Source: Fidelibacterota bacterium (lineage in GTDB: Bacteria > Fidelibacterota > SORT01). Taken from it: a stretch of 37,131 nt of DNA. The notes below the pieces were generated by a model. That model worked only from the letters and a program-made list of their open reading frames with translations. It did not search any database and was not told the origin of the DNA. Location: positions 1 through 37,131 of the forward strand of contig JACZYG010000018.1 in assembly GCA_022571215.1 (NCBI GenBank), read 5' to 3'. Position numbers and translations under genes: made by a program. Shown one piece after another: positions 1 through 37,131 of this stretch. The first letter of the stretch is position 1. Every line of letters starts with the position of its first letter.

Positions 1-27
1 CGAGTTAATCATTTAGTTATATTAACA

Positions 28-852
28 GTGAATAAATCTACTTTATTAGGTATCGTTCTTGGAATCGGATTAGTTGCCGGGGCAATTTATCTTGAAACAG
101 ATGATTGGCGAATTTTCTACAATTTAGCTGGTATTTTGATTGTTGTAGGGGGCACAGCTGCGGCGTCTTTCCTTAGCTATCCTTTCAGCGATGTAATGGG
201 AGTATTTAGATCATTTTATGTTGTTTTAAGAAAAGAACCCCCGCGAGTTGAAGATTATAGTCAACAAATCATGAATTTGGTGATTAAGGCTCGAAAAGGG
301 GGTAGATTGGCATTAGAGAAAGAGGTAGGCGGCATCAAGAATTTATTCTTAGCGGATGGAATACAGATGCTGGCTGATGGCTATTCTATGAGAGAAATTG
401 ATGAAATCCTCAAGGAGAGAGTCTATTTCAGGGCGGAGCGCGAAAGGAAAGAAGCAGACATATTAACGACGATGAGCAAATATTCCCCGGCATTTGGAAT
501 GATCGGAACTCTTATAGGTCTTATCATATTATTAAGCAATATGACCATCGAATCCATGGATAATATAGGGTCCGGAATGTCAGTTGCCCTAATTACAACA
601 TTTTATGGAGTAATACTCGCAAACTTAATATTTAAACCGATTGCTGTAAAGTTATATACAAGAACCGAAGAAGAAGTTCTATTGATGGAGATGATTATAG
701 ATAGCATAAAAATGATAAGTGAAGGATGGCATCCAGCCAAAGTGCAGGACTATATGAATTCATTTATTAAGCCGGCCAAAAGAATTGTCCCTAATCGATC
801 AGATATTAAACTTAGGAAAATAGCGCTCGCGCCTGAAGCCGAAGTAGTTTAA
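28..852 (+). CDS. motA: Flagellar motor stator protein MotA
   Basis: Proton or sodium channel subunit of the flagellar stator in the inner membrane, working with MotB. The 274-residue product has the family layout: two hydrophobic segments near the N-terminus (about 5-22 and 32-50), a long charged cytoplasmic loop (about 65-145) holding the conserved 'RAERERKEADIL' type sequence, then two more membrane segments (about 153-170 and 183-203) around the typical 'SPAFGMIGTLIGLI' motif. The start is a GTG; no good Shine-Dalgarno is visible in the 27 bases available upstream. The stop overlaps the motB ATG by one base (TAATG), so the two are translationally coupled. Family identity is clear; which ion is used cannot be read from the sequence. 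Confidence 0.93.
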   Translation: MNKSTLLGIVLGIGLVAGAIYLETDDWRIFYNLAGILIVVGGTAAASFLSYPFSDVMGVFRSFYVVLRKEPPRVEDYSQQIMNLVIKARKGGRLALEKEVGGIKNLFLADGIQMLADGYSMREIDEILKERVYFRAERERKEADILTTMSKYSPAFGMIGTLIGLIILLSNMTIESMDNIGSGMSVALITTFYGVILANLIFKPIAVKLYTRTEEEVLLMEMIIDSIKMISEGWHPAKVQDYMNSFIKPAKRIVPNRSDIKLRKIALAPEAEVV

Positions 853-1538
853 TGCCTCGATACAACAAAGAAAAAAGTTCGAGGAGAATTGCAGTTGCTG
901 TTAGGCAAATGGAGAGCGGAGACGATTGGTTAATCACCTACAGCGATCTTGTCACATTAATTTTGACTTTTTTTATTTTGATAGCCGCAATATCAAAAGT
1001 AGACCCCTTAAAATTTGAAAGAGTCGCTCAGTCGCTATCGGGAGCCTACGGAAAAGAAGATGATCGTCAGCGAGTTGATTTAAGGACAGTCTACAAAATG
1101 ATTTGGAATTTGATCAATAACTCGAATTATGCGTCTAAAGTCAACGTCGAACTTCTGCCAATCGGTGTAGCGGTAACATTCACCGGTAACACTCTTTTTA
1201 CTTTGGGAAAAGCTACGATACAGAAAGATATTCATCCGATTCTGGATGGACTTGCATGGGTAATGAGTGAACTTCCTTATAATGTCGCTGTAGAGGGGCA
1301 TACAGATGACATCCCGATTTCCTCAGATGAGTTTCCTTCAAATTGGGAACTATCAAGCGCCCGGGCATCACGTGTGGTACGTTATCTTATCAGTAAAGGA
1401 GTTTCTTCACAGAAGCTGTTTGCTTCAGGCTATGCAGATACGAAATCAAGAGTACCAAATTTAGATGAATTCGGACGTCCGATTCCGGAAAATAGAGCCG
1501 AAAACCGCAGAGTCGAAATAATATTTCAAGCACGTTAG
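852..1538 (+). CDS. motB: Flagellar motor stator protein MotB (OmpA-like C-terminus)
   Basis: Stator subunit that anchors the MotA/MotB channel to peptidoglycan. The 228-residue product has a short cytoplasmic N-terminus, one membrane helix starting at 'WLITYSDLVTLILTFFIL' that contains the expected ion-carrying Asp (SD), and a periplasmic OmpA/MotB peptidoglycan-binding domain from about residue 110 with 'VEGHTDDIPI', 'NWELSSARA' and the closing 'NRAENRRVEI' motif. The linker is short, giving a compact MotB. It follows motA with a one-base overlap. The next gene is 133 bp downstream and unrelated. No other flagellar gene is in the window. Confidence 0.93.
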   Translation: MPRYNKEKSSRRIAVAVRQMESGDDWLITYSDLVTLILTFFILIAAISKVDPLKFERVAQSLSGAYGKEDDRQRVDLRTVYKMIWNLINNSNYASKVNVELLPIGVAVTFTGNTLFTLGKATIQKDIHPILDGLAWVMSELPYNVAVEGHTDDIPISSDEFPSNWELSSARASRVVRYLISKGVSSQKLFASGYADTKSRVPNLDEFGRPIPENRAENRRVEIIFQAR

Positions 1539-1671
1539 TCAGCTGGTAGCACATTCAATTTATTAATTGAAACAGTTTTCATAATATCCTCGTATCTATC
1601 CATTAGTATCAGTTATGCGTTGACAACTTTTTAAGGGTTAACAGAGTCATACATACTGAAAGGTATTTCAT

Positions 1672-4341
1672 ATGAGGATTAGCATGAAAATTCAGGGTCT
1701 ACTTTTAAGCGTACTTTTAATTTCCAACGGTTCAGCGCAGGTTTATAATAACCAGAATCATCCTTCTAAATCTTTCGTTGCCTACAAACTTGATGAGAAT
1801 ATCATATTAGATGGTCGCTTAACCGAAAAAATATGGCAAAAAGAAAGCGTATCGGATTTCACTCAGAGAGATCCGATTGAGGGAAATGAGCCGTCGCAGA
1901 AAACCGAAGTATGGGTTGGGTATGATGATGAAGCGATTTACGTTGCTGCCAAATTATATGACAGCGCCGCCGATTCCATAGTCAGTCGCCTTGCCCGCAG
2001 GGACGAAAGCGTATCATCCGATCAATTCGAGTTTCAAGTGGATCCCTGGCTTGATCATCGGACAGGATTTTTCTTTCGGGTCTCTGTGTCAGGCGCTATA
2101 AGCGACGGGATACTTTTTAATGACGATTGGGATGATGATTCATGGGATGGTATTTGGGAAAGCGCTACCTACATCGGGGACGACGGCTGGAGTGTTGAAC
2201 TGAAAATTCCTTTCTCACAGCTTAGATTTCCCGAAAAAGATGTTCATACTTGGGGTGTGAACTTTTTAAGACGTATCGAAAGAAGAAATGAGAGAATAGA
2301 GTACGTTATGATCCCTAAGGAATCTGCAGGAAAAGTATCATGGTTTGCGCACATGAACGGAATAAAGAATATTAAGCAACCAAAGCATATAGAATTTCTC
2401 CCCTATACCGCGAGTAGGTCAGAATTTATACAATCTGAATCGGGAGACCCCTTCAATGACGGTAGCGAATTATTTAACCAAATTGGATTTGATCTCAAGG
2501 TCGGTTTGTCAAGCAGTTTGACGCTTGACGCGACCATCAACCCTGATTTTGGTCAAGTCGAGGTTGATCCCGCGGTGGTCAATCTATCAGATTTCGAGAC
2601 ATTCTTTCCGGAAAAAAGACCGTTTTTCATAGAAGGTTCCAACATTTTCAGCTTCGGAGGTGGTGGTGTGAATAATAACTGGAGTTTTAATTATGGAAAC
2701 CCCACATCATTTTATACGAGGCGAATCGGCAGAGCTCCGCAGGGCAGTCCGACACAAGATTATGACTACAGCTCCGTTCCTTCAGGCTCAACCATTTTGG
2801 CTGCAGGCAAAATATCAGGTAAACTGACTCCGGAATGGTCTATAGGCATCATAAATGCGTTGACCGCAAATGAATATGCGGAACTGGATCTGAATGGTTC
2901 AAAATTCCGGGAAAAGGTCGAACCGGCAACCAATTACACTGTTCTCCGAACGCAAAGAGAATTCAAGGAAGGACGGCATGGTTTAGGAGTAATAGGAACC
3001 GGAATGAAAAGAAATTTACAGACAGAAAATCTTGAGGGAACGCTAACAAGCAGCGCCTTTATGGGTGGCGTAGACGGTTGGATCACATTAGATGAAGATA
3101 AAATGTACGTTCTTACCGGCTGGCTGGGCACAAGCAAAATAAACGGCAGCGAAAATGTTATAACAAACATACAACGCTCAAGTCCTCACTATTTTCAACG
3201 TCCCGATGTAGGACATATCTCCGTGGACTCAACAGCTACCTCTATGACCGGAATGGCTGGCAGATTATATCTTAACAAGCAAAAAGGGAATGTTATCCTA
3301 AACTCAGGATTTGCTATGGTCTCGCCCGGCTATGAAGTCAATGACTTAGGATTTCAATGGAACGCAGATCAGGTCAATTGGCATTTAGCTACGGGTTGGA
3401 AAACATCCGATCCGGGAAAATTCTTCAGAAGTCAATTTTATTCAATTGCAACATTCCGAAATTGGGATTATGAAGGTAATAAATACGGTGATGGATATTT
3501 TCTCTTTACAAGCGTGGAATTTCTGAATTATTGGAACATGAGCTTTGACCTTTTTTATAATCCTTCTACCTTAAATAAAACTCATACTCGCGGTGGTCCA
3601 TTTACTACACAGCCTAGCCAGCGGTTCAGGTCGATATCGCTGAGCACTGATGGAAGAAAGTCACTCTCGTATTCAATAGGATTCCAGTATGGCACTGCGA
3701 CGCGGCAGTTTTTAGGCTACAATGCCGGAGTTACATGGAAGCCTAACAGCACGTTTAAGATTGATCTGACGCCAAGATATTCGTGGGATACTACGGAGGC
3801 ATTTTACGTCGGAGTGCAGGATGATCCCCTTGCAACGGCTACATACGGAAAGCGTTATCTCTTTGCCGAGACTGACAATCGTTCAGCCTCCATAGGCACC
3901 CGGATCAATTGGACATTTACACCTAAGCTGAGTTTGCAATTATATATGCAGCCGCTGATATTCGCTATCAAATATGAGGATTATAAGGAGCTTGCAGAAC
4001 CCGGTGAATTCAAATTTAATATCTACGGCAAAGACAATGGTTCGACGCTGATCGAAAGTGAGGACGGTTCCGTGTTCACCGTAGATCCGGACGGGAAAGG
4101 CAGTGCAAAACCATTCGACATTGATAATCGAGATTTTAATTTCAAATCATTCAAAGGAAACGCGGTACTGAGATGGGAATACAATCCGGGATCGGTATTT
4201 TACTTAGCATGGACACAGAATCGAAGTGACTTTGAAAGCGGTAACGGACTCTTTGATATTGGGAATGATACAGGCGCTTTGTTTAACAGCGAACCGGATA
4301 ATATCGTACTTGCCAAAATTAGCTATTGGTGGAATCCGTAA
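1672..4341 (+). CDS. Secreted CBM9-like / DUF5916 protein, probable outer-membrane barrel
   Basis: An 889-residue exported protein. Residues 1-23 form a signal peptide ending 'NGSAQ'. Residues about 38-235 match the carbohydrate-binding family 9-like fold found in these proteins ('DGRLTEKIWQK', 'VWVGYDDEAIYVAAKLYD', 'GWSVELKIPFSQLRF'). The rest resembles DUF5916, with 'NPDFGQVEVDPAVVNLSDFETFFPEKRPFFIEG' spread over about 290-325, followed by alternating aromatic beta strands that end '...SYWWNP', as in outer-membrane barrels. The substrate is unknown. The annotated ATG has only a weak AAAGG upstream; a second ATG at 1684 has GAGGA at the right distance and may be the true start, shortening the signal peptide by four residues. 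The gene stands alone, 166 bp before the amidohydrolase pair. Confidence 0.85.
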   Translation: MRISMKIQGLLLSVLLISNGSAQVYNNQNHPSKSFVAYKLDENIILDGRLTEKIWQKESVSDFTQRDPIEGNEPSQKTEVWVGYDDEAIYVAAKLYDSAADSIVSRLARRDESVSSDQFEFQVDPWLDHRTGFFFRVSVSGAISDGILFNDDWDDDSWDGIWESATYIGDDGWSVELKIPFSQLRFPEKDVHTWGVNFLRRIERRNERIEYVMIPKESAGKVSWFAHMNGIKNIKQPKHIEFLPYTASRSEFIQSESGDPFNDGSELFNQIGFDLKVGLSSSLTLDATINPDFGQVEVDPAVVNLSDFETFFPEKRPFFIEGSNIFSFGGGGVNNNWSFNYGNPTSFYTRRIGRAPQGSPTQDYDYSSVPSGSTILAAGKISGKLTPEWSIGIINALTANEYAELDLNGSKFREKVEPATNYTVLRTQREFKEGRHGLGVIGTGMKRNLQTENLEGTLTSSAFMGGVDGWITLDEDKMYVLTGWLGTSKINGSENVITNIQRSSPHYFQRPDVGHISVDSTATSMTGMAGRLYLNKQKGNVILNSGFAMVSPGYEVNDLGFQWNADQVNWHLATGWKTSDPGKFFRSQFYSIATFRNWDYEGNKYGDGYFLFTSVEFLNYWNMSFDLFYNPSTLNKTHTRGGPFTTQPSQRFRSISLSTDGRKSLSYSIGFQYGTATRQFLGYNAGVTWKPNSTFKIDLTPRYSWDTTEAFYVGVQDDPLATATYGKRYLFAETDNRSASIGTRINWTFTPKLSLQLYMQPLIFAIKYEDYKELAEPGEFKFNIYGKDNGSTLIESEDGSVFTVDPDGKGSAKPFDIDNRDFNFKSFKGNAVLRWEYNPGSVFYLAWTQNRSDFESGNGLFDIGNDTGALFNSEPDNIVLAKISYWWNP

Positions 4342-4507
4342 ACAACTGTTCCACAGACTACCTCTGAGAACATAATAGGTTCTCCCTCCTTGATTAAAAG
4401 ACGTTTTCATTTGTTTTGAGTATTAGTGATATTTATTTTGTAAATTATTCTAATTATTTATACAGTACCCATTAAGATTCCTAATCATAAATGGAAGGGA
4501 GTATCAG

Positions 4508-7500
4508 ATGAGGAGTTCCTTTTTTGCCTGTTCTAATCCAGTATCTATCGCCGTAATATTATTACTCATATTGTTTTCAGGCATATTCGAAATCACGAAA
4601 GCCCAAATATCGCCACCTCTTGGCTTACGCCAAAACAGAGTAGGCGTGTATGCTCTGACCAACGCCAAAATTGTTACCTCACCCGGAAAGATTATTCGAA
4701 AAGGGTCTCTGGTTATTCGAAACGGGATAATAGAAAGCGTGGGAGCAAAAATCAACATTCCGAAAGACGCGACAATTTTTGATATGAGCGGAATGACTTT
4801 ATATCCCGGCTTAATAGAATCTTATTCGAACATTGGATTTCCCAAGCCCGAAAAGGACAAGAAATCTGAGGGAAAAAACGGCGGAGCGAAGCATTGGAAC
4901 GAAAATGTCACTCCCGAACTGATGAGCTCGGAATTATACACAGCCGATTCTAAAAAATTGAAAGAATATCGCAAATTAGGATTCACAACCGCTTTATCAG
5001 CGCCACGTGAAGGAATATTTAAAGGACAGAGCGCGCTTCTGAATCTCGGTGACGGTGAGAACGCCGAAAATATCTTAATAAACAGCGTTAATCAGCATGT
5101 CACATTCAGCAAAAAGAAGGATGTAGGAGGTTATCCAACTTCTCTAATGGGCTCAATTTCACTTATTAGACAAACGTTTTATGATGTTCAATGGTACAAG
5201 AAAGCAATGTCCGCATATAGCAAAAAACCTTCTTTAGGGAAACCGGACGAGAACGAATCTCTTGCGTCATTAATTGGCGTAATTGACGGAAAGCGCGGGG
5301 TGATGTTTGAAGCATACGATGAACTGATGGTATTGCGAATAAATAAAATCGTAAAAGAATTCAAATTGAAATCGCTGATATTGGCAAGCGGTAATGAATT
5401 TAAACGTCTCTCAGCTGTAAAGAAAACCGGGATTCCTTTGATACTGCCTCTGAATTTTCCGGAGCCACCGGACGTTAAGTCGCCTGAGAAAGCTTTGGAC
5501 GTGACGTTAGAAAGACTAAAAGAATGGGACTTGGCGCCGAGCAATCCGGCGATGTTGAACAGTGCAGGCGTTAAAATTGCGTTGACCACGAATGGACTCG
5601 AAAAACTTGAGGATTTTCCGAAACAATTGAGAAGAGCCATATCAAGGGGACTTTCAAAGGAAGCTGCTCTTGCTGCTCTAACGACACATCCAGCTGAATT
5701 TTTCGGCGTATCGGATATATTGGGAACGCTGAAAAAAGGGAAAATAGCCAACATAGTAGTTACAGATGGTGATCTCTTCTCAAAAGACGGCGTTGTGAAA
5801 GATGTTTGGATAGATGGGAAGAGGTATACAGTAGAAAAGGATCCGGAATCCGAACCGAAAGGGAAATGGGCCGGTACAATCAAATTTGGCGAAAGGGAGA
5901 CTAAAGAGTTCTCATTGGAACTGAAGGAGAGTGACAAAAAGCTTTCCGGTAGCGCCACGGTCTCGGGGAAAGAGCTAAAATTGATGTCAGCCGAGAAAAA
6001 CGGGTACCGGATTGCGTTTTCCTTTTTGACTGATTCGGTAGGTATTGATGGAATCACCATGATGACCGGGAAGGTTAAAAATGACATTATGAACGGTGTC
6101 GGAGTAGCTCCGGGCTCCCCAATAGTGATATGGAATTTGACGAGAGAAAATGAAGAGGAAGAAGACTCTGATGAAGAAGAAAAGTTTGCGGCTGCTACAG
6201 CTCAAATTACATATCCGCTTGGAGGGTTTGGCAGACCGAGTCTACCGAAGCGGCAGAAAACGATATTCGTTAAAAATGCCACTATTTGGACAAGCGGTAG
6301 TCAGGGAATTCTCGAAAATGCGGATATGCTGATAAAGAATGGCAAAATATCCAAAGTAGGAAGGAACCTGAAAGCGCCAAAAAATGCTTTAATTATTGAT
6401 GGAACGGGAAAGCATGTCACTCCGGGATTGATAGATGAGCATTCGCATACCGCCATGGAGCGCGGCGTCAATGAAGGTGGTCAGGCGGTCACTTCCGAGG
6501 TTCGTATAGGTGATGTTCTAACGGGAGATGACATCGGATTATACCGGGAACTTGCAGGGGGATTGACCATGTCGCAGGAGCTGCATGGATCGGCAAATCC
6601 GATTGGCGGTCAGGCTGCCGTCATAAAGATAAGGTACGGTTCACTGCCTGAAGATTTGATTTATTCGAAAGCCGCTCCGACAATAAAGTTCGCATTGGGT
6701 GAAAACGTAAAACAGAGTAACTGGAAACCATCGGTATTAAGATACCCTCGAACACGATTGGGAGTCGAGCAAATTTATCGGGACGAATTTCGAGCCGGAT
6801 TGGATTATAAAGCCGCGTTGAAAAGTAAAGGAGGTTTGCCTGTCAGAAAAGATCTGGAGCTCGATGCTATAGTGGACATTATGGACGGTAAGATGTTTGT
6901 TCATTGCCACTCATACCGCCAGGATGAGATACTTATGCTCATGCGGGTCGCAGAAGATTTCGGATTTAGGATACAAACATTTACGCACATCCTTGAAGGC
7001 TACAAGGTAGCCGATGAGATGAAAAAACATGGAGCAAGCGCTTCAACATTCACAGATTGGTGGACGTATAAGTTCGAGGTATATGATGCAATCCCCTATA
7101 ACGGAGCATTGATGCACGATGTCGGAATTGTGACTTCTTTCAATTCGGATAGCGACGAATTAGCAAGACGTATGAATCTTGAGGCTGCTAAAGCAGTGGC
7201 GTATGGGGGGGTAAGCGAAGAGGAAGCTCTGAAATTTGTAACCATCAATCCTGCCATTCAGCTGCGGATTGACAAGTGGACCGGTTCGCTTGAAGCCGGA
7301 AAAGACGGCGATTTTGTTGTCTGGAGCGGTTCTCCGTTGAGTACGTTGACTATCGCCGAACAAACATGGATAGACGGAGCGAAATGGTTTGATATAGAAG
7401 AGGATGCAAAACTAAGAGTGGTGGTGATGAAGGAAAGAGAAAAATTGATTCAGAAGATCCTCAGTTTGAATCCGGGTAAGAAAGAGAAGAAAGACGCAGA

Positions 7501-7546
7501 AAAGGATAAGAAAAATCACTCGAACAAAATAGAGGAGGAGATCTGA
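4508..7546 (+). CDS. Exported double-domain amidohydrolase (imidazolonepropionase-like)
   Basis: A 1012-residue exported protein that looks like two amidohydrolase units in one chain. A hydrophobic signal segment (about 13-33) is followed by a first unit (about 45-445) with the amidohydrolase edge sequences 'ALTNAKIVTSPGKIIRKG' and 'GTLKKGKIANIVVTDGD' but no HxH after 'YPGLIES'. A beta-rich insert (about 455-555) and an acidic stretch follow. The second unit (about 580-980) keeps the metal motif 'PGLIDEHSH', further histidines in 'VHCHSYRQDE' and 'THILEGYK', and an Asp in 'SDSDE', so it is probably the active half. The C-terminus is Lys-rich. A GGGAG lies upstream of the ATG, and the stop overlaps the next ATG (TGATG). 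Likely a periplasmic peptide or amide hydrolase; the substrate cannot be assigned. Confidence 0.85.
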   Translation: MRSSFFACSNPVSIAVILLLILFSGIFEITKAQISPPLGLRQNRVGVYALTNAKIVTSPGKIIRKGSLVIRNGIIESVGAKINIPKDATIFDMSGMTLYPGLIESYSNIGFPKPEKDKKSEGKNGGAKHWNENVTPELMSSELYTADSKKLKEYRKLGFTTALSAPREGIFKGQSALLNLGDGENAENILINSVNQHVTFSKKKDVGGYPTSLMGSISLIRQTFYDVQWYKKAMSAYSKKPSLGKPDENESLASLIGVIDGKRGVMFEAYDELMVLRINKIVKEFKLKSLILASGNEFKRLSAVKKTGIPLILPLNFPEPPDVKSPEKALDVTLERLKEWDLAPSNPAMLNSAGVKIALTTNGLEKLEDFPKQLRRAISRGLSKEAALAALTTHPAEFFGVSDILGTLKKGKIANIVVTDGDLFSKDGVVKDVWIDGKRYTVEKDPESEPKGKWAGTIKFGERETKEFSLELKESDKKLSGSATVSGKELKLMSAEKNGYRIAFSFLTDSVGIDGITMMTGKVKNDIMNGVGVAPGSPIVIWNLTRENEEEEDSDEEEKFAAATAQITYPLGGFGRPSLPKRQKTIFVKNATIWTSGSQGILENADMLIKNGKISKVGRNLKAPKNALIIDGTGKHVTPGLIDEHSHTAMERGVNEGGQAVTSEVRIGDVLTGDDIGLYRELAGGLTMSQELHGSANPIGGQAAVIKIRYGSLPEDLIYSKAAPTIKFALGENVKQSNWKPSVLRYPRTRLGVEQIYRDEFRAGLDYKAALKSKGGLPVRKDLELDAIVDIMDGKMFVHCHSYRQDEILMLMRVAEDFGFRIQTFTHILEGYKVADEMKKHGASASTFTDWWTYKFEVYDAIPYNGALMHDVGIVTSFNSDSDELARRMNLEAAKAVAYGGVSEEEALKFVTINPAIQLRIDKWTGSLEAGKDGDFVVWSGSPLSTLTIAEQTWIDGAKWFDIEEDAKLRVVVMKEREKLIQKILSLNPGKKEKKDAEKDKKNHSNKIEEEI

Positions 7547-8883
7547 TGAGAAGTCTATTAAATAAGCTGTCAGTGATCATATTATTTGTTTTTATTCCGA
7601 CTGCCACTTCTATTTTGGCATCAGATGAAGTTCCCTCGAAGAAACAGGATCATCCTATAGCGCTTATTGGAGCTACAATCCATCCGGTAAACGGAGATGT
7701 TATTGAAAACGGAACCATCTTGTTCGAAAATGGAAAAATTAAGGAGATAGGCGTCAATGTTATTCTTCCCTCAGGAACTGAATCGATAGACATCTCCGGA
7801 AAACATATCTATCCTGGTCTGATAAATGCCGATACACGTCTGGGATTAATGGAAATTGGCTCTGTTCCGGGTAGCAGGGACGATTTTGAACTCGGCGCCA
7901 TGAATCCGAACGTAAAGGCTGAAGTTGCCCTGAATCCTGACAGTGAACTGCTTTCTGTGGTAAGAGCGCACGGGATAACCGTGGCAAATTCTTTCCCTCG
8001 CGGAGGAATAATATCAGGCAAATCCGCTGCGATAATGCTTGACGGGTGGACTTCGGAAGATATGACACTGAAGGCGCCGGTAGCAATGCATATGAATTGG
8101 CCGAGTATGACTCTGAATAAAGCCTGGTGGAATAAAACGAGCGAAGAAGATCAAATTAAAGCCCGGAAAGAGGCTCTTGAAAAGATCGATCAGTTTTTCG
8201 ATGACGCCAAAGCGTATATGACGGCAAAAGCCGTTTCAGGCAAAAACGGATTGCCTAATCAGAAGGTCGATCTTAGGCTTGAAGCGATGATTCCCGTCTT
8301 AAAAGGCGATCTGCCGTTATGGATAGCCGCCAGTGAAATCAGACAAATTCAAGCGGCGATCGATTGGGCTGAATCAAAAGGAGTTAAAACCGTAATTTAC
8401 GGCGGCGCTGATTCGTGGCGATTAGCGAAGGAATTAAAAAAGATGAATATTCCGGTAGTAATCAACTCTGTTTTGCATGTTCCCTCAAGAGCATGGGAAG
8501 GATATGACACCGGATATTCTCTCCCGAATAAACTTTATCAGGAAGGTGTAAAGTTTTGTATAGGTTATTCCACTTTTGCTGGAGAGCAGCACAATGTACG
8601 TTATAATGCCGCGATGGCGGTCGCGCATGGATTACCCGTAGAAGAGGGAATTAAATCAATTACAATCTACGCGGCAGAGATTATGGGTATTGACGACCGG
8701 GTAGGTTCGTTAGAAGTGGGCAAAGACGCCACACTTATTGTTACCGACGGTAATCCGTTAGAGATCACCACTTCCGTTTCAATGGAATTTATTGAGGGCA
8801 GAATTATCGATCTGGATAATAAACATAAAAGACTTTACCGTAAATACACCGAGAAATATCGTCAAAAAGGTTTACTGAAATAA
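7546..8883 (+). CDS. Exported amidohydrolase-like protein lacking metal ligands
   Basis: A 445-residue exported paralogue of the first half of the preceding gene. A signal peptide (about 1-26) precedes 'ALIGATIHPVNGDVIENG', the beta-sandwich part of the amidohydrolase fold, and the C-terminal 'VGSLEVGKDATLIVTDGNP' closes it. At the position of the HxH motif the sequence reads 'YPGLINADTRLGL', so both histidines are missing, and the later metal histidines are not obvious either. It is translated through a one-base overlap with the upstream gene and has a strong AGGAGGAG ribosome site inside that gene. Coupling suggests that the two proteins act together, with this one perhaps a binding or structural partner; that role is inferred. 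Confidence 0.83.
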   Translation: MRSLLNKLSVIILFVFIPTATSILASDEVPSKKQDHPIALIGATIHPVNGDVIENGTILFENGKIKEIGVNVILPSGTESIDISGKHIYPGLINADTRLGLMEIGSVPGSRDDFELGAMNPNVKAEVALNPDSELLSVVRAHGITVANSFPRGGIISGKSAAIMLDGWTSEDMTLKAPVAMHMNWPSMTLNKAWWNKTSEEDQIKARKEALEKIDQFFDDAKAYMTAKAVSGKNGLPNQKVDLRLEAMIPVLKGDLPLWIAASEIRQIQAAIDWAESKGVKTVIYGGADSWRLAKELKKMNIPVVINSVLHVPSRAWEGYDTGYSLPNKLYQEGVKFCIGYSTFAGEQHNVRYNAAMAVAHGLPVEEGIKSITIYAAEIMGIDDRVGSLEVGKDATLIVTDGNPLEITTSVSMEFIEGRIIDLDNKHKRLYRKYTEKYRQKGLLK

Positions 8884-8983
8884 GTCTAAAAGTTCTATGT
8901 TCTGATAACCGTTTGGCTCATAAAATTAAACGGACGAGTCATACTTCAGGCTTCAGCCGGATGGAGATTACTCTAAGGGTAAT

Positions 8984-9004
8984 ACCGTTTCTAACGGTTT
9001 CGTT
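8984..9004 (+). terminator. Weak possible terminator after the amidohydrolase operon
   Basis: A 6-bp perfect stem ACCGTT/AACGGT with a three-base loop, followed by a T-rich stretch. It sits between the convergent amidohydrolase and sensor kinase genes. The stem is short, so this is only a suggestion. Confidence 0.3.
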
Positions 9005-9026
9005 TCTGTTCGAATAGGGATAGAAA

Positions 9027-10649
9027 TTATTCTTTTAAGGCTTTTTCTACATTATATAACAGGTCTTCAACCAATCTCGCGGGTTTCTTAAAAAATATGA
9101 GATTCTCTTTTTCGAGACGATTGTTTATATCGTCTACATAGGCAAAGCCTGAAGAAAATATGATTTTTTGTTGAGGATTATTTTTCCAAACTGCCTCGGC
9201 GAATTGGAATCCGTCCATCTTTGGCATTTGAATGTCAGCGATTATCACATCAGGTTTAAACAATTCAACTAATTTCAAACCTTCTTTAGCGCTTAAAGCT
9301 GTTTCCACTTCATAACCGGTTCTTGATAGATAGCTCTTGTAGCTATGACACAGCATAGATTCATCATCAACGACAAGAATTTTCGGTGGGTGACGTTCTT
9401 CAACTACTATCGGCAGCGCAACCTTGAATGATGTGCCAACGTTCAGAGTGGATTCTACATGTACACTGCCTCCATATTCAGATTCTATGATATCCTTAAC
9501 AATCAATAGTCCGATTCCGGTTCCCGCATCTTCTTCTTTGGTGGTATAATACGGATCGAAAATTCTTTTTAAATTTCTCTTTAGGATACCAACACCGCTA
9601 TCCACGATTTCTGTAATGACATATCCCGATTTCTTATCTGCACGCGTAATAATAGTCAAATTCTGAGTTTTTTTACCTTGCATCGCCTGAATAGCATTTA
9701 GAATCAAATTTCTGTAAACCTGATCCAACCTGTCTTTATCCACATTTACATATGGCAGACGTTTACCAAGGTCTAATTTAATATCGACCGATTTGAGTTG
9801 CCCGATTGCATCAAATGTTTCTAAGAGCTCTTTAAGAATCCCGTTAACATTTAAATTTTTACGTTTTGAAGCTGAAGGTTTTCCGAGTCTCATGTACCCC
9901 GATGCCAAGCTGATAATATGCTGAATTTCAGTGTTCATATCGTCAACTATTTCATTAACGGAATCATCCTCCACCATATCGGATATCACTTCAGCGCATG
10001 CAGAAATAACTTGAAGCGGATTGTTCAATTCATGAGCGATTTTTGAACCCATTTGACCGAGAGCAGCGAGCTGTTCAGCATGAATGAGTTGGGATCGAAT
10101 CTGTTTTTCACGCTCATACAGCTCTTTAAACGCTGCATTGGATTCAATCAAACGTGATTGGCTGTGCAATAATTTGTTCATTGCGTCATGTCTATCCGTC
10201 ACATCTTTTCCGAGCACTATAAGCGAATTATCATCAAAAATAGGTGTATATTGATATTCGTAGTAACGATCTCCCACTAATGCTTCCGCCGACAAATTTT
10301 TACGTTTCTTAAAAGCCAGTTCTATTCTTTTTTGATGATTTGATGGAAGGATCTGGCTCAATTCCTCAAGTTTTAGCTTGTTAGATTCAAGAAGATAACT
10401 TACCGCCGGGTTATGGTATAGAAGTTCGCTCTCTTTATTAAATTTCATAATTAAATCGGGATTGACAAGGGAAAGAATTTCTAAATCTTTTAAAGACTTT
10501 TGATGTATCTCCTTTTCATGCGCTAAGGCTAAGATAGATGCCATAGATTCAACAAATCGAACATCAGTTTCAACAAAATTTTTATTTCCTTTTTGTTGAG
10601 AAAATATAAAACCTTTCAGGTCTTTACCGGTGTTGATAGGAACTATCAT
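9027..10649 (-). CDS. Hybrid sensor histidine kinase (3' part of a frameshifted gene)
   Basis: The 540-residue product holds the end of a GAF domain (about 1-45), a PAS-like domain (about 55-150), a coiled linker, HisKA with H-box 'KIAHELNNPLQ' (phospho-accepting His about 206), an HATPase domain with N-box 'NLILNAIQAM', 'DSGVGIL' and 'GTGIGLLIVKDI', and a receiver domain from about 425 with 'VVDDE' and phospho-accepting Asp about 472 in 'IADIQMPKMDG'. The terminal receiver suggests an internal phosphorelay or an output partner. The open frame continues upstream of this ATG through GAF-like sequence to about 10835 without a proper start, and the matching N-terminus is in the other frame (10766-11032). 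The true gene therefore probably spans 9027-11032 with one base missing at the run 10781-10787. Confidence 0.85.
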   Translation of the reverse strand: MIVPINTGKDLKGFIFSQQKGNKNFVETDVRFVESMASILALAHEKEIHQKSLKDLEILSLVNPDLIMKFNKESELLYHNPAVSYLLESNKLKLEELSQILPSNHQKRIELAFKKRKNLSAEALVGDRYYEYQYTPIFDDNSLIVLGKDVTDRHDAMNKLLHSQSRLIESNAAFKELYEREKQIRSQLIHAEQLAALGQMGSKIAHELNNPLQVISACAEVISDMVEDDSVNEIVDDMNTEIQHIISLASGYMRLGKPSASKRKNLNVNGILKELLETFDAIGQLKSVDIKLDLGKRLPYVNVDKDRLDQVYRNLILNAIQAMQGKKTQNLTIITRADKKSGYVITEIVDSGVGILKRNLKRIFDPYYTTKEEDAGTGIGLLIVKDIIESEYGGSVHVESTLNVGTSFKVALPIVVEERHPPKILVVDDESMLCHSYKSYLSRTGYEVETALSAKEGLKLVELFKPDVIIADIQMPKMDGFQFAEAVWKNNPQQKIIFSSGFAYVDDINNRLEKENLIFFKKPARLVEDLLYNVEKALKE

Positions 10650-10765
10650 CGCGGTGAATTTATCACGTTTAAGTACCTTGAGTAATTTAGTTTCTTTGGA
10701 GGATTTCGAATTGGAAAGCAGAGTTACAAACGTGTTCTTTTTTATCCATTTAACGGGGATTTTAC

Positions 10766-11032
10766 TCAGTTCAAACTGTGTTTTTTTCGTAACTTTGAAC
10801 CACCTGTTACCGACACCGCATAAAACTTCGAAAGATCAGAGTTTTGCCAATAGATGGCGTTATAATCCGCAGAAATACCCAGGGCAATCGATTTATTAAT
10901 TATTCCTACCAATTTTTTCCAATCGTTGCCATGCAACGCCAAATCGCTCGCCTTGGAAACGTAATCAATGATTTTAATGCTTGTCGATTCTTCTTGTCTT
11001 GCCATTAAATAATGTAATCCCACGTTGAGCAT
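10766..11032 (-). CDS. N-terminal GAF fragment of the sensor kinase (frameshifted)
   Basis: An 88-residue open frame that ends soon after a run of seven A. Its last residues before the run, 'YAVSVTGGSKLRKK', join smoothly to 'TQFELSKIPVKWIKK' in the kinase frame if one extra A is read, giving a normal GAF domain. The coding-strand heptamer A_AAA_AAA followed by C lies in the zero frame, which is a classical -1 slippery sequence; reading one A twice restores the kinase. The stop codon TGA comes four codons after the run. A stop lies just upstream of the ATG, and a second in-frame ATG (residue 10) is also possible. It could be an assembly error, a broken gene, or slippage-controlled expression. 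Confidence 0.6.
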   Translation of the reverse strand: MLNVGLHYLMARQEESTSIKIIDYVSKASDLALHGNDWKKLVGIINKSIALGISADYNAIYWQNSDLSKFYAVSVTGGSKLRKKHSLN

Positions 11033-11142
11033 TTATTGCTGCTGGAATCGGCAAAGGCAGATTCTCAATAACATGTTACAAGTTAAGAAAATTGCTAATA
11101 ATAGGAAGAGGTTATTGCTCTGGATAAAAATAAATTGCTAAT

Positions 11143-11604
11143 TCAGGAAGCGTCAATGGCGCTTGTAATGCGATATCTATGAATGACCGTGTTTGGTTTC
11201 ATGTCCATATTGGCTTGATTGTTCCATAGAAGCTTCATTGCTTCTTCTTCATTCCTGTTGTATATAAATTTTTGTTCATCAATAAAAGCATAGATTCCTT
11301 GATACAACACATAAAGAGGACAAAAGGAGGGATATTGCAAGTAAGCGGTGCGGCATTCAGTACAGACAAAGCAATCTCTTTCTTCAGTATCGTACGCATG
11401 AGAGGCGGATGATCCGATAATGTCAAATAACTTATTAGAGGCGCTTTCCATTTGTTGTGTATCACTGAAGGAATTCTCATGCGCTCCGCAGTTGACTAAA
11501 GAGTCTTTCATCTCACCGCACAATGGACAAACAGGCTGATTCTCAGCGAAGTCTGAATATGGGTAAACTAGAATTTCATCGTCGGTCAGATCAATCGGTT
11601 TCAT
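11143..11604 (-). CDS. Small cysteine-rich protein, probable zinc ribbon
   Basis: I do not recognise this 153-residue protein. It has 'CPLCGEM' near residue 26 and 'CFVCTEC' near residue 78, four or five cysteines spaced as in a zinc ribbon, followed by a hydrophobic aromatic stretch 'YPSFCPLYVLYQGIYAF'. It has no signal peptide. The start is well supported by AAAGGAG five bases before the ATG. It lies 110 bp upstream of the split sensor kinase on the same strand and could share its transcript. No catalytic motif is visible. Confidence 0.7.
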   Translation of the reverse strand: MKPIDLTDDEILVYPYSDFAENQPVCPLCGEMKDSLVNCGAHENSFSDTQQMESASNKLFDIIGSSASHAYDTEERDCFVCTECRTAYLQYPSFCPLYVLYQGIYAFIDEQKFIYNRNEEEAMKLLWNNQANMDMKPNTVIHRYRITSAIDAS

Positions 11605-11778
11605 ATATACTCCTTTTGTACGCCTAAATTATCGATATGATTCGGCAATGTCAAGTAAAAAGTGAACATAAGGCGTAAATTAGGATTAGCTTTATTTTGA
11701 CAGCTTTAAAATTTATATTCCATTCAATTCTAAACTGAAGAACTATTAATAAACATATGCGGTTGAAAGGAGAGATTT

Positions 11779-13149
11779 TTGATAAGGAAAATAACAGAGC
11801 TTATTGAGAAAAATGAAAACAGATATTTGGAAGAACTAAAAGAGTTCGTCCGGATTCCAAGCATCAGCGCTGACCCCAAAAAATCTGAAAGCATGATAAA
11901 ATGCGCCATGTGGGTGAAGAAACAGATGGATGTTATGGGGATGGAAAATACGGAGATTATTGAAACCGAAGGTCATCCTTCGGTTTACGGGGAATGGTGT
12001 AGGGCGGAAGGAAAACCCACGATATTGATCTACGGTCACTATGATGTACAGCCGGTCGACCCTGTTGAACTTTGGGATTCACCTCCGTTTGAACCAACGG
12101 TAAAAAATGGAGGATTATATGGTCGGGGAGCGGTAGATGACAAAGGTCAGATTTTACTGCATATGAAGGCGGTAGAGGCGCATCTTCAGGCTGAAGGAAA
12201 ATTGCCTATTAATATTAAATTTCTTATTGAAGGTGAAGAAGAGGTAGGCAGTGAAAATCTTGTTCCATTGATTAAAGACAATTTAGAGAAACTGCAATCT
12301 GATTTGATACTGATATCGGATTCATCCATGTTTGCCAAGGGAATGCCTTCCATCTGTTACGGTCTTCGAGGAATCTCATATTTCGAGCTGAGAGTGAGAG
12401 GCACTAACGGCGATCTGCATTCAGGCAGTTTCGGAGGCGCGGTAATAAATCCGGCAAACGCGCTTGCGCGGATAATAACGAAATTGAAAGATGAGAAAGG
12501 CAGAATATTGATTCCGGGATTATATGACGACGTATTACCTCTCAGCGATGAAGAAAGAAGGGTTTTTGCCGATCTGCCTCATGACGATGAAAAATATCGC
12601 AAGATGCTTGGCGCGCCGGAGCTGTTCGGAGAGGAAGGATATTCTACTCTCGAACGGGTTTGGGCAAGACCTTCTTTGGATGTGAACGGAATCATCTCAG
12701 GTTATACCGGTGAGGGAGCCAAGACTGTTATACCGGCAAAAGCTTCAGCAAAAATCAGTTTAAGGCTTGTGCCCAATCAAACGCCTGAAAGGGTTGAGGA
12801 ACTGTTCAGAAAATATATCAAAGAGATAACACCGCCTTCCGTCGAAGTCGAGATAGAATCATTACATGGAGGGATGCCGTATATTTCTCCTATAGATAAT
12901 CCCATATTCGATGTTGTGAGAGAGGCGTTAAAAAACGGATTTAAGGCTGATAGTGTTACAATAAGAGAGGGTGGTTCGATCCCGATCGTAACGGATTTCA
13001 AAGAACTGCTGAAATCGCCCGTGATATTGATCGGTTTTGGACTGCCGGACGAAAACGCTCACGCGCCTAACGAATGGATCGATCTTGAAAACTATCAGAA
13101 AGGAATCCTATCTATGGCATATCTTTACGAGGGTTTAGCTGAGAGATAA
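11779..13149 (+). CDS. M20 family metallopeptidase (dipeptidase)
   Basis: Cytoplasmic zinc dipeptidase of the ArgE/DapE/ACY1/CPG2 group, 456 residues. The metal and catalytic residues are all visible: 'GHYDVQPVDP' (His and catalytic Asp, about 90-99), 'GRGAVDDKGQ' (bridging Asp, about 122), 'EGEEEVGSENL' (catalytic Glu pair, about 157), 'SDSSMF' (Asp), and a late His in 'ENAHAPNEW'. The dimerisation lid lies around 200-330. It starts at TTG, with AAAGGAG six bases upstream, and no in-frame ATG competes. It stands alone and converges with the selenoprotein gene across a 53-bp gap. The exact peptide substrate is unknown. Confidence 0.92.
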   Translation: MIRKITELIEKNENRYLEELKEFVRIPSISADPKKSESMIKCAMWVKKQMDVMGMENTEIIETEGHPSVYGEWCRAEGKPTILIYGHYDVQPVDPVELWDSPPFEPTVKNGGLYGRGAVDDKGQILLHMKAVEAHLQAEGKLPINIKFLIEGEEEVGSENLVPLIKDNLEKLQSDLILISDSSMFAKGMPSICYGLRGISYFELRVRGTNGDLHSGSFGGAVINPANALARIITKLKDEKGRILIPGLYDDVLPLSDEERRVFADLPHDDEKYRKMLGAPELFGEEGYSTLERVWARPSLDVNGIISGYTGEGAKTVIPAKASAKISLRLVPNQTPERVEELFRKYIKEITPPSVEVEIESLHGGMPYISPIDNPIFDVVREALKNGFKADSVTIREGGSIPIVTDFKELLKSPVILIGFGLPDENAHAPNEWIDLENYQKGILSMAYLYEGLAER

Positions 13150-13174
13150 CAAACAGCAGGATTTTTAGATTAAC

Positions 13175-13207
13175 ATTAATTAGATCGGCGAGAATCGCCT
13201 AATTAAT
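13175..13207. terminator. Hairpin between the convergent M20 peptidase and SelW genes
   Basis: Two-tier inverted repeat: outer arms ATTAATTA/TAATTAAT and inner arms GGCGA/TCGCC with a three-base loop. It overlaps the stop codon of the minus-strand selenoprotein gene and lies 25 bp after the peptidase stop. It probably ends transcription from either side, although neither flank has a long T run. Confidence 0.45.
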
Positions 13208-13427
13208 TCAGTGAGTTGATGCTTTCGATGATTTCGCTATTTTCGGGGAATCTGCCTATCTCTTTTTTTGAAAATATATTTTTTTCATTCACAACTACCT
13301 CGAATACGCCGTGACTTGAAGGGATAAGTTCGCTCTCCACATCAAAGCTTTCTCTTAATTCAGCCGCCAAACTGGTGGCTTGCGGGAGGTACCCTCAAAC
13401 GCTGCAATATTCAATGCTGATGTTCAT
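13203..13427 (-). CDS. SelW/Rdx-family selenoprotein with TGA-encoded selenocysteine
   Basis: A 74-residue thioredoxin-like protein of the Rdx family (SelW/SelT/SelH), visible only if the in-frame TGA at 13395-13397 is read as selenocysteine. The start reads 'MNISIEYCSV', then TGA, then 'GYLPQATSLAAEL', giving C-x-x-U exactly at the redox motif, which is CxxU or CxxC in this family. The rest matches the family: 'ELIPSSHGVFEVVVNEK', 'IFSKKEIGRFPE' and an aliphatic C-terminal helix, ending at TAA. The codons around TGA keep a single open frame, which argues against random decay. A hairpin of bacterial SECIS type follows the TGA. A GAGAG-type ribosome site precedes the ATG. No selA, selB or selC gene is in the window, so decoding capacity is unproven. 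Likely a thiol redox protein. Confidence 0.85.
13363..13379 (-). promoter_or_regulatory. Candidate bacterial SECIS hairpin
   Basis: In the selW transcript, 15 bases after the UGA, GCCACCA pairs with UGGCGGC (one A-C mismatch) around a GUU loop. The loop begins about 23 nt after the UGA and its first base is G; both agree with the known layout of bacterial SECIS elements, which lie inside the coding region just past the UGA and need a G early in the apical loop. The stem is short and was found by eye. Confidence 0.55.
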
Positions 13428-13503
13428 ACTAACTCTCTTTCTAAAGTTTGTCCGGCGGTTAAATTTACTATAATATTTTTTTAAATCAAACAAAACAGAA
13501 TGG

Positions 13504-13899
13504 TTATGCACCATTCGGAAATTCTTCATTGACCATTTTATTAATAAAATCTTTTGCCCTCTGAAGAAAAAGAGTTGGGCCGGATTCAGACGGGATAAGT
13601 CCTCTTACCCGAATGTAATCGTATTCAATCATAAAGAATAAAGCAGTATTTAGAGTTATGCCGGACTGCATAGCGAGCGGTTCTAAAAAAGTTTTCATTG
13701 ATTCACTGTTGCCACTCTTGATTTTTAACCTTATTAGACGACTGGTAAGATTATTTTCATTGGCATCCGGTAATTGGCTTTTCAATTGCTTATAAAGTTG
13801 AATTTGGTTTCGCACATCATTTTTCCAGCCTGACCAACGATTCAAAAATAAAACTAACACAGCGAATAATAAAGCAGCAAATATGTATAAAATTGTCAT
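13504..13899 (-). CDS. Small membrane-anchored protein of unknown function
   Basis: A 131-residue protein I cannot assign. Residues 3-20 form one membrane helix ('LYIFAALLFAVLVLFL') followed by a basic, helical cytoplasmic part with 'RNQIQLYKQLKSQLPD', and a C-terminal part ending 'FINKMVNEEFPNGA'. There is no signal cleavage site and no catalytic motif. The ribosome site is poor. It lies 76 bp upstream of the selenoprotein gene on the same strand, so the two may be cotranscribed; a functional link is not shown. Confidence 0.55.
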   Translation of the reverse strand: MTILYIFAALLFAVLVLFLNRWSGWKNDVRNQIQLYKQLKSQLPDANENNLTSRLIRLKIKSGNSESMKTFLEPLAMQSGITLNTALFFMIEYDYIRVRGLIPSESGPTLFLQRAKDFINKMVNEEFPNGA

Positions 13900-14137
13900 T
13901 GTTAAGTATTGTCAAATTAAAGTTGCGAAGGTAGCAAAATATATATCCGCACCGTTGTAATGTCAAAGAAATGTTTGTAACGTAATCATAAACACTTGAA
14001 AAGAACGAATCGTTGGAATATATTATTGAGCCATGAGTTTGCGCCAAAGAAATATCTGAGATAGACTAAGAACTTCTGAAATTAATGTAATGAATTTCTA
14101 AAAGATCAGACCTTACAAATAATATTCAAGGTGATAG

Positions 14138-15781
14138 TTGAGTAATACAGAAAAAGAATTAAAAAATCTTGTCCAAAAGCAACGTGAACAGACCAAAAAG
14201 TTAATTGACATCGGTATAGCGCTTTCCGCAGAAAAAAATATTTCAGTACTATTGGAGCTCATTGTGGATAGCGCTCGTGAATTTACAAATGCCGACGGAG
14301 GCACCTTATATCTTGTAGGCGCTGACGAAAGTTCATTAGAATTTGAAATTGTTCAAACAGATAGTTTAAACATCAGGATGGGCGGAAAAACAGGAGAGAA
14401 AATTAATTGGCCTCCTGTGCCGCTTCATAAGGAGGACGGATCGGCTAACAAAGAGAACGTCTCGGCAAATGTGGCAATAACAAAGAAACTTGTTAATATT
14501 TCCGATGTTTACGATGTGGAGGGTTTTAATTTCGAGGGTACTCGTAAATTCGATGAAAGCACCGGCTATCGCTCTCAGTCAATGCTGGTAATACCGATGC
14601 TTAACCATGAAAACGAGATAATAGGTGTTTTACAGCTAATAAACGCGAAAGACCCCGAAACCGACAAAACTATCCCGTTTCCCGATGAAGATATTGACCT
14701 TACAGCTTCCGTTGCGTCTCAAGCCGCGATTGCCTTGACCAATGTGCGTTTAATTCAGGATTTGAAAGAACTATTCGATTCGTTCATTAAGACCATCGCA
14801 ACTGCCATTGACGAAAAATCACCATATACGGCAGGGCATATTACCAGAGTTGCCAATCTCACGATGGAGATAGCTCGAGTAGTTAATAAGACCAAATGGG
14901 GCAAATATGCTGATTTGACTTTTAATGAAGATGAAATGGAGGAGTTAAGGCTCGCGGCATGGATGCATGATGTAGGAAAGATAACTACGCCTGAACATGT
15001 CGTAGATAAGAGCACCAAACTTGAAAAGATATTCGACAGAGTTGATTTGTTAAAGATTCGGTTTGAGGCAATCAAGTATCAAGCATATTCCGAATTGTAT
15101 CGAAAAAGAGCGGAATTGATTGAGTCAAAAGGAAACAACAGTGATCAGATTAAGAAATTGGAAGAGGAATATTCAGAAAAATTCTCCCAAATTCAGGCTG
15201 ATGCCGAATTTTGTATTCAAGCAAATGCGCCGGGCGAATTTATGGAAGACGAAGCCATTGAGCACTTAGTAGAAATTGCTAAGAAAACATTCGATCTTAA
15301 TGGAGTCTCAATAAATTATCTCTCGGAAGATGAGCTGGAAAATCTTTCTATCAAACGGGGCACGCTGAACAAGAGTGACAGAAAGATAATCGAAAATCAT
15401 GCAATGATGACTCTGAAAATGCTTAATGAGCTGCCGTTCAGTAAGAAATTAAAAAATGTTCCCGCCTATGCCGCATCGCATCATGAAAAGCTGAATGGAA
15501 CGGGCTATCCTCTTAAAATGAAAGGTGAAGAGATCTCTTCTCAAGCGAGGATAATGGCGATTGCGGATATATTCGAAGCGCTAACGGCAAAGGACAGGCC
15601 TTATAAAAAACCTATGATGCTTTCTCAGGCTGTCAAAATACTCGGAATCATGGTCAAAGATAATCACATCGATTCCGATTTTGTGGAAATATTTCTAAAA
15701 GAAGGGCTCGCTGAAGCATATGCCAAGGAGCATCTGCTTCCCGCTCAAATTGATTGGAAGACTTCTGATTTAGAAAAATAA
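14138..15781 (+). CDS. GAF-HD-GYP protein, probable cyclic di-GMP phosphodiesterase
   Basis: A 547-residue cytoplasmic sensor-effector. A coiled N-terminus leads into a GAF domain (about 30-205, 'LLELIVDSAREFTNADGGTLYLV', 'MLVIPMLNHENEIIGVLQLIN'). The HD-GYP domain begins about 215 with 'SPYTAGHITRVA', has 'HDVGKITTPEHV' (HD about 277), then 'HHEKLNGTGYP' (about 448) and 'ADIFEALTAKDRPYK'. All signature residues for c-di-GMP hydrolysis are present. About 170 residues separate HD from HHE, much more than usual, because of a charged coiled insert (about 300-405). The start is TTG with AAGGTGA upstream; no ATG fits. It stands alone and ends in a strong terminator. Confidence 0.9.
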   Translation: MSNTEKELKNLVQKQREQTKKLIDIGIALSAEKNISVLLELIVDSAREFTNADGGTLYLVGADESSLEFEIVQTDSLNIRMGGKTGEKINWPPVPLHKEDGSANKENVSANVAITKKLVNISDVYDVEGFNFEGTRKFDESTGYRSQSMLVIPMLNHENEIIGVLQLINAKDPETDKTIPFPDEDIDLTASVASQAAIALTNVRLIQDLKELFDSFIKTIATAIDEKSPYTAGHITRVANLTMEIARVVNKTKWGKYADLTFNEDEMEELRLAAWMHDVGKITTPEHVVDKSTKLEKIFDRVDLLKIRFEAIKYQAYSELYRKRAELIESKGNNSDQIKKLEEEYSEKFSQIQADAEFCIQANAPGEFMEDEAIEHLVEIAKKTFDLNGVSINYLSEDELENLSIKRGTLNKSDRKIIENHAMMTLKMLNELPFSKKLKNVPAYAASHHEKLNGTGYPLKMKGEEISSQARIMAIADIFEALTAKDRPYKKPMMLSQAVKILGIMVKDNHIDSDFVEIFLKEGLAEAYAKEHLLPAQIDWKTSDLEK

Positions 15782-15808
15782 AAAACGCTCCAAAAAAGGA
15801 GCGTTTTT
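15781..15808 (+). terminator. Rho-independent terminator after the HD-GYP gene
   Basis: A perfect 11-bp stem, AAAAACGCTCC and GGAGCGTTTTT, around a six-A loop, overlaps the last base of the stop codon. The A and T ends make it work in either direction, but only the plus-strand gene ends here. Confidence 0.92.
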
Positions 15809-15979
15809 ATTTATGGTTCATTGGGATCATATCATTCCGGCTTCATTTTCTCGCCGACTATATTTACCCTCTTCCGTTGAGACCTTCGATTCCTTCTTAT
15901 ACATGAGCTATATCACCGGAAATTACAAAGAGTTGCGCTGAACGCTTGCCCGTTGACATTTCCCTCCCATTTTCTTAGT

Positions 15980-16007
15980 TTACCGTAAGCTTTATAATTT
16001 ATGGTAA
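15980..16007. promoter_or_regulatory. Palindromic operator candidate upstream of the transporter operon
   Basis: TTACCGTAA and TTATGGTAA form an inverted pair (8 of 9 matching) separated by ten bases, centred about 45 bp upstream of the -10 box. The 19-bp centre spacing places both half-sites on nearly the same face of the helix, as for a dimeric regulator. The regulator is not identified. Confidence 0.4.
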
Positions 16008-16014
16008 TTCCTAA

Positions 16015-16043
16015 TTATAGTTTCAAATACACGCGAATATAAT
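16015..16043 (+). promoter_or_regulatory. Promoter candidate for the SLC13-SLC13-usp operon
   Basis: A perfect -10 box TATAAT (16038-16043) with a weak -35 TTATAG 17 bp upstream. Transcription would start about 20 bp before the first ATG. Confidence 0.4.
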
Positions 16044-16068
16044 AGAGTAAAGAATTTAAAAAGTAAGT

Positions 16069-17844
16069 ATGGATAATATTTTATTATTGGGAATTCTTTT
16101 AGGAACTCTCATACTGTTCATTTCGGATCGCTTATCGGCTGATCTGGTTGCGCTTTTAGCGCTTGTGACCTTGCTGCTGTTCAAATTTATTACTCCGGAA
16201 GAAGCCGTATCGGGGTTTTCAAACAGTGCGACGATCACTATCGGCGCCATGTTCATCCTTAGCGCCGGTTTGATTCATACCGGTTTGGTAGATCAATTGG
16301 CAGTGCTTGCCGCTAATCAGATTAAAAACGCACAATACGGTTTGATGCTATTCATAATTTTAATCGCGGGAGGAGTATCGGCTTTTATAAATAACACGGC
16401 TGTTGTAGCTGTATTCTTACCGGTTATTATTAAGATATCAAGAGAGCGGGGACTTAGCCCGTCAAAATTCCTGATACCGCTTTCATTCGCTGCAATTCTC
16501 GGCGGAAGTATGACGCTCATCGGGTCGTCAACTAATATTCTTGTCAGCTCGATTGCCAAAGAACATGGACTTGCGGAATTCAAACTATTTGAATTCTCGC
16601 CGGTGGGTTTAGCGCTTTTTGCGGCAGGAGGAATTTTTCTGTGGCTGTTTGCTTATCGCTTGCTTCCGAGTAGAGCAAGTACCGGAGATTTGACTAAAAG
16701 TTACAAAATGAAGAGGTATCTGACGGAGATAACAGTCATCGAAACCTCTTCGTTGATTGGAAAAACCCTTTTGGAAAAAAAGATAGCCGAGACCTATGAT
16801 GTGAACATACTTGAGATCATCAGGGGAGAAGAGAAAATATGGCGTAAATTGCGGTCAACAGCGATCGAAAAAGACGACCTGTTGTTGGTAAGAGGAAGCG
16901 TACAAAATATTATAAAGTTCACTACCGGTGAAAATCTTCAAAGTCTGAGCGAAACGGTGTTAGGTGATGAGGATCTTCAAGCGGATGATGTAGTTCTTGC
17001 GGAGGCTGTAATCGCGCCGAATTCAACCCTGATAGGTTACACGGTGAAAGAGATAAATTTTAGGCAGCGATTCAGCGCATTTGTTCTTGCCGTACAAAGT
17101 CACGGGACAACATTCCGGGACAAAATCGGGCGAATCCCACTGCACTTCGGTGATTCCCTACTTTTACAGGGGAGTACCAAGGCGATTCAAAATCTTCAGA
17201 ATAATCAGGATTTTTTGATGATGGAGGAGGTAAAACTTGAAAAATTTCGCACCGACAAAGCGGTAATAGCTCTTGGCATAATTGCCATGGTTGTCTTAAC
17301 TTCTGCTTTTGAACTATTCCCGATTATGGTTGCGGCCATTTTCGGAGCCGTATTAATGGTTATTACAGGTTGTATTAATATCAAAGAGGCATATGCTAAC
17401 ATCGATTGGATGGTTATTTTTCTCATTGCAGGGATGATCCCAATGGGTATAGCTCTTCAAAAATCAGGACTCGTAACAAGCGCGGCTGATGGTCTTTTGA
17501 CTCTTTTTGGGGAGCTGTCTCCTCTTTTAATACTCTCTCTGCTTTATTTAGGCACCGTTCTACTTACGTCCGTTCTATCAAATACAGCAACAGCGATTGT
17601 AGTAGCGCCGATCGGAATTTCTATGGCAATTTCTCTCGGAGTTAACCCAAAACCATTTTTGATGGCGATTATGTTCGGAGCCTCTACCAGTCTGATCACT
17701 CCGATAGGATATCAAACGAACACCTTAGTTTATAGTCCCGGAAGATATAAATTTAAGGATTATCTCAAGGTGGGATTACCTATAAACCTTATTGCGTGGC
17801 TGATAATTACGCTTTTAGTTCCTGTGATCTGGCCATTTAATTGA
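16069..17844 (+). CDS. SLC13-type permease with two TrkA-C (RCK_C) domains
   Basis: Inner-membrane anion transporter, 591 residues. The two membrane halves (about 1-200 and 395-591) carry internal repeat motifs 'NNTAVVAVFLPVI'/'SNTATAIVVAPIG' and 'LIGSSTNILV'/'PIGYQTNTLV', the paired hairpins typical of DASS/SLC13 carriers. Between them lie two cytoplasmic TrkA-C domains (about 208-285 and 305-385), which in related proteins bind ligands and gate transport. Likely substrates in this family are sulfate, dicarboxylates or similar anions; the sequence does not decide. The ribosome site is weak. It is the first gene of a three-gene operon; the next starts four bases after its stop. Confidence 0.87.
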   Translation: MDNILLLGILLGTLILFISDRLSADLVALLALVTLLLFKFITPEEAVSGFSNSATITIGAMFILSAGLIHTGLVDQLAVLAANQIKNAQYGLMLFIILIAGGVSAFINNTAVVAVFLPVIIKISRERGLSPSKFLIPLSFAAILGGSMTLIGSSTNILVSSIAKEHGLAEFKLFEFSPVGLALFAAGGIFLWLFAYRLLPSRASTGDLTKSYKMKRYLTEITVIETSSLIGKTLLEKKIAETYDVNILEIIRGEEKIWRKLRSTAIEKDDLLLVRGSVQNIIKFTTGENLQSLSETVLGDEDLQADDVVLAEAVIAPNSTLIGYTVKEINFRQRFSAFVLAVQSHGTTFRDKIGRIPLHFGDSLLLQGSTKAIQNLQNNQDFLMMEEVKLEKFRTDKAVIALGIIAMVVLTSAFELFPIMVAAIFGAVLMVITGCINIKEAYANIDWMVIFLIAGMIPMGIALQKSGLVTSAADGLLTLFGELSPLLILSLLYLGTVLLTSVLSNTATAIVVAPIGISMAISLGVNPKPFLMAIMFGASTSLITPIGYQTNTLVYSPGRYKFKDYLKVGLPINLIAWLIITLLVPVIWPFN

Positions 17845-17848
17845 GACT

Positions 17849-19255
17849 ATGATAAGAATAATACTTTATTGGATCGATACTCACAGGTGGTTTATTACCG
17901 CAATTTTTTCCTGTATAGTGCTCGCCAATATTCCTCCTCCGGAAGGATTGTCCGAGAACGGGATGGACGTGATAGCGATACTTGTTATGTCTACCATAAT
18001 TTTGATCACGGCTCAAGTTCCGCTTCCAACCGTTCCGCTGCTTATAGCGGTTTTTCAAGTATTATTAGAAGTAAACACACCTAAGGGCGTTTCTCAATCC
18101 TTTATGAGTGATTCGGTGTTCTTCATTATGGGTTCACTCATGTTAGCTGTTGCCATAGTTCATCAAAAACTCGATAGAAGAATCGCTTATTTGATATTGC
18201 GTTTTACAAAGGGAAGTATCACACGATTGTCTATGGGTTTTATACTGGTGTGCGCGCTCTTGGCATCGTTCATAGGTGAACATACCGTCGCTGCCATAAT
18301 GTTGCCTGTGGCGATTACTATAGTGAATAACATCGACGAGAATCAAAAAAATATCCGCAATATCACTTTGATGCTCATGTTTTCCATAGCATACGGATGC
18401 GCGATAGCTTCGATAGGCACTCCCTCGGGTGGCGCGCGAAATGCCGTTATGATCGACTATTGGTCACGTTTATATGACATAAAAATTAGTTATATCGAGT
18501 GGATGAAATATGCGTATCCAATGGTGTTGATACAAATTCCTGTCGTAGCCATTTTATTGAGAATTACCTTTAAACCGGAAAAAGTCAATATAGGCACCGC
18601 TCTCGATAAGCTTCGTGAATCGGTCAAAGCTGAAGGTAAAATGAACTATGCGGATTGGCTCACGGTGTCAATATTTCTATTCGTTTTGTTCTTATGGGTG
18701 ACCTCAAGCGATACACTCGGATTAGGAATTCCCGCATTCATAGGGGTCTCAGCGTACCTCGCGTTCGGTCTCGTTAGCTGGGAAGAAATTAACAGAGGCG
18801 TGAGCTGGGGTGTGGTGTTGTTGTACGGCTCAGCCATTTCCTTGGGTATAGCAATGCAGAACACGGGTGCGGCATCATGGATAGCACACGCTTTATTGAG
18901 CGGTTTCAGCACTTTTCATCTTGGAGGTGGACTGCTTCTTATGGTTATCATGGCGATAATAACTATGTTAGTGGCTAACATCATGAGTCATGGTCCCGCA
19001 GTGGCGGTTCTTGGTCCTATATTTCTGGAAGTTGCCGTCTTGTCCGAGACGAGCGTGGTACTGGTGGGCTTCATTATCGCGATGGCATCTTCATTTACTT
19101 ATATGACGGTAATCGGCTCACCGGCGAATACTATAGTGTATGGGAGTAATTTCATCAGACCGCAAGACTTTTTAAAGGCAGGGTGGAAGATGAGTATCGC
19201 ATCAATAATTATATTAACGCTGATATCTGCCACATACTGGCAATTTCTTCAGTAA
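17849..19255 (+). CDS. SLC13/DASS family anion transporter (no TrkA-C domains)
   Basis: A second, shorter SLC13-like carrier of 468 residues with about 11-12 membrane segments. Family features include 'DSVFFIMGSLMLAVAI', the first substrate hairpin 'GEHTVAAIMLPVAI', 'IASIGTPSGGARNAVMI', and in the second half 'VANIMSHGPAVAVLGP' and 'VIGSPANTIVYG'. It lacks the regulatory domains of its neighbour. It begins four bases after the upstream stop, so it is cotranscribed. Having two different SLC13 proteins in one operon suggests related substrates or a paired function; this is inference. Confidence 0.85.
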   Translation: MIRIILYWIDTHRWFITAIFSCIVLANIPPPEGLSENGMDVIAILVMSTIILITAQVPLPTVPLLIAVFQVLLEVNTPKGVSQSFMSDSVFFIMGSLMLAVAIVHQKLDRRIAYLILRFTKGSITRLSMGFILVCALLASFIGEHTVAAIMLPVAITIVNNIDENQKNIRNITLMLMFSIAYGCAIASIGTPSGGARNAVMIDYWSRLYDIKISYIEWMKYAYPMVLIQIPVVAILLRITFKPEKVNIGTALDKLRESVKAEGKMNYADWLTVSIFLFVLFLWVTSSDTLGLGIPAFIGVSAYLAFGLVSWEEINRGVSWGVVLLYGSAISLGIAMQNTGAASWIAHALLSGFSTFHLGGGLLLMVIMAIITMLVANIMSHGPAVAVLGPIFLEVAVLSETSVVLVGFIIAMASSFTYMTVIGSPANTIVYGSNFIRPQDFLKAGWKMSIASIIILTLISATYWQFLQ

Positions 19256-19275
19256 GAAGTGTTTAGGAGATTAAC

Positions 19276-20157
19276 ATGAAGTTATTATTGTGCATAGGCG
19301 GAAGCGAGATGTCTCGTGATACCATAATTGCTGGTGGAAAAATTGCCGCTGCGTTCAATTCAGATCTGTCAGTATTATACGTGGGTGAAAAACACGCAAC
19401 GAATATGACAAGCGCGTTAGACATGAGCAGGATGAAGCTGTCGGAATGGAAGATAGAACTTCCGGGTGTAAAGGTATTGGAATATGCTGAAATGGTCCTG
19501 AACGATATGAACTTACTCGAAGTTGATGATACGGGAGAAATTGTTGAAGTCCATTCGTTAAAACCCGATATAAACGGGGCATATGAGCTTCATGCAATGG
19601 GTAAGCATGGACAGAATATCCGCTTACGGTTAAGAGAAGGCGAGATCATTGACGAAGTCATCAAGGAAGTTGATGTGGGCGGGTATGATGTCACTATCAT
19701 AGGAGCGAGCAGGGAGCGTAGATTGGTACACAGGTTGATCCAATTCGTTGAATGCTCGCTATTTATTACAAAGAATATCAAAGATATTGATTATCGGTTT
19801 TTGTTTGCCGTGGATGATACGGAAATGTCAAGAAAAGCGCTTTTAATCGGAGCCCGGACAGCCAATTTTCTTAAAGCAGAAGCGACACTACTGTCTGTAG
19901 TCTCCAAAGAATCCGATATTAAAATCGGGGAGGAATGTATAAGCAAAGCAGAAACAATTTTACAGAAAGCAGGCGTTGTATACGATAAGAAGGTCATGGT
20001 AGGTGATCCTACGGAAACTATTATCGAAGAGGCTGGGGAGGATCATATAGTGGTGATGGGTTCGAGTAAAAGCTCGCAGCTCAGCAAATTTTTTAAGGCG
20101 ACAAAAGCCGTGAAAGTTGTGCAAGACGGTAATTGCCCCGTGTTGATAGCTAAATAA
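19276..20157 (+). CDS. Tandem universal stress protein
   Basis: A cytoplasmic protein of 293 residues with two Usp-like domains: one from 'MKLLLCIGGSEMSRD' to about 165 and one from 'RFLFAVDDTEMSRKALLIG' to the end. The first is interrupted by a beta-rich insert (about 75-120, 'EVDDTGEIVEVHSLKPD'). Neither domain keeps the full ATP-binding pattern G-2x-G-9x-G-S/T: the second reads 'MGSSKSSQLSKFFKATKAVKVV'. It may therefore not bind ATP, or may bind it differently. AGGAG precedes the ATG, and it lies 20 bp after the second transporter. Usp domains often accompany SLC13-type and other transporters as cytoplasmic regulators, a likely role here. Confidence 0.82.
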   Translation: MKLLLCIGGSEMSRDTIIAGGKIAAAFNSDLSVLYVGEKHATNMTSALDMSRMKLSEWKIELPGVKVLEYAEMVLNDMNLLEVDDTGEIVEVHSLKPDINGAYELHAMGKHGQNIRLRLREGEIIDEVIKEVDVGGYDVTIIGASRERRLVHRLIQFVECSLFITKNIKDIDYRFLFAVDDTEMSRKALLIGARTANFLKAEATLLSVVSKESDIKIGEECISKAETILQKAGVVYDKKVMVGDPTETIIEEAGEDHIVVMGSSKSSQLSKFFKATKAVKVVQDGNCPVLIAK

Positions 20158-20182
20158 TTTTACCGGCGTATATTATATTAGG

Positions 20183-20221
20183 TTAGGAGAGAGCAGAACA
20201 ACAAAATTGTTCACTTCCTAA
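20183..20221. terminator. Two-tier hairpin between convergent usp and EamA genes
   Basis: Outer arms TTAGGA/TCCTAA and inner arms GAACAA/TTGTTC around a CAAAA loop. It sits in the 80-bp gap between converging genes and may terminate both, but lacks a clear T tract. Confidence 0.35.
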
Positions 20222-20237
20222 TCGAACTCAGTTCGGT

Positions 20238-21197
20238 TTACTCCGCAGATTTTGGGAGATCATGTTCAGCAAACTGTTTCTTTCCGTTACGGAATTTTGT
20301 AATCAAAATCACGGAAAGTATGATGAAAGTCGCGGCAATCAATATGCGTTCGTCCACAATTTCATCAGCAAAAGCCCAGCCGAGCAGCACCGCAATCACA
20401 GGATTAACGTAAGCGTAAGTGGAAACATGAGCCGGAGAAGCGTGCCGGAGAATATATACGTATGAGCCAAAACCGATTATCGAACCGAAAAAAATCAGAT
20501 AACCGAGTGAAAATAACGATTTAACTGAAAATAGACCCAAATCAAGACCTGAATATTCACCGTTCAAAGCGCTGAACAGCAGAAGAAAAATCCCTCCTGA
20601 GATCATCTGCATAGAAGCTGAGATCATGGGAGATTTCGGGTGATGCGCCGTTTTGGAATAAACCGATCCGGCTGCCCAGGTGAACGAAGCAAAGAGCAGA
20701 AGGAATGCGCCGAAAGGATCCACATTTGTTGTATCCGATATATTTCGAGGGTCTACTAATATTATTAGACCGATAAAACCTATTATGATACCTGAGATGA
20801 TTCCGAAATTAGGACGTCCGGTCTTATTCCACAGCCAGTTCAACAGCACCATCCAGAGTGATACCGTAGCGACTATCAACGCAGCGAGACCCGAAGGAAT
20901 CGTGTGCTCCGCCATTACAACGCTGCCGTTTGCCATTGCAAGTAAAAGTAACCCGATAAATGACTCTATCCGCCATTCTTTGAATGTCGGTTTATCTCTC
21001 CCACGTAATCTAAGATAAGCATAAACCAATATCCCCGAGATAAGAAAGCGTGTACCTGCCATCAGGAATGTTGGAATCGTTTCAATCGCAAACCGTATCG
21101 CTAAATATGTCGAGCCCCAGACGATATAAACTGAGCCGAAAGCCACAATCAGTTTTGCGCCCGGCAGGTTCAGCGTTCTTTTGAAAGCCGCTACCAA
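20238..21197 (-). CDS. EamA/DMT family transporter (RhaT/YedA-like)
   Basis: Inner-membrane metabolite exporter of the drug/metabolite superfamily, 319 residues, ten predicted membrane helices forming two EamA repeats. Typical sequences are 'YIVWGSTYLAIRFAIETIP' in helix 1, 'EHTIPSGLAALIVATVSLW' and 'AYVNPVIAVLLGWAF' near the ends of the repeats. The TTG start touches the stop codon of the Lrp-type regulator with no gap and has no ribosome site of its own, so translation is probably coupled. An adjacent Lrp/AsnC regulator suggests an amino-acid-related substrate. Confidence 0.88.
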   Translation of the reverse strand: MVAAFKRTLNLPGAKLIVAFGSVYIVWGSTYLAIRFAIETIPTFLMAGTRFLISGILVYAYLRLRGRDKPTFKEWRIESFIGLLLLAMANGSVVMAEHTIPSGLAALIVATVSLWMVLLNWLWNKTGRPNFGIISGIIIGFIGLIILVDPRNISDTTNVDPFGAFLLLFASFTWAAGSVYSKTAHHPKSPMISASMQMISGGIFLLLFSALNGEYSGLDLGLFSVKSLFSLGYLIFFGSIIGFGSYVYILRHASPAHVSTYAYVNPVIAVLLGWAFADEIVDERILIAATFIILSVILITKFRNGKKQFAEHDLPKSAE

Positions 21198-21659
21198 TTA
21201 AACATCAATCGTTGATATGGGTAACTTAGATGACTCTTTGATCGTCGAGAGAACAATGGTTGTTCGCGTCGACACGAGAGAATCTATTGCCGCGAAATCT
21301 TTTGTGAGAAGCTTCTCCAAATGATCGGTATCTTTAGTTCTTACTTTTACAAGAAGACAATCCTCGCCTGCGACATGGTGAACTTCCAAAACTTCGGGAA
21401 GATTGGACAGTTGCTCCCCCGTACTCCGTGAACCTTTTCCCTCGATTTCCCTGACAAATATGAATGCCACTAAACCGTAATGCAGCGACTTCGGATTTAT
21501 TTTAACTTCATATCCGGAGATGACATCTTTGGCTTCTAATTTGCGAATCCGTTCCAGGACGGCTGACGGCGCCATGTCAAGTCTGCGGGAAATTTCTGCG
21601 TTTGAGATACGCGCGTTCTCTTGCAGCAGGTCTAAAATCTTTAAGTCAATCTTGTCCAT
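21198..21659 (-). CDS. Lrp/AsnC family transcriptional regulator
   Basis: A 153-residue amino-acid-responsive regulator. An N-terminal winged helix-turn-helix ('DLKILDLLQENARISNAEISRRLDMAPSAVLERIRKLE', about 5-45) is followed by the RAM/AsnC ligand-binding domain (about 65-145) with 'VLEVHHVAGEDCLLVKVR'. Length and layout are normal for the family. It is the first gene of a two-gene unit with the EamA exporter, and probably controls that exporter and itself. An inverted repeat overlaps its start region. Confidence 0.93.
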   Translation of the reverse strand: MDKIDLKILDLLQENARISNAEISRRLDMAPSAVLERIRKLEAKDVISGYEVKINPKSLHYGLVAFIFVREIEGKGSRSTGEQLSNLPEVLEVHHVAGEDCLLVKVRTKDTDHLEKLLTKDFAAIDSLVSTRTTIVLSTIKESSKLPISTIDV

Positions 21660-21691
21660 TATTCGTTAAAACCCTCATATTTACGAATTAT
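21658..21691. promoter_or_regulatory. Inverted repeat at the lrp-like gene start, possible autoregulatory site
   Basis: ATTATTCGT and ACGAATTAT form arms matching at 8 of 9 positions, 16 bp apart, the left arm touching the start codon. Lrp-type regulators often bind their own promoter; assigning this site to it is inference. Confidence 0.3.
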
Positions 21692-21779
21692 ATACTGAAT
21701 ATACGCATTAATACCGAATAAGTTCAACTTAAATATAAATATATAAGAATTATATTCTGTTCTACTATCCGCATTGTAA

Positions 21780-21839
21780 GACTACCTGCTTGACGTATGT
21801 CGGGTGGGGATGTCAGACAGGTAATCTCGGATTTACCTG
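21780..21839. repeat. Alternating inverted repeats around TACCTG/CAGGTA
   Basis: Three arms: TACCTG near 21783, CAGGTAA at 21818-21824 and TTACCTG at 21833-21839. The middle arm can pair with either outer one; the first pairing extends, with four mismatches, to 16 bp (21780-21795 with 21811-21826). It lies 120-180 bp upstream of the lrp-like gene. Confidence 0.5.
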
Positions 21840-21912
21840 ATATTTTTGGAGAAGTCCAGTAATCTATAACTCTTGACACACCCCGTCTTTGATTATCTTC
21901 GATTATCAAATC

Positions 21913-22124
21913 CTCCGTAGGAGTTCCTTTGGAACACCCCTCTTGATAGAGGGGAATTTTTCCACCCCTCCTTTGAAAGGAGGGGAGACGCTGAAAGCGT
22001 CGGGTGGTTGTATTATTATTTCGTGGCAGTCGGGGCAAACCCTAACCGCCGCGAAAAGGATAAATCCTGATTTGCACATTAGATTCTTTCCCCTTGTGGG
22101 GTGTGTCCGTCAGCTGGCGGACAC
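21913..22124. repeat. REP-like cluster of seven small hairpins
   Basis: Back-to-back inverted repeats: CTCC/GGAG (21913-21923), GTTCC/GGAAC (21923-21935), CCCCTCT/AGAGGGG (21937-21954), a ten-base-arm palindrome CCCCTCCTTT (21965-21985), GACGCT/AGCGTC (21987-22001), then CCCC/GGGG (22090-22101) and GTGTCCG/CGGACAC (22103-22124). No reading frame here looks coding. CCCCTCC-type and GTCCG-type palindromes are common dispersed intergenic repeats in FCB-group genomes, so this is probably a composite of such elements in the 551-bp gap between two transporter units. Nothing else was seen in the gap. Confidence 0.7.
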
Positions 22125-22210
22125 GGCTAAATAGAATTATTTAAAAGGAAAACTTCCGCCGGAGTTAATGCCATATACAAGTGAAAGAATTGAAACAGGA
22201 GTCTATTTTT

Positions 22211-23113
22211 CTAAGAGAGCTGATTCTTCCTATAGTTCACTACTTCGCTGAGCAGAACGCCTCCGAGGACAAAGACGGAACCGATTAACTCTGATCCGCT
22301 TAGAGATTCTGAAAGGACCGCCGCTCCGAGAAAAACAGCTATGACGGGAGATACAATAACCACCATGGATACGGTTGTTACCTGTATATGCTGAAGCATC
22401 CAATAATAAATACCGAACGCTAAAGCCGAACCGAAAATTGAGAGATATAATAGCGCGCTCACAGAAGTTACATTCCATATTACGGCAGCAGATGAATCAA
22501 AAGAAAAGTGGATTAACAGTGTAGCGAGTCCGCCGATAATCATACTCGTCCCGTTCAAAAAAAACGGATTAAAAGAATGGATATGTTTTTTAGTGATTAC
22601 AATTGAAAGCGCAGCGGAAATCGGACTCAGTATCATAACAATCAGACCTTTTGAGGGAACAACTCCGTCTATCCTGATATTTTCCGAAAATATAAGTACG
22701 GTTCCGCCAATACCGATGATCATTCCCATTAAGCGAAGGGGAGTCAAGTTTTCGTTCTTAAGAAATATTCCGGCAAACAGAGCTACGAATAGAGGCATGG
22801 TGGTAAAAAGAACTGACGCTAAGCCGCTCGAAATATACTGCTCTGCCCAATAGACGGCGCTATAGGAGATCGTAAAGAGCAAGATTCCTATTACCGCGGA
22901 GATCTTGAGTAATTCAACTGAAATAGAAAAACGACGATTCTTGAAAGTTCCGATCAAAATCAATATTATTCCGGCAAATAAAAATCGGATGCCGACTCCA
23001 AGAAACGGAGGAACTCCTTCAAGTCCGATCTTAATAACAAGCCAGGTAGTACCCCAGATCAAACTCAAAGCCAAGAATCCCAAAATCTTCTTGTTGCGGG
23101 TAACTACGGTCAC
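22211..23113 (-). CDS. EamA/DMT family transporter
   Basis: A second drug/metabolite transporter, 300 residues, ten membrane helices in two EamA repeats: 'LALSLIWGTTWLVIKIGLEGVPP' at the N-terminus, 'EQYISSGLASVLFTTMPLFVALFA' closing repeat one, and 'TVSMVVIVSPVIAVFLGA' in repeat two. It starts with GTG and overlaps the ogt stop by four bases (GTGA), so the genes are coupled. It is only distantly similar to the EamA protein at 20238-21197. Substrate unknown. Confidence 0.88.
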   Translation of the reverse strand: MTVVTRNKKILGFLALSLIWGTTWLVIKIGLEGVPPFLGVGIRFLFAGIILILIGTFKNRRFSISVELLKISAVIGILLFTISYSAVYWAEQYISSGLASVLFTTMPLFVALFAGIFLKNENLTPLRLMGMIIGIGGTVLIFSENIRIDGVVPSKGLIVMILSPISAALSIVITKKHIHSFNPFFLNGTSMIIGGLATLLIHFSFDSSAAVIWNVTSVSALLYLSIFGSALAFGIYYWMLQHIQVTTVSMVVIVSPVIAVFLGAAVLSESLSGSELIGSVFVLGGVLLSEVVNYRKNQLS

Positions 23114-23643
23114 TCGACGGCGATGTCCTCGATTGCCATGAGTAACCTTTTTTTATGAAGCCCGCCGGTGTAGCCTCCTATCTTGCCTGAAGCGCTGATT
23201 ACCCTATGGCATGGTATCACAATCGGCAGAGGATTCTTGGACATTACCGTTCCTACGGCGCGGGAAGCTCCCGGGCTGCCGGCCCGCAACGCAAGTTCAC
23301 CATAGCTAACGGTCTCCCCGTAAGCAACTTTGGAGCAAGCGATAAGCACCTTTCTCCCGAAAGGGGTCATAGAATTCAGGTCGAGCGGAAAAGCTATGTT
23401 ATGGCGTCTACCTGAAAAATAATCATCCAGCTTTGCAATCAATTCTGATATAGAATCATTATCGAATACAATGTCCATGGAGGGATAGAGGTCTTCCACC
23501 TCCTCCGCAAATAGCTCTATAGATTCGCATTCGCTGCTGACTCTACAAAGTCCGTGAGGTGAAACCGCTAAATAAATACTCCCAAACGGACTCTCTTCAA
23601 GGTATCCGATATGAACCGGGTTCATATTCTTTGACTTGCTCAT
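23110..23643 (-). CDS. ogt: Methylated-DNA-[protein]-cysteine S-methyltransferase
   Basis: Repairs O6-alkylguanine by moving the alkyl group to its own cysteine. The 177-residue protein has an N-terminal ribonuclease-H-like part (about 8-85) and the C-terminal DNA-binding part (about 90-172) with 'FGRKVLIACSKVAYGETVSYGELA', 'GASRAVGTVMSKNPLPIVIPCHRVI' and 'GGYTGGLHKKRLL'. The acceptor cysteine is in 'PCHRV'. It lies three bases after the UMF1-type gene and overlaps the following EamA gene, so it is the middle gene of a three-gene unit. A second in-frame Met at residue 7 could be the start. Confidence 0.94.
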   Translation of the reverse strand: MSKSKNMNPVHIGYLEESPFGSIYLAVSPHGLCRVSSECESIELFAEEVEDLYPSMDIVFDNDSISELIAKLDDYFSGRRHNIAFPLDLNSMTPFGRKVLIACSKVAYGETVSYGELALRAGSPGASRAVGTVMSKNPLPIVIPCHRVISASGKIGGYTGGLHKKRLLMAIEDIAVE

Positions 23644-23646
23644 TGT

Positions 23647-24957
23647 TCAAACTGTCCTCTTTGACTGTCTGATTCCCTCTTCCGTATCAACTTGCGTTAG
23701 TAGAAATAAGCCGATTATCAGAAACACTATAAGCGAGACGATGCCTGCCCTTGCGCTCCCGAACAACTGACCCATGGCAGCAAACGTCAATGGTCCCATT
23801 ATGGAAGCGAATTTGTTACTTATGGCGAAGAATCCAAAAAATTCGGCGCTATTTTCCTTAGGAACAAATGACGCGAAAAGCGATCTGCTTGTGGCTTGAG
23901 TCCCGCCGAGAACGAGCCCCACAGCTCCTGCGAGAATCCAAAATTCTAAAGCTGTTTCGAGGAAATACGCATAGATAACTATTCCCGACCAAACGATAAG
24001 GGAGATGATGATAGATTGTTTTGCTCCTATCTTATTAGCGATTTTCGCAAACATCAGAGAACCCGGCAATGCGATAAATTGGGTCATAAGCAATGCGCCT
24101 ATAAGGTCTCCTTCACCGAGACCGATTTCCACTTTACCGAAAATTGTAGACATTGCGATCACAGTTTGAATCGCGTCATTATAGATGACAAATGCCAAAA
24201 GAAACTTGGCTAATTGTTTGTATTGCTTAATCTCTTTAAGTGTTTTGGAAATTTTCTTGAATCCGAATAGCAGATAATTTTCGCCCTGCGGAAGTCTCTC
24301 ACCTTTTCTTTCGTTCAAATATTTGAATGTCGGGATAGACATCACCGCCCACCAAATGGCTACACTGAGAAAACTAATGCGTGTACCGACAGCCCTGCTT
24401 TCCAAACCGAATAATTCGTGATTTGTAATGAGGAACAGATCAAAAACCAGTAAAATTCCACCGCCTATATATCCGTATGCGAATCCCTTGCCCGAGACCC
24501 AGTCTATTTCATCTTCATCCGCTATTTGTGGCAGAAAGGCGTTATAGAATACACTCCCGCCCGCAAAACAAATATTCGCGAATAGAAATAGAATCATTGC
24601 CATCAGGTAGTCTCCTTCCCCGACAAAAAAGAGGAGAGCGGTAAACACGCATCCCGCGTATGTATAACCCATGAGCAGTTTTTTCTTTGAACCGGTGAAG
24701 TCGGCTATCGCACCCAAAACCGGCGAGGATATCGCCACAATAAGCATGCTGAATGAAAGTGTATAAGCCCACAATGAAGGGGAAAATATAGTGAATTCAT
24801 TCCCAAAAAATCGGAAAACGACGCCGCCTTCCGGAACGACAGTAGAAAAATATATGGGTAAAACAGCGGCAAGTATAATTACGGCGTATCCGGAATTAGC
24901 GAAATCATACATTACCCATCCGAATATTTCCCGTTTCTTAGCAGTGTTCATTATCAT
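23647..24957 (-). CDS. MFS transporter, UMF1 / Vps-Atg22-like family
   Basis: A 436-residue inner-membrane transporter with about 12 helices. The start 'REIFGWVMYDFANSGYAVIILAAVLPIYF' and 'SSPVLGAIADFTGSKKKLL' are diagnostic of the UMF1 group of the major facilitator superfamily; 'GLVLGGTQATSRSLFASFVPKENSAEFFGFF' marks the second half. Substrate unknown, though amino-acid efflux is known in related eukaryotic Atg22. The ATG at 24951 is preceded by AGGA at a better distance than the one at 24957, so the real start may be two codons inside. First gene of the unit with ogt and the EamA transporter. Confidence 0.88.
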   Translation of the reverse strand: MIMNTAKKREIFGWVMYDFANSGYAVIILAAVLPIYFSTVVPEGGVVFRFFGNEFTIFSPSLWAYTLSFSMLIVAISSPVLGAIADFTGSKKKLLMGYTYAGCVFTALLFFVGEGDYLMAMILFLFANICFAGGSVFYNAFLPQIADEDEIDWVSGKGFAYGYIGGGILLVFDLFLITNHELFGLESRAVGTRISFLSVAIWWAVMSIPTFKYLNERKGERLPQGENYLLFGFKKISKTLKEIKQYKQLAKFLLAFVIYNDAIQTVIAMSTIFGKVEIGLGEGDLIGALLMTQFIALPGSLMFAKIANKIGAKQSIIISLIVWSGIVIYAYFLETALEFWILAGAVGLVLGGTQATSRSLFASFVPKENSAEFFGFFAISNKFASIMGPLTFAAMGQLFGSARAGIVSLIVFLIIGLFLLTQVDTEEGIRQSKRTV

Positions 24958-25137
24958 TCCTGAATATTGAAGTCTCTTTCATACGATTGCAAGTTAGATA
25001 CAAGTCCGATAAAAATATGCTTTTAACTCTTTTGGAGCAAGATATTTTGATAAATGACGAAATAAATTATTTGCGGTTTTAAGAGATTTCATTAAATTCT
25101 CGTTCATTACCGAATTAAAATCAACAGGAGAAAATTT

Positions 25138-25764
25138 ATGGACGAAAGTCGGGCTACTTCTGAAGAAACAGAGCAAGCATGGCAAATTCTCACAAGTACA
25201 GGCGCCTACCGAGAAGGGCATTTTGAATTTGACAAAACAGGCTTTCACTATGATAAATTTTTTCAGCTGCCCTTGGCATACCAATATTCCAGAAATGCAC
25301 GGATTTTGTCGGTCACTTTGAGTCGTATGATTAGGCGGAGCGGAATACTTTCACGCTTTCAAAAGGGTAAGACATTTACTATCGTCACTCCGTCAGACGT
25401 GGGGATACCGATTGCTTTTTGGGCTGGAGAGGTGCTTGACGCCGATAGGATTTTGTGGATGCCTAAAGTTGAAGGAGAACGAACATTCCATCAGTTTGTA
25501 GAGCTGAGTGAACAAGACCAGGTAATGATAGTAACCGATATTATGTTCAGCGGCGAACAAGTGAAAAATGCTTTTAAGAAAATAAAATCAACCGGCGCTT
25601 CGGTAGAATTGATAACTTCTATTGTTGACAGAAGAAAAGAAGTTTCTGACTACGACGGAGTGATAGTAATGCCCTTGCTAAAAGTAAACAGCGAACGCTA
25701 TTCTCCCGACGTGTGTCCGATGTGCAAAGAAGGGCTCGAGCTCACGAAAGTTCATCTCGGTTAA
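25138..25764 (+). CDS. Orotate phosphoribosyltransferase-like protein (PyrE type)
   Basis: Type I phosphoribosyltransferase of 208 residues, probably making OMP from orotate and PRPP in pyrimidine synthesis. It has the N-terminal 'LTSTGAYREGHFEFDKTGFHYDKFFQLP', the substrate loop around 'TPSDVGIPIAFWAGEVL', a PRPP loop 'VMIVTDIMFSGEQV', and a C-terminal 'YSPDVCPMCKEGLEL' tail of the sort seen in Thermus-type PyrE. The usual second acidic residue of the PRPP motif is replaced (TD rather than ED or DD), and the loop reads FSG rather than TTG, so specificity or activity could differ. A CAGGAG ribosome site supports the ATG. It converges with the lamin-tail gene, ten bases apart. Confidence 0.8.
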   Translation: MDESRATSEETEQAWQILTSTGAYREGHFEFDKTGFHYDKFFQLPLAYQYSRNARILSVTLSRMIRRSGILSRFQKGKTFTIVTPSDVGIPIAFWAGEVLDADRILWMPKVEGERTFHQFVELSEQDQVMIVTDIMFSGEQVKNAFKKIKSTGASVELITSIVDRRKEVSDYDGVIVMPLLKVNSERYSPDVCPMCKEGLELTKVHLG

Positions 25765-25774
25765 AAGTTTTGCT

Positions 25775-27541
25775 TCATAGTTTTCGGGCGAGTACGGCAA
25801 CTCCCTTATCAGAGTAAACCCTGCCTTCGGATGTGGAAGTAGCCTCAAGATAGATGATATAAATTCCTATCGGCAGCTTTCTGCCTCTGTCATCGAGTCC
25901 ATCCCAAATGATAATACCCTCTGAACCGGCGGTAACCGAAGATAAGAGACGACGGACTCTCCTTCCGATAGAATCAAAAATCATAATATCCATAATGACT
26001 GAACGGGATGGAAGAGTGTAATCAATGTTCAGAAAATCATCAAATCCGTCACCGTCAGGGGAAAAAGGATTCGGCGTCAATTTTAATCGGAGATTGGAAC
26101 TGATAATCTCCTTTGATACGCTGTTAGATTCAGCAGGCGTGCCTCCCAATAAATCAACAGAACTGAGCCAGTTGCTCTTCGATTGCGAATCGGAAAGTGG
26201 GTCAATCCTTTCCGCCGCGATCCCTCTTCCACCGGCTAAGGCGGGAGAGACAGTTACATTGTCTATAAGCGTTCCGGACGGGCTATATAAATAAATTTCA
26301 TCTCCGTCATTATTTAAGCGTGGAAACCGGGAACCGATAATAAGACTGTTTTCATTTTCACCAAAAAATTGAAAGTGAATTGAATCGGCAGCCAGCAGAA
26401 AAAAACCTCCGGGTTGTATCAGAGCCTCTTGAGAAGTGATAATTTTCTTTTTGGATGTATCTCTGTCTGATATTGACCATCCGTTGAGATCGATCGGCAG
26501 AGAAGAGTTATTGTATATTTCCACATATTCAGATTGAGGAGAGAACGCCTCGCCTTCAACGAACGGGTCGTACATGATTTCATTTATGATCAGTTCTTTA
26601 GACTCGAATGAGAATAAAATGCGGTGAAACGCGCTGTTATTCGAACTGTCTTCATCACCGTCGAGTGAGATAATCGCTCCCAGTGTGACAGAGTTCCATT
26701 TAAAGTCGGTGATCTCAACGCTTAATTGAATGGAATCGCCTGGGGCAATCGGAGCTGAATGCATTATCGCCGGTAAAAGTTCTTCTCCGGCAGAAAGCGC
26801 GGAATCTTTATCCAGATCAACAAACAATGTGAGTGAAAAATCAGTCACGCCAACTGTTCCTTGATTCTTGATATCCGCAATAATAGAGAACGGTTCTCCC
26901 CGCGACGGATACTCAGGAAGAGTATAAACCGTTGACAAGGCTAAGTCGATCTCTAACGGTGAAACGCTGTTCTTGAACCCGGGGGTGCCCTGATGAACAA
27001 GGGAGTTGGCCCAATTCACCGCATCATCTCCTTCAGATAAGTCAATTTTTTCGTCCGAGAATCCTTGAGCGTTGTCGATTGAATATGTGTATTCCGCTAT
27101 CGGGACACTGTCCGGATTAAAAAGGGTGACGGTTTCCGGAGCCGAGTTAAGTAGCCCCCGTGAACCGAACGTGTTACCGCTGATCGTGAGTATGAGCGCA
27201 TCAGGCGGAATAAGAGAATCGTAGTCAGTCGAGTTTTCAAAGTATCCGTTATCGAGTATGACGGCAAATTGATCGGGAGCTAAATTTATTCCCCAGCCGG
27301 CGTCAATGATCTCATCGCTGTCAACGCCGTCACCTATCCAGTATCCGCTTAGGTCTACTTCTTCGGCGCTGATGTTATAAATTTCTATGAATTCGTTATA
27401 GTTTTCATTTCCTGAGGGATTGAACATCACTTCGCTTAGGACTATCGGGCTTTGAGCGTTCAGTGTTGTCAGTGCGGTGGCACTAACAATCAGTTGGAAG
27501 CAGATTACAAAGCGGTCGTAACGGCAAAACATAGACCTCAA
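25775..27541 (-). CDS. Secreted lamin-tail-domain protein with FlgD-like C-terminus
   Basis: An exported 588-residue protein. A signal peptide (about 1-29) ends 'TLNAQ'. It has a first lamin-tail domain (about 32-150, 'VLSEVMFNPSGNENYNEFIEIYN'), a CARDB-like beta domain (about 200-305), a second lamin-tail domain (about 315-445, 'IINEIMYDPFV', 'SEYVEIYNNSS'), and a C-terminal FlgD-Ig-like region (about 490-588) with 'TPNPFSPDGDGFDDFL' and 'GIYIIYLEA'. Such C-termini are typical of surface proteins in the FCB group, and some act as sorting or anchoring modules. It is probably displayed on the cell surface or secreted. Function unknown; no enzyme motif. Confidence 0.82.
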   Translation of the reverse strand: MRSMFCRYDRFVICFQLIVSATALTTLNAQSPIVLSEVMFNPSGNENYNEFIEIYNISAEEVDLSGYWIGDGVDSDEIIDAGWGINLAPDQFAVILDNGYFENSTDYDSLIPPDALILTISGNTFGSRGLLNSAPETVTLFNPDSVPIAEYTYSIDNAQGFSDEKIDLSEGDDAVNWANSLVHQGTPGFKNSVSPLEIDLALSTVYTLPEYPSRGEPFSIIADIKNQGTVGVTDFSLTLFVDLDKDSALSAGEELLPAIMHSAPIAPGDSIQLSVEITDFKWNSVTLGAIISLDGDEDSSNNSAFHRILFSFESKELIINEIMYDPFVEGEAFSPQSEYVEIYNNSSLPIDLNGWSISDRDTSKKKIITSQEALIQPGGFFLLAADSIHFQFFGENENSLIIGSRFPRLNNDGDEIYLYSPSGTLIDNVTVSPALAGGRGIAAERIDPLSDSQSKSNWLSSVDLLGGTPAESNSVSKEIISSNLRLKLTPNPFSPDGDGFDDFLNIDYTLPSRSVIMDIMIFDSIGRRVRRLLSSVTAGSEGIIIWDGLDDRGRKLPIGIYIIYLEATSTSEGRVYSDKGVAVLARKL

Positions 27542-27721
27542 TGTGCATCCGAGCGCTGCTATTATTCAAGTCATTTGTGGTGGCAGGTTTATTGACTTAA
27601 TCAGATATTGCAGCCGGTAATAGAAAATAAAACTTAATCGGATTTCCGCTTTTCACTTGCAAGCGAGGGGGAGGATGTATATTTTTTAAAAAGTTCTGAC
27701 GTTTAAAATTGTGGGAGAAGA

Positions 27722-28420
27722 GTGCAAAATCTATCGGTAGACAGCGTAATCCTAATAGCGCTCGGCTTTTTCGCTTTCAAGGGATTACGGAAGGGTCTGA
27801 TACTTGAAGTTTTCAAACTTATCGGCATGTTCGGCGGTTTTCTTGCGGCGGCGAAATACTTCAGCTCGGGAACCGGTATCTTAATAAAACAATTTGACAT
27901 GGGACCGAACGTTGCCGCCGGAGTGAGTTTTTTACTCATTTTCGTACTCGTCGCGGGAACGGCTCGTTTCGTAGCGGGGGCCATTAAAAAATTGGTTGAA
28001 TTCAGTATGCTCGGCTGGGTGGATAGAGGCGGCGGCGCGCTCTTTGGAGCGCTTAAGGCGTCTTTTATTATCAGTTCGGTGTTGTTGACAATATCATTCA
28101 TACCGGGGGATTTCTCGAAAAACCTTGAGAAAAAATCCAAATTCTATACGCCGATGAAAGGGATAGCTCCGACGGTCTATGATTGGATATACGGTATGTT
28201 TCCGGATGCGCTCTCTTTTCAGGATAAGATCGCCAAAACCATTCAAGGGTATGGCGGTTCGATGACAGGAGGAGGTTCCGGGGGTTTTCCGGGAATGCCT
28301 GCCGGGATACCGGGCATGGATCAGCTGGAAAAACTTAAAGATTCTGATGCGCTTGATTTCGGTGGTAAAAAAGGGCAGAAGAAAATGGATGATGTGCTGA
28401 AAAAATATGGCAAAAATTGA
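27722..28420 (+). CDS. CvpA family membrane protein
   Basis: A 232-residue protein whose first 120 residues carry four membrane helices in CvpA style ('ILIALGFFAFKGLRKGLILEVFKLIGMFGGFLAA', 'GVSFLLIFVLVAGTARFVA', 'DRGGGALFGALKASFIISSVLL'). The cytoplasmic tail includes a Gly/Pro/Met-rich stretch (about 180-200) and a Lys-rich end. The start is GTG with GGGAG upstream. The stop lies inside mutS2, which it overlaps by 14 bases; cvpA next to mutS2 is a common bacterial arrangement. Family members affect colicin V production and envelope functions, but the molecular role is not established. Confidence 0.85.
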   Translation: MQNLSVDSVILIALGFFAFKGLRKGLILEVFKLIGMFGGFLAAAKYFSSGTGILIKQFDMGPNVAAGVSFLLIFVLVAGTARFVAGAIKKLVEFSMLGWVDRGGGALFGALKASFIISSVLLTISFIPGDFSKNLEKKSKFYTPMKGIAPTVYDWIYGMFPDALSFQDKIAKTIQGYGGSMTGGGSGGFPGMPAGIPGMDQLEKLKDSDALDFGGKKGQKKMDDVLKKYGKN

Positions 28421-30791
28421 GGTCTGCACCGAGTCAGTTCTGGAAAGCTTAGATTTTCCGTTTATCAAAGAACTACTTTTTACTTCTCTCCATTCGGAGG
28501 CAAGCGCGGCTCTCGTCGAAGCTATCAAACCTACCTCAAGTATTTCCGATCTGAAACACAATCTCCAACTTGTAACGGAAATGCGCGCTATCAATAGTGA
28601 TGGAGAGCGTTTTCCTATTGACCAATTTGAAGATATAGAAGATGGAATCCGTGCGCTGAAGAAGGAGGGCAGGGTTCTATCAGTAACGAGTTTGGAACGG
28701 GTCGGCGTGGCGCTCAGGTTATCGCATTCTATCAGATCGTTTATGGAGAATCGGGTTGATTCTCAACCCGCCCTTTTTTCGCTGTCAAAAGAGCTCATTT
28801 CTCTGCCCGATATAGAAAAACGGATAACCAAGACCATCGGTCCCGAAGGTGAAATATTGGACAGCGCAAGCTCTGAATTGCGGAAGATTCGCAAAGCTAT
28901 CCGCACCGCGGAAGGTCGGATGCGGAAGCGGTTGGATGAGATAATGTCTAAATTGGTTAAAGACGGAATTGCCCGCGACAGCAATTCTACTATCAGGAAC
29001 GGCAGATTTGTTCTGCCAATAAAAATAGAGCACAAGAGACAGCTGAAAGGAGTAATTCACGACAGCTCCGCAAGCGGATCTACTGTTTTTATAGAACCCG
29101 TGGAAGTGATAGAGCTAAGCAATATTGTACAAGGATTGAAGTTTGACGAAACACGCGAAATTGAAAAGATACTTGAAGAAATAACAATAGAGCTCCGTCC
29201 TTTTACGGAAGAGATCGCCCTATCTTTTGAGGCTACGAAAGAATACGATTTTATCTATTCAAAATCCGAAATTTCAAAAGGGATGAACGCATGCGCTCCG
29301 AATCTTTCTATCAGTGGTGAAATGGCGCTCAGAGACGCCCGCAATCCGCTGCTCGAACAGTTGCGAAAGGTAACGCCGTTAGATTTCGTTTTGGGTGAGG
29401 AGATTAACACCGTTGTGATTACGGGTCCGAACGCGGGAGGCAAAACCGTTGCTCTCAAGACGATCGGATTGCTGACTCTGATGGCTCAATCAGGACTGCA
29501 TATTCCGGCAGCGGAAGACTCCAAACTGATTATTTTCAGTAAGATATTCGCTGATATAGGGGATAAGCAATCGATAGCGGAAGACCTTTCAACGTTCACT
29601 TCGCATATGAAAAATCTAAAGGAAATTTTGGACAGCGCTGACGGGAGGAGTCTTGTTCTGGTTGACGAGATAGGAACAGGAACGGATCCTACGGAAGGAG
29701 CGGCATTTGCCGCAGCCTTTCTTGAGGAAATATCCGGGCGGCGAGGCATGACAATTGTAACAACTCACCACAGCGGTTTGAAAGAGCTTGCTCAAAACAG
29801 AGAGGGATTTATCAACTGCTCGATGGAATTTGATGTTGAAAACATGACGCCGACATATAAATTTCTGAAAGGGATTCCCGGTTCGTCCTACGCTCTTGAA
29901 ATATCAAGAAAACTTGGTATAGACGATAAGTTGATAAAGAGAGCGGAGGAACTCATAGGAAGCGGCGCGGTAAAAGTTGACACGCTTCTAACGGAGTTGG
30001 AGCGTGAAAGACAAAAACTTCACAAGACGGAAAAAGAACTGAACGCCATGCAAGAGCAACTTCAAAAAATGATCTCAGAGTATGAAGATAAATTAGAACG
30101 GTTCGAATCCGCTGAAAAAAAATTGAAAGCGGAAGCCGCGCGCGAAGCAAAGTCAATACTTGCCGAAGCGAATGCGACAATAGAAAGAGTCGTTAGGGAG
30201 ATAAAAGAAAACCGGGCTGATTCAGATGTGATAAAGAAGGTGAAGAAACAAATTAGCGGTCAAAAGGCTCAACTTGAAAATATTCTCTCTAATGAGGAGT
30301 CGTCATCGAACGGAGATTCGGCTCCGCTGATTTTTGAAGACGCTAAAGTGGGGATGGATGTGTCAATCCCCTCGCTGAATGCCGTAGGAAACATTCAGGA
30401 AATCATAAAAGATAAAAACGATGCGGTGGTTTCCGTCGGGAGCACAAATATCAGGATAGAGATCAGTAAGCTGAGAGCTGTCGCCTCCGTAAAAAAGAAA
30501 AGTTCGATAGCGGGTCCGGCAGGGTACGGTTCGCCGGAACTACGGAATATCTCCCGGGAGGTGAGTCTGCGGGGGATGAGAGCGGAGGAGGCAATTTCGG
30601 TTTTGGAGAAATATCTCGATGACGCTCTCTTAGCGGGATTCTCTTCGGTGGAGGTTATTCACGGGAAGGGAGAAGGTGTCCTGCGTAAATTGGTCGCCGA
30701 GCAGCTTGAAGCCCATCCGCAGGTAAAAAGTTTTCATACGGCAGCCCTCGACAGAGGCGGTTACGGAGTAACCGTGGCTGAATTAAAATAA
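28407..30791 (+). CDS. mutS2: Endonuclease MutS2
   Basis: MutS-family ATPase without the mismatch-recognition domain, 794 residues. Helical lever and clamp regions (about 60-290) precede the ATPase with Walker A 'GPNAGGKT' (about 340-347), Walker B 'LVLVDEIGTGTDPTEGAA' (about 415) and 'TTHHSGLKELA'. A coiled segment (about 530-625) and a KOW-like stretch are followed by a C-terminal Smr nuclease domain (about 710-794) with 'LRGMRAEEA' and 'VEVIHGKGEGVLR'. Length and order are standard. MutS2 proteins suppress recombination or rescue collided ribosomes, depending on species. Overlaps cvpA; dnaG begins two bases after its stop. Confidence 0.95.
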   Translation: MAKIEVCTESVLESLDFPFIKELLFTSLHSEASAALVEAIKPTSSISDLKHNLQLVTEMRAINSDGERFPIDQFEDIEDGIRALKKEGRVLSVTSLERVGVALRLSHSIRSFMENRVDSQPALFSLSKELISLPDIEKRITKTIGPEGEILDSASSELRKIRKAIRTAEGRMRKRLDEIMSKLVKDGIARDSNSTIRNGRFVLPIKIEHKRQLKGVIHDSSASGSTVFIEPVEVIELSNIVQGLKFDETREIEKILEEITIELRPFTEEIALSFEATKEYDFIYSKSEISKGMNACAPNLSISGEMALRDARNPLLEQLRKVTPLDFVLGEEINTVVITGPNAGGKTVALKTIGLLTLMAQSGLHIPAAEDSKLIIFSKIFADIGDKQSIAEDLSTFTSHMKNLKEILDSADGRSLVLVDEIGTGTDPTEGAAFAAAFLEEISGRRGMTIVTTHHSGLKELAQNREGFINCSMEFDVENMTPTYKFLKGIPGSSYALEISRKLGIDDKLIKRAEELIGSGAVKVDTLLTELERERQKLHKTEKELNAMQEQLQKMISEYEDKLERFESAEKKLKAEAAREAKSILAEANATIERVVREIKENRADSDVIKKVKKQISGQKAQLENILSNEESSSNGDSAPLIFEDAKVGMDVSIPSLNAVGNIQEIIKDKNDAVVSVGSTNIRIEISKLRAVASVKKKSSIAGPAGYGSPELRNISREVSLRGMRAEEAISVLEKYLDDALLAGFSSVEVIHGKGEGVLRKLVAEQLEAHPQVKSFHTAALDRGGYGVTVAELK

Positions 30792-30793
30792 TC

Positions 30794-32560
30794 ATGAGAA
30801 TTCCCGAAAACATAATAGATGATATTCGAAACGCCTCGGAGGTTGTTTTTGTGATCGGCAGCTACGTGAAACTAAAGAAAACCGGTTCAAACTTCGTAGG
30901 ACTCTGCCCGTTCCACAACGAGAAAACGCCTTCATTCAGCGTGAGTCCGTCAAAACAGATATGGCGTTGCTTCGGTTGCAGCAGAAGCGGGAACGTCTTC
31001 ACTTTTATCATGGAATACGAGAAACTGAATTTCGTGGAAGCGGTCAGGACTCTTGCGGAGAAGTCGGGGATAGAAATTCCCGAAAGTGGCTCTCAAAAAT
31101 CTGACTACAGCGGTGGAGAATCAAAGTCAGCCGTTCTGTATAAAGTAAACCGCGCTGCCGCATCCGAATATCATAAAAATCTTATGAGCGACGATGGTGA
31201 AGACGCCCGGAAGTATCTGAGTGATCGGGGGATCGAAGGGGATATGCTGAAGGATTATGGCATCGGACTTGCGCCTAACGAATGGGAGTGGCTCAAGAAA
31301 AAACTTTCCGGCAAAGGGTTCACCCTGAAATCATTAGTAGAATCAGGTCTGATGGGAAGAGGCGAACAGGGGGGAACTTACGACCGTTTCAAAAACAGGA
31401 TAGTATTTCCGGTGATAAACGAATCGGGCAAAGTCGTGGCGTTCGGCGGTAGAGTTTGGCAGGAGGAGAGCGAAGGAGCAAAATATATAAATAGCCCTGA
31501 ATCACCCGTGTATGTTAAGGGCAGAGTCCTCTATGGATTATATCAGACGAAGGAAAGGATCAGGGAATCGAACCGGATAATTTTGGTGGAAGGCTACACC
31601 GATTTTCTAAGCATAAGAGCCGCGGGAGTCAGCGACGCGGCAGCGACTTCGGGTACCGCCCTTACGACGGGACAGGCTCGGCTCGCCAAGCGGTTTGCCG
31701 ACAGCGCTGTATTATTATATGATGGCGACAGCGCCGGGCAGAAAGCGGCAGTCCGGGCGGCGATCGTACTCTTGGGCGCCGGCTTTGAGGTCAAGGTGGC
31801 GCAGCTGCCTGACGGGAGCGACCCCGACAGCTTCGTCCGGAAGGAGGGAATCGAAAAGCTGCGGGAACTCATCACTGACGCGCTCTCATTCGTAGATTTC
31901 AGGATGGGAATTATACCCGAAGAAGAAGTGTCGAGCTCAGTTCTTAAAGCGCGGACGGCGCGGAGCATTGTCGAGGAAATTACCGAATTGGACGATGAGT
32001 TGGTTAAAAATGCGCTTCTGAAAGATTTTGCGTCGCGGCTTGGAGTAGACGAAGAACTGTTGATAAAAGAATCAAAAAAGTTTAGACTCTTTAATGCTCC
32101 TGTCAGTGATGACGAACAGGTGAATGTCGCTCTGAACGATATCGCTGAACGCTCTGAATACCAACTCTCCATGTTCCTTCTCTCCACTAATGTAGAAGTT
32201 TACATTAGCGCAAAAGAGTTTTTAAGCGCGCATTCATTTTCGCATAAAGGGATAAGCCATTTAGTCGATCTGCTGCTTAAATCCGAATTCAAGCCGAACC
32301 AATCAAAACTGTACGATGAGATCGATGACCCGGCCGAAAGAGCGCTCCTCTCGAAGATGTTGAATGAGATCGGGTTGGTGGAAAACGAAATGAAAACTCT
32401 TAACGAAAGCAAGCTTATGCTGCAAAAGACCGATCTTAAATCGGAAAACAGGAGGTTGAGAGACCAACTGCGTCAGGCGGAAGAAAAAGGCGAGGATGCC
32501 TCAAAATTAAAACAACAGCAGAAAGAGCTGACGGACAGACTAAGAGAGTTGGAAAATTAG
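30794..32560 (+). CDS. dnaG: DNA primase DnaG
   Basis: Makes RNA primers for DNA replication. The 588-residue protein has the CHC2 zinc finger (Cys38, His41, Cys59, Cys62 in 'CPFHNEKTPSF...CFGC'), the RNA-polymerase core with 'DYGIGLAPNEW' and 'RFKNRIVFPV', and a Toprim domain with 'EGYTD' (about 266) and 'LLYDGDSAGQKA' (about 308). The C-terminal helicase-interaction part (about 440-588) ends in a charged coil. It begins two bases after the mutS2 stop. The short spacing and lack of its own ribosome site suggest expression with cvpA and mutS2. Confidence 0.95.
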   Translation: MRIPENIIDDIRNASEVVFVIGSYVKLKKTGSNFVGLCPFHNEKTPSFSVSPSKQIWRCFGCSRSGNVFTFIMEYEKLNFVEAVRTLAEKSGIEIPESGSQKSDYSGGESKSAVLYKVNRAAASEYHKNLMSDDGEDARKYLSDRGIEGDMLKDYGIGLAPNEWEWLKKKLSGKGFTLKSLVESGLMGRGEQGGTYDRFKNRIVFPVINESGKVVAFGGRVWQEESEGAKYINSPESPVYVKGRVLYGLYQTKERIRESNRIILVEGYTDFLSIRAAGVSDAAATSGTALTTGQARLAKRFADSAVLLYDGDSAGQKAAVRAAIVLLGAGFEVKVAQLPDGSDPDSFVRKEGIEKLRELITDALSFVDFRMGIIPEEEVSSSVLKARTARSIVEEITELDDELVKNALLKDFASRLGVDEELLIKESKKFRLFNAPVSDDEQVNVALNDIAERSEYQLSMFLLSTNVEVYISAKEFLSAHSFSHKGISHLVDLLLKSEFKPNQSKLYDEIDDPAERALLSKMLNEIGLVENEMKTLNESKLMLQKTDLKSENRRLRDQLRQAEEKGEDASKLKQQQKELTDRLRELEN

Positions 32561-32601
32561 ATTTTTTCGGGAAACTGTGCTGCCAAATTGGTAAACTCGT
32601 C

Positions 32602-32630
32602 TTGACATTACATGCATCTGAATTTAGATT
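32602..32630 (+). promoter_or_regulatory. Promoter of the tRNA-Ile2 gene
   Basis: A perfect -35 box TTGACA (32602-32607) and -10 box TAGATT (32625-32630), exactly 17 bp apart, 17 bp before the mature tRNA start. Confidence 0.7.
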
Positions 32631-32647
32631 ATGCCCTGCGAAATAGA

Positions 32648-32721
32648 GGGCCCTTAGCTCAGTTGGTTAGAGCATCCGACTCATAATCGGACGGTCGCTG
32701 GTTCGAGTCCAGCAGGGCCCA
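32648..32721 (+). tRNA. tRNA-Ile2 (anticodon CAT, lysidine type)
   Basis: A 74-base cloverleaf: acceptor arms GGGCCCT/AGGGCCC with discriminator A, D arm, anticodon stem TCCGA/TCGGA with loop CTCATAA (anticodon CAT), and T arm with GTTCGAGTC. CCA is not encoded. CAT could mean Met, but the acceptor pairs C4-G69, C5-G68 and C6-G67 and the overall sequence resemble E. coli ileX, the substrate of TilS, which changes C34 to lysidine so that AUA is read as Ile. Initiator identity is excluded by the paired G1-C72. The 3' end faces the accessory region. Confidence 0.88.
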
Positions 32722-32967
32722 CTTCTAAACACCGCTTAATTACTGCACTATACGGGCTTTTTAGGGGATCACTGAAAAGTCTGTCTTCATTTCAAAGCGG
32801 ACTGAATAGGCTGGAATATGATAAAGATGTGACACAGACTTATTTTATTTCCAGAACCATTACCTATTCATCGTTTCAGAGGACAGGTCATCCGACAAAA
32901 AATCGGAATGACCTTTTTGCTCCAAATTGGGCCCTCCTTGGACCATTAATAAAACGGAGGGTTAACC
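32722..32967. other. Left end of the accessory region, no gene seen
   Basis: From the tRNA-Ile2 3' end to the first small ORF. It contains the terminator at 32885-32917. A reading frame crosses the terminator from 32829, but its first half shows no coding character. No copy of the tRNA 3' end was found on the far side of the element. Confidence 0.5.
32885..32917 (+). terminator. Strong hairpin terminator in the accessory region
   Basis: Stem AGGTCAT-CCGA with TCGG-A-ATGACCT around a CAAAAAA loop (one bulged A), directly followed by five T. It could stop readthrough from dnaG and the tRNA into the element. Confidence 0.75.
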
Positions 32968-33102
32968 ATGAATACATACTCGAGTCATCAAAGAACAAGG
33001 AAAGTAAATACAAAAGGAAAATATCTTCACACTCAAATGCTGGTGCTTATGGAATGTGTAGAGGTGCCCTTGCATGGCAGCAAAAGGAGATCGAAGGATT
33101 GA
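32968..33102 (+). CDS. Possible small basic protein of the element
   Basis: A 44-codon open frame beginning 'MNTYSSHQRTRKVNTKGKY', rich in Lys and Arg. It has a very good ribosome site (CGGAGG, seven bases before the ATG). No family is recognisable. A longer frame (32829-33215) in another phase overlaps it, so at most one of them is likely to be real. Confidence 0.35.
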   Translation: MNTYSSHQRTRKVNTKGKYLHTQMLVLMECVEVPLHGSKRRSKD

Positions 33103-33215
33103 AAACTACAATATTCGATGGTGAATTGAAACAAGCCGCACGGGTAAGAGTTAAGCAGATGGCTAGAAAGATTTATAGGTACAGAAAAGAGTATGAGTTG
33201 ACAAATGAGATTTAA
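33054..33215 (+). CDS. Possible small protein overlapping the previous ORF
   Basis: A 53-codon frame 'MCRGALAWQQKEIEGLKTT...' ending in a basic helix 'ARVRVKQMARKIYRYRKEY'. Its end looks more protein-like than its beginning. It could be a coupled second gene or the remainder of a frameshifted one. The ATG lacks a ribosome site. Unrecognised. Confidence 0.3.
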   Translation: MCRGALAWQQKEIEGLKTTIFDGELKQAARVRVKQMARKIYRYRKEYELTNEI

Positions 33216-33220
33216 GCTTT

Positions 33221-33460
33221 AGTGCTAAAACCGATTTGAGCATCAGTTTTGGGAATAATCAATCGAGACGGTGTTTTGGCACCCTATTTAGGGGGTTTTA
33301 AGATAGGTAATTAGGACTTTCTTCATTAGTGCCAAAAACGGTCGTTTTTGGCACTTTGAGTGACCTTCCGTTAAACCCTTCCCAAAACCTCAATATCGGT
33401 GTCAAAACCCGTCTCTAAATCAAGTTCCCAAAACCTCGAGCATTTAACGTTTTTGGGAAC
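33221..33460. repeat. Nine-copy array of a (G/T)CCCAAAAC-type motif in both orientations
   Basis: Nine sites in 240 bp, mostly of the form GTGCCAAAAC or GTTCCCAAAAC followed by C/G-rich bases. Forward copies: 33221, 33328, 33378, 33398, 33424. Reverse copies: 33243-33255, 33269-33283, 33343-33355, 33448-33460. The pair 33328-33355 is a perfect 13-bp palindrome with a two-base gap; 33424-33460 is a second inverted pair. There is no convincing reading frame. The array lies just upstream of the serine recombinase gene (ATG at 33583), so it may be its binding site, a res-like site, an origin, or an operator. Confidence 0.75.
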
Positions 33461-33582
33461 CTACCTCTACTAGGTTAATCTCCTTTTCATTGCGTAAATC
33501 GACCTGTAATACCGTATATGTATTATGTAGAGGGAATTTTCTCTTTTCATTTCAGTTACTCAATCAAATTTTAGGAGATACT

Positions 33583-34134
33583 ATGAAAATCGGATACGCT
33601 CGTATATCCACACAGGATCAGAATTTCGACCTTCAGATAGACGCACTTAAAAACGAAGGTTGCGAGAAGATCATCAGGGATACCATGTCCGGAGCCAAGG
33701 AAGAGAGGGATGGTCTGAAAGAACTGTTTAAGATCATACGAAAGGGTGACACGTTAGTAGTATGGAGACTGGATCGCTTGGGAAGGTCGTTGAAGCATCT
33801 GATCGAAGTAGTCAAAGAACTGGACGATCGTAACTGCTTCTTCAAGAGCATAATGGAGAATATCGATACCACATCATCGGGTGGTAAGCTGATATTCCAC
33901 ATCTTCGGCGCATTGGCAGAGTTTGAACGAGCCATTATCCGTGAGAGAACATTGGCAGGACTCGTATCAGCCCGTTCAAGAGGCCAGGTAGGCGGCAGAC
34001 CCAAAAAGATGGATAAAAAGAAGATCGCTCTGGCGAAGTCGCTACACGACGATCCATCAAATTCAATCGGTGATATCTGTGAAGTTCTTGATATCTCCAA
34101 ATCAACTCTTTATCGCTATTTAGAAGAAGACTGA
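33583..34134 (+). CDS. Serine recombinase (resolvase/invertase family)
   Basis: A 183-residue small serine recombinase. The catalytic domain has 'KIGYARISTQDQNFDLQ' with the nucleophilic Ser about residue 9, 'DRLGRS' with catalytic arginines, and the 'FHIFGALAEFERAIIRERT' dimer helix. A C-terminal helix-turn-helix (about 140-183, 'SIGDICEVLDISKSTLYRYL') follows 'GGRPKK'. Length and order match Tn3-type resolvases and Pin/Hin invertases. The open frame extends upstream to 33490, but AGGAGA just before 33583 and the conserved N-terminus fix the start here. It probably resolves or inverts DNA at sites in the adjacent array; no invertible segment is seen. Confidence 0.9.
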   Translation: MKIGYARISTQDQNFDLQIDALKNEGCEKIIRDTMSGAKEERDGLKELFKIIRKGDTLVVWRLDRLGRSLKHLIEVVKELDDRNCFFKSIMENIDTTSSGGKLIFHIFGALAEFERAIIRERTLAGLVSARSRGQVGGRPKKMDKKKIALAKSLHDDPSNSIGDICEVLDISKSTLYRYLEED

Positions 34135-34142
34135 TCAGGTTA

Positions 34143-34262
34143 ATGACCCAATATTATAAATTAGCTGTAGAAGCTCCAAAGAGGCTCGACAAGCTCCTTG
34201 ATCCTCTTATTCATGTCACAACACCAGCTCAAAAGAACCAGAGAAGCTTAAACAAGAGCTAA
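34143..34262 (+). CDS. Possible 39-residue ORF after the recombinase
   Basis: An open frame starting eight bases after the recombinase stop, 'MTQYYKLAVEAPKRLDKLL...', Lys/Arg-rich and ending 'QRSLNKS'. A weak AGG lies upstream. No family recognised. The 115 bp between it and the sigma-like gene hold no other candidate, though a GGAGG occurs at 34305. Confidence 0.3.
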   Translation: MTQYYKLAVEAPKRLDKLLDPLIHVTTPAQKNQRSLNKS

Positions 34263-34377
34263 CGAGGTATTAATTGAAGAAAGAAACGAAGAATACAAAC
34301 CGTAAGGAGGCCCAAATGATCTAATACCCATCTGAAAGTCTCCTCAAATCAATGATCCAAAAACAGAGGAGGTAACT

Positions 34378-34962
34378 ATGGGATATTTAGATATGTACAC
34401 CCAATTGGATAGGCACGCTGAGAGGATATCAAGAGGAGATAAGGATCTTAAACAAAATATCCTCTCTCTATCATATACGACATATTGCTCAGCTTTTTCA
34501 CGTAAGTATGAACTCTCTGTCGGAGAGTTGGTAAATTTCATGCAGCATAGGGCTGGTGAACTCAGACGCTGCAAGCTTCGGCATTTCGGTAATAAGGGAT
34601 ATAACGGAACAAAGGATGTCTATTCAAGGCTGAGATACTACAATGATGACGTTAAGTTGTTACACCTGAGTGGATCTGAAGGCACCGATGATGTATTGAT
34701 GGGCTCCTTCCACAGAAGGAACATACCACTCGCCGATGATATCGCCTTCAAGATAGATTTCAAGAACTTCCTGACAGGACTATCGGAGAGAGACCGATCT
34801 ATTCTCATCAGAAGAATGGAAGGTTATCAGGTGAAGGAGCTTTCGTCACTTTTCAACAGTTCACCATCAACTATATCCAAATGTTTAAGGAGGATCGGTA
34901 AAGAGATCACACTCTCTTTAAATATTCCAAAAGATCTGGCTATCTCCTTTGGAGTCGCTTGA
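34378..34962 (+). CDS. Sigma-region-4-like DNA-binding protein
   Basis: A 194-residue protein of unknown family. Residues about 129-178 ('FLTGLSERDRSILIRRMEGYQVKELSSLFNSSPSTISKCLRRIGKEI') have the layout of sigma-70 region 4: a short 'LSERDRSIL' helix then a helix-turn-helix. The N-terminal 110 residues (basic, with 'FMQHRAGELRRCKLRHFGNKGY') show no region-2 signature, so it may be an element-specific sigma-like activator or only a DNA-binding protein. An AGGAGG ribosome site lies six bases before the ATG. A terminator follows. Confidence 0.65.
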   Translation: MGYLDMYTQLDRHAERISRGDKDLKQNILSLSYTTYCSAFSRKYELSVGELVNFMQHRAGELRRCKLRHFGNKGYNGTKDVYSRLRYYNDDVKLLHLSGSEGTDDVLMGSFHRRNIPLADDIAFKIDFKNFLTGLSERDRSILIRRMEGYQVKELSSLFNSSPSTISKCLRRIGKEITLSLNIPKDLAISFGVA

Positions 34963-34979
34963 TCAGAAGAGTACTAATT

Positions 34980-35009
34980 AAAAAGGGGCAAGATTTATTG
35001 CTCCTTTTT
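34980..35009 (+). terminator. Rho-independent terminator after the sigma-like gene
   Basis: Twelve-base arms AAAAAGGGGCAA and TTGCTCCTTTTT pair with one G-U around a six-base loop and end in five T. Confidence 0.85.
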
Positions 35010-35046
35010 AAATTTGAACATGATTACGTAACAAAACAATTGGTGA

Positions 35047-35301
35047 TTGACCTATAACCAGGTATATAGGAGATTGAAAAAGTACTATAAAATTGCTGGT
35101 ATAAAAAATGCCTCAGTTCATACGTTACGAAAAACATGCGGAGCTATTCTCATTCAGAATGGTGTAGATATCTATCGCGTGAGCAAGTGGCTCGGACATT
35201 CAACAGTTTCCGTTACTGAAAAGCATTATATCGATCTCCTAAAAAGTGATTACGAAGATCTATCCCTTCTTCTCGATCAATCTGCTTCAAAATATCTCTA
35301 A
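35047..35301 (+). pseudogene. Tyrosine recombinase remnant (C-terminal catalytic part)
   Basis: An 84-residue open frame that starts at TTG right after an in-frame TGA. It contains the second half of a phage-integrase catalytic domain: 'HTLRKTCGAILIQNGVDIY' (H-x-x-R), 'SKWLGHSTVSVTEKHYIDL' (second His and the nucleophilic Tyr). The first catalytic Arg, the central Lys and the whole DNA-binding half are absent and are not encoded upstream, where the terminator lies. It is probably a decayed integrase left by an earlier insertion next to tRNA-Ser; alternatively a stand-alone catalytic fragment. Confidence 0.75.
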
Positions 35302-35330
35302 AAACAGTTGCCATATAATTGCCAAAATGG

Positions 35331-35387
35331 AGACCAAACCAGACCAATAGAGACCATATGGCGTACATATGGTAAACATATAGCGTA
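35331..35387. repeat. Two adjacent sets of phased tandem repeats downstream of the integrase remnant
   Basis: AGACCA occurs three times with exactly 10-bp spacing (35331, 35341, 35351). It is followed at once by three head-to-tail 11-bp units: CATATGGCGTA (35355-35365), CATATGGTAAA (35366-35376) and CATATAGCGTA (35377-35387). Such helically phased short repeats are typical of integrase arm sites or iterons. The region is 79 bp from the tRNA-Ser 3' end. Confidence 0.7.
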
Positions 35388-35425
35388 CGACGAAACCGTG
35401 AATATCTTCACATAATGAAACAATG

Positions 35426-35458
35426 AAACCCACTGTTATCAACACTTACAGTGGGTTT
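35426..35458. terminator. Terminator between the element and tRNA-Ser
   Basis: Arms AAACCCACTGT and ACAGTGGGTTT form a perfect 11-bp stem with an 11-base loop. It lies seven bases beyond the tRNA-Ser 3' end, so it likely ends the minus-strand tRNA transcript; it may also stop plus-strand transcripts. Confidence 0.75.
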
Positions 35459-35465
35459 ATTTTCG

Positions 35466-35548
35466 CGGAGGGCGAGGGATTCGAACCCCCATTCCCTTGC
35501 GGGAAACGGTTTTCAAGACCGCCGCATTACCGTTCTGACCAGCCCTCC
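35466..35548 (-). tRNA. tRNA-Ser (anticodon TGA)
   Basis: An 83-base class II tRNA: acceptor arms GGAGGGC/GCCCTCC with discriminator G, anticodon loop CTTGAAA (TGA), a long variable arm TTTCCCGCAAGGGAATG, and T arm GGTTCGAATCC. CCA is not encoded. Its 3' end faces the accessory region and the integrase remnant, which is the usual side for tRNA-directed integration. Confidence 0.92.
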
Positions 35549-35559
35549 AGTATAATGTA

Positions 35560-35588
35560 AATCTAATAAGTTTTCAAAAAGATGCAAA
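35560..35588 (-). promoter_or_regulatory. Promoter candidate for tRNA-Ser
   Basis: On the minus strand, TTTGCA and TAGATT are 17 bp apart, the -10 ending 11 bp before the tRNA. The same TAGATT -10 and 17-bp spacing occur at the tRNA-Ile2 gene. Confidence 0.45.
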
Positions 35589-35694
35589 CTTTTACGTCTG
35601 AATGCGTCTTTGCGAATCCTGATTTATCAGGGTGAAGCAATCTTATACTAATTTAAAAACAATCCACCCTCACAATGACAAAGTTTCTAATTCA

Positions 35695-36810
35695 TCAGAC
35701 AAGACTAATAAACATCTTGCCGGGAAGTTGTCTGATAATCGAACGGAGCTCCAATCCGAGCAGAGTTGCAAGCGCCTGCGATGTGGTGAATACGCATTTT
35801 TCGGCGATATCGTCAATGTGCATCGGCTCGGTGTTTAGCAAAGTCATAATCGTCTGTTCATCCGGCGTTAGATCAAAATCCAATTTAGTTTGACGAGGTT
35901 TCCTCGCAATATCGGCAATCGCTGCCAATTCCGATAAGATATCTTCCGCTTCAGTTACGAGTTTCGCGCCGTTTTTGATCAAGCGATGCGGTCCCCTGCT
36001 TGCTTTCGAATCCGCTCTTCCGGGGAGAGCAAAGACCTCCCTGTTCTGGTCAACAGCGTAAAAAGCCGTGATGAGCGCGCCGCTCTTGACATCCCCCTCG
36101 ATGACCAGCGTACCGAGACTAAGACCGCTTATTATTCTGTTCCGCTGAGGGAAGTTCCCACGGTCAGGAGCTGTGCCCATCGGGAATTCGCTTATGAGCG
36201 CTCCCTTTTCGATCAGAGCTGTAGAGAGTCCGACATTTTCCTGGGGGTATATCCTGTCCAATCCCGAACCGAGCACTCCAATACTTCGCCCGCCAATATT
36301 TAGAGCAGCCTTATGAGCGAGCGAATCCACACCTGATGCCAGTCCGCTGATTATTGTCAGACCCTCTCTCGCAAGCTCGGTAACGATCTTTTCTGTCATC
36401 ACTTTACCGTATTCGGTTACTCCTCTTGTGCCGACCACAGCCAGAGAATATGCGTCATCTTCTGTTATCTCCCCTTTGATGAAGTAAAATGGCGGCGGAT
36501 CATAGATCGCTTTCAGCCTGCTCGGATATTCATCAGACCAGTACGAAACAAGTCGGCATCCGCTCCGTTCCACAGATTCTAATTGATTGGAGATAAATTC
36601 CTTTGAATTTGTAGAGAGAATCGCTTCTGCCCGTTCCGTTGTAACCCCTTTGAATTTAGAGAGCTCGCTACTTGTTTTACCGAACACTTCAGCCGGCGAA
36701 CCGAATTCCTCAACTAACGCTATAAACGTTGCCGGACCGACGTTTGGGGCATTGTGGAGCCTTAACAGGTCTTCAATCGGAAAGTTTTTTGAGCTCATCC
36801 CATATCCCAT
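35695..36810 (-). CDS. dprA: DNA processing protein DprA (Smf)
   Basis: Binds incoming single-stranded DNA and loads RecA during natural transformation. The 371-residue protein has an N-terminal SAM/HhH-like part ('LHNAPNVGPATFIALVEEFGS'), the Rossmann core (about 75-285) with 'AVVGTRGVTEYG', 'SGLASGVDSLAHKAAL', 'LGSGLDRIYP', 'RNRIISGLS' and 'GSGALITA'-like 'VKSGALITAFYAVDQ', and a C-terminal winged-helix domain (about 310-371). Full length and order are normal. Its start overlaps the end of obg; ATGs at 36810 and 36798 are both possible, and neither has a clear ribosome site, so coupling to obg is likely. Confidence 0.94.
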   Translation of the reverse strand: MGYGMSSKNFPIEDLLRLHNAPNVGPATFIALVEEFGSPAEVFGKTSSELSKFKGVTTERAEAILSTNSKEFISNQLESVERSGCRLVSYWSDEYPSRLKAIYDPPPFYFIKGEITEDDAYSLAVVGTRGVTEYGKVMTEKIVTELAREGLTIISGLASGVDSLAHKAALNIGGRSIGVLGSGLDRIYPQENVGLSTALIEKGALISEFPMGTAPDRGNFPQRNRIISGLSLGTLVIEGDVKSGALITAFYAVDQNREVFALPGRADSKASRGPHRLIKNGAKLVTEAEDILSELAAIADIARKPRQTKLDFDLTPDEQTIMTLLNTEPMHIDDIAEKCVFTTSQALATLLGLELRSIIRQLPGKMFISLV

Positions 36811-37131
36811 AAATCAGTTCTTTAACACCCTCGCCCGTCACAGCGGAAATAACGTAAGGCTGCTTATCTCCTATCTTCAAACTCCGTACGGCTTCTCTGT
36901 CTGCCGACGAGTCTATCTTATTCAACGCTATCATAAATGGTTTTTTGGAAAGATCGGTCGAATAAGATGCGAGTTCATATTTCAATTTATCATACGCATC
37001 CTCAGGCGCTTCCTCAAGACAATCTATCATATATAAAACCATTTTCGTTCGTTCGATATGTTTCAGGAACCTATCGCCGAGTCCCTTACCCTCGTGAGCT
37101 CCTTCGATCAATCCGGGAATATCCGCAACGA
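36773..37131 (-). CDS. obg: GTPase Obg/CgtA, 3' part (runs off the window)
   Basis: The C-terminal part of the Obg G domain, cut by the window edge. Reading back from the edge the frame gives 'VADIPGLIEGAHEGKGLG' (G3 motif DxPG and the Obg switch II signature), 'RFLKHIERT', then 'NKID' (G4) and 'SAVTGEGVKELI' (G5). The Obg fold N-terminal domain and Walker A lie beyond the window. No C-terminal OCT domain follows; the protein ends after the G domain. Obg links ribosome assembly with nucleotide levels. The apparent Met at 37111 is an internal TTG (Leu), not a start. Confidence 0.92.
   Translation of the reverse strand, partial: VADIPGLIEGAHEGKGLGDRFLKHIERTKMVLYMIDCLEEAPEDAYDKLKYELASYSTDLSKKPFMIALNKIDSSADREAVRSLKIGDKQPYVISAVTGEGVKELIYGIWDELKKLSD

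Follow-up and report, generated by a model that had tools for sequence, protein, structure and literature searches.

Does a stop codon inside an otherwise open frame mark a broken gene, or is it read through as selenocysteine (Sec)? The locus in question lies in a 37,131-nucleotide stretch of DNA from an uncultured, marine-type Fidelibacterota bacterium (contig JACZYG010000018.1), hereafter the window. The minus-strand translation of positions 13203 to 13427 reads MNISIEYCSV, then a stop that is the TGA of codon 11, then GYLPQATSLAAELRESFDVESELIPSSHGVFEVVVNEKNIFSKKEIGRFPENSEIIESINSLN and the terminal stop. We analyzed the frame, its family, the RNA behind the TGA, the decoding machinery of the host genome, and relatives in public genomes and across the phylum.

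The interrupted frame encodes an Rdx-family protein

The frame was absent from the table 11 ORF calls of the window. Its product matched the Pfam family PF10262 (Rdx) with an E value of 1.5e-20 (73.6 bits; cut-off, 22.6) over profile positions 1 to 73 of 74, on both sides of the TGA. It also scored above the cut-offs of NCBIfam NF041051 (5.1e-28; 97.1 bits against 88) and TIGR02174 (6.9e-18; 64.7 bits against 34.2). Since the Rdx and NCBIfam profile matches extend across the TGA, the frame is far from a chance occurrence. Rdx proteins carry CxxC or CxxU after the first strand, and the motif near the N terminus of this protein is C8-S-V-U11. These matches bear out the first-pass annotation, which had proposed a SelW/Rdx gene with CxxU through an in-frame TGA. 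An upstream ATG at 13529, giving a 108-amino-acid frame, was considered as the start and discarded because homologues begin at MNISIEYC. Coordinates of the features are collected in Table 1.

Table 1. Features of the selW-like locus in the window and Sec-decoding genes elsewhere in the host genome (C, contig; L, locus)
Feature	Position	Strand	Evidence and remarks
selW-like gene, 74-amino-acid Rdx-family selenoprotein	13203..13427	(-)	Start ATG 13427..13425, stop TAA 13205..13203; translation, PF10262, NF041051, TIGR02174
In-frame TGA, predicted Sec codon, residue 11 of C8-S-V-U11	13395..13397	(-)	Sequence; same-column TGA in relatives
Bacterial SECIS-like hairpin, AGCC-A-CCA-GUU-UGG-C-GGCU	13362..13380	(-)	Starts 14 nt after UGA, apical loop GUU starts 22 nt after UGA; fold and alignment
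Possible ribosome-binding site, purine-rich AGAAAGAGAG	13433..13442	(-)	5' of ATG; sequence, by inference only
Hairpin between converging selW-like and M20 peptidase genes, possible terminator	13175..13207	(-)	Fold -9.6 kcal/mol, z -1.8; no clear T-run
selB	C33:97320-99179	Same as selA	Profile match, 338.1 bits
selA	C33:99209-100570	Same as selB	Profile match, 565.7 bits
tRNA-Sec	C19:1521-1611		66.3 bits; anticodon TCA (UCA) by ARAGORN
selD	C12:64146-65069 (L018:1390-2457)	(-) in L018	353 bits; own in-frame TGA in SSGGUACKLSP

We are nearly certain that the gene is complete and functional, with UGA 11 read as Sec via SelB and the hairpin and UGA serving as a stop elsewhere. Sequence evidence establishes the family, the conservation of the TGA, the presence of the genes for Sec decoding, and the conservation of an RNA hairpin; from these we infer both Sec insertion at residue 11 and the redox chemistry of the protein. 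Sec-tRNA(UCA), carried by SelB, would decode UGA codon 11 as Sec, and the mRNA hairpin 3' of the UGA would recruit SelB. Binding of an mRNA hairpin by SelB-GTP and Sec-tRNA is established for bacterial Sec decoding; here, the bound complex would deliver Sec at UGA 11. We expect a small protein of the thioredoxin fold whose Cys8/Sec11 redox pair probably cycles between the selenolate/thiol and selenenylsulfide forms. By analogy with its family, the protein is probably a thiol- or peroxide-linked oxidoreductase.

A hairpin behind the UGA is conserved beyond coding

Bacterial SECIS elements lie just 3' of the UGA and carry a G in the loop. We aligned the 48 nt after the TGA from 68 distinct sequences, with positions counted from the T of TGA, and compared them with synonymous redraws that used the codon usage of each locus. 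This stretch folds better than its redraws (negative z in 61 of 68 sequences; Wilcoxon, 2.6e-11). The shared hairpin pairs nt 18 to 25 with 29 to 36, and 83.5% of the hairpin cells are paired, versus 58.2% (standard deviation, 1.5%) in 500 synonymous redraws, a z of about 17. Pairing falls to 17 to 47% when the hairpin is slid by 1 to 3 nt. Compensatory changes are found at pair 21-33 (CG, GC, TA, and AT) and pair 22-32 (GC, TA, and CG). The apical loop starts with G in all 68 rows, followed by U in 62 of them. This GU, together with the closing A, comes from a Ser codon, which is AGT in 51/52 rows, against a usage of 11%.

Thus, the conservation of the hairpin exceeds what coding needs and fits a bacterial SECIS element. 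The stem does overlap a conserved peptide, ATSLAAE, and its conservation could merely mirror that of the amino acids, with no SECIS element present; given the excess of pairing over synonymous redraws, the near-invariant AGT, and the Watson-Crick swaps at two pairs, we regard this as highly improbable. The case for the hairpin rests on the alignment, since the fold of the window sequence by itself is unexceptional (z of -0.57 to -0.6). An Rfam scan of the locus with E values up to 5 matched no family. RF00031 (SECIS_1) matched neither the host genome nor any of the controls, which makes this search uninformative. The second hairpin in Table 1, downstream of the gene, was not picked up by a terminator scan.

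The host genome encodes the Sec-decoding machinery

The host genome (2.56 Mb in 71 contigs, 96.7% complete) contains selA, selB, tRNA-Sec(UCA), and selD. selA and selB are adjacent on one contig, and the tRNA-Sec is the sole match above the gathering score. The finding confirms that this lineage decodes Sec, as had been implied from the window, and together with the conservation of the TGA column it supports the earlier proposal that the TGA encodes Sec. selD has its in-frame TGA at the known Sec/Cys position of SelD, and therefore making the selenophosphate synthetase would depend on the product of that same enzyme. Such a requirement is known in other bacteria.

TGA also terminates ordinary genes of the window, such as that at 16069-17844; UGA is thus not generally reassigned. 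An open frame by itself does not identify the residue inserted, and yet the full machinery including tRNA-Sec(UCA), the TGA ends of other window genes, the SECIS-like hairpin behind the UGA, and the place of the CxxU column in a family known for Sec make it exceedingly unlikely that this UGA is read as Trp, Cys, or some other residue through a changed code or near-cognate readthrough.

The TGA column is conserved in relatives

We sought relatives in public contigs, one genome per species, with peptide patterns that left out the U position, and therefore the search did not select for TGA. It found 46 related loci, 45 of them readable and the 46th masked at the TGA column. All 45 readable relatives have TGA at the same column, preceded by a Cys codon that is either TGC or TGT. 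They come from genomes labeled Planctomycetota, Deltaproteobacteria, Gemmatimonadaceae, Calditrichaeota, and Marinimicrobia, among others. Within the phylum, C-x-x-TGA was present in 30/30 loci inspected. Both sets thus hold TGA, rather than other stop codons, at the exact column. Neither of the two observations named as speaking against the first-pass annotation, a genome without Sec machinery or unrelated stop codons in relatives, was made.

The nearest relative, in Candidatus Marinimicrobia MT.SAG.3 (84% identity), keeps the TGA; on this basis, the host genome probably belongs to Neomarinimicrobiota. Synonymous differences account for 14 of the 25 differing codons 3' of the TGA, and the changes at codon positions 1, 2, and 3 number 7, 4, and 19, as expected of translated sequence. 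The stop codon in the frame could suggest that a nonsense mutation turned a Cys-type Rdx gene into a pseudogene, but because the stop is conserved column-wise (the same stop at the same column of 75 loci inspected, from many phyla) this reading is in effect refuted, and the synonymous bias downstream of the TGA and the selection on the hairpin also leave it virtually no chance.

Gene order around the selW-like gene is shared with the same relative: an M20 peptidase gene converges downstream, and a gene for a small uncharacterized protein lies upstream, followed by a GAF-HD protein gene. The upstream neighbor in the window (13504-13899, minus strand) encodes 131 amino acids (136 in the relative) with one N-terminal hydrophobic stretch; a Pfam scan of the 131-amino-acid protein gave no match.

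Distribution of the Sec form across the phylum

Of the 245 phylum genomes searched, 144 matched PF10262. Among the matches listed, each one that starts at profile position 1 to 3, and so covers the CxxU, holds exactly one TGA. Six listed matches have no TGA; these begin no earlier than profile position 16, and therefore the motif is missing from them. No Cys form of the SelW-like protein was seen among the matches listed from the 245 genomes.

selA scored above the cut-off in 175/245 genomes. Rdx and selA occurred together in 125 genomes, Rdx only in 19, selA only in 50, and neither in 51 (Fisher P of 2e-10, uncorrected for shared descent). No Rdx match was found in groups f4 and f13, which lack selA. 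The 19 Rdx genomes without an above-cut-off selA were checked for selB as possible real exceptions: 3 have a full selB, the others are for the most part incomplete drafts, and in some of those others selB is present only as fragments at the ends of contigs. The absence of selA from Rdx-bearing genomes is probably due to assembly gaps.

The SelW-like protein may be obligately Sec-containing in this phylum (more than 140 genomes), with Cys perhaps unable to replace Sec and gene loss the sole alternative, a tentative idea that we consider somewhat doubtful. If true, the phylum would offer a natural setting in which to study why SelW cannot do without Sec.

Relation to known SelW-like selenoproteins

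Bacterial SelW-like selenoproteins were described by 2006, with the observation that organisms using Sec have few or no Cys homologues (PMC1794560, Zhang et al. 2006). The family was the most abundant selenoprotein family in Global Ocean Sampling data, with 427 Sec and 56 Cys forms (PMC2398784, 2008), and a later survey put its share of marine selenoprotein genes at 11.3% (PMC9402790). In epsilonproteobacteria, SelW genes were wholly missed by annotation, and SECIS elements were described behind the TGA (PMC4607533). Because SelW-like proteins are already the top marine selenoprotein family, the gene is an expected member of a known family. It had been called hidden, and plain table 11 calling indeed does not list it; the family, however, has long been known, as has the fact that its genes often go unannotated (PMC1794560, PMC2398784, PMC4607533).

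The protein shares with known bacterial SelW-like selenoproteins the CxxU, the single short domain, and the dominance of the Sec form, and differs only in host lineage. Its score exceeds the cut-off of NF041051 (SelTWH_Campy), a model named for Campylobacter-type bacteria; the phylum here is a different one. Solved Rdx proteins (2ljk, C17orf37; 2fa8, Atu0228; 3dex; and 2npb, mouse SelW) are similar over most of the chain, and the two that were aligned, 2ljk and 2fa8, have Cys where the window protein has Sec. Among the papers searched, none dealt specifically with selenoproteins of this phylum.

Other selenoprotein genes in the host genome

Probing the selenoproteome of the host genome by families revealed at least two further genes in which an in-frame TGA places Sec within a redox motif. 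At least four genes of this genome would be missed or truncated by plain gene calling. A search for GRDB/PrdB gave no match in the host genome or in any control genome and, with the controls also empty, was uninformative.

One of the two encodes an AhpD/peroxidase-related protein (L098:272-790; C26, 85071-85589, plus strand) in which an in-frame TGA gives CxxU (NECHYUTLHHG); its TIGR01926 match is 3.4e-38. This is a known kind of selenoprotein.

The other (L102:1090-3141; C31, 26689-28740, plus strand) encodes roughly 684 amino acids with LVIVD repeats, an ASH/HYDIN-like domain, a ResA/AhpC-TSA-like domain with FFASWUPVCGPE, and a C-terminal type IX secretion system (T9SS) type A sorting domain. 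The U of its UxxC motif (WUPVC), in the thioredoxin-like domain, is an in-frame TGA. WUPVC with TGA is kept in 11 relatives (L104 to L114), down to about 40% identity, and further table matches likewise have one TGA. Behind the TGA, a TCCGGAGTTTTCGGA-type stretch able to form a hairpin is kept across phylum relatives. These features suggest an exported or surface-bound selenoprotein. A literature search combining selenoproteins and type IX secretion found nothing relevant; this T9SS-tailed selenoprotein is possibly new to the literature, and it is more unusual than the selW-like gene. At least 18 T9SS-type sorting tails occur in the host genome, on many contigs, one of them near selA (C33:101397-101684).
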